Assembly: GCA_900315495.1 (NCBI GenBank)
Contig: OMZJ01000008.1
Location: 1-64,000, forward strand
From: an uncultured Lachnospiraceae bacterium
GTDB lineage: Bacteria > Bacillota > Clostridia > Lachnospirales > Lachnospiraceae
Length of the DNA: 64,000 nt
Reading direction: 5' to 3'
In this document: positions 1 to 64,000 of the stretch, in pieces
Layout of the letters: each line of letters begins with the position of its first letter
Numbering within the stretch: position 1 is the first letter of the stretch
Notes under the pieces: model-generated
The model's input: the letters and a program-made list of their open reading frames with translations, nothing else
Database searches by the model: none
Told to the model about the DNA's origin: nothing
Made by a program: the position numbers and the translations under genes

Positions 1-104
1 TGACCGGAGCAGACGCAGAGGGGCAATTCTTTGCGATCTGAAATGTCATCACCTGTCCGGAACCCGCAGGACCTGCCCTGCGGGAAATCTGAGGGAAGTT
101 GTGG

Positions 105-131
105 AAGCCGCGGCTCTGCCGCGGCTTTTTC
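105..131 (+). terminator. Rho-independent terminator of an upstream gene
   Basis: A hairpin with 10-bp arms (AAGCCGCGGC, loop TCT, GCCGCGGCTT) runs straight into a T tract. It presumably ends a gene lying before the window. I see no gene in bases 1-259 otherwise. A weak TATGCT at 194-199 could be the -10 element for the next gene. Confidence 0.75.
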
Positions 132-259
132 CATATGACGGGAATTGCGGAACAAAATCCGGAGAGCGCCTTTTCGGAACCTGTGGTTTGTGGTATGCTC
201 AGACAAGTCTGCCTGGGCACAGAGTGTATTTTAACCGGCAGATCGGATGAGGAGCTTTT

Positions 260-910
260 ATGAGCTATGATGCGATATTGTTTGACCTGGACGGAACCCT
301 GACGGATTCGGGCCCGGGGATTCTCAACGCGGCGGAGTATACGTTTCGCAAATTCGGCATGGCAGTGCCGGACAGACAGGCGCTCCGCGTGTTTGTCGGG
401 CCGCCGCTCGAGATGACTTTCCGGAAATTCGGAATCCCGGAAAACCGGATTCCGGAGGCGATCCGTGATTTTCGGGAATACTATACGCCGAAGGGCGTTC
501 TGGAAAATACACCTTACCCCGGAATCGGAGATCTGCTGGCGCGGCTGAGGCAGCGGGGGAAAAAGCTGTATGTGGCAACCTCCAAAGTGGAAGACATGGC
601 ACATGTGGTGCTGAATCGTTTTGACCTGATGAAATATTTCGACGGGGTCACCGGTTCCACACCGGACGGTTCCCGCGTCACAAAGGTGGATGTGATCAAC
701 GTCATGCTTCAAGAAATCCATGCGAAGTCTCCGGTGCTGGTCGGGGATACCATCTTCGACGTCGAAGGCGCTGCAGCGGCCGGAATCCCCTGCATCGGCG
801 TCTCCTGGGGATACGGAAACCGGGAACAGATGCTCTCGGCCGGTGCGGTCTGCGCAGCGGATACGATGGATGAACTTTTTTCTGTGCTCACCACGGAGGA
901 CAAGCGTTGA
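260..910 (+). CDS. HAD-superfamily phosphatase, phosphoglycolate phosphatase-like
   Basis: Soluble HAD hydrolase of 216 residues, the usual size for Gph/PgmB-type phosphatases. Motif I is DLDGTLTDS with nucleophile D9 and acid/base D11, at the expected N-terminal position. A helical cap follows (about residues 18-90), then motif II (VATS), a motif III lysine (VTK) and motif IV GDTIFDVEGA, which supplies the Mg ligands. The ATG follows a GAGGAG Shine-Dalgarno at 249-254. The stop overlaps the start of the next gene by four bases. The family hydrolyses small phosphomonoesters such as 2-phosphoglycolate or nucleotides; the exact substrate cannot be read from sequence. Confidence 0.88.
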   Translation: MSYDAILFDLDGTLTDSGPGILNAAEYTFRKFGMAVPDRQALRVFVGPPLEMTFRKFGIPENRIPEAIRDFREYYTPKGVLENTPYPGIGDLLARLRQRGKKLYVATSKVEDMAHVVLNRFDLMKYFDGVTGSTPDGSRVTKVDVINVMLQEIHAKSPVLVGDTIFDVEGAAAAGIPCIGVSWGYGNREQMLSAGAVCAADTMDELFSVLTTEDKR

Positions 911-1575
911 CCTGGCTGATGATCTTTGACTTTCTCGGCACAATTGCCTTCGCGTTTTCCGGGACAATCACGGCAGTTCGGCACCGCATGGATATCTTCG
1001 GCGTCAACATTCTGGCTGTGGTCACCGCAACCGGCGGCGGGATGATGCGGGACATCGTGATCGGCGATTTTCCGCCTAAGGCGTTCCGGGATCCCTTTTA
1101 CGCGCTGATCTCCATGGCAACCGCCAATGTAGTATTTCTGGTCCAATACGGAAGGCAGAAGCGCCGGAAGGATCTGCCGCTGCCGAAGAATATCGCACAG
1201 GTCTCCGAAAGGCTCCTGTTCTGGATGGATACGCTGGGGCTGGGTGCCTTTACCGTGGACGGCGTGATGATCGGCATCCACGCCGGCGGCGGACTGTTCC
1301 TGATCACCATCCTCGGCGTTCTGACCGGTGTGGGCGGCGGTGTCCTGCGCGACCTTCTGGCGGGGGAGACGCCTGCCATCTTTGTCCGGCATGTCTACGC
1401 GGTGGCGACCATCGCGGGCGGGCTTCTGACAGGCATCCTGTACCGCAGCGGCGCGCCGCATGGTTTCGCTATGGTCGCCGGATTTGCCGCGGTGCTCTGC
1501 ATCCGCTGGCTGGCAAACCGCTACCGCTGGAACCTGCCGCGGATCGCCGGGAGAAGAGGGGAGCCGCGCAGGTGA
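907..1575 (+). CDS. YadS/TRIC-type membrane channel family protein (UPF0126)
   Basis: Integral membrane protein of 222 residues made of two homologous halves, each with about three hydrophobic helices. Each half carries the family signature GGGxxRD (GGGMMRD in the first, GGGVLRD in the second). Prokaryotic homologues of TRIC channels conduct monovalent cations; the bacterial role is often unknown. The TTG start is favoured because GGAGG at 895-899 lies 7 nt upstream, and it gives a TTGA overlap with the phosphatase stop, suggesting translational coupling. The C-terminus is basic, consistent with a cytosolic tail. Confidence 0.85.
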   Translation: MTWLMIFDFLGTIAFAFSGTITAVRHRMDIFGVNILAVVTATGGGMMRDIVIGDFPPKAFRDPFYALISMATANVVFLVQYGRQKRRKDLPLPKNIAQVSERLLFWMDTLGLGAFTVDGVMIGIHAGGGLFLITILGVLTGVGGGVLRDLLAGETPAIFVRHVYAVATIAGGLLTGILYRSGAPHGFAMVAGFAAVLCIRWLANRYRWNLPRIAGRRGEPRR

Positions 1576-1666
1576 ACCGCGAAACGCCGGAATACTCTGT
1601 CGGCAGCCGATCGGATGCAAACCGGCACCGCAGCCGGTGAGGTCCGGCCGGGATGCCTGCTTGCGC

Positions 1667-1694
1667 TTGCCAGATGAGAAAAATCCGTTATAAT
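1667..1694 (+). promoter_or_regulatory. Sigma-A-type promoter for the flavodiiron gene
   Basis: TTGCCA (-35, 5/6 match), a 16-bp spacer and TATAAT (-10, 6/6 match) precede the FprA gene by about 140 nt. It is the only convincing promoter in the 258-bp gap. Confidence 0.7.
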
Positions 1695-1705
1695 AGCATA
1701 TGGAT

Positions 1706-1723
1706 TGGTTAAAAATTTAACAG
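1706..1723. promoter_or_regulatory. Rex-like palindrome downstream of the -10 box
   Basis: TGGTTAAAAATTTAACAG matches 12 of the 14 defined positions of the clostridial Rex consensus TTGTTAA-N4-TTAACAA. It starts 12 bp after the -10 element, where a bound repressor would block transcription. Rex senses the NADH/NAD+ ratio, and the downstream gene is an oxygen/NO-reducing flavodiiron protein, so the placement is sensible. This is inference from the motif only. Confidence 0.45.
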
Positions 1724-1833
1724 GCAAAAAGAGGCGATCACAGAGGCCGCAGCCTGCGGCGTACCGCGATCGCGATTGATTAGAAAGCTTCCAACATGGA
1801 ACGGCGGGTTTGCAGGCCGGAAGGAGAAAAAAC

Positions 1834-3348
1834 ATGAGAAAGCACGTAAAATCAAACGTCAGCTGGGTCGGATATCTGGACTGGGATCTGAAAAAATTTC
1901 ATGGGGATGAATTCTCCGTGGATCATGGCTCCAGCCAGAATGCCTATCTGATTGAGGAGGAAAAGACGGTTCTGGTCGATACCGTCTGGCTGCCCCATAC
2001 GGAAGACTGGCTGAACAGCCTGAAGGCAGAGATTGATTTGAAGCGCATTGACTGTATTGTCATGAACCACGGCGAGCAGGACCATTCCGGTGCGCTGCCC
2101 GTGCTGATGAAGGAGATCCCCGGCACGCCGATCTACTGCACGGCCAATGCGGTGAAGAGTCTGGAGGGGCAGTACGGAAAGCAGGGATGGAACTTCCATC
2201 CGGTCAAAACGGGGGATACCCTGGACATCGGCAACGGCAAGAAACTGATCTTCATCGAGATGCGGATGCTGCACTGGCCGGATTCCATGGCGACGTATCT
2301 GACCGGGGACAACATCCTCTTCTCGATGGATGCGTTCGGCCAGCACTATGCCTGCGCGGAGTTCTTCAATGACAAGGCGGATCAGGAACTGCTGTACCGG
2401 GAGGCCATGAAGTATTTTGTAAACATCCTGCACCCGTTTGCGCGGTTCGTGAGACCGAAGATCGACGAGATCCTGGCGATGAACCTGCCGATCGACATGA
2501 TTGCCCCGTCCCACGGCGTGATCTGGCGGGATGATCCGCTCCAGATCGTCACGAAGTACGCGGAGTGGGCGGACAACTATCAGGAAAACCAGGTGACTGT
2601 TGTCTACGATACGATGTGGAAGGGGACGGAAAAGCTGGCTTACGCGATCGCGGATGAGGTACATGCCCAGAGCCCGGATACCAGGGTGAAGGTGATGAAC
2701 CTGTCCCACGAGGACAAGAATGATGTCATGACCGAGGTGTTCCGCTCGAAGGCCATCGCCGTGGGATCCCCGACCTGTGTCAATGACGTGCTGACATCTG
2801 TGGCGGGCTGGCTGTCGATGCTGCGGACGTTGCAGTTCCGCGGCAAGAGAGGCGGCGCGTTCGGCTGCTACGGATGGGGCGGCGGTGCCGTGAAGATCAT
2901 TCAGGAAGACCTGAAGAAAGCCGGGTTCACCGTGATCGGGCAGAGTGTGGCTTCTCTGTGGAACCCGGACGAGGAGGATTTCGCAAAGATTCCGTCGTTT
3001 GTACAGGAACTTCTCGGAGAAAACAGTCCGGCCGGTGAAAAATCCGCTGCGGACGGCGCAGACGCGAAAACCGAAAAAACGAACGGGGCCGGGGTAGCAA
3101 AGCCAGAGACCGGTGCAGGTTCAGCAGATTCGGCATCCCGTACGGCAGCGGCGGAAAAGGCGCAGCCCGCGGAGACAGCGGCGTCGGCGCCGCGCAAGGC
3201 GGTATGTCCGGTCTGCGGATGGACGTATGATGAGGCGGTCGGGTATCCGGAGGCAGGCATTCCGGCGGGGACCAGATGGGAGGACATCCCGGACTCCTTC
3301 CGCTGCCCGGTCTGCAAGGTGCCGAAGGCGAAATTCGAATTGAAATGA
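1834..3348 (+). CDS. FprA-type flavodiiron protein with C-terminal rubredoxin
   Basis: Cytosolic oxygen or nitric oxide reductase of 504 residues. The N-terminal beta-lactamase-like domain has the diiron ligands HGEQDH (H79, E81, D83, H84) and H147; further ligands lie in SMDAFGQH and PSHGVIW. A flavodoxin-like FMN domain follows (VTVVYDTMWKGTEK, about residues 255-395). An Ala/Glu/Lys-rich linker then joins a rubredoxin with two CPVC knuckles (C458/C461 and C491/C494). The fused rubredoxin can pass electrons directly to the FMN, as in flavorubredoxins. The ATG at 1834 has AAGGAG 7 nt upstream; a TTG 24 bases earlier is less likely. The stop overlaps the next start (ATGA). Confidence 0.93.
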   Translation: MRKHVKSNVSWVGYLDWDLKKFHGDEFSVDHGSSQNAYLIEEEKTVLVDTVWLPHTEDWLNSLKAEIDLKRIDCIVMNHGEQDHSGALPVLMKEIPGTPIYCTANAVKSLEGQYGKQGWNFHPVKTGDTLDIGNGKKLIFIEMRMLHWPDSMATYLTGDNILFSMDAFGQHYACAEFFNDKADQELLYREAMKYFVNILHPFARFVRPKIDEILAMNLPIDMIAPSHGVIWRDDPLQIVTKYAEWADNYQENQVTVVYDTMWKGTEKLAYAIADEVHAQSPDTRVKVMNLSHEDKNDVMTEVFRSKAIAVGSPTCVNDVLTSVAGWLSMLRTLQFRGKRGGAFGCYGWGGGAVKIIQEDLKKAGFTVIGQSVASLWNPDEEDFAKIPSFVQELLGENSPAGEKSAADGADAKTEKTNGAGVAKPETGAGSADSASRTAAAEKAQPAETAASAPRKAVCPVCGWTYDEAVGYPEAGIPAGTRWEDIPDSFRCPVCKVPKAKFELK

Positions 3349-3902
3349 CAGAGACCGAGAGAAACGTTACAGGGCAGTTTTCAGCAGAGGGAAGAGATTC
3401 GCAGCTTCTCATCCGGCATGCTGTGATCGCGGATGTACCGGCGCTGACGGCCGTGGAACGGCAGTGCTTCCCACCGGCGGAGGCTGCCACAGAGGAGCAG
3501 ATCCGGGCGCGGGTGCAGTCTTACGGCGATCATTTCTGGCTCCTGCAGCAGGGAAACCGGATCATCTCCTTTGTGGACGGCATGGTCACGGAGGAACCGG
3601 ACCTCACGGACCGGATGTACGAGGAGGCGGATCTGCACAATCCGGATGGAAGCTGGCAGATGATTTTCGGCGTGAATACGATTCCGGCCAAACGCCGGAA
3701 GGGATATGCGGGAAGGCTCCTGCGGGAGGCCATCCGCCAGGCCCGGCAGGAGAGCCGGCGCGGCCTGGTGCTCACCTGCAAGGAGCAGCTGATTCCCTAC
3801 TACGCCGGGTTCGGATTCGTGTCAGAGGGGCTTTCGGCGTCCGTGCACGGCAATGTGACCTGGTATCAGATGCGTCTGAACTTCGCGGATCAAAAAGAGT
3901 GA
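3345..3902 (+). CDS. GNAT-family N-acetyltransferase (AANAT-like)
   Basis: 185-residue GNAT acyltransferase. The acetyl-CoA binding motif is RRKGYAGRLLREAI, a typical R/QxxGxA loop and helix. The later LTCKEQLIPYYAGFGFV segment is the beta5/alpha4 region and resembles the arylalkylamine N-acetyltransferase branch. The substrate is unknown. The ATG overlaps the flavodiiron stop by four bases, so the two genes probably share an mRNA and are translationally coupled. The first 20 residues are poorly conserved-looking and may be a short extension. Confidence 0.82.
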   Translation: MTETERNVTGQFSAEGRDSQLLIRHAVIADVPALTAVERQCFPPAEAATEEQIRARVQSYGDHFWLLQQGNRIISFVDGMVTEEPDLTDRMYEEADLHNPDGSWQMIFGVNTIPAKRRKGYAGRLLREAIRQARQESRRGLVLTCKEQLIPYYAGFGFVSEGLSASVHGNVTWYQMRLNFADQKE

Positions 3903-3929
3903 AATTCGAGTCAAATTCTTTCGAATTTC
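3901..3929. repeat. 9-bp perfect inverted repeat between operons
   Basis: GAAATTCGA (3901-3909) and TCGAATTTC (3921-3929) are perfect inverses with an 11-bp loop, starting on the GNAT stop codon. It is AT-rich and lacks a clean T tract, so it may be a weak terminator or an operator. A TATAAT at 3973-3978 downstream could be the -10 of the HD gene, but I see no good -35. Confidence 0.4.
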
Positions 3930-4026
3930 CTACAAATCTTTGCAATCCTCCCGATCCGTTGCGGATGTGGTGTATAATCCATTTGTACACGCGAAAAAAT
4001 CAGAAAATGGAAGAGAGGATATCCAT

Positions 4027-4683
4027 ATGAAGGCAGAAGACATTGCAAAGGACAGGCGCGTCCGCGCTTATTATAAAAAGGGTAACGAAATCCTGGGGCA
4101 TCTGGGATTTACCGATCACTCCATCGCCCATGCGGAGATTGTATCCCGCCAGGCGGTGAATCTATTAAAGACACTCGGTTATGACGAGGAAACCCAGCAG
4201 AATGCAAGGATCGCAGGGGTACTGCACGATATCGGAAATGCCATCAGCCGGGAGCACCACGCGGAATATGGTGCGCTTCTGGCCAAGGGGATTCTGGCGG
4301 AGACGGAGCTTTCCGTGGAGGATCAGGTCACGATTATCTCGGCGATTGCCAACCATGACGAATCCACGGGAACCGCGTACGACCCGGTTTCGGCCGCGCT
4401 GATCCTGGCGGACAAGACTGATGTGCGCCGCAGCCGCGTGCGCACCAAGGATCCGGCGCATTTTGATATTCACGACCGCGTCAATTATGCGGTGACCGGC
4501 GCGAATCTGGTCATTGATCCGGAGGCAAAGCGCATCACACTCAACCTGCAGATCGATGAGAGCATTATCAGCATGTTCGACTATTTTGAGATTTTCCTGA
4601 ACCGGATGCTGATGTGCCGCCGCGCATCCGAGATTTTCGGAATGAAATTCCGGCTGAAGGCGAACGGGCAGAAAGTCAGCTGA
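4027..4683 (+). CDS. HD-domain phosphohydrolase
   Basis: 218-residue soluble protein with an HD metal-dependent phosphohydrolase domain. The ligands are visible as the histidine in DHSIAHAE, the doublet VLHDIGNA, the histidines of EHHAEY and a downstream aspartate in ALILADKTD. Small stand-alone HD proteins of Firmicutes act on nucleotides or related phosphoesters; the substrate here is unknown. The ATG follows a purine-rich GGAAGAGAGGA. The preceding in-frame codons are not conserved-looking, so a longer start is unlikely. It starts a run of small genes ending at the 5434 terminator. Confidence 0.82.
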   Translation: MKAEDIAKDRRVRAYYKKGNEILGHLGFTDHSIAHAEIVSRQAVNLLKTLGYDEETQQNARIAGVLHDIGNAISREHHAEYGALLAKGILAETELSVEDQVTIISAIANHDESTGTAYDPVSAALILADKTDVRRSRVRTKDPAHFDIHDRVNYAVTGANLVIDPEAKRITLNLQIDESIISMFDYFEIFLNRMLMCRRASEIFGMKFRLKANGQKVS

Positions 4684-4708
4684 CCGGCAGAGGAGGAGGA
4701 AGAATACA

Positions 4709-4876
4709 ATGGACGGTTTCAGGGAAGGCCAGGAAGTTTTTATCCGGGCAGTGATTGACCGTGTCCCGTCCGGGAAAACAAAGCTTTACCGGCTGGTCAC
4801 GGAAAAAGGTACGGTGGTCTGGGCCGATGCGGAGGAGCTGGAGGCCAAGCCGCAGACCGAATCTTCGGCGGACTGA
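4709..4876 (+). CDS. Small hypothetical protein, 55 residues
   Basis: Short ORF with a strong Shine-Dalgarno (AGGAGGAGGA, 4691-4700) and an ATG 8 nt later. It encodes a charged, soluble protein starting MDGFREGQEVFIRAV and containing a compact beta-rich stretch (KLYRLVTEKGTVVWAD), which suggests a small barrel-like fold. It has no cysteine, membrane segment or recognisable motif. It lies 25 bp after the HD gene and 29 bp before the next small gene, so it is likely co-transcribed. Function unknown. Confidence 0.6.
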   Translation: MDGFREGQEVFIRAVIDRVPSGKTKLYRLVTEKGTVVWADAEELEAKPQTESSAD

Positions 4877-4905
4877 CATCCGCCGGTGAAAGAGAAAGGT
4901 ACGGA

Positions 4906-5127
4906 ATGAGAAGAGAGTACGGGCCGCCGCCCGGCGGCGGACGAAGGCCCTGGGGGCCGCCCCCGCCGCCTCCGCCGGACCGGGGATGGCGCAGAGGCTG
5001 GGGATACCGGAGAGATCCGTGGGGCCCTCCGCCCCGCAGGGGATGCGGATGCTGCGGACCGGTGTTCGTCCTGATGATTGGAATTCCGGCGGGCATTCTC
5101 GCAGTGTTTTTGTCGCACATCGCCTGA
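4906..5127 (+). CDS. Small Pro/Gly/Arg-rich protein with a C-terminal membrane helix
   Basis: 73 residues. The first 45 are low complexity, made of Pro, Gly, Arg and Trp (PPPGGGRR, WGPPPPPPPDRGWRR). A short cysteine cluster GCGCCG follows, then one hydrophobic helix (VFVLMIGIPAGILAVFL) at the C-terminus. The composition would place the basic tail in the cytosol next to the membrane. A GAGAAAGG ribosome-binding site lies just upstream. The high-GC low-complexity part makes chance coding possible, but the membrane helix and context argue for a real gene. Function unknown. Confidence 0.5.
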   Translation: MRREYGPPPGGGRRPWGPPPPPPPDRGWRRGWGYRRDPWGPPPRRGCGCCGPVFVLMIGIPAGILAVFLSHIA

Positions 5128-5172
5128 TCTGCCAGGGATGATTCTGTCATTGAACGACAGGAGGGGGAAAAT

Positions 5173-5403
5173 ATGATATTGGATCTTTGTTTGATGATCC
5201 TTGCCGTATGGCTTGGATGGCAGTTTCTGAAAATTTTGTTCGGGCTCGCATGGGGCCTGTTCCGGATCCTTTCGGTGATCGCGGTGATCCTGATGATTCC
5301 CGCGGCGCTGGGGCTTCTGATGGTATGCGGCGTCACGGCAATGCTTTTGCCTGTGGTGATTGTGTGCGGGATCGGCTGCCTGATCGGAAAGAGAATCGCC
5401 TGA
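5173..5403 (+). CDS. Small two-helix membrane protein
   Basis: 76 residues, almost entirely hydrophobic, with a first helix (LCLMILAVWLGWQFL), a short amphipathic stretch and a second long hydrophobic region ending in CLIGKRIA. The ATG has GGAGGGGGAAA just upstream (5160-5170). It is the last gene before a strong terminator and follows another small membrane-tail protein by 45 bp, so the three small genes at 4709-5403 look like one transcript with the HD gene. No family recognised. Confidence 0.55.
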   Translation: MILDLCLMILAVWLGWQFLKILFGLAWGLFRILSVIAVILMIPAALGLLMVCGVTAMLLPVVIVCGIGCLIGKRIA

Positions 5404-5433
5404 GCGCAGAAAATTTCACAACAAAACACAAAG

Positions 5434-5471
5434 GGCCTGCTCTGTCAAGGAGCAGGCCTCTTGCTTTTTTG
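5434..5471 (+). terminator. Rho-independent terminator
   Basis: A 9-bp perfect stem (GGCCTGCTC / GAGCAGGCC, 7-nt loop) is followed by TCTTGCTTTTTT. It closes the small-gene operon. The 170 bp from here to 5641 are AT-richer and hold no convincing gene. Confidence 0.88.
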
Positions 5472-5641
5472 TGCTAGAAGATCAAATCCAGCACGAAAAT
5501 CTGAGGATAACCGGATCTAGGATACTAACAACATGAAAGTACACTTCTGGTTTGATATACAGTAATCTAATACAACAGGGTTTCAGTTGATAAGAATCAT
5601 AACAAGCCGGACCTAACAGCCACTTAAAAAATTTGGTGGAA

Positions 5642-6373
5642 TCAATCTGGAGACGGTGCTTCTGATTCATGTGCTATGCTAGCATCATTACAGACGGAAA
5701 AGCGCTCGTAACCCCAGATACCGGCATCGACAAACAGATACTGCCCGGAGGTTTCCACATACACTACAGCGCCTACATCCGTATGTGCTGCTTCCAGATC
5801 CTCATCTGGATAGTTCACATTGTCGATTGATGCAATCTTTCCGACCTGACACGCATCGGCCGGCAGACTTTTTGTAAAGACGGCGTCATACGAAGCTGTG
5901 TACAACTTTCCATTCCAGAATACATACTGGCTCTGCAATTCTCCGGTAGGATACCCTGTTGGAGCTACGGTTTCATCAGTTTGCGGAATTGCGTCATTGC
6001 AAACGGAAAAGCGCTCATAACCGCCTGAAACGATGGCAACGTACAGATAAGTATCATCTGCGTATACTGCAGTGCCAACAGGCAAATGCGCAGCTTCTAG
6101 GTTTTCGTCCGGATAATTTACATTGTCAATCTTTTCAACTTCACCGATTTCGTTGGCTCCTTCCGGAAGACTTTTGATATAGATAACATCATAGGTGTAT
6201 AATTTACCATTCCAGAAAACATATTCTTTCTGTAGCTCTCCGGTCGGATATCCTGTCGGTGTTACGACTTCTTCATCAGAAGTTGTATTTGATGTCGATG
6301 GGGTGGTAGTATTATATCCTATGGCAAATAACATGTACAGGATACTCATAATGAGAATGAGAATATTGTTCAT
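5642..6373 (-). CDS. Membrane-anchored or secreted protein with two tandem ~90-residue repeats
   Basis: 243 residues. A hydrophobic N-terminus (NNILILIMSILYMLFAIG) acts as a signal anchor or signal peptide. A Thr/Ser/Asn-rich spacer follows, then two homologous repeats (about residues 40-128 and 139-231). Each repeat begins GYPTGELQ, contains YVFWNGKLYT, DNVNYPDE and LEAAH, and ends GYERFSVCNDA with a single cysteine. The ATG at 6373 is chosen because AGAGGTGAT lies just upstream; the GTG three codons earlier sits inside that Shine-Dalgarno. There is no lipobox cysteine. The gene is AT-richer than its neighbours and stands alone on the minus strand beside a transposase remnant, suggesting transfer. 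Function unknown. Confidence 0.72.
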   Translation of the reverse strand: MNNILILIMSILYMLFAIGYNTTTPSTSNTTSDEEVVTPTGYPTGELQKEYVFWNGKLYTYDVIYIKSLPEGANEIGEVEKIDNVNYPDENLEAAHLPVGTAVYADDTYLYVAIVSGGYERFSVCNDAIPQTDETVAPTGYPTGELQSQYVFWNGKLYTASYDAVFTKSLPADACQVGKIASIDNVNYPDEDLEAAHTDVGAVVYVETSGQYLFVDAGIWGYERFSVCNDASIAHESEAPSPD

Positions 6374-6386
6374 AGGGATCACCTCT

Positions 6387-6975
6387 TCAAAATGTTGATA
6401 TTTCCCCCATGTTTATAGAAAAGTGCGACAACTTGCCCCATGAATCACCCATCGCAACCACCCCCTTGTTTCAGAGAATTGATAGAAAACGGATTTGAAC
6501 CTAATTGGTTAATAACATACTGAATATACCATTGTCAATAGTTTTAACTAGTAGTTATAAAAAAATATGAATTATAACAGTAGTATTCTATTGCGTAGAG
6601 AAAGTAGCATGAATATTACACAAAATACCTTGCAGTACAAATGCAAATATTGCAAATATTGTTGATTTTCGAAATTTTACAGAATGGGAATTGTAGGCAT
6701 GAAGGGAAAGGTAGGGGCTTCGCCAATATCCAGGGTACTCCTGACTACAAAAATGTGTTCCAGTTTATCGACTGGCTGAAGCGCAAGTCTGGATCTTCTG
6801 ATACGTATTCTAAAATGTGGCGGTAGCAGCGGTAGCAAGAGAACTGGTGTGCTTCATCTGGGAACGGATGACAGATAACATTGCTCCAAGAACTTCCGGG
6901 AAGAAAATGGCGTAACGTAACATCCTGTCCATTTGTCTGTCAAGGGTGCTTCGCACCGCCTGCGGCGTCAGACCC
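6387..6975. other. AT-rich accessory gap without an intact gene
   Basis: About 590 bp, clearly AT-richer than the rest of the window. It holds the promoter region of the repeat protein, the short IS110-like remnant at 6820-6915 and, just before it, an open stretch (6641-6826) with no recognisable protein. I see no inverted repeats that would define insertion-sequence ends. Confidence 0.5.
6820..6915 (+). pseudogene. C-terminal remnant of an IS110-family-like transposase
   Basis: A 31-codon open segment ending in TAA reads AVAAVARELVCFIW followed by ERMTDNIAPR. This resembles the extreme C-terminus of IS110/IS116/IS902 transposases, where a VAVAREL-FIW helix and a short basic tail end the protein. 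An in-frame stop lies three codons before the segment and there is no start, so it is a decayed fragment and not a gene. The assignment rests on recognising this short motif and is moderately uncertain. Confidence 0.5.
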
Positions 6976-7815
6976 TTATGATTCCTCTGCCGAATCCTCC
7001 ATCTTCTCCTCCCGGAGCTGTCTCCGCATGACGGAGGGCGCCTCCCCGTAGAACTTCTTGAACGCCTTGGAGAAGGCGTAGGAGTCCGAAAAATTCAGGC
7101 GGGCGGCAATCTCGGACTGTGAGAGGGTCGAATTCTGGATGAGTTTCAGCGCGTCATTCATTTTCAGCCGGATCAGGTACTGCTTCGGGCTGGTACCGAT
7201 GTTCAGACGGAAGTAATTGATGAAATACTTCTCGCTGACGTCCATGTAATCCGCCATCTGCCGGACCGTGATGTTGTCTTCCACGTGCTCCTCAAGGTAG
7301 TTCAAAAGGTTTTTCATCTTTTCACTGGCCTGGTCCCGTACTTCCTCCCGGAACGGAATCTGCGTTCCGAAAAAGTCGGAGAAGCCGTCAAAGAAATCCA
7401 GAAACATGGCGTACAGCTTCAGGGTGGAGAAAGTCAGGACGTCATAATTGGCCAGGAACGTCTCGCAGAACCGGTTGGAGAGCGCGGCGATCTTCTCACC
7501 GCGGTAGATTCCGGCGGTGTTGTATGCCTTCAGGACATTCGTGTAATTGCCGGTGTCGATGGTAAAGAAGGTGACCAGAAACCGGCAGCGGGGCGCCTTG
7601 CAGCGGGCGCGGTAGGTATCGCCGGGGTGGAAGAGGATCACGTCGCCGGCTCCCACCGTATGCTCCCTGCCATTGATCTGGATTTCCAGGGAGCCCTCGT
7701 GGATGTTCCAGAGGGTGTAGTCCGGCTTCTTTTTGCTCTCCTGCCATTTTTCTTCATGGCGGACATAGCGGCAGAGCTTGATATTCAACGAAAGCTGCTT
7801 TACGGGGATATTCAT
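6976..7815 (-). CDS. AraC-family transcriptional regulator
   Basis: 279 residues. An N-terminal cupin-type sensor (EIQINGREHTVGAGDVILFHPG) is typical of sugar-responsive AraC proteins. The C-terminal double helix-turn-helix includes VRQMADYMDVSEKYF, the linker GTSPKQYLIRLKM and the second helix SEIAARLNFSDSYAFSKAFKK. The ATG at 7815 has AGGTG about 9 nt upstream; a GTG four codons earlier overlaps the upstream stop and is an alternative. It lies downstream of and in line with the histidine phosphatase, and the pair diverges from a GH42 beta-galactosidase, which is a plausible target. Confidence 0.9.
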   Translation of the reverse strand: MNIPVKQLSLNIKLCRYVRHEEKWQESKKKPDYTLWNIHEGSLEIQINGREHTVGAGDVILFHPGDTYRARCKAPRCRFLVTFFTIDTGNYTNVLKAYNTAGIYRGEKIAALSNRFCETFLANYDVLTFSTLKLYAMFLDFFDGFSDFFGTQIPFREEVRDQASEKMKNLLNYLEEHVEDNITVRQMADYMDVSEKYFINYFRLNIGTSPKQYLIRLKMNDALKLIQNSTLSQSEIAARLNFSDSYAFSKAFKKFYGEAPSVMRRQLREEKMEDSAEES

Positions 7816-7823
7816 TGTTCCTG

Positions 7824-8501
7824 TCACCTGTTTTCTTCTGCACTGTTCTTGGCAAAGCCGTGGAAGATCTCCTCAAACCAGTCATAGCCGCTTCCCTGCG
7901 GCCCTGCGTCTTCCCGCCCCGGGTTCTTTCTCCGCCGTTCGGTTGGCACAAGGTGCAGCCGCAGCACGCCGCAGTTTTCAATCTTGTAGGTCCAGAATTC
8001 CAGAAGCGGCGCCTGGGTCAGTATATTGAGAATCGCGTGGCTGATGCCGGCGTGGGAGACCACAAAGATGGTCCCGGGACTCTGCTCCCGCCGGAGGTCT
8101 TTCACAATCGAGCGGGCCCTGGCGAGCACATCTTCATAGGTTTCCCCGTTTTCCGGCGGAATGTAGGTGTCCGGATGGTGGAAGAAGGTGTCGGCAAAGC
8201 CGTCCGGAATCTGATCCCGCGGGCAGGCGTCCACCCAGCCGAATGTGATCTCTGCCAGCCGGTCGTCCCTGATCAGCTTTTCTTCCGGCAGACCGAATGC
8301 CGCTTCGGCAGTCTGCATGGCCCGGCGGAGCGGACTGGTATAGATCCGGTCCGGGACGATTCCGGCTGCCCGCAGCGCGCGCCCGGCCTCCGCTGCCTGC
8401 CGCAGTCCTTTCTCATTGAGTGGGATGTCCGCGCGGCCTTGAAATCTGTGCTCTACATTCAACTGTGTCTGCCCGTGCCTCATCAGATAGATATCGGCCA
8501 A
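7824..8501 (-). CDS. Histidine phosphatase family protein (phosphoglycerate mutase-like)
   Basis: 225 residues. It starts with the branch-1 histidine phosphatase signature YLMRHGQTQLN, whose RHG histidine is the phosphorylated nucleophile. The second catalytic histidine is in VVSHAGISHAIL near residue 155, and the conserved glutamate in AEITFGWVD lies between them. Members are cofactor-dependent mutases or broad phosphatases, such as sugar-phosphate or cobalamin-pathway enzymes; the substrate is not clear. The TTG start is supported by AAGGAGG 8 nt upstream. It ends where the AraC gene begins. A minus-strand TAGAAT about 80 nt upstream may be its -10. Confidence 0.85.
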   Translation of the reverse strand: MADIYLMRHGQTQLNVEHRFQGRADIPLNEKGLRQAAEAGRALRAAGIVPDRIYTSPLRRAMQTAEAAFGLPEEKLIRDDRLAEITFGWVDACPRDQIPDGFADTFFHHPDTYIPPENGETYEDVLARARSIVKDLRREQSPGTIFVVSHAGISHAILNILTQAPLLEFWTYKIENCGVLRLHLVPTERRRKNPGREDAGPQGSGYDWFEEIFHGFAKNSAEENR

Positions 8502-8677
8502 AGAAATTCCTCCTTCAAGTCTGCCGGCCCGTCGGTTCTGCCATGGTCCGTTTTGTGCGGCGTCCGGCTGTATGCCCTCTATTCTATCAGAAATTTGACT
8601 GACATGAAACTGTTATTCAGCCGGGGTCGATTTTTACCTGATCTGTTTTCCGGACAGGTTTTCTGGAAAATTTCCAG

Positions 8678-8706
8678 TTCACAGGCGGAGGGGGATCCGC
8701 TATACT
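8678..8706 (+). promoter_or_regulatory. Promoter of the GH42 gene
   Basis: TTCACA (5/6 match to TTGACA), an exact 17-bp spacer and TATACT (5/6) lie 23 bp before the GTG start of the beta-galactosidase. The leader is very short. Confidence 0.72.
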
Positions 8707-8729
8707 TTTCATAGATAAGGAGTCCTGCA

Positions 8730-10841
8730 GTGCCTGCTGCAGGCGAGCGACATGAAAAGAAGGCAAGGGGGTCTGTGGAACGGATGGAAAAGAAAAAAAA
8801 GACGGCGGGCCGGCCGCTGAAGGCGGCGGACCGGATCTGGTTCGGCGGCGACTACAATCCGGACCAGTGGGATGATGCGACCATCGATCAGGACATGAAG
8901 CTCTTCCGGGAGGCGGGGATCAACCTGCTCACGCTTCCCGTCTTTTCCTGGGCAAAGCTGGAGCCAGATGAGGGGGTCTATACCTTTGAATGGCTGGACC
9001 GGATCATCGACAAAATCTGGCAGAACGGCATCCATATCTGCCTGGCGACGCCGACCTCGGCGCAGCCGGCCTGGCTCTCGGCGAGATATCCGGAAGTGCT
9101 GCCGGTGGACATTGCCGGAAGGCGACGCACCCACGGCATGCGGGTGATGTACTGCGTCAACAGCGCCAAGTACCGGGAGCGGGCGAGAGCCATCGCGGAG
9201 CAGTTTGCCATGCGGTATGCGCACCATCCGGCGCTGGTCCTCTGGCATGTGTCCAACGAGTACGGAACCACCTGCTACTGCCCGGCATGCCAGGCAAAAT
9301 TCCGGGTCTGGCTGCGGGAGCGGTACGGGAGCCTGGAGGAGCTGAACCGGCGGTGGTTCACTTCCTTCTGGGGGAGAACCCTCACCTCCTTTGATGAAGT
9401 GTTCGTCCCGAACGAGCTGAATGACGACTACCGGTTCAACCCGGCGGTGCAGCTGGATTACATGCGCTTTGTCACGGATTCCACGGCCGAGTGCTTTGAA
9501 AACGAGGCCCAGGTGCTGAAGCGCTATAATCCGGAGATTCCGGTCATCACCAACATGTCCGGCTACATCAAAAAGCTGGACCAGCAGGTGATGACGGCGC
9601 ATCAGGATGCGGTGGGATTTGACAATTATCCCTCACCCTGGGATCCGCCGTATTTTGTGGCGATGAAGCATGACATCATGCGCGGGCTGAAGAACGGGCA
9701 GAGCTATTTGGTCACGGAGCAGTCGCCGAACCAGCAGAACTGGCAGCCCTACAACCGCCTGAAGCGGCCGGGCGAGGTCCGGCTTCTGGCCTATCAGGGC
9801 CTGGCCCACGGGTCGGACAGCTGCCTGTATTTCCAGATGCGTCAGTCCGTCGCCGGGCAGGAAAAGTTCCACGGCGCCGTCATCGGCCGCTCCGGAAAGG
9901 GCGATACCAGGATTTTCCGGGAGATCGCGCAGATGGGGAAGGAATTCAACCGCCTCGGGGACCAGTTCCTGCGGGCGGAGACGCACGCAAAGGCGGCGAT
10001 CCTGTTTGACTGGAACAACTGGTGGGCGCTGGAGCTGGCCAGCGGCCCCTCCAGGGACATGGACTACCTGAAGACGGTGTCCCTGTATTATCATGCCTTC
10101 CACCGGCACAACATTGATGTGGACATTGTCTCCCCCTCTGCGGATCTGTCCGGCTACTTCCTGGTGACGATCCCGGAACTCTACATGCTCCGCCCCGGCA
10201 TTGCGGACCGGCTGCTGCAGTTTGTCCGGGAGGGAGGAACGCTGGTCGGTACGGTGATGACGGGAATCGCCGATGAGAACGATCGGTGCCTGTTCGGAGA
10301 GTATCCGGGACCGCTCCGCGAGGCCTTCGGCATCCGGGTGGAGGAAACCGACGCACTGCGGCCGGAAGAAAACAATGTTTTAACCTGTGCGGAAGGTGCG
10401 GAAATCGGGTCCGGAAAAACGTACCGGTGCGGTTTCCTGTGCGATCTGCTTCATCTGGAAGGCGCGAAGCCGCTGGCCTTTTATGGAAAGGACTTTTATG
10501 CGGGAATGCCGGCAGTAACAGAACATTATTATGGAAAGGGAAAGGCTTATTATATCGGGACCCAGCCGGATGAGGAATTCCTCTCTGATTTTTATGAAAA
10601 TCTTTTTGCCGACTGCGGGCTGTCCCCGGTGTTTTCGGCGGAGGAGGGGATTGAAATCCGGGAGCGCGACGGAGAGAAGGGACGCACCGTGTTTGTGCTG
10701 AACGATACGGAAGAACCCCGGCGCGTCGACCTGGGCAGCTGTCACTGGCGGAATCTTCTGAACGATGAAATTCTGACCGGGGCGCAGGAGCTTCCTGGTC
10801 GGGAGGTGCTGGTCCTGGCGCCCGGGGAGAAGGCAGAGTAA
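8730..10841 (+). CDS. GH42 beta-galactosidase
   Basis: Intracellular glycoside hydrolase of about 703 residues, the usual GH42 length, with no signal peptide. The TIM barrel begins at WFGGDYNPDQW. The acid/base is E177 in HVSNEYG and the nucleophile E330 in LVTEQSPNQQNW. The GH42 zinc site appears as CYCPAC plus an upstream cysteine in VMYCVNS. The family cleaves terminal beta-galactosides, usually of imported oligosaccharides. The GTG at 8730 has AAGGAG 7 nt upstream and sits just behind a good promoter; an internal ATG at 8784, nearer the conserved start, is a possible alternative. Divergent AraC and downstream LacI regulators flank it. Confidence 0.92.
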   Translation: MPAAGERHEKKARGSVERMEKKKKTAGRPLKAADRIWFGGDYNPDQWDDATIDQDMKLFREAGINLLTLPVFSWAKLEPDEGVYTFEWLDRIIDKIWQNGIHICLATPTSAQPAWLSARYPEVLPVDIAGRRRTHGMRVMYCVNSAKYRERARAIAEQFAMRYAHHPALVLWHVSNEYGTTCYCPACQAKFRVWLRERYGSLEELNRRWFTSFWGRTLTSFDEVFVPNELNDDYRFNPAVQLDYMRFVTDSTAECFENEAQVLKRYNPEIPVITNMSGYIKKLDQQVMTAHQDAVGFDNYPSPWDPPYFVAMKHDIMRGLKNGQSYLVTEQSPNQQNWQPYNRLKRPGEVRLLAYQGLAHGSDSCLYFQMRQSVAGQEKFHGAVIGRSGKGDTRIFREIAQMGKEFNRLGDQFLRAETHAKAAILFDWNNWWALELASGPSRDMDYLKTVSLYYHAFHRHNIDVDIVSPSADLSGYFLVTIPELYMLRPGIADRLLQFVREGGTLVGTVMTGIADENDRCLFGEYPGPLREAFGIRVEETDALRPEENNVLTCAEGAEIGSGKTYRCGFLCDLLHLEGAKPLAFYGKDFYAGMPAVTEHYYGKGKAYYIGTQPDEEFLSDFYENLFADCGLSPVFSAEEGIEIRERDGEKGRTVFVLNDTEEPRRVDLGSCHWRNLLNDEILTGAQELPGREVLVLAPGEKAE

Positions 10842-10860
10842 CCTGACTTCAGAACGGGTC

Positions 10861-10917
10861 ATCCCCGACCGGCAATACGGGCTGTCCGGCAGTCTGACGG
10901 GCTCTGCCGTCGGGGAT
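10861..10917. terminator. Hairpin between convergent genes, probable bidirectional terminator
   Basis: ATCCCCGACCGGCA (10861-10874) pairs with TGCCGTCGGGGAT (10905-10917) with a single bulge, in the gap where the GH42 and LacI genes converge. The T tract is poor, so termination strength is uncertain. Confidence 0.5.
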
Positions 10918-10980
10918 TGTGCCCGGAAAGCATCGCGCAGTGGCATCGCCGTGCAGAGAACAGCCGCAAACGGAACGGTG

Positions 10981-11988
10981 TCAGGCCGAGAACCGCCGCA
11001 CCAGAGAGGCCGAGACCAGCGTCTTTGTGACGATATTCTGGCGGTTTCCGATCATTGCGACCAGGTTCCGGACGGCAAGCTCCCCCATGAAGCTCCGGGG
11101 GATGCCGACCGTAGTCAGGGAAGGCTCGGCGACCCGCGCGGCCGCGATATTGTCAAACCCGGCGACAGCAATGTCGTCGGGTATTTTGTATCCGCATTTT
11201 TTAAAGGATTTCATGGCGCCGAGCGCAATCAGGTCGTTGTCGGCAAAATAGCAGCCGGCAAGCGGAACGCCGGCCTCCAGGAGGCCGGCCATCTCCATGC
11301 AGGCCCCCTCCAGGGTGGGCGGAAGCAGATGGCGGACGCTGGCCTTCTCGGACATGCCGTGGTCCTGAAGGGCGCGGCGGAAGCCGTCGGCACGGGCCGT
11401 GAAGTTGTTGAGCGGGTAGGACGACTGCAGATACCCGGGCTGGCTGCCCCGGCTTTCGATCAGGTAGCTGACCGCATCATAGGCCCCCTGCTCATTGTCA
11501 ATGCACACGCAGGGAAAATGGGGCGAGATAAAGTCGTTGTCCAGAAGGATGATCGGCTTTTTCAGCGCGTCAAATTTGCGGCAGGAGGCATCGTCCATCT
11601 CGGAGGCGATCAGAAGGACGCCGTCCGCGCCGGAAGCCCGGATGTCGCCGAGCAGCTCGTCCATATCTCCCTGCTGGGCAAGAAAGGCGCGGTAGGTGAT
11701 CCGGATATGCTGCCGGCCGCATTCGTTCTGGATGCCGTCCATGATCTCGTCGAACACAGGAGTGTAGGAGAGAATGGCGTTGCTCACCTTGTAAGCCACA
11801 ACGCAGATCTGAAGATTCCTGGCCGCTTTTTCCCGGATCCGGGTGAAGTCGTATCCGTACCGCTGAGCGGCTTCGATCACCTGACGCCGCGTTTCGGTGC
11901 TGACGCCGGGCTTGTTGTTCAGCGCCATGGAAACCGCGGTCGCCGAGAGATTCAGTTTCTTTGCCAGTTCCTTTGCCGTAATCGCCAT
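10981..11988 (-). CDS. LacI-family transcriptional regulator
   Basis: 335 residues. The N-terminal LacI helix-turn-helix reads TAKELAKKLNLSATAVSMAL, followed by the hinge region ending RYGYDFTR. A periplasmic-binding-protein-like sensor domain fills the rest (DGVLLIASEMDD, GCYFADNDLIALGAMK, DIAVAGFDN), so the inducer is probably a sugar. The ATG has GGAG upstream. The gene diverges from the isomerase/transketolase/kinase operon across a 378-bp gap that contains repeats suited to operators, so it is most likely the local repressor, perhaps also acting on the GH42 gene. Confidence 0.92.
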   Translation of the reverse strand: MAITAKELAKKLNLSATAVSMALNNKPGVSTETRRQVIEAAQRYGYDFTRIREKAARNLQICVVAYKVSNAILSYTPVFDEIMDGIQNECGRQHIRITYRAFLAQQGDMDELLGDIRASGADGVLLIASEMDDASCRKFDALKKPIILLDNDFISPHFPCVCIDNEQGAYDAVSYLIESRGSQPGYLQSSYPLNNFTARADGFRRALQDHGMSEKASVRHLLPPTLEGACMEMAGLLEAGVPLAGCYFADNDLIALGAMKSFKKCGYKIPDDIAVAGFDNIAAARVAEPSLTTVGIPRSFMGELAVRNLVAMIGNRQNIVTKTLVSASLVRRFSA

Positions 11989-12182
11989 AGAGATTCTCCG
12001 CTTGATGATGATAAATGGAGCAATACACGATCTGTACCGCGAGCGTCCGTCTTTTCTGTCAGAAAAGCATGCTTCCCGGGCAGCTTCCCTGATCCTTTCT
12101 CGTATAGGGAGCTCTCCACGTTCGAGAGACCGGGATCGGCGTCAACGGGCAGGATCCCGGCGGAAGCACCGGATTCTCCCCG

Positions 12183-12211
12183 TATATAAAACTTTCGCAG
12201 AATAAAGTCAA
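12183..12211 (-). promoter_or_regulatory. Promoter for the LacI regulator
   Basis: On the minus strand, TTGACT (5/6), a 17-bp spacer and TATATA (4/6) point towards the LacI gene, about 195 bp upstream of its start. The -35 overlaps one copy of the AATAAAGTCAA repeat, so binding there would allow autoregulation. Confidence 0.6.
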
Positions 12212-12261
12212 GAATCAAGCCCGAAATACAGTAATAATAAAGTCAACTTTACTTGATTCTT
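12201..12261. promoter_or_regulatory. Direct and inverted repeats, candidate LacI operator region
   Basis: AATAAAGTCAA occurs twice as a direct repeat (12201-12211 and 12236-12246). AAGAATCAAG (12210-12219) is the exact inverse of CTTGATTCTT (12252-12261). These AT-rich elements stand out from the GC-rich surroundings and lie in the divergent gap between the LacI gene and the sugar operon. The rest of the gap (11989-12182 and 12262-12366) shows no gene; TATCCT at 12287-12292 may be the plus-strand -10. Confidence 0.5.
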
Positions 12262-12366
12262 CGTGGAAATAAAGTTCTCCGGGCGGTATCCTGAAAGTGT
12301 AAGAAAGGTACCGTGCGCCGCGCGCAGCACCGGCATGGAAACACAGAGAAAAAACGGAGGAAAATC

Positions 12367-13794
12367 ATGAGCGTGAAAATCGGATATGCACCGACGAGAA
12401 GAAGCATCTTCAGTGCGCCGGACGCCGTCAAATACAGAAAGCTGACAGCGGACCGGCTCAGAGAGCTGGGCGTTGATTTTGTGGACATCGATGATGTCAA
12501 CGACGAGGGCCTGCTCTACAATGATGAGGGGCTGAACAAGATCATCGAAAAGTTCAAGGCGGAGAAAGTGGACGGCCTCCTGCTGGCCCATGAGAATTTC
12601 GGTACGGAGTATGAATGCGCCCGCCTGGCGAAGGCGCTGAATGTGCCGGTTCTTCTCTGGGGACCGCGGGATGAGAGACCGCTTCCGGACGGCAACCGCC
12701 TGCGCGACACCCAGTGCGGCCTGTTTGCCACAGGGAAAGTGCTGCGCCGCTTCCAGGTGCCCTTCACCTATCTGACCAACTGCCGCCTGACCGATCCGGA
12801 GTTTGCCCGGGGCATTCATGATTTCCTGGCAGTCTGCAACGTGGTCAAGGCCTTCCGGAATCTCCGGATTCTGCAGATCGGCCCGCGCCCCTTTGACTTC
12901 TGGAGCACGATGTGCAACGAAGGGGAACTTCTGGAGAAGTTCAATATTCAGCTGGCGCCGATTCCGATTCCGGAACTGACCGCTGAGATGAAGCGCGTGG
13001 AGGCGGAGGAGAAGGACCGGGTCGATGAGACGGTTGCCTACTGCCATGCCAACATGATCTGCGACATCTCCGAGGATCTGCTCCGCAACGTCGCCCGGCT
13101 GAAGGTTGCCATGCGCAATCTGGCGGAGCACTACGGCTGCAGCGCCATCGCAATCCAATGCTGGAACGCGCTGCAGGGGGAGATCGGGATCATGCCCTGC
13201 GCCGCTAATTCTCTTCTGAATGAGGAAGGACTTCCGGTGGTCTGCGAGACCGATATTCACGGGGCCATCACACAGGTTCTCGTGGAGGCGGCCGCGATGG
13301 GGCGCACCCGCTCGATGTTTGCCGACTGGACCGTCCGCCATCCGGATGATGAGAACGGAGAGCTCCTGCAGCACTGCGGTCCGTGGCCGATTTCCGTCGC
13401 ATCCTGCAAACCGAAGATCTGTGTCCCGGTCGCTTTCCCGTACAACGGTGCAGTGACCGCGGAGGCAAAGCACGGAAAGCTGTCCATCGCCCGGTTTGAC
13501 GGCGACTGCGGCAAATATCAGCTGCTTCTGGGACACGCGACCGGAGAGGACGGCCCGTTCGGCAAGGGCACCTATCTCTGGATCCATGTCAACAACCTGA
13601 AGCGGCTGGAGGCCAAGATCGTGGAGGGACCGTACATTCACCACTGCGTCGCCATCCACGAGGAAGTGGTTCCGATCCTCTATGAGGCATGCAAGTACAT
13701 CGGCGTGACGCCGGACCTGTACGATCCGATCGAGGAGAAGGTCAAGGCATATCTTCGCGGTGAGGATGTCGTGTTTGACGAGGCCGACCTGTAA
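12367..13794 (+). CDS. L-fucose/L-arabinose isomerase-like sugar isomerase
   Basis: 475-residue cytosolic protein of the FucI/AraA-like isomerase superfamily. The N-terminal Rossmann-like part includes VDFVDIDDVND and VDGLLLAHENFGTEYECARLA, the latter typical of the family. The middle and C-terminal parts contain IAIQCWNALQGEIGIMPC and VCETDIHGAITQVL, where the metal-binding Glu/Asp residues are expected. It is much shorter than the true L-fucose isomerase at 51601-53412, so it belongs to a different subfamily. First in an operon with split transketolase, FGGY kinase and glycosidase genes, it probably converts an aldose to the ketose that the kinase phosphorylates; D-apiose is my favoured candidate. 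ATG with ACGGAGGA upstream. Confidence 0.82.
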   Translation: MSVKIGYAPTRRSIFSAPDAVKYRKLTADRLRELGVDFVDIDDVNDEGLLYNDEGLNKIIEKFKAEKVDGLLLAHENFGTEYECARLAKALNVPVLLWGPRDERPLPDGNRLRDTQCGLFATGKVLRRFQVPFTYLTNCRLTDPEFARGIHDFLAVCNVVKAFRNLRILQIGPRPFDFWSTMCNEGELLEKFNIQLAPIPIPELTAEMKRVEAEEKDRVDETVAYCHANMICDISEDLLRNVARLKVAMRNLAEHYGCSAIAIQCWNALQGEIGIMPCAANSLLNEEGLPVVCETDIHGAITQVLVEAAAMGRTRSMFADWTVRHPDDENGELLQHCGPWPISVASCKPKICVPVAFPYNGAVTAEAKHGKLSIARFDGDCGKYQLLLGHATGEDGPFGKGTYLWIHVNNLKRLEAKIVEGPYIHHCVAIHEEVVPILYEACKYIGVTPDLYDPIEEKVKAYLRGEDVVFDEADL

Positions 13795-13839
13795 ATGTGC
13801 GCGCCCTGTGCGGGCAGAGGAAACACAGAAAGGAATGCA

Positions 13840-14673
13840 ATGGAAAACCTGGAGGCAAAGGCATATGATCTGCGCCAGATGGCGCTGGACATCATCATGG
13901 CAGGGGGCGGCGGCCACATCGGCGGTGATATGTCGGTGATGGAGATCCTGATGGCGCTTTATTACTGCCAGATGAATATTTCCCCCGAAAATGTGAACGA
14001 CCCGGGCCGGGACTATTTCATTCTCAGCAAGGGGCACTCCGTGGAAGCTTACTACGCGGTGCTCTGCGACCGGGGATTCCTGGACTATGAGACCGTGAAA
14101 AGCCAGTTCTCGAAGTTCGGCTCCGAGTACATCGGCCATCCGAACAATCACTTAAACGGCATCGAGATGAATTCGGGTTCCCTGGGGCACGGCCTGCCCG
14201 TCAGCGTCGGCCTGGCGCTCGGAAACCGCAGAAAAGGCCGGGACAGCCGCGTCTATGTGGTGATGGGAGACGGCGAGCTGGCCGAGGGGTCCGTGTGGGA
14301 GGGCTTCATGTCCGGCCACATGTACGGGCTGGACAACCTCTGCGCGGTGATTGATCGCAACCATCTGCAGATCTCGGGAAATACCGAGGACGTGATGGCG
14401 CACGAGGTGCTGCGCGACCGGGTTGCTGCCTTCGGCTGGCATGTGATCAGCGTGCGGGAGGGCAACAGCATCCCGGAGCTGAATGCGGCCTTCGAGGAGG
14501 CAAAGTCCGTGAAAGGACAGCCGACCTGCATCATCGCGGATACGGTCAAGGGCTGCGGCTCTCCTCTGATGGAAAACAAGGCAGACTGGCACCATCATCT
14601 GCCGACGGCGGAAGAATACGCGCAGATCACGAGAGATTTCGCGGCGCACAAGGCGGCGCTGCTCGCGCAGTAA
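13840..14673 (+). CDS. Transketolase, N-terminal (TPP-binding) subunit
   Basis: 277 residues, corresponding to the pyrophosphate-binding domain of transketolase. It contains the N-terminal GGGGHIGGD and KGHSVEAYYAVL histidine motifs and the ThDP/Mg motif MGDGELAEGSVWEG ending in an IDRNHLQ segment. The partner subunit follows 12 bp later. Two-gene transketolases in sugar operons usually have a specialised donor. With the adjacent isomerase and FGGY kinase this fits the apulose-4-phosphate transketolase type (AptA), which moves a glycolaldehyde unit to glyceraldehyde-3-phosphate. That substrate is inferred from context. The ATG at 13840 follows AAAGGA; an ATG 45 bases earlier lacks a good site. 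Confidence 0.88.
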   Translation: MENLEAKAYDLRQMALDIIMAGGGGHIGGDMSVMEILMALYYCQMNISPENVNDPGRDYFILSKGHSVEAYYAVLCDRGFLDYETVKSQFSKFGSEYIGHPNNHLNGIEMNSGSLGHGLPVSVGLALGNRRKGRDSRVYVVMGDGELAEGSVWEGFMSGHMYGLDNLCAVIDRNHLQISGNTEDVMAHEVLRDRVAAFGWHVISVREGNSIPELNAAFEEAKSVKGQPTCIIADTVKGCGSPLMENKADWHHHLPTAEEYAQITRDFAAHKAALLAQ

Positions 14674-14685
14674 CCGGAGGAAACC

Positions 14686-15615
14686 ATGAATAAGATTACC
14701 AATCGTAAAGTCATCTGCGACGTCCTGATGGAGCGGGCAGAGACCGACCGGGATATCACCGTTCTGTGCAGCGATTCCCGCGGTTCCGCCAGCATGACGC
14801 CTTTCTTTGCCAAATATCCGGGTCAGACCGTGGAGGTCGGCATTGCGGAGCAGGACCTGGTGTCCATTTCCGCGGGCATGGCAAAAGCCGGACTGAAGCC
14901 CTATGCCTTCTCCCCGGCCAGCTTTCTATCCACCCGGAGCTATGAGCAGATCAAGATTGACTGCGCCTATTCCAACCAGAATGTGAAGCTGGTCGGCATC
15001 AGCGGCGGCATCAGCTACGGTGCGCTGGGCATGAGCCATCACAGCGCACAGGATATCGCGGCGGTCTCTGCCATCCCGAACATGCGGGTCTACCTGCCCT
15101 CCGACCGCTTCCAGACGAGGAAACTCTTCGAGGCGCTGCTGGACGATGACAAGCCCGCCTATATCCGCATCGGAAGAAACGCCGTCGAGGATGTCTATTC
15201 CGAGGATTCCTGCCCGTTTGTCATGGACCGGGCTTCGGTCCTTTCGGAGGGGAAGGATGCCCTGATTGTGGCCTGCGGCGAGATGGTGCGCCCGGCCCTG
15301 GATGCCGTGGAACTCCTGAAACAGAGCGGGATTGACGCGGCCCTTCTGGACATGTACTGCGTCAAGCCGCTGGATACGGAGACTCTTTTGAAGTACGCCG
15401 GACCGGTGCGCGCGGTCGTGACGGTGGAGGAGCATTCGCCCTTCGGCGGTCTCGGTTCCATGGTGAGCCAGGTGATCGGCGCGGAGTGCCCGAAGCGGGT
15501 CCGGAACATGGCACTGCCGGATGCCCCCGTGATCACCGGAACCTCGGCGGAGGTTTTCCGCTATTACGGCCTCATCGGTGAGGGCATCGCTAAAAAAGTC
15601 AGGGAAATGTTATGA
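14686..15615 (+). CDS. Transketolase, C-terminal (pyrimidine-binding) subunit
   Basis: 309 residues, equivalent to the PP and C-terminal domains of transketolase. The ThDP-activating glutamate is in EVGIAEQDLVSISAGMA. SHHSAQDIAAVSAIPNM and the later TVEEHSPFGGLGSMVSQV are typical of this half. It must pair with the upstream subunit to form the active site at the dimer interface. The start has CCGGAGGAAACC upstream and the stop overlaps the kinase start (ATGA), so subunit and kinase synthesis are coupled. In the proposed apiose route it would be AptB-like. Confidence 0.88.
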   Translation: MNKITNRKVICDVLMERAETDRDITVLCSDSRGSASMTPFFAKYPGQTVEVGIAEQDLVSISAGMAKAGLKPYAFSPASFLSTRSYEQIKIDCAYSNQNVKLVGISGGISYGALGMSHHSAQDIAAVSAIPNMRVYLPSDRFQTRKLFEALLDDDKPAYIRIGRNAVEDVYSEDSCPFVMDRASVLSEGKDALIVACGEMVRPALDAVELLKQSGIDAALLDMYCVKPLDTETLLKYAGPVRAVVTVEEHSPFGGLGSMVSQVIGAECPKRVRNMALPDAPVITGTSAEVFRYYGLIGEGIAKKVREML

Positions 15616-17117
15616 AAAGATACATACTGGCGGTGGATCAGAGTACCCAGGGCACCAAGGGGCTGCTGTTTGATGAAGGCGGGGAACTGATCGCGCGGGC
15701 GGACCGCCCGCACCGGCAGATCGTAAGCCCCGAGGGCTGGGTCAGCCACGATCTGAAGGAGATTCTGGACAATACCCGGGCTGTCTGCCGCGATGTCATT
15801 GAAAAGGCCGGGATCGACGCCGGGGCGGTTGCGGCCTTCGGCATCTCCAATCAGCGGGAGACGACGGCTGCATGGGACCGGGAGACGGGGAAGCCTGTCT
15901 GCCCGGCGATTGTCTGGCAGTGCGCCCGGGCGGAGAAGATCGCGGCGCGCCACCGGGATCAGGCGGAGGAGATCCGTCGGAAAACCGGGCTGACCCTCTC
16001 CCCGTATTTCCCCGCGGCCAAGATGCAGTGGATCCTGGAGAACGTGCCGCAGGCGCGGAAACTGGCGGACAGCGGCAGGCTGGCGCTGGGCACCATCGAC
16101 AGCTGGCTGGTCTGGTCCCTGACAGAGGAGCACGCATTCCGGACCGATTATTCCAACGCGGCGAGGACGCAGCTGTTTGATATCCGGAATCTCTGCTGGG
16201 ATGCGGATCTGTGCAGCCTTTTCACGGTGCCGCTGCAGTGTCTGCCGGAAGCCTCGATGAGCGATTCGGTGTTCGGCATGACGGACCTTGGCGGCGTCCT
16301 GCCGCGGGCGGTGCCGATCTGCGGCGTCCTCGGGGATTCCAACGGCGCGCTGTTCGGCCACGACTGCAGAACCCCGGGGGACATCAAGGCCACTTACGGC
16401 ACGGGATCCTCGGTGATGATGAACATCGGGGACGAGGTGAAAATCTCCGACCGGGGCCTCGTGACCAGCATCGCCTGGGGGATCGGCGGGAAGGTGCAGT
16501 ATGTGTTTGAGGGAAATCTCAACTACACCGGCGCCGTCATCAGCTGGCTGAAGAATGACGTCCGGCTGATCGACCATGCCGCAGAGAGCGGGGCGCTGGC
16601 GGCCGCGGCCAATCCGGCGGACCGGACCTATTTCGTCCCCGCCTTTTCCGGGCTGGGCGCGCCCTACTGGGACGCGGAGGCGACCGGCCTGTTCACGGGC
16701 ATCACCCGGGTCACCGGCCGGAATGAGATCGTCAAGGCGTGTGTGGAGAGCATCGGATACCAGATCACCGATCTCGTCCGTCTGATGCGGGAGGAGTCGG
16801 GACGGTCCGTCTCCCGCCTGCATGTGGACGGCGGGCCCACCGGAAATGCCTATCTGATGCAGTTTCAGAGCGATCTCGCGGAGGCGGAGGTGGTCGTCCC
16901 GAAACTGCAGGAGCTCTCCGGGATGGGCGCCGCCTATCTGGCCGGGATTTCCGCCGGGCTGTATTCGGATAAGACCATCTTTTCCACAGCAGGGCAGACC
17001 GTTTACGCGCCGAAGATGGCAAAAGAGCGCAGCAGGCGGCTCTATGCGGGATGGCAGGATGCCGTCGCGCGGACCCTGATGCATCATAGTGAAGAGATCG
17101 AAGAGGAGACAATATGA
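15612..17117 (+). CDS. FGGY-family carbohydrate kinase
   Basis: 501 residues, full length for the FGGY family (xylulokinase, glycerol kinase and relatives). The first ATP-binding motif is AVDQSTQGTKGLLFD, followed by ISNQRETTAAWDRETG and the conserved IVWQCARA. The adenosine-binding motif YGTGSSVMMN and the C-terminal GGPTGNAYLMQFQSDL signature are both intact. It uses ATP to phosphorylate a sugar, here probably the ketose made by the isomerase of the same operon. In the apiose pathway the equivalent enzyme is an apulose kinase (AplK) of this family. Sequence alone cannot exclude xylulose or another polyol. The stop overlaps the next start. Confidence 0.88.
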   Translation: MKRYILAVDQSTQGTKGLLFDEGGELIARADRPHRQIVSPEGWVSHDLKEILDNTRAVCRDVIEKAGIDAGAVAAFGISNQRETTAAWDRETGKPVCPAIVWQCARAEKIAARHRDQAEEIRRKTGLTLSPYFPAAKMQWILENVPQARKLADSGRLALGTIDSWLVWSLTEEHAFRTDYSNAARTQLFDIRNLCWDADLCSLFTVPLQCLPEASMSDSVFGMTDLGGVLPRAVPICGVLGDSNGALFGHDCRTPGDIKATYGTGSSVMMNIGDEVKISDRGLVTSIAWGIGGKVQYVFEGNLNYTGAVISWLKNDVRLIDHAAESGALAAAANPADRTYFVPAFSGLGAPYWDAEATGLFTGITRVTGRNEIVKACVESIGYQITDLVRLMREESGRSVSRLHVDGGPTGNAYLMQFQSDLAEAEVVVPKLQELSGMGAAYLAGISAGLYSDKTIFSTAGQTVYAPKMAKERSRRLYAGWQDAVARTLMHHSEEIEEETI

Positions 17118-18664
17118 CAGCAGCAAGACAGTATGAGACGCTGGAACTGAATTTTGACGGCGCTGCGCCGGCGGGGTCTGAGGCATCGATCCGGCTTGTG
17201 GCGGAGTTTACCCATGACGGGAAGTCGACCGCGGTGAAAGGCTTTTACCGCGGGAAGGGAAAGTACAGTGTCCGGTTCCTCCCGGAAGAAACCGGGGATT
17301 ACACCTACCGGGTCACCGGCGAGGTGAAGGCCGAGGGAAGCTTTACGGCGGCACCGTCCGATGAGAAGCACCACGGCGTTGTCCGCCCGGACGGCATCCA
17401 CATCCGCCACGAGGACGGCACATGGATCACCACCTTCGGCACCACCGTCTATGCGCTGGCGCACCAGAACAAGGCGCTGATCGACGAGACCATTCAGTCC
17501 CTGAAATATTCGCCGTTCAACAAGGTGAGAATGTGCGTATTCCCGAAGCACTACAACTACAACCACAACGATCCGGAGTACTATCCCTTTGAAAAGCGGT
17601 CGGACGGCAGCTGGGATCCCGATCACCCGTGCTTCGCCTTCTGGGATGCATTTGAGTTCCGCCTGAACCAGCTCTTTGACCTCGGCATCCAGGTGGACCT
17701 GATCCTGTTCCATCCGTACGACCGGTGGGGATTCGCGTCCATGCCGCAGAGCGACAACCTGACCTATCTGGATTATCTGATCCGCCGCTTTGCCGCCTAC
17801 CCGAACATCTGGTGGAGCCTGGCCAACGAATATGATCTTTGCCTGGCAAAATCCATGGATGACTGGTGCCAGATTGAGGAATTTGTCGCCTCGAATGACC
17901 CGTATCACCACATGCTCGGAAATCACCAGTGCTTTCAACCATGGCCGGTGGAGCGCAAAAATGTCACACACATGTCCTGGCAGACCAAGCAGGTTTCCCG
18001 GGTCGCGGAGATGCAGAGAAAGTACGGCAAACCAGTGATGATTGACGAGTGCCGGTATGAGGGAACCCTTCCGGAGTACTGGGGCAACATGTCCGCCCAG
18101 GACATGACAGCTCAGTTCTGGAAGACGACAGTGCAGGGCGGATACTGCACCCACGGTGAGACCTTCTACCCGGGCGAGGATGAGATTGTCTGGTGGGCCA
18201 AGGGCGGAAAGCTCCGCGGCGAGAGCCCCAGCCGGATTGCATTCCTCCGCAAGATCGTGGAACGGCTCCCGGGACCGCTGGATCCCTGCGTGCGGGATCT
18301 GTTCACACTGTTTGAAGGCAAGACGGAGGAAGAGATCCGCGCGGCGATTGCAAAGCTTCCGGCGGAGAAGAGAGGCTTTACGGCCGCAGTCTGCGCGCTG
18401 GATCCGGTGGAGCGGGAGCGCTTCTTCCATTCGGAATATACCTACGCCGGCCATGTGGGCGAGAAGGCCTACCTCTGGTATCTCGGTGATCAGTGCCCGG
18501 CTGTTTTCCCGATCAGCCTTCCGGAGAACGGAAAATACAGCGTCACCGTGATCGACACCTGGGAGATGGAGAAGGAAAAGGTCCTGAAGGATGTCTCCGG
18601 CGGGGTGACGGTCCGCCTTCCGGGAAAAAATTATGTGGCAGTGCTGGCAGAAAAGACGGACTGA
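17114..18664 (+). CDS. Clan GH-A-type glycosidase with DUF5060-DUF4038-DUF5605 architecture
   Basis: 516 residues without a signal peptide, so probably cytosolic. An N-terminal beta-sandwich (about 1-90, DUF5060-like: RLVAEFTHDG, YTYRVTGEV) is followed by a TIM-barrel of DUF4038 type and a C-terminal beta domain (about 430-516, DUF5605-like). Two carboxylates sit at clan GH-A catalytic positions: E239 in SLANEYDL (acid/base) and E312 in MIDECRYEG (nucleophile). DUF4038 proteins include the GH140 apiosidases. With isomerase, kinase and transketolase upstream, this gene plausibly releases the sugar the operon consumes. ATGA overlap with the kinase; followed by a strong terminator. Confidence 0.78.
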   Translation: MTAARQYETLELNFDGAAPAGSEASIRLVAEFTHDGKSTAVKGFYRGKGKYSVRFLPEETGDYTYRVTGEVKAEGSFTAAPSDEKHHGVVRPDGIHIRHEDGTWITTFGTTVYALAHQNKALIDETIQSLKYSPFNKVRMCVFPKHYNYNHNDPEYYPFEKRSDGSWDPDHPCFAFWDAFEFRLNQLFDLGIQVDLILFHPYDRWGFASMPQSDNLTYLDYLIRRFAAYPNIWWSLANEYDLCLAKSMDDWCQIEEFVASNDPYHHMLGNHQCFQPWPVERKNVTHMSWQTKQVSRVAEMQRKYGKPVMIDECRYEGTLPEYWGNMSAQDMTAQFWKTTVQGGYCTHGETFYPGEDEIVWWAKGGKLRGESPSRIAFLRKIVERLPGPLDPCVRDLFTLFEGKTEEEIRAAIAKLPAEKRGFTAAVCALDPVERERFFHSEYTYAGHVGEKAYLWYLGDQCPAVFPISLPENGKYSVTVIDTWEMEKEKVLKDVSGGVTVRLPGKNYVAVLAEKTD

Positions 18665-18737
18665 TCCGGCGTTCTGCCGGAACGACCCGCAGCCGCCCGG
18701 CGCGCTGCATCGGGCCGGACAGGTTCAGTCACATATT

Positions 18738-18785
18738 CCCCCCCGCGGGAATCCGGTTTTCGGATCCCCGCGGGGGGGCCTTTGC
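18738..18785 (+). terminator. Terminator of the isomerase-to-glycosidase operon
   Basis: A very GC-rich hairpin (CCCCCCCGCGGG..ATCCG paired with CGGAT..CCCGCGGGGGGG, loop GTTTT) is followed by CCTTTG. It ends the operon and separates it from the housekeeping cluster. Confidence 0.75.
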
Positions 18786-18849
18786 GTTGACAGAGGTCTT
18801 TTCTGTGCATCGGCCCGGATGCTGACATTCGGCGGGGCTTCCCACGAGA

Positions 18850-18878
18850 TTGTCAAGATCGGGGGCTTATGCTATGAT
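18850..18878 (+). promoter_or_regulatory. Promoter for the DUF512-der-plsY-gpsA cluster
   Basis: TTGTCA (5/6), an exact 17-bp spacer and TATGAT (5/6) lie about 180 bp before the DUF512 start. The leader between them shows no recognised riboswitch or small gene. Confidence 0.68.
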
Positions 18879-19060
18879 CAGGGAAATTTGGAATACAAAT
18901 GCGGACAGGCGGCCCCGAATCCAGCAGCGATCTTCCGGAGCATACAGCGGCGGAGCCTGCCGAAACAGCGGGACAGAGCCCGCGCCGGGGCCTCGGAGGA
19001 GGCGGCCATCCATGCGGCGGCCGGAAGAGGCGCGGAATCGAACAGAGATGGAGGGAGAAC

Positions 19061-20422
19061 ATGTCAGAAAACGCAGGGCACAGGATCAGCGGCGTGACGC
19101 CGGGGTCCATTGCGGAAGAACTGGGTCTGGTATCCGGGGACGTGCTTCTTACTGTGAACGGCAGAGCGGTCGAGGACGTGCTGGATTACCGCTTCCTGAT
19201 TCAGAATGAGGAAGTGGACCTGGTGGTGCGGCACGCGGACGGCACCGAGGAAGAGTGGGACGTGGAGAAGGATCCCTATGACGACCTCGGTATCGATTTT
19301 GACAGCGGCCTGATGTCTGATTACCAGCACTGCAGCAACGAATGCATCTTCTGCTTCATCGACCAGATGCCGCCGGGCATGCGGGAAACGCTGTACTTCA
19401 AGGATGACGACGCCAGGCTCTCCTTCTTTCAGGGAAACTACATCACGATGACCAACATGAAGAAAAGGGACCTGGAGCGGATCATCCGCTACCGGCTGTC
19501 CCCCATCAACGTGTCGGTCCACACCACGGACCCGGCGCTGCGCCGGAAGATGCTGCACAACCGGTTTGCCGGGAACATTCTGGAAAACCTGCGGTTCCTC
19601 GCGGACGGAGACATCGAGATGAACGGCCAGATTGTCCTCTGCCCGGACGTCAATGCCGGGGAACAGCTGGAGAAAACTCTCCGGGATCTGACCGGGTTCT
19701 ACCCGCAGATGCAGAGCGTATCGGTGGTTCCGGTCGGCATCACCAGATTCCGGAAGGGCCTGTATCCGCTGCGGCCGCTGACCGCACAGGAGGCAGCGGA
19801 AGCGATCCGCACGATCGAAGCCGTGCAGACAGAGATGTGGGAGAAACACGGAACGCATTTTGTGCATGCCAGCGATGAGTTCTATCTCCTGGCGGGGCAG
19901 GAGCTTCCGCCGGAGGATCGCTACGACGGCTACCCGCAGCTGGAGAACGGGGTCGGTGTGCTCCGCCTCCTCCTGACCGAGGCGGCGGAAGAGCTCAAGG
20001 GCCGTTCGGATGACGGGAGAGTGCATGAACTGTCCGCCGCGACCGGGAAGCTGGCTTACCCGTTCATCCGCCGCATCGCGGACGAGGTGCAGAAAATCTA
20101 TCCCGGGATCGTGATCCATGTCTATGCGATCCGCAACGACTTTTTCGGGGAGACCATCACCGTCTCCGGCCTGATCACCGGGCAGGACCTCCGGGTACAG
20201 CTGACCGGGAGGAAGCTCGGCGAAAAGCTTCTTCTTCCGGCGGAAATGTTCCGGTCCGGCGAGGAGGTTTTCCTCGATGACGTCACGCGGGCCCAGCTGG
20301 AAAGCGCTTTACAAGTACCAGTCGGTATTGTAAAATCGGAAGGTCATCAGCTCGTAAAAGCTTTCGCGTGGGAAGAGGAAGGGGATCCGCAGGACAGCCT
20401 GCATTCCCCCTATGAGCTGTGA
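19061..20422 (+). CDS. DUF512 family protein with PDZ and radical-SAM-like Cys motif
   Basis: 453 residues. An N-terminal PDZ-like domain (SGVTPGSIAEELGLVSGDVLLTVNG split over residues 8-32) is followed by a CxxxCxxC cluster in HCSNECIFCFIDQMP, the binding pattern of a radical-SAM [4Fe-4S] centre. The GNYITMTNM and MNGQIVLCPD segments and the C-terminal DUF512 region complete the family architecture. These proteins are widespread in Clostridia beside der (engA); their function is still unclear. The ATG has GGAGGGAGAAC just upstream, and the in-frame codons before it are arginine-rich intergenic sequence. Confidence 0.87.
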   Translation: MSENAGHRISGVTPGSIAEELGLVSGDVLLTVNGRAVEDVLDYRFLIQNEEVDLVVRHADGTEEEWDVEKDPYDDLGIDFDSGLMSDYQHCSNECIFCFIDQMPPGMRETLYFKDDDARLSFFQGNYITMTNMKKRDLERIIRYRLSPINVSVHTTDPALRRKMLHNRFAGNILENLRFLADGDIEMNGQIVLCPDVNAGEQLEKTLRDLTGFYPQMQSVSVVPVGITRFRKGLYPLRPLTAQEAAEAIRTIEAVQTEMWEKHGTHFVHASDEFYLLAGQELPPEDRYDGYPQLENGVGVLRLLLTEAAEELKGRSDDGRVHELSAATGKLAYPFIRRIADEVQKIYPGIVIHVYAIRNDFFGETITVSGLITGQDLRVQLTGRKLGEKLLLPAEMFRSGEEVFLDDVTRAQLESALQVPVGIVKSEGHQLVKAFAWEEEGDPQDSLHSPYEL

Positions 20423-20518
20423 CATCCCGTCCTGACCCCGCCGAAAAGCTGCGGTCCGGACAATTTCCCGGCTGGCAGGGTTCCCCTGACAGCGCAGCAG
20501 AAAGATGAGGAAACAAAG

Positions 20519-21853
20519 ATGAGCAAACCGGTTGTCGCCATTGTCGGCCGTCCGAATGTCGGCAAGTCGACCCTTTTCAATGATATTGCGGGAAGCCAGA
20601 TTTCCATCGTGGATGACCGCCCCGGCGTGACCCGGGACCGCATCTACGCGGACTGCACCTGGCTGGACCGCGGCTTTACCCTGATTGACACGGGCGGCAT
20701 TGAGCCCGATTCCTTGGAGGTAATCCCGGCGCAGATGCGCGAGCAGGCGGAGATTGCCATCGAGACGGCGGACGTGATCATCCTGGTGGTGGACGGCCGC
20801 GAGGGACTGATGGATGACGATCAGCGCGTGACGGAGATCCTGCGGCGCAGCAGAAAGCCGGTGGTTCTCTGTGTCAATAAGATCGACAACTTCCAGAAAG
20901 AGCAGAACGCCATCTACGAGTTCTACGGCCTGGGTCTGGGGGATCCGTTCCCGGTCTCTGCGGCCAATCGGCAGGGCGTGGGCGACCTCCTCGACGAGGT
21001 CTGCGCCAGCTTCCCGGAGAATACCGGAAAGGATGAGGGCGATGACCGGCCGCGCATTGCGATTGTCGGCCGGCCCAATGTGGGCAAGTCGTCGATTGTC
21101 AACCGCCTGGTCGGCGAAAACCGGGTGATCGTCTCGGACATTGCGGGGACAACGCGGGATGCGATTGACACGCCGCTTGTCCGGAACGGCCAGGAATATG
21201 TCCTGATCGACACGGCAGGCCTGCGCCGCAAGAGCAAGATCCACGAGAACATCGAGCGGTTCAGCATCATCCGTACGGTGACCGCGGTGGACCGGGCGGA
21301 CGTCGTTGTTCTGGTGATCGACGCCACGGCCGGCGTGACCGAGCAGGACGCGAAGATTGCGGGAATCGCCCATGAGCGCGGGAAGGGCATCCTGATTGCA
21401 GTCAACAAGTGGGATGCCTACGCGGACAAGACGGACAAATCCGTCTATACCTTTGAGGCGGAGACGCGCCGGATCCTTTCCTATCTGGATTACGCGGACA
21501 TACTGTTCATCTCGGCAAAGACCGGGCAGCGCCTGGACCGGATGTTTACCAAAATAGACAACATCATTCAGGCCATCAACCTGCGGGTCGGCACCGGCGT
21601 CCTCAACGAGGTCCTGGCGAGAGCGCTCGCCGCGCAGCAGCCGCCGTCCGACAAGGGACGGAGGCTCCGCGTCTTTTACATGACTCAGGTGGGCACCAAA
21701 CCGCCGACCTTTGCGGTCTTTGTCAATGACAAAACGCTGATGCACTATTCTTATACCAGATATCTGGAGAATCAGGTGCGCGATGCGTTCGGCTTCCGCG
21801 GAACCCCGCTTCGCTTCCTGATCCGTGAGAGAAAGGGAGAGGAGAACGCATGA
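20519..21853 (+). CDS. der: Ribosome biogenesis GTPase Der (EngA)
   Basis: 444 residues with the diagnostic tandem G domains. G1 motifs are GRPNVGKSTLFN near residue 8 and GRPNVGKSSIVN near residue 181; the matching DTGG/DTAG and NKID/NKWD motifs are present in both. The C-terminal KH-like domain (GTGVLNEVLARAL, KGRRLRVFYMTQVG) binds the 50S subunit precursor. Essential for large-subunit maturation. It sits between DUF512 and plsY in the arrangement common in Clostridia, and its stop overlaps the plsY start by four bases. Confidence 0.97.
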   Translation: MSKPVVAIVGRPNVGKSTLFNDIAGSQISIVDDRPGVTRDRIYADCTWLDRGFTLIDTGGIEPDSLEVIPAQMREQAEIAIETADVIILVVDGREGLMDDDQRVTEILRRSRKPVVLCVNKIDNFQKEQNAIYEFYGLGLGDPFPVSAANRQGVGDLLDEVCASFPENTGKDEGDDRPRIAIVGRPNVGKSSIVNRLVGENRVIVSDIAGTTRDAIDTPLVRNGQEYVLIDTAGLRRKSKIHENIERFSIIRTVTAVDRADVVVLVIDATAGVTEQDAKIAGIAHERGKGILIAVNKWDAYADKTDKSVYTFEAETRRILSYLDYADILFISAKTGQRLDRMFTKIDNIIQAINLRVGTGVLNEVLARALAAQQPPSDKGRRLRVFYMTQVGTKPPTFAVFVNDKTLMHYSYTRYLENQVRDAFGFRGTPLRFLIRERKGEENA

Positions 21854-22524
21854 CCCGGCTGCTCTTGTTTCTGATCGGCTACGGATGCGGCCTGTTTGAG
21901 ACATCGTGGATCGTCGGAAGGCGGAACGGCATTGATATCCGCACCAGGGGAAGTGGAAACGCCGGGGCGACGAATGCGCTTCGCGTTCTGGGAAACAAGG
22001 CGGGCATCGCTGTATTCTTCGGCGACATGCTCAAATGCCTGATCCCGTGCCTGATTGTCCGGGCGGTTTTCACGCGGCTGGATCCCGACCACGCGCTGAT
22101 CTATATGGTGATCACCGGTTTCGGCGTCATCGTCGGCCATGATTTCCCGTTTTATCTGCATTTTCACGGCGGGAAGGGAATCTCCGCGACATCGGCCCTT
22201 GTGTTCATCACCCATCCGATCGTCTGCATCACCGCGGTGGCCGGATGGTTCATCCCCGTGCTGATCACGCGGTATGTCTCGTTGGGATCCCTCATCGCGG
22301 TACTCGGCTACTTCTTCTCCAACCTGGTTCTGGCGGTCACCGGGCGGCTCCCGATTCTCCCGGGCGAAGTGGGGGAATATATGCTCTGGGTGACCTTGAT
22401 CACGGGGCTTGCCTGCGAGCGCCACAGCAAGAATATCCGGCGTCTTCTGGCGGGCACGGAGAACAAGATCAGTTTTCACCATGGGCAGAAGGCGGAAAAT
22501 CCGGCGCATTCGGAGAAGGGGTGA
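21850..22524 (+). CDS. plsY: Glycerol-3-phosphate acyltransferase PlsY
   Basis: 224-residue integral membrane acyltransferase that transfers an acyl group from acyl-phosphate to sn-glycerol-3-phosphate, the first step of phosphatidate synthesis. The three PlsY motifs are visible: IRTRGSGNAGATNALRVLG (motif 1), HDFPFYLHFHGGKGISATSA (motif 2) and a C-terminal CERHSKNIRRLLAGTE (motif 3). Hydrophobic helices alternate between them. ATGA overlap with der and a 4-bp gap to gpsA, which makes the substrate, so the pair forms a phospholipid precursor unit. Confidence 0.95.
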   Translation: MTRLLLFLIGYGCGLFETSWIVGRRNGIDIRTRGSGNAGATNALRVLGNKAGIAVFFGDMLKCLIPCLIVRAVFTRLDPDHALIYMVITGFGVIVGHDFPFYLHFHGGKGISATSALVFITHPIVCITAVAGWFIPVLITRYVSLGSLIAVLGYFFSNLVLAVTGRLPILPGEVGEYMLWVTLITGLACERHSKNIRRLLAGTENKISFHHGQKAENPAHSEKG

Positions 22525-22528
22525 CAGC

Positions 22529-23536
22529 ATGGCAAAAATCAGTATCATCGGTACCGGAACCTGGGGGATCGCCCTGGGAAAGCTTCTGATCGAGAACGGA
22601 CATGAGGTGACCGCCTGGTCGGCGCTCCCCGAGGAAATCCGGGAATTGAAGAAAACGCATCGGAATCCGAACCTCCCGGACGTGATCATTCCCTACTCGA
22701 TGGAATTTACGGACGATCTGGAGATGGCCTGCACCGGCCGGGATCTCCTCGTCCTCTCGGTTCCCTCCATCTACACCAGGCAGACGGCGCGGCGGATGCG
22801 CCCCTTTGCTGCGGATGGGCAGCTGATTGTGAATGTCGCCAAGGGAATCGAGGAATCCACCTTGAAAACGCTCACCCAGCAGACACAGGAGGAGATCCCG
22901 CAGGCGGAGATTGCAGTCCTGTCGGGCCCAAGCCACGCGGAGGAGGTTTCTGTGCGGATTCCGACCGCAGTGGTGGCCGGCGCGGTGCGCCGGGAGGCGG
23001 CCGAGCGGATTCAGGCGCTCTTCATGTCCCCGGTGTTTCGCGTCTATACCAGCCCGGATGTGACTGGCATTGAGATCGGCGGTGCGCTGAAGAATGTCAT
23101 CGCGCTGGCGGCCGGGATCTCCGACGGCCTGGGATGCGGCGACAACACCAGGGCCGCGCTGATGACCCGGGGTATGGCGGAGATCACGCGGCTCGGGCTG
23201 AAGATGGGCGGACAGCAGGCGACCTTCTACGGACTCTCCGGCATCGGGGACCTGATCGTCACCTGCAACAGCATGCACAGCCGCAACCGCCGGGCGGGCA
23301 TCCTGATCGGCCAGGGCAAATCGGCCGAGGAAGCCATGAAGGAAGTCCGGATGGTGGTGGAAGGTGTCTACTCCGCGAAGGCGGCGCTGGCGCTGGGCGA
23401 AAAATTTGATGTTCCCATGCCGATCACGGCGGAAGTCAACCGCGTACTGTTTGCGGGAAAGAGCGCCGCGCAGGCACTCAATGACCTGATGTGCCGGGAG
23501 AGGCGCGAAGAGATGGAATCCCCGCTGTGGGGATAA
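22529..23536 (+). CDS. gpsA: NAD(P)-dependent glycerol-3-phosphate dehydrogenase GpsA
   Basis: 335 residues. The N-terminal Rossmann fold has GTGTWGIALGKLLIENG. The catalytic domain has VLSGPSHAEEV, EIGGALKNVIALAAGISDGL with the catalytic lysine, and RGMAEITRLG. It reduces dihydroxyacetone phosphate to sn-glycerol-3-phosphate, which the preceding plsY acylates. The ATG at 22529 matches the usual N-terminus (MAKISIIGTG) and follows GAGAAGGGG; the longer in-frame reading runs inside plsY in another frame and is not meaningful. Confidence 0.96.
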   Translation: MAKISIIGTGTWGIALGKLLIENGHEVTAWSALPEEIRELKKTHRNPNLPDVIIPYSMEFTDDLEMACTGRDLLVLSVPSIYTRQTARRMRPFAADGQLIVNVAKGIEESTLKTLTQQTQEEIPQAEIAVLSGPSHAEEVSVRIPTAVVAGAVRREAAERIQALFMSPVFRVYTSPDVTGIEIGGALKNVIALAAGISDGLGCGDNTRAALMTRGMAEITRLGLKMGGQQATFYGLSGIGDLIVTCNSMHSRNRRAGILIGQGKSAEEAMKEVRMVVEGVYSAKAALALGEKFDVPMPITAEVNRVLFAGKSAAQALNDLMCRERREEMESPLWG

Positions 23537-23577
23537 GTTTCATCCGGTCTGCCGGAAGAAAGGGAGAAGGAGAGCAT

Positions 23578-24417
23578 ATGGACGACCATGTTTATCAGAA
23601 GCTTCTGAAGTGCTATGAGGCGATTGAAAGCCGCATCCCGTTCACGCCGAAGGTCGCGCTGGTTCTGGGATCCGGGCTCGGCGGGTTTGCGGATGAGATC
23701 GAGGAAGACTCGGAGATCTTGTACCGGGACATTCCGGGGTTCCCCGTTTCCACCGTTCCCGGACACGAGGGCAAGTTCATCTTCGGCCATGTCGGGAGCG
23801 TCCCGGTGGTCTGTATGAAGGGCAGGGTGCACTATTACGAGGGATACGACATCACGGACGTGGTGCTTCCGGCCCGCCTGATGCATCTGATGGGCGCGGA
23901 GATTCTATTCCTCACAAACGCGGCCGGCGGCATCAACCGGAACTTCACGGCGGGGGATTTCATGCTGATCCGCGATCAGATTTCCTCCTTTGTCCCGTCC
24001 CCTCTGATCGGGCCGAACCCGGATGCGCTGGGAGAGCGGTTCCCGGACATGTCCAGAATCTATGACCCGGTGCTCTGTGACGTCATCCGCCAGGCGGCGG
24101 CCGGCCTGGACATTACCCTGCAGGAGGGAGTCTACCTGCAGTTCACGGGCCCGGCCTATGAATCGCCGGCCGAGGTCCGCATGGCGGGAATTCTCGGTGC
24201 GGATGCCGTGGGGATGAGCACGGCTGTGGAGGCAGTTGCCGCCCGTCACATGAACATGCGGGTCTGCGGCATTTCCTTTATCAGCAACGCGGCGGCAGGC
24301 CTTCTGGGGCCGGATCAGACGCTCTCGCATGAGGAGGTCAAGGCAAGAGCCGATGAGGCGGCACCGTATTTCAACGCGCTGGTGCGGGAGAGCATCAAGC
24401 GGATGGGGGAGGCCTGA
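23578..24417 (+). CDS. punA: Purine nucleoside phosphorylase (trimeric PNP family)
   Basis: 279 residues of the trimeric PNP/MTAP family. Visible motifs are the phosphate-binding VLGSGLGGFADE, the histidine in VPGHEGKFIFGHV, MKGRVHYYEGYD, and the purine-site segment YLQFTGPAYESPAEVRM. A conserved ISNAAAG follows. It phosphorolyses purine nucleosides to base and ribose-1-phosphate in the cytosol for salvage. The ATG follows GGGAGAAGGAGAG. Its stop overlaps the next gene's ATG (TGATG coupling). Confidence 0.93.
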   Translation: MDDHVYQKLLKCYEAIESRIPFTPKVALVLGSGLGGFADEIEEDSEILYRDIPGFPVSTVPGHEGKFIFGHVGSVPVVCMKGRVHYYEGYDITDVVLPARLMHLMGAEILFLTNAAGGINRNFTAGDFMLIRDQISSFVPSPLIGPNPDALGERFPDMSRIYDPVLCDVIRQAAAGLDITLQEGVYLQFTGPAYESPAEVRMAGILGADAVGMSTAVEAVAARHMNMRVCGISFISNAAAGLLGPDQTLSHEEVKARADEAAPYFNALVRESIKRMGEA

Positions 24418-26252
24418 TGACGACAGAAGCGGTCGCTTATATTGTCCTGATCGGCATTGTCATCGCCGTTCTGATCTACCGCGCGGTGACGCGCAGGGCC
24501 CGGATCCGGAAGAGGTATCTCGGCGAGATCGTCACATCCTGGGGGAGTCTCCCGAAGCGGGAGTATCAGCCGGGGGAGTTGGAGCGGATCGCCCGGTATT
24601 ACGAAAATACAAAGGGAAACCGCTTTACGATCGATGACATCACGTGGAATGATCTGGACATGGATCTGGTGTACTCGCAGATCAACAGCTGCCGGAGCAG
24701 CTGCGGGGATGATGTCCTCTACCGCATGCTCCGCCAGCCTCTGACAGATCCTTCCGAATGGAAGGCCCGGCGCGCAATCATCGAGTATTTCCGGAGCGAG
24801 GAGAAGGTGCGAGTGGATTACCAGCTGGCGCTCTCGCAGATCGGATTCACCCGGAAATATGCGATGATCGACTACGTCAACACCATCTCCGGCGTGGTTC
24901 CCGAGAGCAATGTGGGCAACTACCTGCAGCTTCTGCTATACCCCGTGTGCATTCTGCTGATCGTGATCCAGCCGGCCACCGGTGTGCTGGCACTGATCGC
25001 CGCGCTGATCTACAATATTTATACCTATTTCAAGACGAAGAGTTCGATCGAGCCGTATTTTGTCACCGTCGGTGCGATCGCGCATCTGATTTCCTGCGCC
25101 AACGACATCCTGAAGCTCCCGGGGGACAGCCCGATTCTGGAACCTGCCCGCGCGAAGATGCGGGAGGCCGTGAAAACCCTGGGGACGGTGGTCCGCGGCT
25201 CGAAATTCCTGGGAACCGCTTCCGCGGCCGGGGCCGACATGGGCTCTGCCGTCGGGGACTACGTCAACATGTTCCTGCGCCTCGACCTGATCAAGTTCAA
25301 CCGGCTGATCGCCCACATGCAGAAGCACAAGCGGGAAATCCTCTCTCTGATGGAGGAGACCGGCGCGCTGGACGCCTGCATCTCGATGGCGTCCTACGAG
25401 GAGATGCTTCCCTTCTGCTGTGAGGCAGATCTGGAGGAGATGCCGGCCGCGGCGGAGGGTTCCGGCGCAAAGCGCACTTCCGCGGAGGCAAAGCAGGCGG
25501 GAGATCCCACCGGCAGTGACGGGAAACCCGGCAGTACGGGCAGCACCGGCAGAACCGCCGGCAGCGGCGAGGCTTCCCGTCCCGGAAAGCCGCATCTGTA
25601 CACGAAGAACATGTACCATGTGCTTCTGGCGGAGCCGGTGGCCAACAGTATCACAACGGACCGCCCGGTGCTTTTGACCGGATCCAATGCCTCCGGCAAG
25701 TCCACCTTCCTCAAGACCGTCGCGATCAGCCAGATCCTGGCACAGGTGATCGGTATTGCGCCCGCAAAGGAATATCACTCCGGTTTCTACCGGATCTACT
25801 CCTCCATGGCGCTCAAGGACAGCCTCCAGGAGGGCGAGAGCTATTTCATCGTCGAGATCAAATCCCTCAAGCGCATCATGGACGCCGAAAAGGAGCAGGG
25901 CGCTTCCGTTATGTGCTTCATCGACGAGGTGCTGCGGGGCACCAATACGGTGGAGCGGATTGCGGCCTCCAGCCGGATCCTCCAGTGCTTTGCGCAGGAC
26001 GGCGTTTTCTGCTTTGCGGCGACGCACGACGTGGAGCTCACGCAGATGCTGGAACAGTATTACGCCAACTATCACTTCATGGAAGAAGTGAAGGATGATG
26101 ACGTGATTTTTAACTATCGTCTCTATGAGGGGCGGGCGACCACGCGCAATGCCATTAAGCTGCTGGGTATTCTCGGCTATGACCCCGCCGTGATCCATGC
26201 GGCGGACGAGACGGCGCGCCGCTTCCTGGAGAAAGGAGAATGGTCCCTTTGA
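24417..26252 (+). CDS. Membrane-anchored MutS-like ATPase
   Basis: 611 residues with a MutS-type core and ABC ATPase domain but no mismatch-recognition domain I. Walker A is [16 protein letters not shown] (G422 region) and Walker [18 protein letters not shown], with the ATHDVEL switch downstream. One hydrophobic helix starts the protein (residues 5-22) and a hydrophobic hairpin lies near residues 170-205, so it should be membrane-bound, unlike true MutS. A low-complexity Gly/Ser/Thr/Pro linker (about 342-395) sits just before the ATPase. Such membrane MutS-like proteins are common in Clostridia; their role is unknown. The stop overlaps the rnhA start. Confidence 0.85.
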
Positions 26253-26737
26253 CAGAAGTAACCATCTATACAGACGGCTCTGCCCGCGGGAACCCGGATG
26301 GTCCCGGCGGCTACGGGGCCGTCCTCCTTTATACGGACAAAACCGGAAAGGTTCACACCAAAGAGCTCTCAGGCGGATTTTCCCGGACGACGAACAACCG
26401 GATGGAACTGATGGGAGCTATCGCGGGGCTGGAGGCGCTGACGCGTCCCTGCCGGGTCCGGCTGTGCTCCGATTCCCAGTATCTGGTGCGGGCCTTCAAC
26501 GACCACTGGGTGGACAGCTGGCAGAAGCACGGCTGGATGCGCGGCAGCGGGAGCCGGAAGGAGCCGGTGAAGAATCCGGAGCTATGGAAGCGGCTTCTGG
26601 CCGCCATGGCACCGCATGAGGTGACCTTCGTCTGGGTGAAGGGCCATGCCGGCAATTTCTATAACGAGCGCTGCGACACGCTGGCCACCACGGCGGCGGA
26701 CCAGCCGGGACTTCCGCCGGATCCGGGGATGCGCTGA
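26249..26737 (+). CDS. rnhA: Ribonuclease HI
   Basis: 162 residues. All catalytic carboxylates are present: D in [16 protein letters not shown] in [11 protein letters not shown] in [12 protein letters not shown], and the terminal D in NERCDTLA. The histidine loop is WVKGHAGN. It removes RNA from RNA:DNA hybrids. I prefer the TTG at 26249 (protein starting [10 protein letters not shown] after formyl-Met): the AAGGAG site is 10 nt upstream, whereas the ATG at 26240 is only 1 nt from it, too close. TTGA overlap with the preceding gene. Confidence 0.92.
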
Positions 26738-26752
26738 GCATTTTTGGCGGGC

Positions 26753-26781
26753 TTTACACCATTTTCGGCTTGTGATAAAAT
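26753..26781 (+). promoter_or_regulatory. Promoter for alaS
   Basis: TTTACA (5/6), an exact 17-bp spacer and TAAAAT (5/6) lie about 205 bp before alaS, leaving a long structured leader. Confidence 0.68.
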
Positions 26782-26923
26782 TAAATTTGTGCGCGCTGCC
26801 GGGCTTTCCGCAGCAGCGCACAGGGATGCGCATGTCTGTCAGCGATGCTGCGCACCGGAGGCAGAAACGCTTTCAGACTTCTGCGGACGGAGAGCAGAGC
26901 GCAGCTGACTTCATCAAAATCAT

Positions 26924-26971
26924 CGTGCACGCGCGGCGTGCACGGCAGTTCGCAGTCCCGCGGTGCGGGAC
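26924..26971 (+). promoter_or_regulatory. Two hairpins in the alaS leader
   Basis: CGTGCACG, loop CGCGG, CGTGCACG (26924-26944) forms an 8-bp stem. GTCCCGC, loop GGT, GCGGGAC (26955-26971) forms a 7-bp stem ending 2 nt before the GGAGG of alaS. The second could occlude or expose the ribosome-binding site. No T-box consensus is visible in the leader. Confidence 0.45.
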
Positions 26972-26985
26972 CTGGAGGTTTTATC

Positions 26986-29658
26986 GTGGAAAAGTACGGC
27001 GTGAATGAACTCAGACGCATGTTTCTTGCGTTTTTTGAGAGCAAGGGGCATCTGAGAATGAAGAGTTTCTCTCTGGTTCCCCACAATGACAACAGCCTGC
27101 TGATCATCAATTCCGGCATGGCGCCTCTGAAGCCCTATTTCACCGGGCAGGAGATTCCGCCGCGCCGCAGAGTCACCACGTGCCAGAAGTGCATCCGCAC
27201 CGGCGACATTGAAAATATCGGAAAGACGGCGCGCCACGGCACCTTCTTTGAGATGCTCGGCAACTTCTCCTTCGGGGACTACTTCAAAACCGAGGCCATC
27301 CACTGGGCCTGGGAGTTTCTGACCGAGAAGGTCGGCATCCCGGCGGACCGCCTGTATCCCTCCATCTACCTGGATGACGAGGAGGCGTTCCGCATCTGGC
27401 ACGAGGAGATCGGCATCCCGGCGGACCGCATCTACCGGTTCGGCAAGGAGGACAATTTCTGGGAGCACGGATCCGGTCCCTGCGGCCCCTGCTCCGAGAT
27501 CTACTACGACCGCGGCGAGAAGTACGGGAACGGCCCGGAGGACGTCATGGGCGGTGAGGGCGACCGCTTCATGGAAGTCTGGAACATTGTTTTCTCACAG
27601 TTCAATAACGACGGCCACGGCCACTACACGGATCTGATTCAGAAGAATATCGATACCGGCATGGGCCTGGAGCGCCTGGCGGTGGTCTGCCAGGATGTCG
27701 ATTCCATTTTTGACGTCGACACCCTCCGCGCACTGTCCGATCATGTGGGCGAGATCGCGGGCGTGCACTATCACGACGATCCGCAGAAGGATGTCTCGAT
27801 CCGCATCATCACGGACCACATCCGCTCCGTGACCTTCATGATCTCCGACGGCATCATGCCGTCCAACGAGGGCAGAGGGTATGTGCTGAGGAGGCTTCTG
27901 CGCCGCGCGGCACGCCACGGGAGAATCCTGGGCATTCAGGGAACCTTCCTTGCGGACCTGGCAAAGACCGTGATCGCAACTTCCAAGGATGGCTATCCGG
28001 AACTGGAAGAGAAGCAGGCCATGATCGTCAGCGTCATCGCCAAGGAGGAGAACAACTTCAACCGCACGCTGGACCAGGGCCTTGCCATGCTCGGCGATCT
28101 GGAGGACGAGATGGCGGCGAAGGGTCAGACGGTGCTGTCCGGCGAGGACGCATTCCGCCTCCACGATACCTTCGGATTCCCGCTGGACCTCACCCGCGAG
28201 ATCCTTTCCGACAAGGGGCTTTCCGTGGATGAAGAGGGATTCGCGGCCTGCATGAAGAAGCAGAAGGAGACTGCCCGCGGCGCCCGGAAGACGACCAACT
28301 ACATGGGCCAGGCAGTCACAGTCTACCAGGGCCTGGATGCCTCCATCGCCAGCCGCTTTGTCGGCTATGACGGGACGGAGGCGGACGGGAAGATCCTGGT
28401 CCTCGGCCTGCATCCGGACGATGCGGACTGGAGCGATCTGACCCGGGATGAGATCACCGAGGCGCTGACCGACGGCCAGAAGGGTGTGATCATCGCGGAT
28501 GAGACGCCGTTCTACGGTACCATGGGCGGCCAGATCGGCGACACCGGCGTGATCACCGGAAAAGACGGCGAATTTGAGGTGCAGGACACCATCCATCTGC
28601 AGGGCGGCAAGATTGCTCACCTGGGCGTCATGCGCCGCGGAATGATTTCCGACGGCGAGACCGCGCACTTTGCGGTGGATGCGCACCGCCGCGCGCTGAT
28701 CGGACGGAATCACAGCGCAACCCACCTGCTGCAGAAGGCTCTGCGCATGGTCCTGGGCAGCCACGTGGAGCAGGCAGGCTCCCTGGTCACCCCGGACCGG
28801 CTCCGCTTTGACTTCACCCATTTCCAGGCGATGACGCCCGCGGAGATTGCCGAGACAGAGAAAATCGTCAACCGCGAGATTTCGGCTTCGCTTCCGGTCG
28901 TGACGAAGGAGATGCCGATCGATGAGGCGAAGAAGCTGGGCGCCATGGCCCTGTTCGGTGAGAAGTACGGCGCGGTGGTCCGCGTGGTCTCCATGGGAGA
29001 CTTCTCCGTGGAGCTCTGCGGCGGCACCCATGTGGCCAACACCTCCTCGATCGCCTGCTTCAAGATCCTGTCGGAATCCGGCATTGCCTCCGGCGTGCGC
29101 AGAATTGAAGCGGTGACCAGCGAAGGCCTGATGAATTATTTCGCCCAGATGGAGACCGAGCTGAACGAGGCGAGAACCGCGCTGAAAGCGGCGCCGGGAC
29201 AGCTGACCGCGCGCATCGGCGCGCTGCAGGGCGAGGTGAAGAACCTGAAGTCCGAAAACGAGAGCCTGAAGACACAGCTGGCGCAGCGCGCGCTGGGAAG
29301 CGTCCTGGATCAGGTGAAGGAAGTGAAGGGCGTCCCGTTCCTGGCGGCAAATGTGCCGGATACCGGGATGAACGAACTCCGGGGCCTTTCGGACGATCTG
29401 AAGCAGAAGCTTCCGGACGGCGTTGTAGTTCTCGTTTCCGCGAAGGACGGCAAGGTGAGCCTGATTGTCTCTGCCTCGGACAGCGCCGTGAAGAAGGGCG
29501 CACATGCCGGAAACCTGATCCGTGCGATTGCGGGCCTGGTCGGCGGAGGCGGCGGCGGACGTCCGACGATGGCCCAGGCCGGTGGCAAGAACCCGGACGG
29601 CATCGAGGCGGCCCTTGCAAAGGCGGCGGACGTGCTGGCAGGGCAGATTCACGCGTAA
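26986..29658 (+). CDS. alaS: Alanyl-tRNA synthetase
   Basis: 890 residues, full length. The class II catalytic domain shows the N-terminal LRRMFLAFFESKGH, TCQKCIRTGDIENIG and RHGTFFEMLGNFSFGDYFK motifs. The editing domain carries the zinc/catalytic pair HSATHLLQKAL (HxxxH) and CGGTHVANTSS (CxxxH). A coiled-coil (KNLKSENESLKTQL) precedes the C-Ala domain with its glycine-rich GLVGGGGGGRPTMAQAGG. It charges tRNA-Ala and clears mischarged Ser/Gly. The GTG start at 26986 has GGAGG 7 nt upstream; the extra in-frame codons before it are leader sequence. Confidence 0.97.
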   Translation: MEKYGVNELRRMFLAFFESKGHLRMKSFSLVPHNDNSLLIINSGMAPLKPYFTGQEIPPRRRVTTCQKCIRTGDIENIGKTARHGTFFEMLGNFSFGDYFKTEAIHWAWEFLTEKVGIPADRLYPSIYLDDEEAFRIWHEEIGIPADRIYRFGKEDNFWEHGSGPCGPCSEIYYDRGEKYGNGPEDVMGGEGDRFMEVWNIVFSQFNNDGHGHYTDLIQKNIDTGMGLERLAVVCQDVDSIFDVDTLRALSDHVGEIAGVHYHDDPQKDVSIRIITDHIRSVTFMISDGIMPSNEGRGYVLRRLLRRAARHGRILGIQGTFLADLAKTVIATSKDGYPELEEKQAMIVSVIAKEENNFNRTLDQGLAMLGDLEDEMAAKGQTVLSGEDAFRLHDTFGFPLDLTREILSDKGLSVDEEGFAACMKKQKETARGARKTTNYMGQAVTVYQGLDASIASRFVGYDGTEADGKILVLGLHPDDADWSDLTRDEITEALTDGQKGVIIADETPFYGTMGGQIGDTGVITGKDGEFEVQDTIHLQGGKIAHLGVMRRGMISDGETAHFAVDAHRRALIGRNHSATHLLQKALRMVLGSHVEQAGSLVTPDRLRFDFTHFQAMTPAEIAETEKIVNREISASLPVVTKEMPIDEAKKLGAMALFGEKYGAVVRVVSMGDFSVELCGGTHVANTSSIACFKILSESGIASGVRRIEAVTSEGLMNYFAQMETELNEARTALKAAPGQLTARIGALQGEVKNLKSENESLKTQLAQRALGSVLDQVKEVKGVPFLAANVPDTGMNELRGLSDDLKQKLPDGVVVLVSAKDGKVSLIVSASDSAVKKGAHAGNLIRAIAGLVGGGGGGRPTMAQAGGKNPDGIEAALAKAADVLAGQIHA

Positions 29659-29755
29659 TCTGCAGTCTCCGTCATTTTCGCAGGGATTGAAAATCACAGA
29701 CCGGTGCAGATCTGGGAGAGGGGGCGTGCGATTTCCGGAAACTGCGGGCACCCGC

Positions 29756-29783
29756 TTGACACTTCCGGGAATCGTGGTATAAT
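29756..29783 (+). promoter_or_regulatory. Promoter for rpsU
   Basis: Consensus TTGACA, a 16-bp spacer and consensus TATAAT lie about 73 bp upstream of rpsU. Both hexamers match 6/6, the best promoter in the window. Confidence 0.85.
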
Positions 29784-29856
29784 ATCCCTCGTGCTGAAAA
29801 TACCCAAACAGTTGCAGCTGCACAAATCGGCAACTGGAGGGGAGGTTGAGTGAACT

Positions 29857-30033
29857 TTGTCGAATGTAATTGTTAAGGAAGGCGAGAGCCTGGACAGCGC
29901 ATTACGCAGATTCAAGAGAAATTGCGCAAAGGCTGGCATCCAGCAGGAGATCCGCAAGAGAGAGCATTACGAGAAGCCGAGTGTCAGACGCAAGAAGAAG
30001 TCTGAGGCGGCGAGAAAGCGCAAGTATAATTAA
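29857..30033 (+). CDS. rpsU: 30S ribosomal protein S21
   Basis: 58 residues, exactly the family length. The protein reads [20 protein letters not shown] and then a highly basic C-terminus ([19 protein letters not shown]), which is diagnostic for S21. It is a late-assembling small-subunit protein involved in translation initiation. The start is TTG, with GGAGGGGAGG (29837-29846) upstream, a longer spacing than usual. A strong promoter before and a terminator after make it a monocistronic gene. Confidence 0.95.
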
Positions 30034-30050
30034 GGTTGTACTGCAAGTTG

Positions 30051-30077
30051 AAAGGCTGTCCGCTGGACAGCCTTTTT
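30051..30077 (+). terminator. Rho-independent terminator of rpsU
   Basis: AAAGGCTGTCC and GGACAGCCTTT form an 11-bp stem with a GCT loop, followed by TTC. Short and strong. Confidence 0.9.
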
Positions 30078-30174
30078 CTGTGTCTTCTTGCTATCCACAG
30101 GGAAGGATGATAAAATAGCAAAGTCTGCCCGGCGCAATATTCTGCCGGCGGCGGACAAGGAGTCAAACCCGCAG

Positions 30175-31260
30175 ATGAATTTAACGGAAGCTGAAATGCT
30201 GATCCCGGTGGATCAGCAGCAGAATGTATTCGGCCAGATGGACGGATATCTCCACAAAATCGAGCGCGCGCTGAATGTCACGGTCATCAACCGGGATGCT
30301 TCGGTGCGGATCATCGGGACCGCGGACAACACGGCCCGGGCGCGCTCCGTGCTGGATACCCTGGCGGAAATGTCGCGGCGGGGCAGTGAGATCACTGAGC
30401 AAACCGTCGATTATACGCTGGCATCGATGATGTCGGAAAAGGCGTCCGGCGACAGCCTTCTCGAGATCGATTCGGACATCATTTGCCGCACGGTCTCCGG
30501 CAGGCCTGTCCGGCCCAAGACCGCCGGGCAGAAGCGATACGTCGATCTGATCCGGGAGCGGATGATCACCTTCGGCATCGGGCCGGCCGGAACCGGGAAG
30601 ACCTATCTGGCCATGGCGATGGCCATCAGTGCCTTCAAGGCGGGGGACGTCAGCCGGATCATTCTGACCCGCCCTGCCATCGAGGCGGGGGAAAAGCTGG
30701 GGTTCCTGCCCGGCGATCTGCAGAGCAAGATCGATCCCTATCTGCGGCCGCTGTACGATGCGCTGTACCAGATCATGGGGGCGGAGAGCTTTGTGCACAA
30801 TTCGGAAAAGGGCCTGATCGAGGTGGCGCCGCTGGCTTACATGCGCGGCCGCACCCTGGATAATGCCTACATCATCCTGGACGAGGCGCAGAACACGACG
30901 CCCGCGCAGATGAAGATGTTCCTGACCCGCATCGGCTTCGGCTCGAAGGTGATCGTCACTGGCGACATGACCCAGAAGGATCTCCCGGAGGGGCAGGTCT
31001 CGGGTCTTGACATGGCCATCCGGGTGCTGGAGGACGTGAGGGAGATCGGTTTCTGCTGGCTGGACAACCGCGATGTGGTGCGGCACCCTCTGGTGCAGAA
31101 GATCGTCGAGGCATACGAGAAGTACGAAAAGGCCCACGGCGGCGCAAACAGCAATGACCGGTCTCATTTTGAGGCAGAGCGGCGCAGATACGCGGCGGGC
31201 GATTACGACCGGACCGATTACAGGCGGAAAAAAGAAGATGACAATCACAATCGAAAATGA
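30175..31260 (+). CDS. phoH: PhoH-family ATPase (YbeZ-like)
   Basis: 361 residues. An N-terminal KH-like region (NVTVINRDASVRIIG) precedes the PhoH P-loop NTPase. Walker A is IGPAGTGKTYLAMAMA, Walker B YIILDEAQNTTPAQMK, followed by KVIVTGDMTQKDLP. These proteins are linked to RNA metabolism and ribosome maturation together with YbeY, whose gene overlaps the 3' end here, as in many bacteria. The ATG at 30175 has AAGGAG 12 nt upstream, which is long but the only good site. The C-terminus is charged and low in complexity. Confidence 0.93.
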   Translation: MNLTEAEMLIPVDQQQNVFGQMDGYLHKIERALNVTVINRDASVRIIGTADNTARARSVLDTLAEMSRRGSEITEQTVDYTLASMMSEKASGDSLLEIDSDIICRTVSGRPVRPKTAGQKRYVDLIRERMITFGIGPAGTGKTYLAMAMAISAFKAGDVSRIILTRPAIEAGEKLGFLPGDLQSKIDPYLRPLYDALYQIMGAESFVHNSEKGLIEVAPLAYMRGRTLDNAYIILDEAQNTTPAQMKMFLTRIGFGSKVIVTGDMTQKDLPEGQVSGLDMAIRVLEDVREIGFCWLDNRDVVRHPLVQKIVEAYEKYEKAHGGANSNDRSHFEAERRRYAAGDYDRTDYRRKKEDDNHNRK

Positions 31261-31735
31261 ATCCTCCGTCAAGCTGGACTTCGACTATGAGTCCCTCATC
31301 CGGCGGGTGATCCTCGGCTGCATGGACGCCGAGAAATGTCCCTATGAGGCGGAGGTTAATGTGCTTCTCACGGACAATGACCAGATCCATCAGATCAATC
31401 TGGACAACCGGGGTATCGACGCCCCCACGGACGTCCTGTCCTTCCCGATGGTCGATTATACGACCCCTGCGGATTTCTCCCATCTGGAGGAGGATTCCGA
31501 GGACTATTTCAACTTTGACACCGGGGAACTGATGCTGGGCGACATCGTGGTCTCCCTGGAAAAGGTGCGGGAGCAGGCGACGGCCTACGGCCACTCCGAG
31601 ACCAGGGAACTGGGGTTCTTAATCGCCCACAGCATGCTGCATCTGTTCGGCTATGATCACATTGACGAAGCGGAGCGCGCGAAAATGGAAGACCGCCAGA
31701 GGGAGATTCTGGACGGCCTCGGCATCCACAGATAA
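31238..31735 (+). CDS. ybeY: Endoribonuclease YbeY (rRNA maturation factor)
   Basis: 165 residues. The metal-binding signature HSMLHLFGYDH (HxxxHxxxxxH) near residue 130 is intact, and the fold begins with typical VNVLLTDNDQIHQINLDNRG and PTDVLSFPM motifs. It acts in 16S rRNA 3' end processing and 70S quality control. The start lies inside the phoH 3' end (23-bp overlap), with AAAAAAGAAG upstream. The true start is the ATG followed by TITIENE; longer readings run through phoH in another frame. Confidence 0.95.
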   Translation: MTITIENESSVKLDFDYESLIRRVILGCMDAEKCPYEAEVNVLLTDNDQIHQINLDNRGIDAPTDVLSFPMVDYTTPADFSHLEEDSEDYFNFDTGELMLGDIVVSLEKVREQATAYGHSETRELGFLIAHSMLHLFGYDHIDEAERAKMEDRQREILDGLGIHR

Positions 31736-31746
31736 GAAGGAAAAAC

Positions 31747-33396
31747 ATGGCCAGGTCAGGAAAAAATGATTTCATAGCACAGGGCAGCATTCTCGCGGTC
31801 GCCTCCATCCTCGTGAGAATCATCGGGATGGTCTACCGGATTCCGATGACGGCGGTCATCGGCGACCGGGGCAACAGCCTGTATTCCTATGCGTACAGCA
31901 TCTACACGATTCTGCTGCTGCTTTCTTCGTACAGTCTGCCGCTGGCAGTGTCCAAGATGGTTTCGGCCAAGGTGGAGCTGGGGCAGTGGCGCAATGTGCG
32001 CAAGATTTTTGCCTGTGCGATTCTGTTCGGCCTGATGACCGGAACCATCTTTGCCGTGCTGATTCTGGTCGGCGCGCGGGGATTCACCACGGTGCTCTAC
32101 AATGACAGCCTGGCGGCCATTCCGCTGCGCTTCATGGCGCCGACGATTCTGATCATGTCCCTGCTGGGCGTGTTCCGCGGCTTTTTCCAGGGACTGCAGA
32201 CGACCCGGCCGACCGCGGTGTCCCAGCTCCTTGAGCAGCTGATCAACGCGGTGATTTCCATCCTGTTCTCCTGGCTTCTGTTCTCCTTCGGGGCAAAACA
32301 GGACGCAGCCCAAGGGACGACGGGCCTTGCCGCTGCCTGGGGCGCGGCGGGCGGAACGATCGGAACGGGTGCCGGCGCGTTTGTCGCCCTGCTGTTCATG
32401 GTCGTCCTGTATTTCGGATACCGGAAGAAGTTTCTTCGCACCGTCGCCTCCGATTCCTCGGGCGTCAATGACGATATCCGGGAGATCTTCCATATCCTGG
32501 TGATCACGGCGGTTCCGGTGATTCTGTCCACGGCCTGTTACAACGCGATCGACCTGGTGGACGGCAGCCTCTACAGCCACTACATGGCATGGGCAGGCGC
32601 GGCGGACGAAGTCCGTCAGGTCCGCTGGGGCGCCTATACCGGCAAGGCGATTCTGATGGTGCACATCCCGGTTTCCATTGCCTCCGCCATGGCGGTCGCG
32701 ATGGTTCCCTCTCTCTCGGCGGAGCACGCGAGAAGAAACAAGAAAGCTGAACTGGGAAAAATCAACACGATTCTCCGGTTTACCAGCACGGTCGCCTTCC
32801 CCTGCTGCGTCGGCCTGATGATTCTGGCCGACCCGATCATCCACACGCTGTTTCCGTCCGACAGGACGCAGGCAGCCCAGTATCTGATGCTGGCCGCGCT
32901 GGCTGTCGTGACGTTTTCCTTCTCGACCATCACGAATTCCATCCTGCAGGGCATTGACCGGATGAATCTGCCGGTGCTGCACTCCGCGATCGGCCTCGGC
33001 CTTCACGTCGCGCTGGCGGCCATCCTGATGTGGGGATTCCACGCAGATATCTGGGGCATCATCATCGGCTACATCATCTTTGCTCTGGTGGTTACCGTCC
33101 TGAATTTCCGCTCCCTGTATCAAATCCTGCACTATGTGCCGGATTTCCGGCGGGTGTTCGTCCTTCCGCTGTTCTGCTCAGCGCTGATGGGTGTGGTGAC
33201 CTTCGCGTCTTACGCGCTGCTGCACCTGTTCCTCCAAACGGCGCTGCCGATGCTAGTCTCGGTACTCCTGTCGCTTGCCGCCTACTTTGCGCTGGCCTGC
33301 CGTACCGGTCTTTTGACCGCCGGCAATATGAAGGCGCTCCCGGGCGGAACCAGGCTGACCGCGCTGGCAAGACGCACGGGACTGCTGCGCGAATAA
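31747..33396 (+). CDS. MurJ/SpoVB-type lipid flippase (MOP superfamily)
   Basis: 549-residue polytopic protein with about 14 hydrophobic segments. It opens with the characteristic NDFIAQGSILAVASILVRIIGMVYRIP, seen across SpoVB/YtgP/MurJ homologues of Firmicutes, and includes RGFFQGLQTTRPTAVSQLLEQ in the middle. Members flip lipid-linked oligosaccharides such as lipid II across the membrane. Which of MurJ, YtgP or SpoVB it corresponds to cannot be settled here. It follows ybeY by 11 bp. Confidence 0.85.
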   Translation: MARSGKNDFIAQGSILAVASILVRIIGMVYRIPMTAVIGDRGNSLYSYAYSIYTILLLLSSYSLPLAVSKMVSAKVELGQWRNVRKIFACAILFGLMTGTIFAVLILVGARGFTTVLYNDSLAAIPLRFMAPTILIMSLLGVFRGFFQGLQTTRPTAVSQLLEQLINAVISILFSWLLFSFGAKQDAAQGTTGLAAAWGAAGGTIGTGAGAFVALLFMVVLYFGYRKKFLRTVASDSSGVNDDIREIFHILVITAVPVILSTACYNAIDLVDGSLYSHYMAWAGAADEVRQVRWGAYTGKAILMVHIPVSIASAMAVAMVPSLSAEHARRNKKAELGKINTILRFTSTVAFPCCVGLMILADPIIHTLFPSDRTQAAQYLMLAALAVVTFSFSTITNSILQGIDRMNLPVLHSAIGLGLHVALAAILMWGFHADIWGIIIGYIIFALVVTVLNFRSLYQILHYVPDFRRVFVLPLFCSALMGVVTFASYALLHLFLQTALPMLVSVLLSLAAYFALACRTGLLTAGNMKALPGGTRLTALARRTGLLRE

Positions 33397-33444
33397 CTGC
33401 ATAACCTGTGGGGAATCCTGCAGACGGCGGAAAGCCGCATGCAC

Positions 33445-33483
33445 AGGCCCGCCGGTCTGCCCGTCCGGCAGAGCGGCGGGCCT
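33445..33483 (+). terminator. GC-rich hairpin, probable terminator
   Basis: AGGCCCGCCGGTCTGCC pairs with GGCAGAGCGGCGGGCCT around a CGTCC loop, followed by GATCTTA and not a clean T tract. It separates the flippase from the flavoprotein operon. Confidence 0.6.
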
Positions 33484-33577
33484 GATCTTATCAGCGGAAC
33501 CTGTTGTTATCCATCTGATTATTTCATACGGGTCCTTAGAAAGAATCAGAAGCCTTACCCATACGGGGATTTATGAA

Positions 33578-34828
33578 ATGAGAGAGCAGAAGAAATCCGT
33601 TCTGATCGTCGGAGCCGGTGCCTCCGGCCTGACGGCGGCCCTGACAGCCGCCCGCGGCGGCTGTGGGGTAACCCTGGTTGACCGGAATCAGCGGCCCGGC
33701 CGGAAGCTGTCCGCGACCGGAAACGGAAAGTGCAATTTTACAAACGCGGCGATGCACCCGGACGATTATCATGGGGACAGCCCGGAGGTGATCCGGCAGG
33801 TGATCGGCGGTTTCGGCACCCGGGAGGCGGTTGCCCTGTTCCGGAGCATCGGAATCGAGCCGGTGGAGAAGAACGGATACTATTACCCGGCGTCGATGCA
33901 GGCTTCCTCGGTCTGCCAGGCTTTCCGCATGGAACTGGACCGGGCGGGGGTCCGGTGGATCACGGAAACCGCCGCGGTGCGCGCGGAGCGGCGGGGAAAG
34001 AAATTTTTTCTGACGCTTCGGGGGAAGGACGGAGCGGAGCGGATGGAAACTGCCGACGCGCTGATCCTTTCCTGCGGCTCCCCGGCCGGCGTCAGTGTTC
34101 CGGGGAAGGAAAAGCCGGTCACGGGGTATGACCTGGCCCGGCAGCTCGGCCATCACATAGAGCCGGTCCGCCCGGCTCTATGCGGGCTGCACTGTGCGGA
34201 CTTTCCGAGGGAATGGACCGGAGTGCGGCAGCAGGGACGGATCACGCTCCGGGCGGAGACCGGGGAAAGCCTGTCGGAGACCGGGGAACTGCAGCTGACC
34301 GAGTACGGGATCTCCGGCATTCCGGCCTTTCAGGTCAGCCGGCTGGCTTCCCTGGCGTTATCGGAGGGAAAAAAAGTGACCGCCGTGCTGAATTTCTGCC
34401 CGGACCTTTCGCGGGAAGAACTCCTGGCCTTCCTGGAAGACCGGAGGCGCCGCTTCCCGTCTCGTACCGCCTCGGAGCTTCTGTGCGGGATCTTTCCGGC
34501 AAAACTGATTGCGGGGCTCTGTCACCGGGCCGGCTTTTCAGGCGAGGAGGTTCCGGCCGGAGCCGGGCAGCTGGAACGCCTGGCCGGGGAAATCCGGCAC
34601 ACGCAGGTCCGTGTGACCGGGACAAATCCGCTGTCCCAGGCCCAGTGCGCGGCCGGGGGCATCCTTCTCTCGGAGATGGATCCGGCATCCATGCAGTCGC
34701 GCCTGATGCCGGGGCTGTTCGTGACCGGTGAGATGTTAAATGCCGACGGCATCTGCGGCGGCTACAACCTGCAGTGGGCCTGGGCGACCGGCGTGCTGGC
34801 GGGCCGTGCGGTCCGCGGAAAACAGTGA
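33578..34828 (+). CDS. BaiN/HI0933-family FAD-dependent oxidoreductase
   Basis: 416 residues. The N-terminal dinucleotide-binding motif is VLIVGAGASGLTAALTAAR, followed by the family signature RPGRKLSATGNGKCNFTN. The C-terminal FAD-closing segment is GEMLNADGICGGYNLQWAWATG. This flavoprotein family includes BaiN of bile-acid metabolism, but most members have no known substrate. The ATG at 33578 has only a weak upstream purine stretch. The next gene starts 20 bp after the stop, and the two are probably co-transcribed. Confidence 0.88.
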   Translation: MREQKKSVLIVGAGASGLTAALTAARGGCGVTLVDRNQRPGRKLSATGNGKCNFTNAAMHPDDYHGDSPEVIRQVIGGFGTREAVALFRSIGIEPVEKNGYYYPASMQASSVCQAFRMELDRAGVRWITETAAVRAERRGKKFFLTLRGKDGAERMETADALILSCGSPAGVSVPGKEKPVTGYDLARQLGHHIEPVRPALCGLHCADFPREWTGVRQQGRITLRAETGESLSETGELQLTEYGISGIPAFQVSRLASLALSEGKKVTAVLNFCPDLSREELLAFLEDRRRRFPSRTASELLCGIFPAKLIAGLCHRAGFSGEEVPAGAGQLERLAGEIRHTQVRVTGTNPLSQAQCAAGGILLSEMDPASMQSRLMPGLFVTGEMLNADGICGGYNLQWAWATGVLAGRAVRGKQ

Positions 34829-34848
34829 GTCACAGTAAACAGGTGAGC

Positions 34849-36597
34849 ATGAAAATACGAATTTCGAATCTGAAAATCCCATCGGAGCGCTTCAGCGATG
34901 CGGAACTGGAAGCCGCCATCCGGCACCGACTGCATTTTGCGCCGGACCGCTGTCTTTCCTGGACCCTGGTCCGGAAATCGGTGGATGCGCGCAAAAAGCC
35001 CGCAATCTTTTTTGTCTGTACGGTGGATGCGGCCGTTCCGGATCACGAGGCACAGAGATTTCTGAAGCGACGGATTCCGGACATTCTGCCAGCCCCGGAG
35101 GAAACCTACCATTTCCCGGCGCCGGGGACGGAGAAACTGCGGGAGCGCCCGGTGATCTGCGGGTTTGGGCCGGCGGGTATGTTCTGCGCACTGCTTCTGG
35201 CGCAGCACGGATACCGGCCGATCGTGATCGAGCGGGGTGCCTGCGTGGAGGAGCGGGAGCGGGACGTCGAGGCCTTCTGGGGCGGCGGCGCGCTAAACCC
35301 GGAGTCCAATGTGTCCTTCGGCGAGGGCGGTGCCGGAACGTTTTCGGACGGCAAGCTGAATACCGGCGTCCGGGATACCAACCATCGGAACCGGGAAGTC
35401 CTCCAGGTTTTCGTGGAGCACGGCGCACCGGAATCCATCCTCACGCTGCAGAAGCCGCACATCGGAACAGACCTGCTCAAGCAGGTGGTGAAGAACATCC
35501 GGGAGGACATCATCCGCCTGGGCGGGGAGGTCCGCTTTCACAGCAAACTCACGGGATTGAACATCCGGGACGGCGCGCTCTGCGGAATCACGGTGCAGAC
35601 GCCCGAGGGCCTGCGGGAAATTCACTGCAGTGTCCTGGTTCTCACCGCGGGGCACAGCGCCCGGGATACCTTTTCCATGCTGTCGGCGTGCCTTCCGATG
35701 ACGGCCAAGCCCTTTGCGGTGGGTCTTCGCATCGAGCACCCGCAGCGGATGATCAATCTGGCCCAGTACGGATCGGAAGAACCAAAGAACCTTGCCCCGG
35801 CGGATTACAAGCTGACCTACCGCGCCTCCTCCGGGAGAGGCGTCTACAGCTTCTGCATGTGCCCTGGGGGCTTTGTCGTCAACGCGTCCACGGAGGCGGG
35901 GAGGCTGGCGGTCAACGGGATGAGCTATCACGCGCGGGATTCCCGCAACGCAAATTCCGCGCTGATCGTCACCGTCGGACCGGAGGATTTCCGAAGGGCA
36001 ATTGCCTGCGGGCCGGATCCAGACGCCCGGCGGACAGCGGACCGGACGGCTCCGGAATCCCTGAAGCCTTTGGACGTTCCGATGCAGGAGGCACTGCGGC
36101 AGGGAGAGCAGACTTTTCCGCAGAGCCTGAATCAGCAGGAGATCCTTGCCGGGATGGTGTTTCAGCGCCGGCTCGAGGAGGCGGCCTTCCGCGCGGCGGG
36201 CGGCAGAATCCCGGTGCAGCTCTCCGGGGATTTCATCGCGGGGAGGATGTCGGATGCCTTCGGAGAGGTCGAGCCCTGTATGCGGGGGCTGTACGGGTTC
36301 GGCGATCTGAACACGGTGCTGCCGGATCCCGTCGCGTCGGCGCTCAAGGAGGCCATCCCGCATTTCGGTGAGAGAATCCGCGGGTTTGACCGGCCGGATG
36401 CGGTGCTCTCCGGCGTGGAGAGCCGGACGTCCTCGCCGGTCCGGATCCTGCGGGACGACCATGGGGAATCCGCCGTCCGGGGAATCTACCCCTGCGGCGA
36501 AGGCGCGGGATATGCCGGCGGGATCACTTCCGCCGCGATGGACGGCTGCGCCGCGGCAGAGCACATTGCGGAAAAATACAGGCCCTGGCAGGAGTAA
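34849..36597 (+). CDS. FAD-dependent dehydrogenase-like protein
   Basis: 582 residues. An N-terminal domain of about 90 residues (IRISNLKIPSERFSDAELEA) precedes the FAD-binding fold, whose dinucleotide motif is PVICGFGPAGMFCALLLAQ. Further motifs are FGEGGAGTFSDGKLNTGV, RASSGRGVYSFCMCPGG and GEGAGYAGGITSAAMDG. This architecture defines a widespread but uncharacterised NAD(P)/FAD oxidoreductase family in Clostridia. The ATG at 34849 has AGGTG 4 nt upstream. Substrate unknown. Confidence 0.87.
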   Translation: MKIRISNLKIPSERFSDAELEAAIRHRLHFAPDRCLSWTLVRKSVDARKKPAIFFVCTVDAAVPDHEAQRFLKRRIPDILPAPEETYHFPAPGTEKLRERPVICGFGPAGMFCALLLAQHGYRPIVIERGACVEERERDVEAFWGGGALNPESNVSFGEGGAGTFSDGKLNTGVRDTNHRNREVLQVFVEHGAPESILTLQKPHIGTDLLKQVVKNIREDIIRLGGEVRFHSKLTGLNIRDGALCGITVQTPEGLREIHCSVLVLTAGHSARDTFSMLSACLPMTAKPFAVGLRIEHPQRMINLAQYGSEEPKNLAPADYKLTYRASSGRGVYSFCMCPGGFVVNASTEAGRLAVNGMSYHARDSRNANSALIVTVGPEDFRRAIACGPDPDARRTADRTAPESLKPLDVPMQEALRQGEQTFPQSLNQQEILAGMVFQRRLEEAAFRAAGGRIPVQLSGDFIAGRMSDAFGEVEPCMRGLYGFGDLNTVLPDPVASALKEAIPHFGERIRGFDRPDAVLSGVESRTSSPVRILRDDHGESAVRGIYPCGEGAGYAGGITSAAMDGCAAAEHIAEKYRPWQE

Positions 36598-36646
36598 AAC
36601 GAAAAGAAGACCGGAGGTCCGGCTGAAAAAACAGGAGGATTGTGAG

Positions 36647-36883
36647 ATGGCAGTGACAGATCAGGATATCGCCAGAATCAATGAGCTGTATCGGAAACAG
36701 AAGGCGGGGACTTTGACGGAGGCGGAAAAGGCGGAACAGAAAAGGCTCCGCGCGGCTTATGTGCAGTCGATCCGGCAGAGCCTGCGCGGAAATCTGGAAT
36801 CCATCAAGATTCAGGAGCCAGACGGAACGATTGTGGATGTGAAGGCGCGCCACGAGAAGAACTTCCCGGGAGTGAAGGACTGA
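36647..36883 (+). CDS. DUF896 (YnzC-like) small protein
   Basis: 78 residues. The helical hairpin IARINELYRKQKAGTLTEAE then EQKRLRAAYVQSIRQSLRG matches the DUF896/YnzC family, typified by a short two-helix bundle. A less conserved tail ends in the HEKNFPGVKD segment. YnzC in Bacillus is SOS-associated; the role of the family is unresolved. The ATG has ACAGGAGG about 9 nt upstream. TGATG overlap with the next gene shows translational coupling. Confidence 0.88.
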   Translation: MAVTDQDIARINELYRKQKAGTLTEAEKAEQKRLRAAYVQSIRQSLRGNLESIKIQEPDGTIVDVKARHEKNFPGVKD

Positions 36884-37461
36884 TGAACCGGATTCAGATG
36901 CAGAAACTGCGGGAGGAGATTCCGGAGCGGGAGAAGAAGTCGGAGATGATCTTTCAGATCATCACGGAAAGTGCCCTGTACCGGAACGCGGAAACGGTCT
37001 TTCTCTATCTCTCCGTCGGCGCGGAGGTATCCACGGGGAAACTTCTGGAGGCCGTCCTGCGGGATGGGAAGCGGGCGGCGGCGCCGGTGCCCGGCCGCAG
37101 AGGGCAGATGACGTTCCGCCAGGTCCGAAATCCCGCGGAGGATCTCGTGACGGGAAAATTCGGCGGAATCCCGGAGCCGCGTCCGACCTGCCCGGAATGC
37201 ATTCCAGATCCGAATGACCTGATCCTGGTGCCGGGGCTCCTGTTTGACCGGCGGGGCTTCCGGATCGGGTACGGCGCCGGATACTACGACCGGTATCTGG
37301 CAAAGCTCTCGGACGGGTGCAAACCGGTCGGCATATGCTTTCAGGGCCAGCTGACGGAGCGCATCGACAATAAGCCATGGGACATTCCGGTCGCGCGGAT
37401 TGTGACGGAGACCGGCCTGCGGGACTGCGATGCGGAGGAAGCGCCGAAGACAGAATCCTGA
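36883..37461 (+). CDS. 5-formyltetrahydrofolate cyclo-ligase
   Basis: 192 residues, usual size. The N-terminal basic/Ser region, the VFLYLSVGAEVSTGKLL substrate segment and the C-terminal signature DLILVPGLLFDRRGFRIGYG followed by GYYDRYLAKL are all present. It converts 5-formyl-THF to 5,10-methenyl-THF with ATP, restoring an inhibitory folate to the one-carbon pool. The 175-bp gap after it shows no gene. Confidence 0.93.
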   Translation: MNRIQMQKLREEIPEREKKSEMIFQIITESALYRNAETVFLYLSVGAEVSTGKLLEAVLRDGKRAAAPVPGRRGQMTFRQVRNPAEDLVTGKFGGIPEPRPTCPECIPDPNDLILVPGLLFDRRGFRIGYGAGYYDRYLAKLSDGCKPVGICFQGQLTERIDNKPWDIPVARIVTETGLRDCDAEEAPKTES

Positions 37462-37636
37462 TGCGGCCGTGGACGCTTCGGGCTGCCTGCGGGAAGAAAT
37501 CCGGCGGCGACCGGAGGCCTGTTTGCGCGAAGCTGTGAACGCAGCGGCCGCCTTCGGGCAGGAACCGCGCAGTCATGGAAGGCGTTTTCTGACGAAATCG
37601 GAAGCACAACCGCAGATTCCTAAGAAGGATGGAAAG

Positions 37637-38116
37637 ATGAAGATAACACTGCTGACTGTCGGGAAAATCCGGGAGAGCTGGTGGACGGAAGCCATTGCGG
37701 AGTATGTCAAGCGCCTCGGCGCATATGCGAAAGTCAGTATCATCGAGGTGGAGGATGAGAAGACGCCGGAACATGCGCCGGCGGCGCTGGAGGAGCAGAT
37801 CAAGGACAAAGAGGGACAGAGGCTTCTGGCAAAGCTTCCCCCGGATGCCTATCTGATTGCGCTCACGATCCATGGAAAGGCTTTTTCCTCCCCGGAACTG
37901 GCCGCACATCTGCAGGAGCGGATGAACCGCGGAAATTCCCACATCGCCTTTGCCATCGGCGGGTCTCTGGGCCTTTCCTCCGGGGTGCTGGCGGCGGCGC
38001 GGGAGGAGATCAGCTTCTCCCGGCTGACCTTTCCGCATCAGATGATGCGGGTCATCCTGCTGGAACAGATTTACCGGTCCTTCCGGATCCTGAACCATGA
38101 ACCGTATCACAAGTGA
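37637..38116 (+). CDS. rlmH: 23S rRNA pseudouridine-1915 N3-methyltransferase RlmH
   Basis: 159 residues, exactly the family length. It starts MKITLLTVGKIRESW. The SPOUT knot region reads HIAFAIGGSLGLSSGV, and the C-terminus HQMMRVILLEQIYRSFRIL ends in NHEPYHK, the active-site tail of RlmH. It uses SAM to methylate pseudouridine 1915 in helix 69 of assembled 70S ribosomes. The ATG follows AAGAAGGATGGAAAG. Confidence 0.97.
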   Translation: MKITLLTVGKIRESWWTEAIAEYVKRLGAYAKVSIIEVEDEKTPEHAPAALEEQIKDKEGQRLLAKLPPDAYLIALTIHGKAFSSPELAAHLQERMNRGNSHIAFAIGGSLGLSSGVLAAAREEISFSRLTFPHQMMRVILLEQIYRSFRILNHEPYHK

Positions 38117-38140
38117 CCGGACCGGCCGAAAGGAGCATTT

Positions 38141-39292
38141 ATGATTTATGCAGATCATGCGGCGACTACCCGCATCTCGGAATCGGCGCTTCGCGTTTAC
38201 GACGATGTATGCCGCAGTGATTTCGGCAATCCTTCGTCGCTGTATGCGGACGGGAGAAAGGCCCGTGCGGTGCTGGAACAGGCCAGAAGGGAGGTGGCGG
38301 ACTGTCTGGGCGCAGATCCCGTGGGCGTCATTTTCACTTCCGGCGGGAGTGAGTCTGACAACTGCGCAATCCGTGCGGCGGCCGCCCTCGGGCGGGCGCA
38401 GGGGAAGTGTCATCTCATTTCCACACAGTTTGAGCATCACGCGGTGCTGCACACACTGCGGAAACTGGAGCGGGAGGGATATTCCGTGACGCTCCTCGCG
38501 CCGGACCGGGAGGGATTCATTCACCCGGAACAGGTGGAGGAAGCGATCACGCCGGATACTGCGCTGGTCAGCGTCATGACGGCAAACAATGAGATCGGGA
38601 CCATCCAGCCGGCCGCAGAGATCGGCGAAGTCTGCAGGCGGCACGGCGTCCTGTTTCACACCGATGCGGTACAGGCGGCGGGACACATTCCGGTACATTT
38701 CCGAGACATGCATGCGGATTTTCTCGCGCTGTCTGCCCACAAATTTGAGGGGCCGCGGGGAACCGGCGCCCTCCTGGTCCGGCCGGGGCTTGCCGTGGAA
38801 CCTCTGATCGAGGGCGGCGGCCAGGAGAGAGGCCGCCGCGCCGGTACGGAGAATACGGCGGGGATTGCCGCGATGGCCGCGGCGCTGCGGGAAAACTGTG
38901 CGCAGATGGCAGAGCGGTCGGCGCGCGTGGCGGACCTCCGGGACCGGCTGATTGACGCCGTGCTGCAGATTCCGGGCAGCCATCTGAACGGAAGCCGTAA
39001 GAAGAGGCTGCCGGGCAATGCCAGCTTTGTCTTTGAGGGGATTGAGAGCGAATCGCTGCTGCTCCTTCTGGACAGCGCGGGCATTGAGGCGTCCACGGGG
39101 TCCGCATGCAGTGCCGGTTCCGTCGAGCCCAGCCACGTGCTTCTGTCGATCGGCGTTCCGGAACAGCTTGCGCACGGTTCGCTTCGTCTGACGCTCGGCC
39201 CGGAAAACACAGAGCAGGAAATCGATGAGATTGCGGAAACACTCCGTTCGCTGGTGGAGGAACTGAGAGAGAATGCGGGAGAAAATCCATAA
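38141..39292 (+). CDS. Cysteine desulfurase (NifS/IscS-type)
   Basis: 383 residues, PLP-dependent class V aminotransferase fold. H100 and D175 (LFHTDAVQ) are cofactor contacts, K201 in LSAHKFEGPRGTG is the Schiff-base lysine, and C323 in TGSACSAGSVEPS is the catalytic cysteine on its loop. It starts with the classic IYADHAATTRIS. It moves sulfur from cysteine to a carrier for Fe-S or thio-tRNA synthesis. No iscU or thiI lies beside it; the next gene, overlapping by 20 bp, is a redox membrane protein. Confidence 0.93.
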   Translation: MIYADHAATTRISESALRVYDDVCRSDFGNPSSLYADGRKARAVLEQARREVADCLGADPVGVIFTSGGSESDNCAIRAAAALGRAQGKCHLISTQFEHHAVLHTLRKLEREGYSVTLLAPDREGFIHPEQVEEAITPDTALVSVMTANNEIGTIQPAAEIGEVCRRHGVLFHTDAVQAAGHIPVHFRDMHADFLALSAHKFEGPRGTGALLVRPGLAVEPLIEGGGQERGRRAGTENTAGIAAMAAALRENCAQMAERSARVADLRDRLIDAVLQIPGSHLNGSRKKRLPGNASFVFEGIESESLLLLLDSAGIEASTGSACSAGSVEPSHVLLSIGVPEQLAHGSLRLTLGPENTEQEIDEIAETLRSLVEELRENAGENP

Positions 39293-41072
39293 AAGGGGGA
39301 AAAGACCGGGGGCAGGAGCGACATGTCTGGCCGCCTGCCTCTTTTTGATTCTGTCCGGCGCCGGGGGGATCCGGGTGTCTGCGGCCGCGGTGCCGGAACA
39401 ATCGGCGGGGATAATCCAGGCCGCGGCAGCTGTGCGCGGGACATGGCCGGAGGAATGTGCATCGGCAGTCACTGGACAGGTGGAATGGTTGAAAGGAAAT
39501 GCGCCGGCTAGCGCTGCACGGACAGAATCTTCAGGAGATTCGGAAGAGCCGGTGCGGATGGATTACTATTATTTCAACACCTGCTCCGCCTGCACGCCGG
39601 AAGAGGAATTCTATGAGATTGTCCGGGAGGAGATCGGGGACCTGCGCGGGGAGTATCCCATAGTCATCCAGGAACACAATACGTTTCAGTCCGGCGCGCG
39701 GGCCGATTTCCAGAAGATGGAGGAAGCACTGGGGCTGACGGACCTTCCCTCGGAGAGCGAAGTCCTGGTGATCGGGGATCAGGCCCTCGTCGGGCGCGAC
39801 CAGATCTCCCGAAATCTGCGCGCCTTCTTTCTGGAACAGGTGGGAGTCGGTGCAGAAGTCCGGACAGAACCCGAAACCGGTTCGCCCCCTGCGGAATCCG
39901 CGAGTTCCCCGGAGACACAAACACCTTCCTCTGCGGGGTTTGAAGGGGGGTCTGATCTCTGGAACGACGAGATCTCGGACAGTGATTCGGTGCTCTGGCT
40001 GTTTACGACGCTCTCGTGCGCCGACTGCGGCCGGGTCTACCGCCTGCTCGATCAGATCGGGGATACGGTGACGCTTGCGGACGGCTCGGTCTCCCGGGTG
40101 GTCGTGAAAGAGACGAATATCACGGAGGAAAACAACGTTGCGGTTCTGTATGCGCTCTTTGACGCATACGGCGTGCCGGACAGCAGCCAGCAGGTTCCCG
40201 CACTGTTTTACCAGGACGGCTGGCTGACCGGTGCGGATGACATTGAACAGAATCTGGAAAAGGACCTGCGCGCGGGGCAGATGCAGCATCTGGATCCGGC
40301 GCGTTTCCGGGAAGCGGCCGCGCAGAGCACGGCGGCGGGCGAGAGCAGTGTACAGAATCCGCCGAATCCGCTGTCGCTGATTCTGACAGGGCTCGTCAAC
40401 GGGCTGAATCCGTGCGGCGCTTCGATGCTTCTGATGCTTCTGGCGGGGGTGATTGCCGTCGGCGGAAAAATTCTCATGACAGGGCTCTCCTATCTGACAG
40501 GAAAAATGGCGGCCTACTTTGCGATGGGATTCGGCCTGTACCGCCTGCTGCAGATGATTGACACGGCTTTCCTGTCCGGCCTGAGCCGCGTGCTCTCATG
40601 GATTTTTGCCGGCATTTTCCTGGTGCTGGCGGTGCTTTACGTGATTGATTTCGTTCACGTGCGGAGGGAAGAGTACGGAAAGGAGCGGATGCAGCTGCCG
40701 CAGGGGCTGCGCCGGTGGAACCGGAAGCTGATTCAGCGGGCGGCCTCCGCAAGGGCATCCCGCCTGGTTCCCGTGTGCTTTGCCCTCGGTGTGGTCGTTT
40801 CCGCGGGGGAATTCTTCTGCACCGGCCAGGTCTATCTGGCGGAGATTCTCTATCTGATGCGAAGCGGCACCGGGCACGCGCAGGCGGTGCTCTCCTTTAT
40901 CCTGTATGTCACAGCGATGTGCGTGCCCAGTCTCCTCTTAGTGCTTGTCGTGGCAAAAACCGGAAACACCGTACGGGCATCCAATACCTCCCTGCAGGCA
41001 CTCCCGGCAATCAAGCTTTTAACCGCCATTGTTTTCGCGGTTTTTGCGGTGCTGATGCTCTTCCTGCGGTGA
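39273..41072 (+). CDS. Membrane thiol-redox protein: two thioredoxin-like domains fused to a CcdA/DsbD-like domain
   Basis: 599 residues. A signal peptide or anchor lies at about 15-38. The first extracytoplasmic thioredoxin-like domain has CSAC (C104/C107) and the second CADC (C249/C252), joined by a Pro/Ser/Thr linker. From about residue 365 the protein is polytopic, with C381 in NGLNPCGAS and C516 in SAGEFFCTGQVY, the positions of the redox cysteines in CcdA/DsbD transmembrane domains. It should carry electrons from the cytosol to extracytoplasmic thiols. The start overlaps the cysteine desulfurase by 20 bp. The duplicated redox domains fused in front of the membrane part are unusual. Confidence 0.8.
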   Translation: MREKIHKRGKRPGAGATCLAACLFLILSGAGGIRVSAAAVPEQSAGIIQAAAAVRGTWPEECASAVTGQVEWLKGNAPASAARTESSGDSEEPVRMDYYYFNTCSACTPEEEFYEIVREEIGDLRGEYPIVIQEHNTFQSGARADFQKMEEALGLTDLPSESEVLVIGDQALVGRDQISRNLRAFFLEQVGVGAEVRTEPETGSPPAESASSPETQTPSSAGFEGGSDLWNDEISDSDSVLWLFTTLSCADCGRVYRLLDQIGDTVTLADGSVSRVVVKETNITEENNVAVLYALFDAYGVPDSSQQVPALFYQDGWLTGADDIEQNLEKDLRAGQMQHLDPARFREAAAQSTAAGESSVQNPPNPLSLILTGLVNGLNPCGASMLLMLLAGVIAVGGKILMTGLSYLTGKMAAYFAMGFGLYRLLQMIDTAFLSGLSRVLSWIFAGIFLVLAVLYVIDFVHVRREEYGKERMQLPQGLRRWNRKLIQRAASARASRLVPVCFALGVVVSAGEFFCTGQVYLAEILYLMRSGTGHAQAVLSFILYVTAMCVPSLLLVLVVAKTGNTVRASNTSLQALPAIKLLTAIVFAVFAVLMLFLR

Positions 41073-41148
41073 CACAACCGCTGGCTTTTTGACGCTTGCA
41101 CTGTTTCGGGTGCAGTAAGCATCCGGAGAAACAGGTCTTGTGAATAAG

Positions 41149-41185
41149 GACCCCCGGCCGGAGCGTGCTGCTCCGGCCGGGGGTC
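41149..41185. terminator. Bidirectional terminator between convergent genes
   Basis: A 16-bp perfect stem (GACCCCCGGCCGGAGC / GCTCCGGCCGGGGGTC) with a 5-nt loop lies midway between the convergent redox and GH13 genes. Confidence 0.85.
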
Positions 41186-41225
41186 TGACGTTTCTGGATG
41201 GTTTCAATCTGTTCTGTTCGCCTGA

Positions 41226-42842
41226 TCAGTCATCCGGGCAGAAGAGTGCGAAGCTCTGCGGCCCGAGCGTGACCCGGCCGTTGCTGTAGCTTCCGGTGCC
41301 GATGGTGTAAAGTGCCTTCATGTTTCTGCGGTAAACCGAAGGAAGCACCGTGCTGCGGGACGATCCGGAGGGATTGACCGCGGCGATCAGGTCGCCTCTG
41401 CGGTAGACGAACAGCGGGTTCTCATCCGATGCAAACACGGAGGAGAAATCGGCATCCGCCTGCAGGTCGCTGTGTGCGTGCCGCAGGGCAATCAGAGCCT
41501 TCACGGTGTTCAGAAGGGAATCCGGATCCTTTGCCTGATCCTCGACCGTCGGGGCATCCGCCGACGGATCCTGCGGCAGGTAGATGGCGGAAGAATCCGC
41601 ATCAGAGAATCCGTAATTGGCCCCGTGGTTCCACTGCATCGGCGTGCGGGAGCCGGTACGGAAATATCCGCCCTCTTTGGTCGGCAGGTTCAGATAGCGC
41701 ATGCCGATTTCATCGCCGTAGTACAGGAACGGTACGCCCGGCATGGTGAACAGGAACGCGTAGAAGAGCTTCAGCTCGTCATACGAGAGGCTGTATCTGA
41801 GGCGGACCGTGTCATGGTTGCCGGAGATCAGGCTGATATAGCCGTCCTTCTTCGTCCGCTGCAGCATGGGAGCATACTGCGCCGTGAACTTCGTAACGGT
41901 TCCGCCGGCATCCTTCTTGAAGTAGCTGTGATCCTCATATGCGGGCGAGGGCTTCCCATTTCCGATGAATCCGTTTCCGGACTGAACGATCCGGTCGGTA
42001 TGATTCTGATAATCCCGGACCAGCGTGCCGAAGGCCTGATCGGAATTGTTCAGAATGAAATCCATGTGGAAACCGGCCGGCAGTGCCTGCTCCGGGCAGC
42101 TCCACTCGGAGACAAAGGCGGCCTCCGGGTATTCTGCGTCGAGCATGGCGCGCACATTCCGCCAGACCGCGCTGGTTCCGCTCTTTTTCTCGTCATCCCC
42201 CTTGACCAGAGAGTCCGCCATGTCCACGCGGAAGCCGTCCAGCCCCAGATCCAGCCAGAAGCGGATGACATCCTTGAGTGCCTCGACGGTGGCAACGGCG
42301 TCAGGATCGTCCGTGGCGGTCTGCCAGGGCTCGGTCTTGTGGAGGAAGCCGTAGTTCAGTGCAGGCTGGCACTTGAAGAAATTGATCATGTACGTGGCAC
42401 TGCGCTCCGCCTCGCCTGCGATGATCCGGTATCCGTCCATGCCCTGGAAGCAGAAGTCTGACCAGATGTAACGGCCGGACAGGGGATTTTTCTCCGCTTT
42501 GGAGCTCTCCCGGAACCAGGCGTGCTCCTCCGAGGTGTGTCCTGCGACAAGGTCGAACAGGACGTGCATGCCGCGACGGTGCGCTTCTTCAAAAAGCCGC
42601 ACCGCATCCGCATTCGTGCCGTAGCGCGGCGCGATCTTTTTGTAGTCCCGGACGTCATAGCCCGCGTCCTTGAAGGGAGAGTCAAAACAAGGATTCAGCC
42701 AGAGGGCGTTGAACCCGAGATCATGGATATAATCCAGCTTTTCAATGATTCCCTGCAGATCACCGATGCCGTCGCTGTTCGTATCACAGTACGACTGCGG
42801 ATAAATCTCATAGAAGACCGCGTCTTTCAGCCATGCTGGCAT
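41226..42842 (-). CDS. GH13 alpha-glucosidase family protein
   Basis: 538 residues without a signal peptide, so intracellular. It begins LKDAVFYEIYPQSYCDTNSDGIG, typical of the oligo-1,6-glucosidase/trehalose-processing GH13 group. The nucleophile is D207 in GFRVDMADSL, the acid/base E246 in FVSEWSCPEQ and the third carboxylate D344 in SGNHDTVR. Region I reads FDLVAGHTSEEH, with Gly where DxVxNH usually has Asn. A C-terminal beta domain ends the protein. It probably hydrolyses imported malto- or isomalto-oligosaccharides or a related disaccharide. The ATG has GGAGGT 6 nt upstream. The 170-bp gap upstream holds nothing obvious. Confidence 0.88.
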   Translation of the reverse strand: MPAWLKDAVFYEIYPQSYCDTNSDGIGDLQGIIEKLDYIHDLGFNALWLNPCFDSPFKDAGYDVRDYKKIAPRYGTNADAVRLFEEAHRRGMHVLFDLVAGHTSEEHAWFRESSKAEKNPLSGRYIWSDFCFQGMDGYRIIAGEAERSATYMINFFKCQPALNYGFLHKTEPWQTATDDPDAVATVEALKDVIRFWLDLGLDGFRVDMADSLVKGDDEKKSGTSAVWRNVRAMLDAEYPEAAFVSEWSCPEQALPAGFHMDFILNNSDQAFGTLVRDYQNHTDRIVQSGNGFIGNGKPSPAYEDHSYFKKDAGGTVTKFTAQYAPMLQRTKKDGYISLISGNHDTVRLRYSLSYDELKLFYAFLFTMPGVPFLYYGDEIGMRYLNLPTKEGGYFRTGSRTPMQWNHGANYGFSDADSSAIYLPQDPSADAPTVEDQAKDPDSLLNTVKALIALRHAHSDLQADADFSSVFASDENPLFVYRRGDLIAAVNPSGSSRSTVLPSVYRRNMKALYTIGTGSYSNGRVTLGPQSFALFCPDD

Positions 42843-43013
42843 AGAAGCTACCTCCGTTTTTCCTGTTGTATTTTTCGTTCGCTGTGGTTCCGTGCGTCCC
42901 CGCGGAATTGGACTTGGATTTGCCAGGCGGTGCTCTGCGACAGAAGTTTCCGTGCGCCCCGCTGTACGGCCAATTATAGCATTTCTGCGATGGATTGGAA
43001 GAGGGAGATTTCG

Positions 43014-43313
43014 TCAGGCTGTTTTGGTCCAAACGGCGTCCGTCAGTTCCGAAAGCCCCGTCAAGGCGCGGATCTGCGCCAGATCCTTCTCTCCCTGCAG
43101 GAGGCTTGCGGTGAGATCCGCCGCGATGCGGAGCCTGGCCGCGCTCCGGTGAATTTCACAGGGCTCCGGGTCATTGAAATAACGGATGCTCGCAGAGAGA
43201 ATCGCCTCCTCTGTGAGCGGAATCTCGGAGACCGGCCCCTCATACAGCACCTGATCCGCGGATTTCAATGTGATCCTGTGCGTAATTCGTGATTTTTTCC
43301 GGAATATTTCCAT
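43014..43313 (-). CDS. Hypothetical protein, 99 residues
   Basis: A small soluble protein starting MEIFRKKSRITHRITLKSAD, with a central beta-like part (LYEGPVSEIPLTEEAILSAS) and a helical C-terminal half (LRIAADLTASLLQGEKDLAQ). It has one cysteine and no membrane segment. AAGGGGG lies 8 nt upstream of the ATG, which favours a real gene. It lies upstream of GH13 on the same strand but 170 bp away, so an operon is uncertain. I do not recognise the family. Confidence 0.5.
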   Translation of the reverse strand: MEIFRKKSRITHRITLKSADQVLYEGPVSEIPLTEEAILSASIRYFNDPEPCEIHRSAARLRIAADLTASLLQGEKDLAQIRALTGLSELTDAVWTKTA

Positions 43314-43930
43314 GAAATTTTCCCCCTTTTGCCAGTTTCGTTTCCCGCAGATGCTGATCCGGCTTGCGGTACTCTGGCAGCTGCCGGACAGATTCTTCTG
43401 CTTTCCTGGTTTCCGGCATGCGCCGTACAGCGGTGCGGCCGCTTTGCCGCTGCAGATCCTGCCGTCTGCCGCTGCGTTTTCCCCATCATAGCACAGGAGG
43501 GGGAGATTGCCCAGTGCCGCCTCCGCCTACGGCCGGGATTTCCTGACAGGGCGGCCTGTTGAATGCAGATTCGAGATTCCCTCTGATCCGCCTGCAGTCA
43601 CGATTTCCGGCCGTCGTGCTCCCCGGCTGCCGTTTTCCGGAAAAGCGGAGCAGAACGTCTGACACGTTTATCTATTTAAACCAAAACTGTCAGGATTTTG
43701 TACAATGTACGCTGACAGGGCAGGACGCGCGGGCTCACGGCATCCGCGCCGTTATGTGGAGCGGAGAAATGACACAAATCAGGTAAAATGCGGAGAGAAA
43801 CCGATCAAAATGTGGTACAAATCAGAAATAAAACCGGAGAAATCAACGCAGAAATGAGGTGGAAATACCATAATAGACAGAATAAATAATATTTGGACAG
43901 CCTTTTTGATCAAGATTGATTCATTTTATC
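43314..43930. other. Long upstream region of the ABC transporter operon
   Basis: No supportable gene in about 620 bp. The second half becomes AT-rich. Notable elements are CTGTCA (43687-43692) facing TGACAG about 20 bp later, TACAAT close to 43700, and a repeated ACAAATCAG separated by about 60 bp (near 43774 and 43817). These could be regulator sites for the solute-binding protein gene; no regulator gene is adjacent. Confidence 0.35.
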
Positions 43931-43959
43931 TTGCATTCACCGGACAGCCGTGCTATGAT
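43931..43959 (+). promoter_or_regulatory. Promoter for the solute-binding protein gene
   Basis: TTGCAT (4/6), an exact 17-bp spacer and TATGAT (5/6) lie 39 bp before the start codon, with AAAGGAGG between. Confidence 0.6.
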
Positions 43960-43998
43960 TTTGACATCACCGATGTCTTCTTCGGAAAAGGAGGAAAA

Positions 43999-45705
43999 AT
44001 GAGAAAATTGAAAACCGCATTGGCAGTTCTCAGTGCTGTCGCTATGGTCATTCCGTCCGGTACCGCATTTGCCGCTTCGGATGACGGCGGAGCAGGGGAA
44101 CTCACGGAAGTCGGAACCTACCCGATTTACGATGGTGATGAACCGCTTTCCTTCACCATGTTCCGTCTTTCGATGCCGAACGTCGAGGATTTCGCGACCA
44201 ATGACTTCACCAAGTACATGGAAGATCTCACGAACATCCATTTCGACTTCGAGACCGGAACCCGTGACGACCGCTATGACAAGATCAACATGGAGTTCAA
44301 CACCGGAACGTATCCGGACTGCATCATGTATGTCTCGGTCGACCAGGCGAAATGGGGCATGGATGAGGGTATCCTGATTCCGCTGGATGATCTGATCTAT
44401 GAGAACATGCCGAACTACGTGGAGAAGATGGGCGATTACATCGATTCCACCAGAGCGGCGGACGGCCATATCTATGCGATCGCCGGATTCAACGACTGCT
44501 ATCACTGCTCGTTCGGCCGCAAGATGTGGGTCAATACCGAATATCTGGATGAGATGGGCGTTGAGGTTCCGACCACGACGGATGAGTTCTACGACGTCTG
44601 CAAGAAGTTTGTCGAGACTTATCCGGACAAGATCGCAATCGGCGGCGCAAACTCCGGCTGGTATGTCGACTTTGTCGCATGGATCATGAACGCATTCCAG
44701 TTCGATCCGGGCAAGAGCCAGGACTATAATGTCAAGGTTGCGGTGGATCCGGACGGCAATGTGGTCGAGACAGCCAATACCGATGCCTACCGCGAAGGCC
44801 TGAAGTATCTGAGATCCCTGTATGATCTCGGCGCGATCTATGACGGCGACTTCACGCAGGATGCAGAGACACTCCGCAACATCATGAACCAGGAAGACGA
44901 GCCGGTGCTGTTTGTTCCGTTCGGCACAATCTCCGACGGCGTTGACGCTGATTCCAACAACGAGCTGTACCGCAAGTATCAGTGCATCGCTCCGCTGAAG
45001 GGACCGGACGGCGCCCAGTACACCACATGGTTCAAGTATGACGCCGTGGAAGAGGGCAGCTTCTCCATCACCGACAAGTGCACGAATCCGGCAGCTCTGC
45101 TTCGCTGGGTGGATTACTTCTTCTCCGAGAAAGGTGACATCTCTTCTCAGTACGGCGCAGATGAGGGCACCGACTGGGTGTGGGAGCCGAACGACGGCTC
45201 CGTCGGCCTGAACGGCAAGCCTGCCATGTATGAGATTTCCGATTCTGCCCAGTATTCCTCCGAGGCACAGAACCACGACTGGCAGGATGTTGTCATCCGC
45301 TATGCACCGGCTGATTATCGTCTCGGCCAGGCAACGGATCCGGATATCGATACCGGAACCTCCGCAGGACTGGAAAAGCTTCTGTACGATGCTTCTGTCA
45401 TGATGGAGCCGTACAAGCAGGATCCGGCAAAGGGCGACCTCGATATCCTTCCGACGCTGAAGCTTACGGCAGACGAGGCGAGCAGCATCTCCACGATCGG
45501 TGTCGAGGTGGAGAACTACATCGCTTCCAGCAAGGTCAGCTTCATCAACGGCGAGTGGGACATCAACGATGATGCACAGTGGGATTCTTACCTGAAGGGA
45601 CTGGATGATTCCGGTCTGCAGACTCTGCTGGAGGTCTATCAGACCGCATATGACCGGTCTAAGGAAGCTTCCGCCGAGAGTGAGACGGAGACTGCAGCAG
45701 AATAA
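43999..45705 (+). CDS. Extracellular sugar-binding protein of a CUT1-type ABC transporter
   Basis: 568 residues, the large LplA/YtcQ type of solute-binding protein that partners LplB and YtcP permeases. The signal peptide is RKLKTALAVLSAVAMVIPSG ending TAFA, with signal peptidase I cleavage before ASDDGG. There is no lipobox cysteine, which is unusual for a Gram-positive binding protein. The mature protein is acidic and Tyr/Trp-rich, and ends in a Ser/Glu/Thr tail. AAAGGAGG precedes the ATG. A terminator separates it from the permeases, consistent with more binding protein than permease. The substrate is probably an oligosaccharide. Confidence 0.9.
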   Translation: MRKLKTALAVLSAVAMVIPSGTAFAASDDGGAGELTEVGTYPIYDGDEPLSFTMFRLSMPNVEDFATNDFTKYMEDLTNIHFDFETGTRDDRYDKINMEFNTGTYPDCIMYVSVDQAKWGMDEGILIPLDDLIYENMPNYVEKMGDYIDSTRAADGHIYAIAGFNDCYHCSFGRKMWVNTEYLDEMGVEVPTTTDEFYDVCKKFVETYPDKIAIGGANSGWYVDFVAWIMNAFQFDPGKSQDYNVKVAVDPDGNVVETANTDAYREGLKYLRSLYDLGAIYDGDFTQDAETLRNIMNQEDEPVLFVPFGTISDGVDADSNNELYRKYQCIAPLKGPDGAQYTTWFKYDAVEEGSFSITDKCTNPAALLRWVDYFFSEKGDISSQYGADEGTDWVWEPNDGSVGLNGKPAMYEISDSAQYSSEAQNHDWQDVVIRYAPADYRLGQATDPDIDTGTSAGLEKLLYDASVMMEPYKQDPAKGDLDILPTLKLTADEASSISTIGVEVENYIASSKVSFINGEWDINDDAQWDSYLKGLDDSGLQTLLEVYQTAYDRSKEASAESETETAAE

Positions 45706-45744
45706 TCCATCGGTCAGGACACGAAGAATCTGACAGGACGTTGC

Positions 45745-45780
45745 AAGGGCCTGCCTGTTTCCAGCAGGCAGGCCCTTTTT
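45745..45780 (+). terminator. Intra-operon terminator between binding protein and permease genes
   Basis: A 13-bp perfect stem (AAGGGCCTGCCTG / CAGGCAGGCCCTT), 7-nt loop and T tract follow the binding protein gene by 40 bp. Partial readthrough would set binding protein to permease stoichiometry. Confidence 0.88.
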
Positions 45781-45897
45781 CTGAGGATCGTCCGGCAGCG
45801 AGCCGTATGCAGAGAGACAAAACCAGGAAAAGGGAAGAGATCCCGACACCTCGCACAGGGCCCGATGCCGGCCGGCAGACGGGAAAGGAGAGAAAGA

Positions 45898-46860
45898 ATG
45901 AGTAAACAAAGCCAGACGGCGGTTCCGGCTCCCGCCGGAGACAGCGGAAAGAAAAGAAAGAAGAAAAAGCTGGGCACCAGCTACAACTGGCAGTTCTGGG
46001 CGATCATTGCCCTTCCGATGATCTATGCCTTTATTTTTGCCTATGTTCCGATGGGCGGAATCATTATGGCGTTCGAGAACTATTCCCCGCGGAAGGGAAT
46101 TTTCCACAGCCAGTGGGTCGGGCTGAGGTATTTCCGCCAGTTCTTCACGACGCCGTCCAGCTCCCGGATCATTATCAACACGCTGCGGCTCGGCATTTAC
46201 AGCCTTCTGGTCAATTTTCCGCTGCCGATCATCCTGGCCATCTGCCTGAATGAGATGCGCAGCCAGAAATACAAGAAATTCATCCAGATGGTCACCTATG
46301 CGCCGTACTTCATCTCCACCGTCGTTCTGGTCGGTATGATGATGAAGAGCATGGATCTGCGGACTGGTATCTTCAATACCGTGCTCAAGGCGCTGGGATT
46401 CCAGCCAGTCAACTTCTTCGGGGATGCCAGTCTGTTTCCGTCCCTCTATGTGTGGAGCACGCTCTGGCAGACCGCCGGCTATTCCTCGATCATTTACATC
46501 GCCGCGCTGGCCGGGGTGAATCCGGAACTGCAGGAGGCAGCCATCGTGGACGGCGCTTCCCGCATCCAGAGAATCCTCCATGTGGATCTCCCCTCGATCG
46601 CGCCGACGATCATCACGATGCTGATTTTCAATTCTGCCAGTGTCATCAACATCGGTTTTGACAAAGTTTATCTGATGCAGAATGACATCAACCGCAGTAC
46701 CTCGGAAGTGATTTCAACCTTCGTGTACAAGGTCGGTCTGACGCAGGGCGACTTCGGCTTCTCCACCGCCGCAGGCCTGTTCCAGTCTGCCATCAGCTTC
46801 GGACTGCTTGTGCTGGTGAACTTTATCTGCAAGCGCCTGACAGACACGAGCCTCTGGTAA
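45898..46860 (+). CDS. ABC transporter permease, LplB family
   Basis: 320 residues with six predicted membrane helices after a basic cytosolic N-terminus (GKKRKKKKLGTSYN). The binding-protein-dependent permease EAA loop appears as ELQEAAIVDGASRIQRILHV, the contact for the ATPase. LplB-type permeases form a heterodimer with YtcP-type partners, encoded next. No ATPase gene is present; such transporters usually share a MsmK-like ATPase encoded elsewhere. The ATG follows GGAAAGGAGAGAAAG. Confidence 0.93.
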   Translation: MSKQSQTAVPAPAGDSGKKRKKKKLGTSYNWQFWAIIALPMIYAFIFAYVPMGGIIMAFENYSPRKGIFHSQWVGLRYFRQFFTTPSSSRIIINTLRLGIYSLLVNFPLPIILAICLNEMRSQKYKKFIQMVTYAPYFISTVVLVGMMMKSMDLRTGIFNTVLKALGFQPVNFFGDASLFPSLYVWSTLWQTAGYSSIIYIAALAGVNPELQEAAIVDGASRIQRILHVDLPSIAPTIITMLIFNSASVINIGFDKVYLMQNDINRSTSEVISTFVYKVGLTQGDFGFSTAAGLFQSAISFGLLVLVNFICKRLTDTSLW

Positions 46861-46875
46861 AGAAGGGAGAAACCA

Positions 46876-47829
46876 ATGAACAGTCAAGAAAAAGCAATCG
46901 ACAGAGCCGCGAAGCGCGCGGGAAAGGGCGATCCGCTGCACGCGTTCAAGAGCGAGAGCACCGGCGAGAAGATCGGCACCATCGTACTGTACCTTGTCAT
47001 GACGATGCTGGTCCTTCTGGTCCTCCTCCCGGTTCTCAACATCATTGCCTGCTCCTTCTCCGAGCCGCAGGCCGTGATTTCGGGAAAGGTCGGGCTGTGG
47101 CCGGTCAATCCGACCCTTCGCGGGTACGACGCCGTCTTCAAGTACAAAAAGTTCTGGATCGGCCTGCGCAATTCCATCTTTTATACCGTGTTCGGCACGT
47201 TCGTCAACATCGTCATGACGGTGCTGTGTGCCTATCCGCTGTCCCGGAAGGAATTCACAGCCAGAAACAAGATCTCCATGTACTTCGTCTTCACGATGTA
47301 TTTCTCCGGCGGCCTGGTTCCGACCTTCCTGGTCATCACGAAGCTGCAGCTGGTCGATACCATCTGGGCGATGATCATCCCGGTGGCCATGTCCTCCTAC
47401 AACATGATCATCTGCCGCACCTACATGGTCAACTCGATTCCGGACGAATTGTATGAGGCCGGAGAGCTGGACGGCTGCACGCCGTTCCAGTATCTGATCC
47501 GCGTGGTGGTGCCGCTGTGCAAGCCGATCCTGGCAGTCCTGGTGCTGTATTACGCGGTCGGCCACTGGAATTCCTACCAGGATGCCATGTTCTATTTGAA
47601 GAGCGAGAACCTGATGCCGCTGCAGATTGTTCTGCGCGAAATCCTGATCCTCAGCGACGTGGATGTCACGATGATGGGAAGTGCCGACGCACTGGCGCGG
47701 CAGAGAGGCCTGAAGGATCTTCTTCAGTACAGCCTGATTGTGGTCTCTTCCCTGCCCGTCATGATCATCTATCCGTTCGTGCAGAAGTATTTTGTCAAGG
47801 GCGTGATGATCGGCGCCGTCAAAGGTTAA
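46876..47829 (+). CDS. Carbohydrate ABC transporter permease, YtcP/MalG-like
   Basis: 317 residues, six membrane helices. The EAA loop reads ELYEAGELDGCTPFQYLIRV. The C-terminus PFVQKYFVKGVMIGAVKG is typical of CUT1 MalG-type permeases. It is the second half of the transporter pair and follows LplB by 15 bp with AAGAAGGGAG upstream. A palindromic hairpin follows the stop. Confidence 0.93.
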   Translation: MNSQEKAIDRAAKRAGKGDPLHAFKSESTGEKIGTIVLYLVMTMLVLLVLLPVLNIIACSFSEPQAVISGKVGLWPVNPTLRGYDAVFKYKKFWIGLRNSIFYTVFGTFVNIVMTVLCAYPLSRKEFTARNKISMYFVFTMYFSGGLVPTFLVITKLQLVDTIWAMIIPVAMSSYNMIICRTYMVNSIPDELYEAGELDGCTPFQYLIRVVVPLCKPILAVLVLYYAVGHWNSYQDAMFYLKSENLMPLQIVLREILILSDVDVTMMGSADALARQRGLKDLLQYSLIVVSSLPVMIIYPFVQKYFVKGVMIGAVKG

Positions 47830-47837
47830 TCAGAATA

Positions 47838-47859
47838 CGGCGGCCAGATCTGGCCGCCG
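47838..47859 (+). terminator. Perfect 22-bp palindrome after the permease genes
   Basis: CGGCGGCCAGA and TCTGGCCGCCG form a loopless palindrome 8 bp after the permease stop, followed by CATTTC. Probably a weak terminator; the lack of a T tract may allow readthrough into cutC. Confidence 0.55.
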
Positions 47860-47954
47860 CATTTCAGTCAGACAGCCTTGATCATCCGGCTGCATCAAAG
47901 AACCGCGGCCGGGAAAGCCGCCGGAGGAAAATGCCGGAGCGGCAGAATGGGAGT

Positions 47955-48734
47955 ATGATGAACAGACTTCAGCTGGAAGTATGTGTCGACAGCATCGGGT
48001 CGGCCGTCTCCGCCGAGCGCGGCGGAGCCGACCGGCTCGAACTGTGTTCGGACCTGATTGTGGGCGGTACGACGCCCTGCGCGGTGCTGTACCGGGAAAT
48101 TAGGCGCCGCGTCGCGATTCCGATCCGCGTGCTGATCCGCCCGCGGTTCGGGGATTTCTGCTATAGCGAAGAAGAGTTCGGCCTGATCCTGGGAGAGATC
48201 CGCCTGTTCCGGGATCTGGGCGCGGATGCCGTTGTGATCGGGTGCCTCCGCCCGGACGGAACCTTCGACCGGGAACAGATGAAACAGGCGGTGGACGCGG
48301 CAGGCCCGATGGAAATCACCTGCCACAGAGCCTTTGACGTGTGCCGGGATCCCTTCGAGGCGCTGGACCTTCTGACAGATCTTGGCATCGGCACCGTGCT
48401 GACCTCCGGGCAGAAGAGAAGCGTTTCGGAGGGAGCGGACCTCCTGGCAGAGCTGGTCCGCCGCTCTGCGGGAAAAATCTCCGTCATGCCCGGCGGAGGC
48501 GTCAATGCGAAGGTGCTCCGGAAGCTGGTGCCGGAAGTCGGCGCCGGCGTCTACCACATGTCGGGGAAAAAGATTGTGGAAAGCCGCATGCAGTACCGGA
48601 GTCAGGAGGTTTCCATGGGCCTGCCCTCCCTCTCGGAATATGAGATCTGGGAGACAGATGAAAACGCGGTGCGGGCGGCCAGGACCGTCCTGGACGAATT
48701 TACGGAGGCCGGAACCAGTCCGGAGAAGAGATGA
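47955..48734 (+). CDS. cutC: CutC-family protein
   Basis: 259 residues with a TIM-barrel. Typical CutC motifs are LEVCVDSIGSAVSAERGGAD, RLELCSDLIVGGTTPC, IRVLIRPRFGDFCYSEEE and ITCHRAFDVCRDP. Originally tied to copper homeostasis, its biochemical role is unsettled, and in Firmicutes it often sits in sugar gene clusters, as here. The ATG pair at 47955/47958 matches the family N-terminus. An in-frame ATG at 47931 lies 3 nt from GGAGG, too close. ATGA overlap with the next gene. Confidence 0.9.
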   Translation: MMNRLQLEVCVDSIGSAVSAERGGADRLELCSDLIVGGTTPCAVLYREIRRRVAIPIRVLIRPRFGDFCYSEEEFGLILGEIRLFRDLGADAVVIGCLRPDGTFDREQMKQAVDAAGPMEITCHRAFDVCRDPFEALDLLTDLGIGTVLTSGQKRSVSEGADLLAELVRRSAGKISVMPGGGVNAKVLRKLVPEVGAGVYHMSGKKIVESRMQYRSQEVSMGLPSLSEYEIWETDENAVRAARTVLDEFTEAGTSPEKR

Positions 48735-51295
48735 AAGAATTTCTGAAGAATCATGAAGCGCAGATCCGCGCAGAATTTGACCGGCTCACAGCCCGTTTCC
48801 CGGCGCTGACGGAAGAGGTGCGAAAGGACCTTTTCGGGATGGACCGCGCCCACGGGCTGGCGCTGCAGTACCTGTATGACACGATGCCCCTTTCGGACCT
48901 GGCCGCGTACCCCGTGTCCGTCCTCCGAAGCTTTTCGGATCCGGCGGTGGATCTGTGGATGCAGTCCGGGCAGGTGCAGGAGATCCCGGAGGAGATCTGG
49001 CTCCCCTATGTCCTGTTCCACCGGGTCAACGAGGAGGAAATCCGCCCGTGCCGGGCATGCTTTGCGGAACAGCTTCTGCCGCGCATCGCCGGGAAGACGC
49101 CGTACGATGCCATTGTGGAAGCCAATTACTGGTGTGCCGAGCAGGGCACCTATCACGGAACCGACCGCCGCACCATCTCCCCGATGGCTTTCTACACCTG
49201 TGGAAGCGGGCGCTGCGGCGAGGAATCGGCTTTCTGCGTCAGCGCCCTCCGCGCTGCCGGCATTCCGGCCAGGCAGGTCTATGTGCCGCGCTGGGCACAC
49301 TGCGATGACAACCATGCCTGGGTCGAGGCGTGGTGCGACGGGCAGTGGTTTTTCCTGGGTGCCTGCGAGCCGCTTCTGACGCTCAACCGCGGGTGGTTCC
49401 CGCCGGCGGCGTCCCGCGTGATGATCGTTCATTCGCGCTTCTTCTGCCCGGAGGGCTGCAGCCTGATCCCGGAGGAGAAGGATGCGGATGTCATCGGGCG
49501 CGAGGGCGGTGTCCTGGTCCTGAATCAGACCGCCCGCTATGCGGACACGGTGCGCTTTCACATCCATGCGGAGGATGACGAGGGAAATCCCGCGGCCGGC
49601 GCGCGGATCCGCCTGCAGATTCTGAATGCGGCGGAGATCGCCGATCTGGCGCAGCTTTCGGCGGACGATGCGGGCGATGCGTCGGTCACGCTGGGAAAGG
49701 GGTCGGTCCGGGTCCTTGTATCCGACGGTGCGCGGGAGAGCACCGTCCTGGCGGATTCCGGCAGGGACGGGAGAATCTGCGTGCAGCTTCCGTCGTCCGG
49801 CACCTGCGGGGAGGCGGACACCACGGGAGAGACAGATGCCCGCTGGACGTCCATGATCTTCCGGGCGCCGGAGGAGACGCCGAAGTGGCCCCAGGGGGTT
49901 CCGGATGAAACCCGCCGGCAGGAGAAGGAAAAGCTGGAGCAGGCGTCGGCCGTCCGGCGGGCGCGCACCGGCCATTACGAGAACCCGGAGCGCGCCCGGT
50001 TCCTGGAGGAGGAGGTCTGCACCGCGGGGGATTCCTGGAAGGTGGAGGAGACCGCCTGGAAGGAGCGGCTTCTCGCCCATCTCTCCGACAAGGATCAGAA
50101 GGATTTCCGGGCGGATGTCCTGGCGTCCCATCTGCGTGCGGCCATGGCGGTCCGGGATCTGTCTCTGGATGAGGAGACCTTTGCCGCGTATGTGCTGAAT
50201 CCGCGGATTTCTTCGGAAGTATTGACGCCATGGCGGGAGGCCTGCGCCGGCGTGTTCGGCGGGGATTCGGCGTACCGCAGAAGTCCCGCGGAAATCTGGC
50301 AGTGGATCGGCGCACACATCCGGGATCTCCCCGGGCGGGAGCGCGCGTCGGTGATCACGCCCCCGGACGCGGTCCTGCGGTCCGGCTTCGGCAGTGCTCT
50401 GTCCCGGAAGGTTCTGTTTGCGGCGGCCTGCCGTTCCATCGGGATCCCTGCCAGACTCTCCCCTCTGGACGAGGCACCGGAATACCTGGTCGGAGGAGTC
50501 TGGAAGACGGCGGATCCGGCCGATGAGCGCGATGCTATGCTGAGGATCGATGCCGGCACGGAAGGACGGAAAGGGTATTACGTTTCCTGGACCGCGGCCC
50601 GGGCCGAGCGCGGCGAGGAGCACACGCTGGATCTTCCGGCGGCGGAGGTTTCGGAAACCGGGGACGGGATCCTTACTGTTCCGGTTCCGCACGGCGTCTA
50701 CCGGCTGTATACGACACTGCGCCTTCCGAACGGCACCCAGAAAGCAGAGATGGCGGAGATTGCCGTAAAGCCGCAGGCGCGCCGTCTGTGCCGGCTTCGC
50801 TTTGCCGAGGCGGAGCTGTCAGAGATGACGGTGGACTGCATGCTGCCGGATTTCCCGCTGCAGCGGACGGATCCTGCGGATTCTGAAATCCGTCTGTCGG
50901 AGGTGACCCGTGACGGCACGAAGATCCTCTTCTGGCTGGACGCGGCGAAGGAGCCGACCGAGCATATCTTCAATGAACTCCACGAATCCCGCGCATCGTT
51001 TGCCGCCGTGCAGAAATCGCTGGTCTTTATCCTGAAGTCGGAGGACGACCGGAAGGATCCACTGGTTGCCCGCGCACTGGCGGAATTCCCGGATGCGGTG
51101 ACCGTCACGGACGAGGGGGCATCGGGCGCGGAACCCTGCGCCCGGGCGGTCTATGTCAACCCCGAGGCGCTTCCGCTGATCATCCTGACGGACGGCGCCT
51201 GCCATGCGGTTTTTGCGCGGGCTGGCTACAGCGTCGGCACGGCAGCCCTGCTTCTCCGCGTTCTGGCCATGCTCCGGACACCGAAACAGAAATAA
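48731..51295 (+). CDS. Large transglutaminase-like domain protein
   Basis: 854 residues, no signal peptide. A transglutaminase/protease-like domain at about 115-225 has the triad C162 (SGRCGEES), H195 (DDNHAWVEAW) and an acidic residue E213 (GACEPL). A beta-sandwich follows (VRFHIHAEDDEG), then a charged helical region. A second, degenerate transglutaminase-like region near 530-600 (IPARLSPLDEAPEY) lacks the Cys-His pattern, and more beta-sandwich ends the protein. Cytosolic proteins of this build are seen beside sugar genes in Clostridia, but their substrate is unknown. The ATG overlaps the cutC stop. Confidence 0.78.
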   Translation: MKEFLKNHEAQIRAEFDRLTARFPALTEEVRKDLFGMDRAHGLALQYLYDTMPLSDLAAYPVSVLRSFSDPAVDLWMQSGQVQEIPEEIWLPYVLFHRVNEEEIRPCRACFAEQLLPRIAGKTPYDAIVEANYWCAEQGTYHGTDRRTISPMAFYTCGSGRCGEESAFCVSALRAAGIPARQVYVPRWAHCDDNHAWVEAWCDGQWFFLGACEPLLTLNRGWFPPAASRVMIVHSRFFCPEGCSLIPEEKDADVIGREGGVLVLNQTARYADTVRFHIHAEDDEGNPAAGARIRLQILNAAEIADLAQLSADDAGDASVTLGKGSVRVLVSDGARESTVLADSGRDGRICVQLPSSGTCGEADTTGETDARWTSMIFRAPEETPKWPQGVPDETRRQEKEKLEQASAVRRARTGHYENPERARFLEEEVCTAGDSWKVEETAWKERLLAHLSDKDQKDFRADVLASHLRAAMAVRDLSLDEETFAAYVLNPRISSEVLTPWREACAGVFGGDSAYRRSPAEIWQWIGAHIRDLPGRERASVITPPDAVLRSGFGSALSRKVLFAAACRSIGIPARLSPLDEAPEYLVGGVWKTADPADERDAMLRIDAGTEGRKGYYVSWTAARAERGEEHTLDLPAAEVSETGDGILTVPVPHGVYRLYTTLRLPNGTQKAEMAEIAVKPQARRLCRLRFAEAELSEMTVDCMLPDFPLQRTDPADSEIRLSEVTRDGTKILFWLDAAKEPTEHIFNELHESRASFAAVQKSLVFILKSEDDRKDPLVARALAEFPDAVTVTDEGASGAEPCARAVYVNPEALPLIILTDGACHAVFARAGYSVGTAALLLRVLAMLRTPKQK

Positions 51296-51473
51296 AATTT
51301 CCTGCTGTACTTCTGCCCGCGGGCCGGGGAAGGTGCATGAACGGTGACTGACGCCGACGATGGATCAAGGTTCTGCCGAAAGGTCAGGGCAGATTTTCAA
51401 GAACCGGGAGCCTCGGGCGGCCGGCAGGGTCAGAGCGGGAAACTTATGGGGTGCATTGCAGGGCGTTCTGTGG

Positions 51474-51479
51474 TACAAT
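51474..51479 (+). promoter_or_regulatory. Possible -10 element upstream of fucI
   Basis: TACAAT (5/6) lies 122 bp before the fucI start; no clear -35 is seen at the right distance. The rest of the 305-bp gap (51296-51600) holds no supportable gene. An in-frame ATG at 51513 would add 29 residues to FucI but lacks the strong ribosome-binding site of the downstream start. Confidence 0.35.
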
Positions 51480-51600
51480 GCAGTCAGTGTTAAATTTTCG
51501 AAAGAGGAAATCAATGGGATATTATCGGTCAGACGTCCGGCGGGGAGATGCCTCGTCCGATGGCGTACAGACCGAAATCATAAAGGAGGATACCACCAAT

Positions 51601-53412
51601 ATGGCTCAGAGCAGACTGATCGGATCCTATCCGGTCATTGGAATCCGTCCCACCATCGATGGGCGGCGCGGCTACCTGAAGGTCAGGGAATCGCTGGAGG
51701 AGCAGACCATGAACATGGCCCGGTCCGCCAAAAAATTGTTTGAGGACAATCTCCGTTATTCTGACGGAGAGCCGGTGAAGGTCGTCATTTCTCCGACGAC
51801 CATCGGCCGCGTGGCCGAGGCAGCCGTCTGTGAGGACTACTTCCGCAAGGAGGGAGTGGCCATCACTCTGACGGTCACCCCGTGCTGGTGCTACGGCGCC
51901 GAGACAATGGACATGGATCCGCAGACCATCAAGGCCGTCTGGGGATTCAACGGGACAGAGCGCCCGGGTGCAGTCTACCTGGCATCGGTGCTTGCAACCC
52001 ACGCCCAGAAGGGGCTTCCGGCATTCGGCATCTACGGACATGAGGTCCAGGAAGCGGATGACACGGAAATTCCGGAGGATGTCCGGGAGAAGCTTCTCCG
52101 GTTCGGCCGGGCAGCCGTTGCCGCCGCGACCATGCGCGGAAAGAGTTATCTGCAGATCGGATCCGTCACGATGGGCATCGGCGGCGCGATCATGAACCCG
52201 GATTTCCTGGAGGAATATCTGGGCATGCGCGTGGAATCCGTCGATGAGGTCGAGATCATCCGCCGGATGGAGCAGGGCATCTACGATCAGAAAGAGTATG
52301 AGAAGGCCCTCGCCTGGACGAAGGCGCACTGCCCGGAGGGATTCGACAAGAACCCGAAGGAGATTCAGCGCACGCCGGCCCAGAAGGAGAAAGAGTGGGA
52401 GTTCACGGTCAAGATGATGTGCATCATCAAGGACCTGATGAACGGAAACAAGAATCTTCCCGCAGGCTGCGAGGAGGAGATGGTCGGACACAATGCCATC
52501 GCCGCCGGCTTCCAGGGGCAGAGACAGTGGACCGATTTCTATCCCAATGGCGACTTCTCGGAGGCCATGCTCAATACCACCTTCGACTGGAACGGAGCGC
52601 GGGAGCCGTACATTCTGGCGACCGAGAACGACATTCTGAACGGCCTTTCCATGCTGTTCATGAAGCTTCTCACCAACCGCGCCCAGATGTTCTCCGACGT
52701 GAGAACGTTCTGGAGCCCGTCCTCTGTCAAGCGCTGCACCGGCTATGATCTGGAGGGAAAGGCCGCACAGAACGGCGGCTTCCTGCACCTGATCAATTCC
52801 GGCGCGACCTGCCTGGATGCCTCCGGCAGGTCGCTGGACGAAAACGGCAACCCGGTCATGAAGCCGTGGTACGATGTCACGGAAAAGGACATGGACGCCA
52901 TGCTGAAGGCGACCACCTGGAATGCGGCGGATCTCGGGTATTTCCGCGGCGGCGGATTCTCCTCCCGCTTTGTGACAGAGGCAGAGATGCCGATGACCAT
53001 GATGCGTCTGAACCTGGTCAAGGGCCTCGGCCCGGTGGTCCAGATTGCCGAGGGATGGACCGTCAACCTGCCCAAGGATGTGACGGAAAAGCTCTGGAAG
53101 AGAACCGACTACACCTGGCCGTGCACCTGGTTCACACCGCGCTGCGACGGCAAAGAGGGTCCGTTCAAGAGCGCCTATGATGTGATGAATCACTGGGGCG
53201 CCAATCACGGGGCGACCAGCTACGGCCACATCGGCGCGGATATCATCACGCTCTGCTCGATCCTTCGGATTCCGGTCTGCATGCACAATGTGCCGGAAGA
53301 CCGGATCTTCCGCCCGGCGGCATGGAATGCGTTCGGCATGAATCCGGAGGGTGCGGACTACCGTGCCTGCGCGAATTTCGGACCCAGATATCTGAACCTG
53401 AAGAAGAAATAA
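51601..53412 (+). CDS. fucI: L-fucose isomerase
   Basis: 603 residues, the length of hexameric Mn-dependent L-fucose isomerase. The N-terminus [19 protein letters not shown] is diagnostic. Central motifs include [14 protein letters not shown] and [20 protein letters not shown]; the metal-site region contains [20 protein letters not shown] and the C-terminal half carries [16 protein letters not shown]. It interconverts L-fucose and L-fuculose (and D-arabinose/D-ribulose). The ATG at 51601 has AAAGGAGGATACC upstream. No fuculokinase or aldolase gene is near, so the rest of the pathway must be elsewhere. Confidence 0.95.
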
Positions 53413-53429
53413 TCAAACACAGATTTTCG

Positions 53430-53461
53430 TGCGCGCTGTCCGGTATTCCGGGCAGCGCGCA
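53430..53461 (+). terminator. Hairpin after fucI
   Basis: TGCGCGCTGTCCGG pairs with CCGGGCAGCGCGCA around a short loop, with one G-T wobble, 17 bp after the fucI stop. No T tract, so it may be a weak terminator or an mRNA-stabilising structure. Confidence 0.55.
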
Positions 53462-53482
53462 GATCATCGGGAAAGGAAAAAG

Positions 53483-53755
53483 ATGAATGAAGCGGACAGA
53501 CTGACAGACTGGCTGGCAAAATGGAACCGGTTTTTTCCGGTCAGCCATTCGGTCACGGCGGGTGAGCCGGCCACCCTTCTGGCATCGTTTCTGATCTATC
53601 TGGCAGGCGCGGGCGTGTCCTGGCTGATTCTGTCCTTCGTTCTGGGCAGAATTCCCGGGATCGGCGCGGTGTTTCATGCAGGATTCGTCTTCTTTGCGCT
53701 CTACTGCATGTGCGGAATGATCGATTCGATGCTTCTTTATTTCCGGAAAATCTGA
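53483..53755 (+). CDS. Small membrane protein, 90 residues
   Basis: A soluble amphipathic N-terminus (ADRLTDWLAKWNRFFPVSHS) precedes two hydrophobic helices (ATLLASFLIYLAGAGVSWLI and GFVFFALYCMCGMIDSMLL). The ATG has GAAAGGAAAAAG upstream. The following 185-bp gap contains two copies of TTTCCGGAAACC and the promoter of the Gls24 gene, so it is probably monocistronic or a tail of the fucI transcript. No family recognised. Confidence 0.6.
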   Translation: MNEADRLTDWLAKWNRFFPVSHSVTAGEPATLLASFLIYLAGAGVSWLILSFVLGRIPGIGAVFHAGFVFFALYCMCGMIDSMLLYFRKI

Positions 53756-53853
53756 GACTGCTTTCCGGAAACCTTCAGACCGGCTCCGGCAAAGGAGTTG
53801 TTTTCCGGAAACCATCGGATCATTTTCGGAAGAAATAAGATCGTTCAAGGGCA

Positions 53854-53882
53854 TTGAATCGTAATGCCCGGGGATGTATAAT
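53854..53882 (+). promoter_or_regulatory. Promoter for the Gls24-nusB region
   Basis: TTGAAT (4/6), an exact 17-bp spacer and consensus TATAAT lie 57 bp before the Gls24 start. Likely the main promoter for this gene and perhaps for the nusB to recN run. Confidence 0.72.
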
Positions 53883-53939
53883 ACACAGAGACCAGCTTGG
53901 TTATTCACCGAAGCTTCAGTGCGCTTCAGGAGGGAAAAT

Positions 53940-54317
53940 ATGCCGAGAGACAGCAGATCAGATACAGTAACACTGTCACTGGAGGAAAACTCCGGTGAGC
54001 TGAAAATCGCAAATGAGGTAGTGGCGATCATCGCGGCGCTTGCCGCCACCGAGGTGGAAGGGGTGGTTTCGCTGGTCGGGAACGCCACACATGAGATTAT
54101 CGCAAAGCAGGGGCTTCGCAGCCAGTCCAGGGGTATCAATGTCGCCGTGGACGGGACGGAGGTCACGGTACAGATTTCCATCATTATCAAGTATGGCTAC
54201 AGCGTGCCGGATGTATCGGCCAAGGTACAGGAGCGGGTGAAGAACGCGATTGAGAACATGGCGGGGCTGCAGGTGCGCTCCGTGGATGTTTCGATTGCCG
54301 GTGTGGATGTCGCCTGA
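53940..54317 (+). CDS. Asp23/Gls24 family protein
   Basis: 125 residues. The Asp23/Gls24 fold is seen in GELKIANEVVAIIAALAATE, VEGVVSLVGNATHEI, VAVDGTEVTVQISIIIKYG and RVKNAIENMAGLQVRSVDV. Members support envelope homeostasis or alkaline stress tolerance, and a copy just before nusB is common in Firmicutes. The ATG at 53940 follows AGGAGGGAAA. Codons before it read as leader. Confidence 0.93.
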   Translation: MPRDSRSDTVTLSLEENSGELKIANEVVAIIAALAATEVEGVVSLVGNATHEIIAKQGLRSQSRGINVAVDGTEVTVQISIIIKYGYSVPDVSAKVQERVKNAIENMAGLQVRSVDVSIAGVDVA

Positions 54318-54498
54318 GCCGGACCGCTGATCCGGCGGCAGACATTCTCCGCGAGTGCAGGCAGACCGGTGCCCTGTGTTTTGACTGCGGAATCCGTCCG
54401 CGCATGACTTCATGCCGACAGGATCCGTCCGCGCCGAAAACACGGGGCTTTCTTCATTTTAGAAGCAGAGACATTTCCAGAGCAGAGACAGGGAAAAT

Positions 54499-55011
54499 AT
54501 GAACCGCAGAAAATTAAGAGATTATACATTCAAATGCATTTTTCACGCTTCGTTCTATAACAGGGAGGATCTCCCCGGCCAGATGGAACTGTTCCTTCAG
54601 GATACCGACATCCCTGAGGATGCGAACGAGCCGGACGAAGCAGACACCGCGGATGGCAGAACGGCTGTCCCGGAGGCAAAGACCGCTGCCCCTGCACCGG
54701 CTCCCCTGACGGAAAAAGAGCAGCAGGCGGTGCTGCAGCGGGCAGAGGATGTGCTTTCGCATCTGGACGAGATTGACCGGATGATTACCGAAAAGACCGA
54801 GGGATGGTCGCCGGAGCGCATGAATCAGGTCGATCTTTCCATCATCCGCCTTGCTCTGTATGAGATGCACTTTGACAGCGATGTGCCGGAAGGGGTCGCC
54901 ATCAACGAAGCGGTCAACCTGGCCAGAAAATACGGCGGCGACAGCTCTCCGAAATTCGTCAACGGGGTGCTGGCCCGGTTTGTCACGGGGGAGAACGGCG
55001 GGGAGGCGTAA
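54499..55011 (+). CDS. nusB: Transcription antitermination factor NusB
   Basis: 170 residues, longer than the usual 135-150. The N-terminus RRKLRDYTFKCIFHASFYN and the C-terminal half WSPERMNQVDLSIIRLALYEM, AINEAVNLARKYGGDSSPKF, VNGVLARF are clear NusB. An acidic, Ala/Pro-rich insertion at about 34-75 (PDEADTADGRT, APAPAPLTEKE) accounts for the extra length and probably loops out. It binds boxA RNA with NusE for rRNA antitermination. The stop overlaps the xseA ATG by one base. The 181-bp gap upstream shows no gene. Confidence 0.93.
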   Translation: MNRRKLRDYTFKCIFHASFYNREDLPGQMELFLQDTDIPEDANEPDEADTADGRTAVPEAKTAAPAPAPLTEKEQQAVLQRAEDVLSHLDEIDRMITEKTEGWSPERMNQVDLSIIRLALYEMHFDSDVPEGVAINEAVNLARKYGGDSSPKFVNGVLARFVTGENGGEA

Positions 55012-56384
55012 TGGCGTCCGTTTTTACGGTTTCGCAGGTCGCCGGGTACATCCGGCGTCTTTTTGACGCGGATTATCTTCTGAACCGGATTCAGGTAAAG
55101 GGCGAGGTCTCCAACTGCAAGTACCACTCCAGCGGGCACCTGTATTTCACCCTGAAGGATGCCACGGCCGGGCTTTCCTGCGTGATGTTTGCCGGCTCCC
55201 GGAGAACCACGGATGTCCGGCTGGAAAACGGCATGCAGATCACGGCGGGGGGAAGCATCCGCGCCTATGCCCGGGACGGCCGGTATGAACTGGTCGTGAC
55301 CTCCCTGGAAAAAGAGGGAGTCGGCGAACTGTATCAGATCTTTGCGCGCCGTAAGCAGGAATTCGAGGAGATGGGCATGTTCGCCCCGGAGTACAAGAAA
55401 CCGATTCCCCGGTTTGTCTCCACGGTCGGCGTGGTGACCGCGCCTTCCGGCGCCGCCATCCATGACATCATCAATATCACCCACCGTCGCAACCCCAGTG
55501 TGCAGTTGATTCTGGTGCCGGCACTGGTGCAGGGGCCGGGCGCCGCACACAGCATAGCGTCGGCCGTCCGGCTCTGTGATTCCCTGCACACCGATGTGAT
55601 GATCGTCGGCCGCGGCGGCGGTTCTATGGAGGATTTGTGGGCGTTCAACGAGGAAGAGACGGCGATGGCCGTGTTCGAGTGCGCGACGCCGGTTATCTCC
55701 GCCGTCGGCCATGAGACCGACTTTACCATCACCGATTTTGTGGCGGACCTGCGGGCGCCGACACCGTCAGCGGCGGCGGAGCTTGCCGTGTTTGACCTGC
55801 AGGCCTTTGACCAGTCCCTGCAACAGAGGCAGGAGCGGCTGATTTCCCTGATGCGCTCATCCTGCGCTCTGGCGCGGAGCCGCACCGAAAAGGCAGCGCT
55901 CTCGCTGAAGCTGGCGGACCCCGGCGTGAAAATCAGAAGGCAGCGGGAGCTTCTCGAAAATCTGCGGGAGCGTCTGGATCGCGCCGCATCCGGCCGGATC
56001 GAATGGTACCGGAACCGGACGGCAGAGGACGGGAAACGGCTGGCTGCCTCGATGCAGGCTGTGCCGGACCGGCTGCGCCGGAGGCTGGAGATTGCGTCCG
56101 GAAAGCTCTCGGGTGTGTCCCCGCTGGCGCGGATGGCGTCGGGCTATGCCTTTGTGACGGATACCGCCGGCAGTCCGGTGCGGTCTGTCACGGAAATTCC
56201 GGAGGATCGGGCGCTGCGCCTGTACTGGAAAGACGGGCAGGCGGATGTCACCGTGCAGAAAATCGTTCCGAATCCGCAGATCCTGCCCGGTATGCCCGGG
56301 AAAGCGGGAGATACTGCGCGGAAAGACGGACCGGCCGGGACGCAGGAGAACCCGTCAGACGCAGGAGGAGATGCCGTCAGATGA
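55011..56384 (+). CDS. xseA: Exodeoxyribonuclease VII large subunit
   Basis: 457 residues. The N-terminal OB fold (VKGEVSNCKYHSSGHLYFTL) is followed by the catalytic domain with VGVVTAPSGAAIHDIINI, MIVGRGGGSMEDLWAFNEE, VISAVGHETDFTITDFVADL and RAPTPSAAAEL. A coiled-coil region leads to the C-terminus, and a Gly/Pro/Asp-rich tail of about 35 residues ends it. It forms the ssDNA exonuclease with XseB, encoded next with an ATGA overlap. Confidence 0.97.
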   Translation: MASVFTVSQVAGYIRRLFDADYLLNRIQVKGEVSNCKYHSSGHLYFTLKDATAGLSCVMFAGSRRTTDVRLENGMQITAGGSIRAYARDGRYELVVTSLEKEGVGELYQIFARRKQEFEEMGMFAPEYKKPIPRFVSTVGVVTAPSGAAIHDIINITHRRNPSVQLILVPALVQGPGAAHSIASAVRLCDSLHTDVMIVGRGGGSMEDLWAFNEEETAMAVFECATPVISAVGHETDFTITDFVADLRAPTPSAAAELAVFDLQAFDQSLQQRQERLISLMRSSCALARSRTEKAALSLKLADPGVKIRRQRELLENLRERLDRAASGRIEWYRNRTAEDGKRLAASMQAVPDRLRRRLEIASGKLSGVSPLARMASGYAFVTDTAGSPVRSVTEIPEDRALRLYWKDGQADVTVQKIVPNPQILPGMPGKAGDTARKDGPAGTQENPSDAGGDAVR

Positions 56385-56719
56385 AAATTGAGGAAAAACT
56401 GGACCGCCTGAACCAGATCACGGCGGAGATGGAGAGCGGGACCCTGTCCCTGGAGGATTCGCTGAAGCGATTCGAGGAGGGCATCCGGCTGGTCCGGGAA
56501 TGCAGCAGCGAGATTGACCGTGCGGAGAAAACGATCCGGGTCATTCAGGACGGCGAAGCCGCCGGGCTTTCGGGAGAAGGTCCGGATGGAGAAACCGGAG
56601 CAGTGTCAGAAGAAGGCCGAAACAGAGGGACCCAGGCAGCACCGGAAGAGAATCCGGATCTGGACGCAGAAACCGGAGCAGTGCCGGAGGCGGACGGATT
56701 CCGGGAGGCGGAAGAATGA
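56381..56719 (+). CDS. xseB: Exodeoxyribonuclease VII small subunit with acidic tail
   Basis: 112 residues, while XseB is usually about 65-85. Residues 1-60 are the helical hairpin (KLDRLNQITAEMESGTLSLE, DSLKRFEEGIRLVREC). The rest is an acidic Gly/Glu/Ala tail with a near repeat (ETGAVSEE, ETGAVPEA). The tail may be disordered. Several copies of the small subunit bind one XseA. Overlaps both xseA and ispA by four bases. Confidence 0.9.
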   Translation: MKIEEKLDRLNQITAEMESGTLSLEDSLKRFEEGIRLVRECSSEIDRAEKTIRVIQDGEAAGLSGEGPDGETGAVSEEGRNRGTQAAPEENPDLDAETGAVPEADGFREAEE

Positions 56720-57606
56720 GTGCGTGGAGTGAGGAATTTCAGAGAAGACAGGCAGAGGCGGAGCAGGCGGTGCAGCGCTTTCTTCCGAAGAGCGCCGCGC
56801 TGCAGCGAACGCTGGCCGATGCTTCCTGCTACAGTGTGGAGGCCGGCGGCAAACGGATCCGCCCGCTCCTCATGAAGGCGGTCTACGACAGCTTCGGCGG
56901 TCGGGAACGGGGAATGGAAGCCTTCATGGCAGCGATGGAGATGATTCATTCGTCCTCTCTGGTCCATGATGATCTCCCCTGCATTGACAATGACGAGCTG
57001 CGGCGGGGCAGGCCGTCGGTCTGGAAAAAGTTCGGATTCGACATCGCGGTGCTGGCCGGCGACAATCTCGAGATCGAGGCGTTCCATGCGGCTGCGCAGT
57101 CGGTGCAGGAGGGAGTGGATCCCGCGCGGGCGATGGCGGCACTGGACATCCTCGCCCGGAAATCCGCGACAGAGGGAATGCTCGGCGGTCAGAGCGTGGA
57201 TGTGGAGCTGACGGGGAAGCCGCTCAGCCGGGAACAGCTGCGCTTCATCTACGAGAAAAAGACCGGCGCGCTCCTGGAGGCGTCCATGATGATCGGCTGT
57301 GCGCTGGCCGGCGGGTCCCGCGAAGAGATCGAAGCGTGTGAAAAAATCGGTTCCCTTACCGGTCTGGCGTTCCAGATCCGGGACGACATCCTGGATGTCA
57401 CCTCCTCGGAGCAGGAGCTGGGGAAGCCGATCGGAAGCGACGAGAAAAACGGCAAGACCACGTGGGTGTCCCTCTACGGACTGCAGAAGGCAGAAACGGA
57501 TGTGGATGCCTTCTCCCGCGAGGCGGTGGAGCGGATGCGGAGACTTCGGCCGGAGGATACGTTCCTCCCCGGGCTGATTGCGGCACTGGCAGAGAGAAAG
57601 CATTGA
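56716..57606 (+). CDS. ispA: Polyprenyl (farnesyl/geranylgeranyl) diphosphate synthase
   Basis: 296 residues of the trans-prenyltransferase family. The first Asp-rich motif is SSLVHDDLPCIDNDELRRG (DDxxxxD) and the second FQIRDDILD. The substrate lysine and arginine lie in VEAGGKRIRPLL. It condenses IPP with DMAPP/GPP to make FPP, the precursor of undecaprenyl phosphate and quinone tails. Its place between xseB and dxs is the standard one. Chain length (C15 or C20) cannot be read with confidence. Confidence 0.95.
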   Translation: MSAWSEEFQRRQAEAEQAVQRFLPKSAALQRTLADASCYSVEAGGKRIRPLLMKAVYDSFGGRERGMEAFMAAMEMIHSSSLVHDDLPCIDNDELRRGRPSVWKKFGFDIAVLAGDNLEIEAFHAAAQSVQEGVDPARAMAALDILARKSATEGMLGGQSVDVELTGKPLSREQLRFIYEKKTGALLEASMMIGCALAGGSREEIEACEKIGSLTGLAFQIRDDILDVTSSEQELGKPIGSDEKNGKTTWVSLYGLQKAETDVDAFSREAVERMRRLRPEDTFLPGLIAALAERKH

Positions 57607-57641
57607 GCCTGCGGTATTCTTTTCAGGGGGTAGGGGCAGAA

Positions 57642-59651
57642 ATGGTACTGGAAAAAATTCAGAAGCCGAATGACGTGAAAAAACTGCCCGCCTGGCAGCT
57701 TCCCATTCTGGCATCTGAAATACGCGAATTTCTGATCACAAAGGTCAGCGAGAACGGCGGCCATCTGGCGTCCAATCTCGGGACGGTGGAACTGACGATT
57801 GCGCTGCACCGGTGTCTGGATTTCCCGGAGGACCGGCTGATCTTTGACGTCGGCCACCAGAGCTATACGCATAAGATCCTCACGGGGCGGAAGGATGATT
57901 TTGATACGCTGCGCAAGTACGGCGGCCTGTCCGGCTTTCCGAAGATCTACGAGTCGGACTGCGACGCGTTCGGGACAGGGCACAGCTCCACCTCCATCAG
58001 TGCCGGCCTCGGCATGGCGGTTGCCCGGGATCTGCAGCACCGGAAGAACACCGTCGTCTCCGTCATCGGGGACGGCGCGCTGACCGGCGGGATGGCCTAT
58101 GAGGCGCTGAACAACGCTTCCCTGCTGAAGAGTAATTTCATCATCATCCTGAACGACAACCACATGTCCATCTCGCCGAACGTAGGCGGAATGTCCCTTT
58201 ATCTGGCGGGCATCCGGACGAGCCAGCACTACAATGAGCTCAAGGACAATGTGCGGAGCGCCCTGCAGGGAATTCCGGGCATCGGCGACGGGCTGGCCGA
58301 CCACATCTCGCGCACGAAGAACAATCTCAAGCAGCTGATGGTTCCGGGTATGCTGTTTGAAAACATGGGCGTCACTTATCTGGGGCCGGTGGACGGACAC
58401 GATATCGCCGCGCTGACCCAGATCATTCAGGATGCGAAAAAGCTGCCCCGGGCGGTTCTGATCCATGTGCGCACCCAGAAGGGCAGGGGGTATGAACCGG
58501 CGGAGCGGCATCCCGAGTTTTATCACGGCGTGGGGCCCTTCGACCGCGAGACCGGCCGGCAGACGGAGCCGGTCCGGAAAACCTGGACGAACATCTTTTC
58601 CGATATCCTGCTCCGGCTGGGAGAGCAGGACAACAAGATTGTCGCGGTGACGGCGGCCATGCCGGAGGGCACGGGCACTGCCGCATTCGGGCGCAGGTAC
58701 CCGGACCGCTTCTTCGACGTGGGCATCGCGGAGGAGCATGCCGTGACGTTCAGCGCGGGGCTGGCCCGGGAGGGGTATCATCCGGTCTGCGCTGTGTATT
58801 CCTCCTTCCTGCAGCGCGGGTATGACCAGATCCTGCATGACGTCTGCATCCAGAAGCTGCCGGTGATCTTTGCCGTCGACCGGGCGGGAATCGTCGGGCG
58901 GGACGGCGAGACCCACCAGGGGGTCTTTGACCTGTCCTACCTGCGGATGATCCCGGGGATGACGGTGATTGCGCCGAAGAACATGCGGGAGATGCAGGCG
59001 GCGTTTCAGTTTGCCGACTGCTTCCAGGGCCCGGTGACGATCCGCTATCCGCGGGGCAGCTGCATCACCAGCCTGTCGGAGTACAATGCGCCGATGGTGT
59101 ACGGGCGCGCGGAAATCCTCTTTGCGGGGAGCGACGCGGTGTTCTTCGCGGTGGGATCCATGGTCCGGACGGCGGTGCACGCAGCGCGGATTCTCAGCGC
59201 GGAGGGAATTTCCGCGGCTGTGGTGAACCTGCGGTTCGTCCGCCCGCTGGACCGGGAGACCATCCTGCGGGAGCTCTCCGCCCATGCGCTCGCCGTCACG
59301 CTGGAGGAGAACGTGCTCGCCGGCGGCGTCGGCGAGGCGATTGCGGCGATGAGCGCCGAGGAAGGCTGCGGGACAAGGATTCTTCGGGTCGGGGTGCCGG
59401 ACCGCTTCGTGCCCCAGGGATCGCCGGAGGAGCTGAAGAAGAAGCTGGGCATGGACGCGGGATCTGTCGCCGCCCGCGTGCGGTGCGCGCTGGGAAGAAA
59501 GGCGCCGGAAGCCGCACAGGGCGCAGAGGTTCCGGCTGCACAGGCGGCACAGGGCCGGGCGGACCGGCAGGCGCCGGAAAAACCGGCGGATTCCCCGGAA
59601 GGGCCGGATGGCTCCGGAACGCCCGGAGAACAGAACAGGGGGAACAGATGA
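57642..59651 (+). CDS. dxs: 1-deoxy-D-xylulose-5-phosphate synthase
   Basis: 669 residues. The ThDP domain has DVGHQSYTHKILTGR and IGDGALTGGMAYEALNN; the activating glutamate is in GIAEEHAVTFSAGLA. It condenses pyruvate and glyceraldehyde-3-phosphate, the first step of the MEP isoprenoid pathway that feeds ispA upstream. The last 50 residues or so are an Ala/Pro/Gly/Gln-rich tail beyond the normal C-terminus. The ATG at 57642 has TAGGGGCAG upstream; longer in-frame readings overlap ispA. The stop overlaps tlyA. Confidence 0.97.
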   Translation: MVLEKIQKPNDVKKLPAWQLPILASEIREFLITKVSENGGHLASNLGTVELTIALHRCLDFPEDRLIFDVGHQSYTHKILTGRKDDFDTLRKYGGLSGFPKIYESDCDAFGTGHSSTSISAGLGMAVARDLQHRKNTVVSVIGDGALTGGMAYEALNNASLLKSNFIIILNDNHMSISPNVGGMSLYLAGIRTSQHYNELKDNVRSALQGIPGIGDGLADHISRTKNNLKQLMVPGMLFENMGVTYLGPVDGHDIAALTQIIQDAKKLPRAVLIHVRTQKGRGYEPAERHPEFYHGVGPFDRETGRQTEPVRKTWTNIFSDILLRLGEQDNKIVAVTAAMPEGTGTAAFGRRYPDRFFDVGIAEEHAVTFSAGLAREGYHPVCAVYSSFLQRGYDQILHDVCIQKLPVIFAVDRAGIVGRDGETHQGVFDLSYLRMIPGMTVIAPKNMREMQAAFQFADCFQGPVTIRYPRGSCITSLSEYNAPMVYGRAEILFAGSDAVFFAVGSMVRTAVHAARILSAEGISAAVVNLRFVRPLDRETILRELSAHALAVTLEENVLAGGVGEAIAAMSAEEGCGTRILRVGVPDRFVPQGSPEELKKKLGMDAGSVAARVRCALGRKAPEAAQGAEVPAAQAAQGRADRQAPEKPADSPEGPDGSGTPGEQNRGNR

Positions 59652-60469
59652 AGGAACGGCTGGATGTTCTTCTGGTGAGCAAGGGCCTTGCGCCCTCCCG
59701 GGAGAAGGCAAAGGCCCTGATCATGGAAGGCCTCGTGTATGTCAGCGGCCAGAAGGAGGACAAGGCGGGGTCGGTGTTTGACCCGGCCGATCCGATCGAG
59801 GTGCGGGGAAACGGCCTCCGGTACGTGTCCCGCGGCGGGCTGAAGCTGGAGAAGGCCATGCAGGTTTTTCCCGTGAGCCCGGAGGGAAAAATCTGCATGG
59901 ACGTGGGCGCCTCCACCGGCGGATTCACGGACTGCATGCTGCAGAACGGCGCACGCAGGGTCTACGCGGTGGATGTGGGCTACGGCCAGCTGGACTGGAA
60001 GCTCCGCAACAACCCGGCGGTCGTCTGCATGGAGAAGACAAACATCCGCTATGTGACGCCGGAGCAGATCCCGGACCGGATCCAGTTTGCCTCCGTGGAT
60101 GTCTCCTTCATCTCGCTGGAGAAGGTTTTTCCCGCGCTCCGGGCGCTCCTGACGCCGGATGCGTCCGTGGTCTGCCTTGTGAAGCCCCAGTTTGAGGCGG
60201 GGCGGGAGAAGGTCGGCAAGAAGGGTGTCGTGAGAGACCCGGCTGTCCACGCGGAAGTCATCGAAAAGGTTCTCGGGCTGGCGCAGCAGAACGGTTTCGG
60301 CGTGTGTGGGCTGGACTACTCCCCGATCCGCGGGCCGGAGGGCAACATCGAATATCTGCTCTGCCTGTCCGTGGATCCCGGTCAGGCGGCGGACAGGCTG
60401 CCGGATGCCGCGGCAGTGGTCCGCGCTTCCCATGCGGCGCTGGATGCCGGCAGGGCACAGGAAAAATGA
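59648..60469 (+). CDS. tlyA: TlyA-family rRNA 2'-O-methyltransferase / S4-domain protein
   Basis: 273 residues. The N-terminal S4 RNA-binding domain is RLDVLLVSKGLAPSREKAKA. The FtsJ-like methyltransferase domain has the SAM motif ICMDVGASTGGFTDCMLQNG and VKPQFEAGREKVGKKGVV. TlyA enzymes methylate ribose in 16S and 23S rRNA; some members are annotated as hemolysins on weak grounds. ATGA overlaps with dxs and nadK. Confidence 0.95.
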   Translation: MKERLDVLLVSKGLAPSREKAKALIMEGLVYVSGQKEDKAGSVFDPADPIEVRGNGLRYVSRGGLKLEKAMQVFPVSPEGKICMDVGASTGGFTDCMLQNGARRVYAVDVGYGQLDWKLRNNPAVVCMEKTNIRYVTPEQIPDRIQFASVDVSFISLEKVFPALRALLTPDASVVCLVKPQFEAGREKVGKKGVVRDPAVHAEVIEKVLGLAQQNGFGVCGLDYSPIRGPEGNIEYLLCLSVDPGQAADRLPDAAAVVRASHAALDAGRAQEK

Positions 60470-61341
60470 AGAATTTCTGGATTGTACCCAATTATTCCAA
60501 ACCGCAGACGACAGGCTGTGCCGGCCGCATCCGACAGACCCTGACCAAGGCCGGTGCCGCGTGTGAAATCGCACCGGCGCTGCAGGGCGAAGACGCGTGC
60601 CGGGCCGGCGCGGGAGATATTCCGGCCGATACCGAATGCGTGATTGTCCTGGGCGGGGACGGCACCTTGATCAAGGCCTTCCGCGACCTGGCGCTGGCAG
60701 GGCGGGACCTTCCGGTGATCGGCGTGAACCTGGGCCACATCGGGTATCTGGCTGAGACCGACGAGGCTCATGTGGATGAGATGTGCGCCTGCCTTCTGGA
60801 GGACCGCTATTATATCGAAAACCGCATGCGGATCGCGGGGACGGTGTTCCGGGGAGGTGCGCAGATCTACCAGGGCGAGGCCCTCAACGACATCATTCTG
60901 ACCCGGCGGGAGACCATGAAGATGGTCTATTTTTCGCTGGAGGTGGACGGCATGTACCTGAGCAGCTATGCGGCGGACGGCATGATCACCGCCACGCCCA
61001 CCGGGTCGACGGCCTACAACCTCTCGGCAGGCGGGCCGATCATCCTGCCGAAATCCCGGATGATGGTGCTGACCCCGATCTGCCCGCATACGATGAGCAA
61101 TGCGCGCAGCATCGTGATTCCGGCGGATTCCGTGGTGGAGATGAAGGTGGAGCGGCGCTCGGGGGAGAGCGGAAACGGCTCGGCCTGCGTCAATTTCGAC
61201 GCCGGGGTATCGATTCCCCTTCTGCCGGGAGACCGGCTGCAGATTTGCCGGGCGGAAGTGCCCGCCCGCATGATCCGGATCCGTGAGACAGGATTTCTGG
61301 AGACGCTCCGGAAAAAACTGGATATCCAGACAGGGAGGTAA
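60466..61341 (+). CDS. nadK: NAD kinase
   Basis: 291 residues. The catalytic GGDG motif is VLGGDGTLIKAFRDLA, followed by GVNLGHIGYLAE, the NxD/E-type segment ALNDIILTR and the glycine-rich GMITATPTGSTAYNLSAGGP. It phosphorylates NAD to NADP in the cytosol. The N-terminus KNFWIVPNYSK is typical of clostridial forms. The ATG overlaps the tlyA stop. Confidence 0.96.
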   Translation: MKNFWIVPNYSKPQTTGCAGRIRQTLTKAGAACEIAPALQGEDACRAGAGDIPADTECVIVLGGDGTLIKAFRDLALAGRDLPVIGVNLGHIGYLAETDEAHVDEMCACLLEDRYYIENRMRIAGTVFRGGAQIYQGEALNDIILTRRETMKMVYFSLEVDGMYLSSYAADGMITATPTGSTAYNLSAGGPIILPKSRMMVLTPICPHTMSNARSIVIPADSVVEMKVERRSGESGNGSACVNFDAGVSIPLLPGDRLQICRAEVPARMIRIRETGFLETLRKKLDIQTGR

Positions 61342-61347
61342 TGCAGA

Positions 61348-61833
61348 ATGGCAGTAAAGACAGAACGGCAGAAAAAGATTCTGGAACTGGTCCGCACGGA
61401 GGAGATTCAGACCCAGGAAGACCTGGCGGCCAGACTGCAGCAGGCGGGATTCAATGTCACCCAGGCGACGATTTCCCGCGACATCCGTGAGCTGAAGCTG
61501 CGCAAGGTCCCGTCCCGGGAGACGGGCGCCCTGGTCTACCGGATCCAGAGCAATACCTCGGCCGACCCGGGGGAAAAGACGCTGCGGGTCCTCCGGGACA
61601 GCGTGAACGACTGCGAGACGGCGATGAACTTTCTGGTGGTGCGGACCTCCCAGGGGATGGCGATGGCAGCGGCAGCCGCCATCGACGCCTGCCGTTTTTC
61701 CGAGATTGTCGGAAGCATCGCGGGCGATGACACGGTCATGTGCGCGACCAGATCGTCCCGGGAGGCAGAAAACCTGAAGGGAATGCTGGAGGATCTGCTG
61801 AAAGTGCAGGATCACGGGAGGACAGATGCTTGA
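61348..61833 (+). CDS. argR: Arginine repressor ArgR
   Basis: 161 residues. The winged helix-turn-helix is TQEDLAARLQQAGFNVTQAT then ISRDIRELKL, and the C-terminal hexamerisation/arginine-binding domain contains IVGSIAGDDTVMCATRS (GDDT motif). It controls arginine synthesis and catabolism with arginine as co-effector. The ATG follows GGGAGGTAATGCAGA by an optimal distance. The C-terminus overlaps recN by 8 bp. Confidence 0.96.
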   Translation: MAVKTERQKKILELVRTEEIQTQEDLAARLQQAGFNVTQATISRDIRELKLRKVPSRETGALVYRIQSNTSADPGEKTLRVLRDSVNDCETAMNFLVVRTSQGMAMAAAAAIDACRFSEIVGSIAGDDTVMCATRSSREAENLKGMLEDLLKVQDHGRTDA

Positions 61834-63529
61834 GAGCATCACAATTCGGAATCTGATACTGATCAAAGAGGAAGAGATCGGGCTGACAGCCGGCCTGAAC
61901 ATCCTGAGCGGGGAAACCGGTGCCGGGAAATCCGTCATCATCGGATCCATCCTGATGGCGCTGGGCGGCAGAGCGGAAAAAGACGTGATCCGGCAGGGGG
62001 AGACCGAAGCCTATGTGGAGCTGATCTTTCATGTCGAGGGACAGCACAGCCTGGAGGGGCTTTCTGCCCTCGGGCTGGAGACCGAGGACGGCCAGCTGAT
62101 TGTCTCGCGGAAATTCACGGGCGGCCGGAGCATCTGCCGGATCAACGGCGAAGCGGTCCCCCTGGCGAAGGTGCGGGAGGCGGCGCCGTTTCTTCTGGAT
62201 GTCTACGGGCAGCGGGAGCATCAGACCCTGCTTCGCCCCGCGAGCCAGCTTGCCCTGGTGGATCGGTACGGCCGGGCCGAGACAGAGCCGCTGCGAAAGA
62301 AACTGGCGGCCCAGGTGGTGTCCTACCGGAAAGCGGACGGGGAATACCGCCGGTGCCAGATGGACGAGGCGGTGCGGCTTCGGAACATCGATATCCTGAA
62401 TTTTGAGATCCAGGAACTCACCGACGCGGGAATCACCCCCGGTGAGGAGGAAAAGCTCTCCGCCGCGTGGAAGAAACTGAGCGGCCGGCAGAAGGCCGTG
62501 CAGGGAATCCGGCAGATCATCGACTGCATCTCCGGGGAGGGCGGTGCCTTGGATTCCGTCGGCAGGGCGGCCGGCGCCGCGGGAGAGATCGCAGATTACG
62601 GGCCGGAGTGCCGGAACCTGTACAGCCAGCTGATGGACGTCCAGTCGATTCTGTCGGACTGCGACCGGGATGCCGGAGCACTGATCGACTCTGATGAGGA
62701 CGATGCGGAGCAGATGGAGCGGATCTCGGAGCGCCTGGACCAGATCCGGCACCTGATGCAGAAATACGGGTGCGGTGAGAAGGAACTGCTGGATCTTCTG
62801 GCGCGGAAGACCGGCGAGCTGGAAACCCTCACCAACATGGAAAAACTGCGGGACCAGTGGAAGAAGAAGGCAGAGAGAGCGCTGCGGGAGGCGGAGCAGA
62901 CCGCGGCGCTTTTGAGCGCGGCCAGGGAAAAAGCGGCAGCCGCCCTGGGGGAGGAAATTGAACGGGCGGTGCAGGAACTCAATTTTTCGCAGGTGCATTT
63001 TGCCATCCGCATGGATTCCTCCGGTGCCCTGAAGGAGAACGGCTGTGACACGGCGGAGTTTCTGGTTTCCATGAACACGGGGGAGAGTCTTCGGCCGCTG
63101 GCGGATGTGGCTTCCGGCGGAGAGCTCTCGCGCATCATGCTGGCGGTCAAGTCCGTGCTGGCCGGAAAGGAGGAGACGGAGACCCTGATCTTTGATGAGA
63201 TTGACGCCGGCATCAGCGGCAGAACCGCCCAGAGAGTCGGAAAGAAGCTCAAAAAAATCGCCGGCTCATCCCAGGTGATCTGCATCAGCCACCTTCCGCA
63301 GATCGTCGCGATGGCGGACACGCATTTTTACATTGAAAAGAGAACGGAAGACGGACTCACGGCAACCCACATCCGGCGTCTGAACCGGGAGGAGAGCATC
63401 CGCGAGCTGGCCCGTCTTCTGGGCGGAACCGAGATCACGGAGCGCGTTCTGGACAACGCGCGGGAGATGAAGGAACTGGCGGAGAAATCCGGAGAAGACA
63501 AGAAAGACCAGCCGGCCGGAAAACCCTGA
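61826..63529 (+). CDS. recN: DNA repair protein RecN
   Basis: 567 residues, SMC-like. Walker A is LSGETGAGKSVIIGSIL, the signature LADVASGGELSRIMLAVK, and Walker B LIFDEIDAGISGRTAQRVG. Coiled-coil arms (about 155-370) lie between the ATPase halves. It organises broken DNA ends early in double-strand break repair. It ends the conserved run from nusB. The 191-bp gap after it (63530-63720) shows no supportable gene. Confidence 0.96.
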   Translation: MLESITIRNLILIKEEEIGLTAGLNILSGETGAGKSVIIGSILMALGGRAEKDVIRQGETEAYVELIFHVEGQHSLEGLSALGLETEDGQLIVSRKFTGGRSICRINGEAVPLAKVREAAPFLLDVYGQREHQTLLRPASQLALVDRYGRAETEPLRKKLAAQVVSYRKADGEYRRCQMDEAVRLRNIDILNFEIQELTDAGITPGEEEKLSAAWKKLSGRQKAVQGIRQIIDCISGEGGALDSVGRAAGAAGEIADYGPECRNLYSQLMDVQSILSDCDRDAGALIDSDEDDAEQMERISERLDQIRHLMQKYGCGEKELLDLLARKTGELETLTNMEKLRDQWKKKAERALREAEQTAALLSAAREKAAAALGEEIERAVQELNFSQVHFAIRMDSSGALKENGCDTAEFLVSMNTGESLRPLADVASGGELSRIMLAVKSVLAGKEETETLIFDEIDAGISGRTAQRVGKKLKKIAGSSQVICISHLPQIVAMADTHFYIEKRTEDGLTATHIRRLNREESIRELARLLGGTEITERVLDNAREMKELAEKSGEDKKDQPAGKP

Positions 63530-63720
63530 GCGGGGCCGGCCGTGGAAGATACGGCAGAAGACAGAGCACCGCGGAGAAACCGCGGAAGAACGGATGCGGG
63601 AGAGCAGTGCGGCGGAATGCCGCGGTTCTCCGAAAGCCGGAGCGACAGGCACCGGGAACATACAGCCGAGGAATTCCGGGAAGTACCGGAAATATCTGAA
63701 GGAGAGAACAATGAAAAAAT

Positions 63721-64000
63721 ATGGTCCTGGTAAAGATTGCGTCCTCCTGTTTCCCGGGGACAGGCGAGAGAGTAAGAGAGACAGCGGAGAGAGAACACTG
63801 TGTGTATGTCGGCAATGTGTCAAACCTGGCGGATGCCTGCGTGCTGGCACTGATGTCCCGCCCGGACATTTTTCTGATCGATGAGACCCTCACGTTCAGC
63901 GAATCGGCAATCTTGATTCAGTCGGTGCGCTCGATTTCTGGCGGGAAGGCGCCGCGTTTTATCTATCTTCCGATGTACCGGAAAAAAGCCGGGAAAACGG
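63721..64000 (+). CDS. Partial gene, receiver-like protein running off the window
   Basis: The reading frame from ATG 63721 stays open for 93 codons to the window end. It shows alternating beta/alpha pattern: VLVKIAS, then HCVYVGNVS, then PDIFLIDETL and RFIYLPMY. The aspartate of FLIDE sits where a receiver's phosphorylated Asp would, but the acidic pocket after beta1 is missing. In Clostridia recN is normally followed by spoIVB and spo0A, so this may be a divergent receiver-type regulator. GGAGAG lies 14 nt upstream, rather far. A competing ATG at 63711 has better spacing but its frame stops after 57 codons and reads as low-complexity. Function unsettled. Confidence 0.5.
   Translation, partial: MVLVKIASSCFPGTGERVRETAEREHCVYVGNVSNLADACVLALMSRPDIFLIDETLTFSESAILIQSVRSISGGKAPRFIYLPMYRKKAGKT

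Follow-up and report, generated by a model that had tools for sequence, protein, structure and literature searches.

Thiol reductases related to DsbD and CcdA combine a membrane domain that carries two cysteines with a thioredoxin-fold relay on the outside. In DsbD, the chain runs from an outer domain through the membrane part to a thioredoxin domain. A surface electron path has been described for the CcdA-Etrx-MsrAB2 system of Streptococcus pneumoniae, in which electrons pass from the cytoplasm via CcdA to outer thioredoxins and from there to a client (PMC3914529). The open-licence literature yielded no account of a reductase in which two thioredoxin domains are fused to a CcdA-like membrane domain (Trx-Trx-CcdA), of the partner protein F1 or of solute-binding proteins (SBPs) as clients of such an enzyme, and likewise none of redox-controlled cysteine pairs in the sugar-binding proteins of ABC importers. 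A fused reductase of this kind is encoded in the stretch analyzed here, a window of 64,000 nucleotides from an uncultured Lachnospiraceae bacterium (contig OMZJ01000008.1, positions 1 to 64,000, forward strand), within which all coordinates below are counted.

The reductase gene (39273–41072, + strand) encodes 599 residues and is assigned on the basis of its open reading frame, the family alignment, Pfam, a structure model and fold matches. The preliminary description had proposed two CxxC thioredoxin-like domains ahead of a membrane domain with two further cysteines, and the positions are borne out by the translated frame, the folds by the model (mean pLDDT 77, pTM 0.57): An N-terminal helix is followed by two α/β domains at residues ~94–189 and ~239–333 and by long helices at 366–598. 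Thioredoxin-fold domain 1 (39552–39839, +) contains C104 and C107 in a CSAC motif (codons 39582–39584 and 39591–39593) and falls near the thioredoxin-fold domain of SasA (1t4y, VIA-align; Z 10.0, 98 aligned residues, 3.9 Å). Domain 2 (39987–40271, +) contains C249 and C252 in a CADC motif (codons 40017–40019 and 40026–40028) and falls near thioredoxins (6zmu_D, VIA-align; Z 9.8, 93 aligned residues, 2.2 Å). The CcdA/DsbD-like membrane domain (residues 366–598; 40368–41066, +), which is supported by Pfam and the model, carries C381 in an NPC motif (codon 40413–40415) and C516 in an FFCTG motif (codon 40818–40820), which lie in membrane helices one and four as read by eye from the helix list of the model (380–396 and 495–531). 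The Pfam score of the window protein for DsbD_2 is 24.8 bits at a cut-off of 24.9, that of its relative L014 is 27.1 bits, and among 30 family members DsbD_2 is matched in 20 and Glutaredoxin in 21 at E≤0.1. Searched alone against PDB sequences, the window reductase gave no useful match; the family profile gave weak matches to glutaredoxins and thioredoxins. Nearly all matches listed by the fold search are thioredoxin domains. The membrane part has a single match, the integrative model 9a52_A (Z 9.5, 5.3 Å), from which we draw no meaning, and no CcdA structure is among the fold matches listed, which does not count against a CcdA fold. The reductase assembles known parts in a new order, its two outer thioredoxin domains being integral to the chain: While the thioredoxin domain of DsbD proper follows the membrane part, both domains of the window reductase precede it. 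Moreover, its family is set apart from DsbD and CcdA by the NPC and GEFFCTGQ motifs, by a constant F1 partner and by SBPs as likely clients.

One search of genome contigs provided 34 loci with relatives of the reductase, mostly from Lachnospiraceae but also from Treponema and, as a fragment, from a spirochaete; 200 family genomes contributed three more, two of them from genomes already counted, giving 37 homologous loci in total (L002 and L007 share a genome, as do L003 and L013). In the resulting alignment of 36 rows, reduced from 38 by dropping the fragments L033 and L037, C249, C252, C381 and C516 are cysteine in every row at about 30% identity, a degree of conservation that, judged from the alignment, exceeds chance. 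C104 and C107 are cysteine in 33 of the 36 rows, and the three exceptions are all Treponema rows without domain 1. Since a separate gene with three CxxC motifs (267 aa; 258 in L035) lies directly upstream in Treponema, the arrangement is split there. The usual cis-proline place is occupied by proline in domain 2 in all 36 rows; domain 1 of the window protein, however, has Glu163 where the 32 other domain-1 rows have proline, which counts against the function proposed below. Two further genomes of the genus to which the window belongs were searched and lack the gene, which is therefore accessory.

The neighbor that accompanies the reductase most constantly is F1, an unannotated protein of 99 residues (43014–43313, − strand) recognized by recurrence, co-occurrence and alignment, which is separated from the reductase in the window by a GH13 α-amylase-family gene (41226–42842, −; Pfam) that we regard as context only. 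A search of higher sensitivity detected F1 near the reductase in 35 of 37 homologous loci; the two loci without it are L025, whose contig ends 172 bases past the reductase gene, and L037, which holds a reductase fragment of 169 residues. The distance between the two genes amounts to 2.3 kb in L029, 2.6 kb in L038 and ~0.8 kb in Treponema. Across 397 family genomes, in each of which at most 12 candidates were scored, F1 occurs in the same nine genomes as the reductase and in no others. Its single cysteine (codon 43158–43160) is invariant in 28 of 28 rows, and comparison with Pfam, NCBIfam and PDB sequences produced no credible match. F1 is probably cytosolic because 26 of the 28 rows lack any 19-residue stretch with a hydropathy above 1.6. 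As a constant partner of the reductase it could perhaps serve as an electron donor, an assembly factor or a control factor.

Beyond F1, at higher coordinates, the window encodes an SBP of 569 residues (43996–45705, +; Pfam SBP_bac_1, fold nearest to FusA) with the motif C168-Y-H-C171 (residues 168–171; 44497–44508, +), which was located by alignment and by a DNA pattern. The SBPs at reductase loci (F3) have C-[YF]-H-C in 22 of 22 rows, with His170 as invariant as the two cysteines. Fifteen further places in the window genome match the SBP, and a CxxC occurs in none of the 12 comparable genes (14 rows, two genes having been read twice; the 78-residue fragment L054 was dropped). When at most three reductase and SBP candidates per genome were scored in the 397 family genomes, a C-x-H-C SBP was present in 9/9 genomes with the reductase and in 1/388 without it (Fisher p 1.6e-17, relatedness being ignored). 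A close SBP (>500 bits) exists in ten of these genomes and has the motif in all ten, namely the nine reductase genomes and G272; three weaker SBPs (~235 bits), one of them in the carrier G252, are without it. The case of G272 is a point against the association: In this one-contig genome the SBP has CYHC, but neither the reductase (no full match at E≤1) nor F1 was found. A different DsbD_2 protein encoded there has a heavy-metal domain fused to it; whether or not it stands in for the reductase, it is present in this genome. A DNA pattern for the motif only, DG-x-[IV]-Y-x7-C-[YF]-H-C, matches nine of the 397 genomes, i.e., eight carriers and G272, with zero matches for the reversed control; the ninth carrier, G365, whose SBP has CYHC, was missed because of a threonine. 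Seven of the nine carriers are assemblies that the first contig search had already contributed as loci, so the two surveys, which together comprise 36 carriers, are not independent. The genomic link between the reductase, F1 and C-x-H-C SBPs is well supported.

The position of the motif can be placed by comparison with described sugar-binding proteins. For the SBP model (mean pLDDT 81.5), FusA ranks first among the fold matches (Z 30.8, 457 aligned residues, 3.2 Å), ahead of Blon_2347 (Z 28.5) and AlgQ2 (Z 27.2), and the overall fold of the model is the same as that of the FusA/AlgQ/Blon_2347 oligosaccharide SBPs. Where the window SBP has the C-x-H-C loop, FusA reads E-S-I-H-S: The profile alignment sets CYHC opposite S-I-H-S of FusA and Y-F-N-I of Smon0123. 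Tyr146 of Smon0123 contacts the bound sugar (PMC5717064). This residue corresponds to a place two positions before C168, its numbering having been counted in the printed alignment and checked against Trp284 and Ser287. By alignment, C-x-H-C would therefore adjoin a sugar-contacting place and border the ligand cleft. Class G oligosaccharide SBPs, to which FusA and AlgQ belong, possess an EF-hand-like calcium site, which the window SBP lacks by sequence: The D-P-N-G-N-G calcium loop of Smon0123 (residues 189–198) is deleted, and for this reason we liken the protein to class G without classing it as a member. In the SBP of L015 the calcium loop is present as DPNGNG.

The SBP gene is followed by two ABC permease genes (45865–46860 and 46876–47829, both + and Pfam BPD_transp_1; F4 and F5), whose products we take to be LplB-like and YtcP-like, respectively. 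Beyond this core, the region 47976–53412 (+) provides glycan-locus context recognized by Pfam, namely genes of the CutC family (47976–48734; F7), for a transglutaminase-like protein (48731–51295; F6) and for an L-fucose isomerase (51598–53412). Clustering of the neighbors in the homologous loci placed F1, of about 100 residues, in 27 loci, a regulator of the AraC type that includes a sensor part (F2) in 23, the SBP (F3) in 21 and the two permeases in 19 and 17, respectively. No F2 regulator was seen in the window, where reductase, F1 and SBP are separate and form no single operon; in most loci, the reductase, the SBP and their neighbors make up one glycan locus, so that joint inheritance is possible. 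Both observations weigh against a reductase that serves the SBP. Genes resembling α-L-fucosidases were spotted by eye in five loci (two of which were scanned; one of the five is that of G272). Together with the L-fucose isomerase gene of the window, they lead us to a weak guess, namely that the SBP might bind fucose-bearing oligosaccharides.

Whether linkage alone could account for the association was judged from SBPs that lie apart from the reductase. BLAST detected no SBP beside the reductase in 12 of the 14 loci checked, although it misses remote SBPs such as that of L031. The complete genome of L009 has its reductase at ~0.49 Mb, far from the C-x-H-C SBPs, of which there are five (at 1.05, 2.49, 5.01, 5.49 and 6.27 Mb). 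Seven carrier genomes have C-x-H-C in 16 of the 20 SBP genes read, and 11 of these 16 are only 26–29% identical to the window SBP. Of 15 genomes searched, seven supplied these 20 genes, which are the ones most similar to the window SBP (E≤1e-40); an eighth, G093, has one more SBP, also with the motif, and the other seven gave none. A looser motif pattern found a match in 28 of 33 carrier genomes, or 27 once the match in G411, which lies outside any open frame of at least 40 aa, was rejected. The remaining 27 lie in SBP-sized open frames of 416–649 aa. Among them is the Treponema SBP L149, which has CLHC, no Pfam match at E≤0.01 and an hhalign match to the SBP profile of 100% over 532 columns. 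CFHC is present in distant SBPs of Anaerocolumna at 25–26% identity. Two findings count against the association: Six of the 33 carriers (G402, G404, G406, G407, G410 and G411) have no credible C-x-H-C SBP, and the gene adjoining the L031 reductase, which is SBP-like (98%) without a Pfam match, lacks the motif. Applied to 155 family genomes, the looser pattern matched three carriers and three others, with 2/155 for the reversed control, and the three non-carrier matches were dismissed as chance sites outside SBP-like frames. On an SBP tree of 68 rows (47 with and 21 without the motif), the motif needs five changes, four to five in bootstraps, and supported branches force just two; this tree contains two genes twice, counts any C-x-H-C in the frame, retains the motif columns and is unsure in its deep joins due to long branches. 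As distant, unlinked SBPs of carrier genomes share the motif, we conclude that the association is not one of linkage alone.

From this evidence we consider it somewhat probable that the Trx-Trx-CcdA dithiol reductase acts on the extracytoplasmic side and, together with F1, keeps the C-x-H-C motif of sugar-importing SBPs reduced. Judging from the order of the domains in the chain and from the analogy with DsbD and CcdA-Etrx, cytoplasmic electrons would be taken up by the membrane pair C381/C516, pass to C249/C252 of domain 2 and then to C104/C107 of domain 1, which in turn would hand them to C168/C171 of the SBP, thereby keeping this dithiol beside the ligand cleft reduced. The reduced C-x-H-C might then render the SBP able to bind or release its glycan. 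We infer that the SBP is a direct client, that its redox state affects binding and that F1 takes part. The pneumococcal system likewise conducts electrons outward in a Gram-positive cell via CcdA to outer thioredoxins; it consists, however, of separate proteins with a methionine sulfoxide reductase as client, whereas here the chain is fused, F1 is added and SBPs are clients by association. If the link holds, gut anaerobes would use electrons on the outer side of the membrane so that a nutrient receptor stays functional, glycan uptake would depend on redox state, the unannotated F1 family would gain a role and CcdA-type reductases a new kind of client. A further step is tentative and in our view rather doubtful, namely that the reduced dithiol switches glycan capture on, with the reductase and F1 setting the switch by means of electrons that the cell itself supplies; if true, this would couple glycan uptake to the redox state, not just in Lachnospiraceae but also in one or more Treponema.

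A simpler proposal is that the enzyme is a general thiol reductase of the outer surface, comparable to pneumococcal CcdA-Etrx, with which the SBP merely travels in a shared, exchangeable glycan-use locus. Reductase, regulator, SBP and permeases are indeed contiguous in many loci, so that linkage alone would produce co-occurrence, and the absence from two genomes of the same genus is as expected of an accessory island. This proposal nevertheless struggles with reductases that are unlinked in genomes with several C-x-H-C SBPs, and with the SBPs of Anaerocolumna and Treponema, which have the motif in common but not the locus; we regard it as fairly unlikely. The same distant, unlinked SBPs would go unexplained if the reductase acted on disulfides of host glycoproteins or mucins for glycan harvest and the SBP motif had some other role: Genes for fucosidase, fucose isomerase, aminopeptidase and transglutaminase-like proteins are frequent nearby, but the thioredoxin domains are membrane-tethered, and we give this idea very little credence.

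Reduction of the SBP might also serve a different end, in that C-x-H-C could be a metal site, for example for zinc or copper, whose thiols the reductase keeps available for loading, with the ligand bound via or beside the metal. The invariance of His170 along with both cysteines, the retention of the histidine in E-S-I-H-S of FusA and a gene of the CutC family, named for copper, in the window and seven other loci would fit such a site. A redox pair, however, would likewise show C-x-H-C spacing beside a helix, and most loci are without CutC, which makes a metal site improbable in our estimation, though less so than an attack on mucin. Compared with all of these, the coupling originally suggested for this locus, of thiol export to the mobilization of cysteine sulfur by a desulfurase, is scarcely credible. 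The 20-bp overlap on which it was founded is real: The cysteine desulfurase gene (NifS/IscS type by family matches; 38141–39292, +) runs into the reductase gene at 39273. A tblastn search with the window desulfurase (E≤1e-8, which a very distant desulfurase type would escape), for which at least 4.8 kb of the upstream side was available in 28 of the 37 homologous loci, found a relative in 0/37, an outcome that the preliminary description itself had named as refuting its idea, and a desulfurase-coupled sulfur system was accordingly rejected. The steady partners of the reductase are F1 and C-x-H-C SBPs, which point to sugar uptake instead. By sequence, the overlap seems private to the window genome and the adjacency an accident of gene order, with the desulfurase a neighbor outside the system; the genes ahead of it encode RlmH and 5-formyl-THF cyclo-ligase, both of general housekeeping character.

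In loci of Treponema, three consecutive genes encode F1, the unannotated partner protein of about 100 residues with one invariant cysteine, a stand-alone protein in which the CxxC motif occurs three times, and a CcdA protein with a single thioredoxin domain (L032, 4807-7035; L034, 4688-6916; L035, 5589-7790). This row of genes is the Trx-Trx-CcdA reductase of the window in split form. The genome G272 (loci L076 and L152) retains the solute-binding protein (SBP) with its CYHC motif, the permeases, the regulator, and the fucosidase, whereas both the reductase and F1 are absent from this genome, which makes it a natural test case. Elsewhere, G272 encodes a protein with a heavy-metal domain and DsbD_2. 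At L101 of the reductase-carrying genome G398, one SBP open frame combines a CVHC motif with two more CxxC motifs.

Two residues of the window proteins depart from their aligned homologs. Residue 163 in thioredoxin domain 1 of the reductase (39759-39761), at the usual position of the cis-proline, is a glutamate, while all 32 other aligned domain-1 rows carry a proline; because of this replacement, the domain may be altered or decaying, and another proline a few residues before Glu163 makes a shift of the alignment possible there. Within 43996-44075, the first part of the window SBP gene, a threonine occupies the column of the probable lipobox cysteine found in 18 of the 22 aligned SBPs from reductase loci. 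This SBP may be released instead of lipid-anchored.

Repeated neighbors of the glycan locus, in varying subsets, are genes for CutC-family, transglutaminase-like (~850 residues), M17 aminopeptidase, and DeoR-type proteins (window 47976-51295; also L011, L014, L023, L024, and L025). Since the transglutaminase-like core is reminiscent of peptide:N-glycanase, a glycopeptide substrate is possible. Two very long antisense ORFs on the reverse strand, of 836 (36962-39472) and 886 residues (43921-46581), overlie real genes and look like non-genic by-products of base composition.
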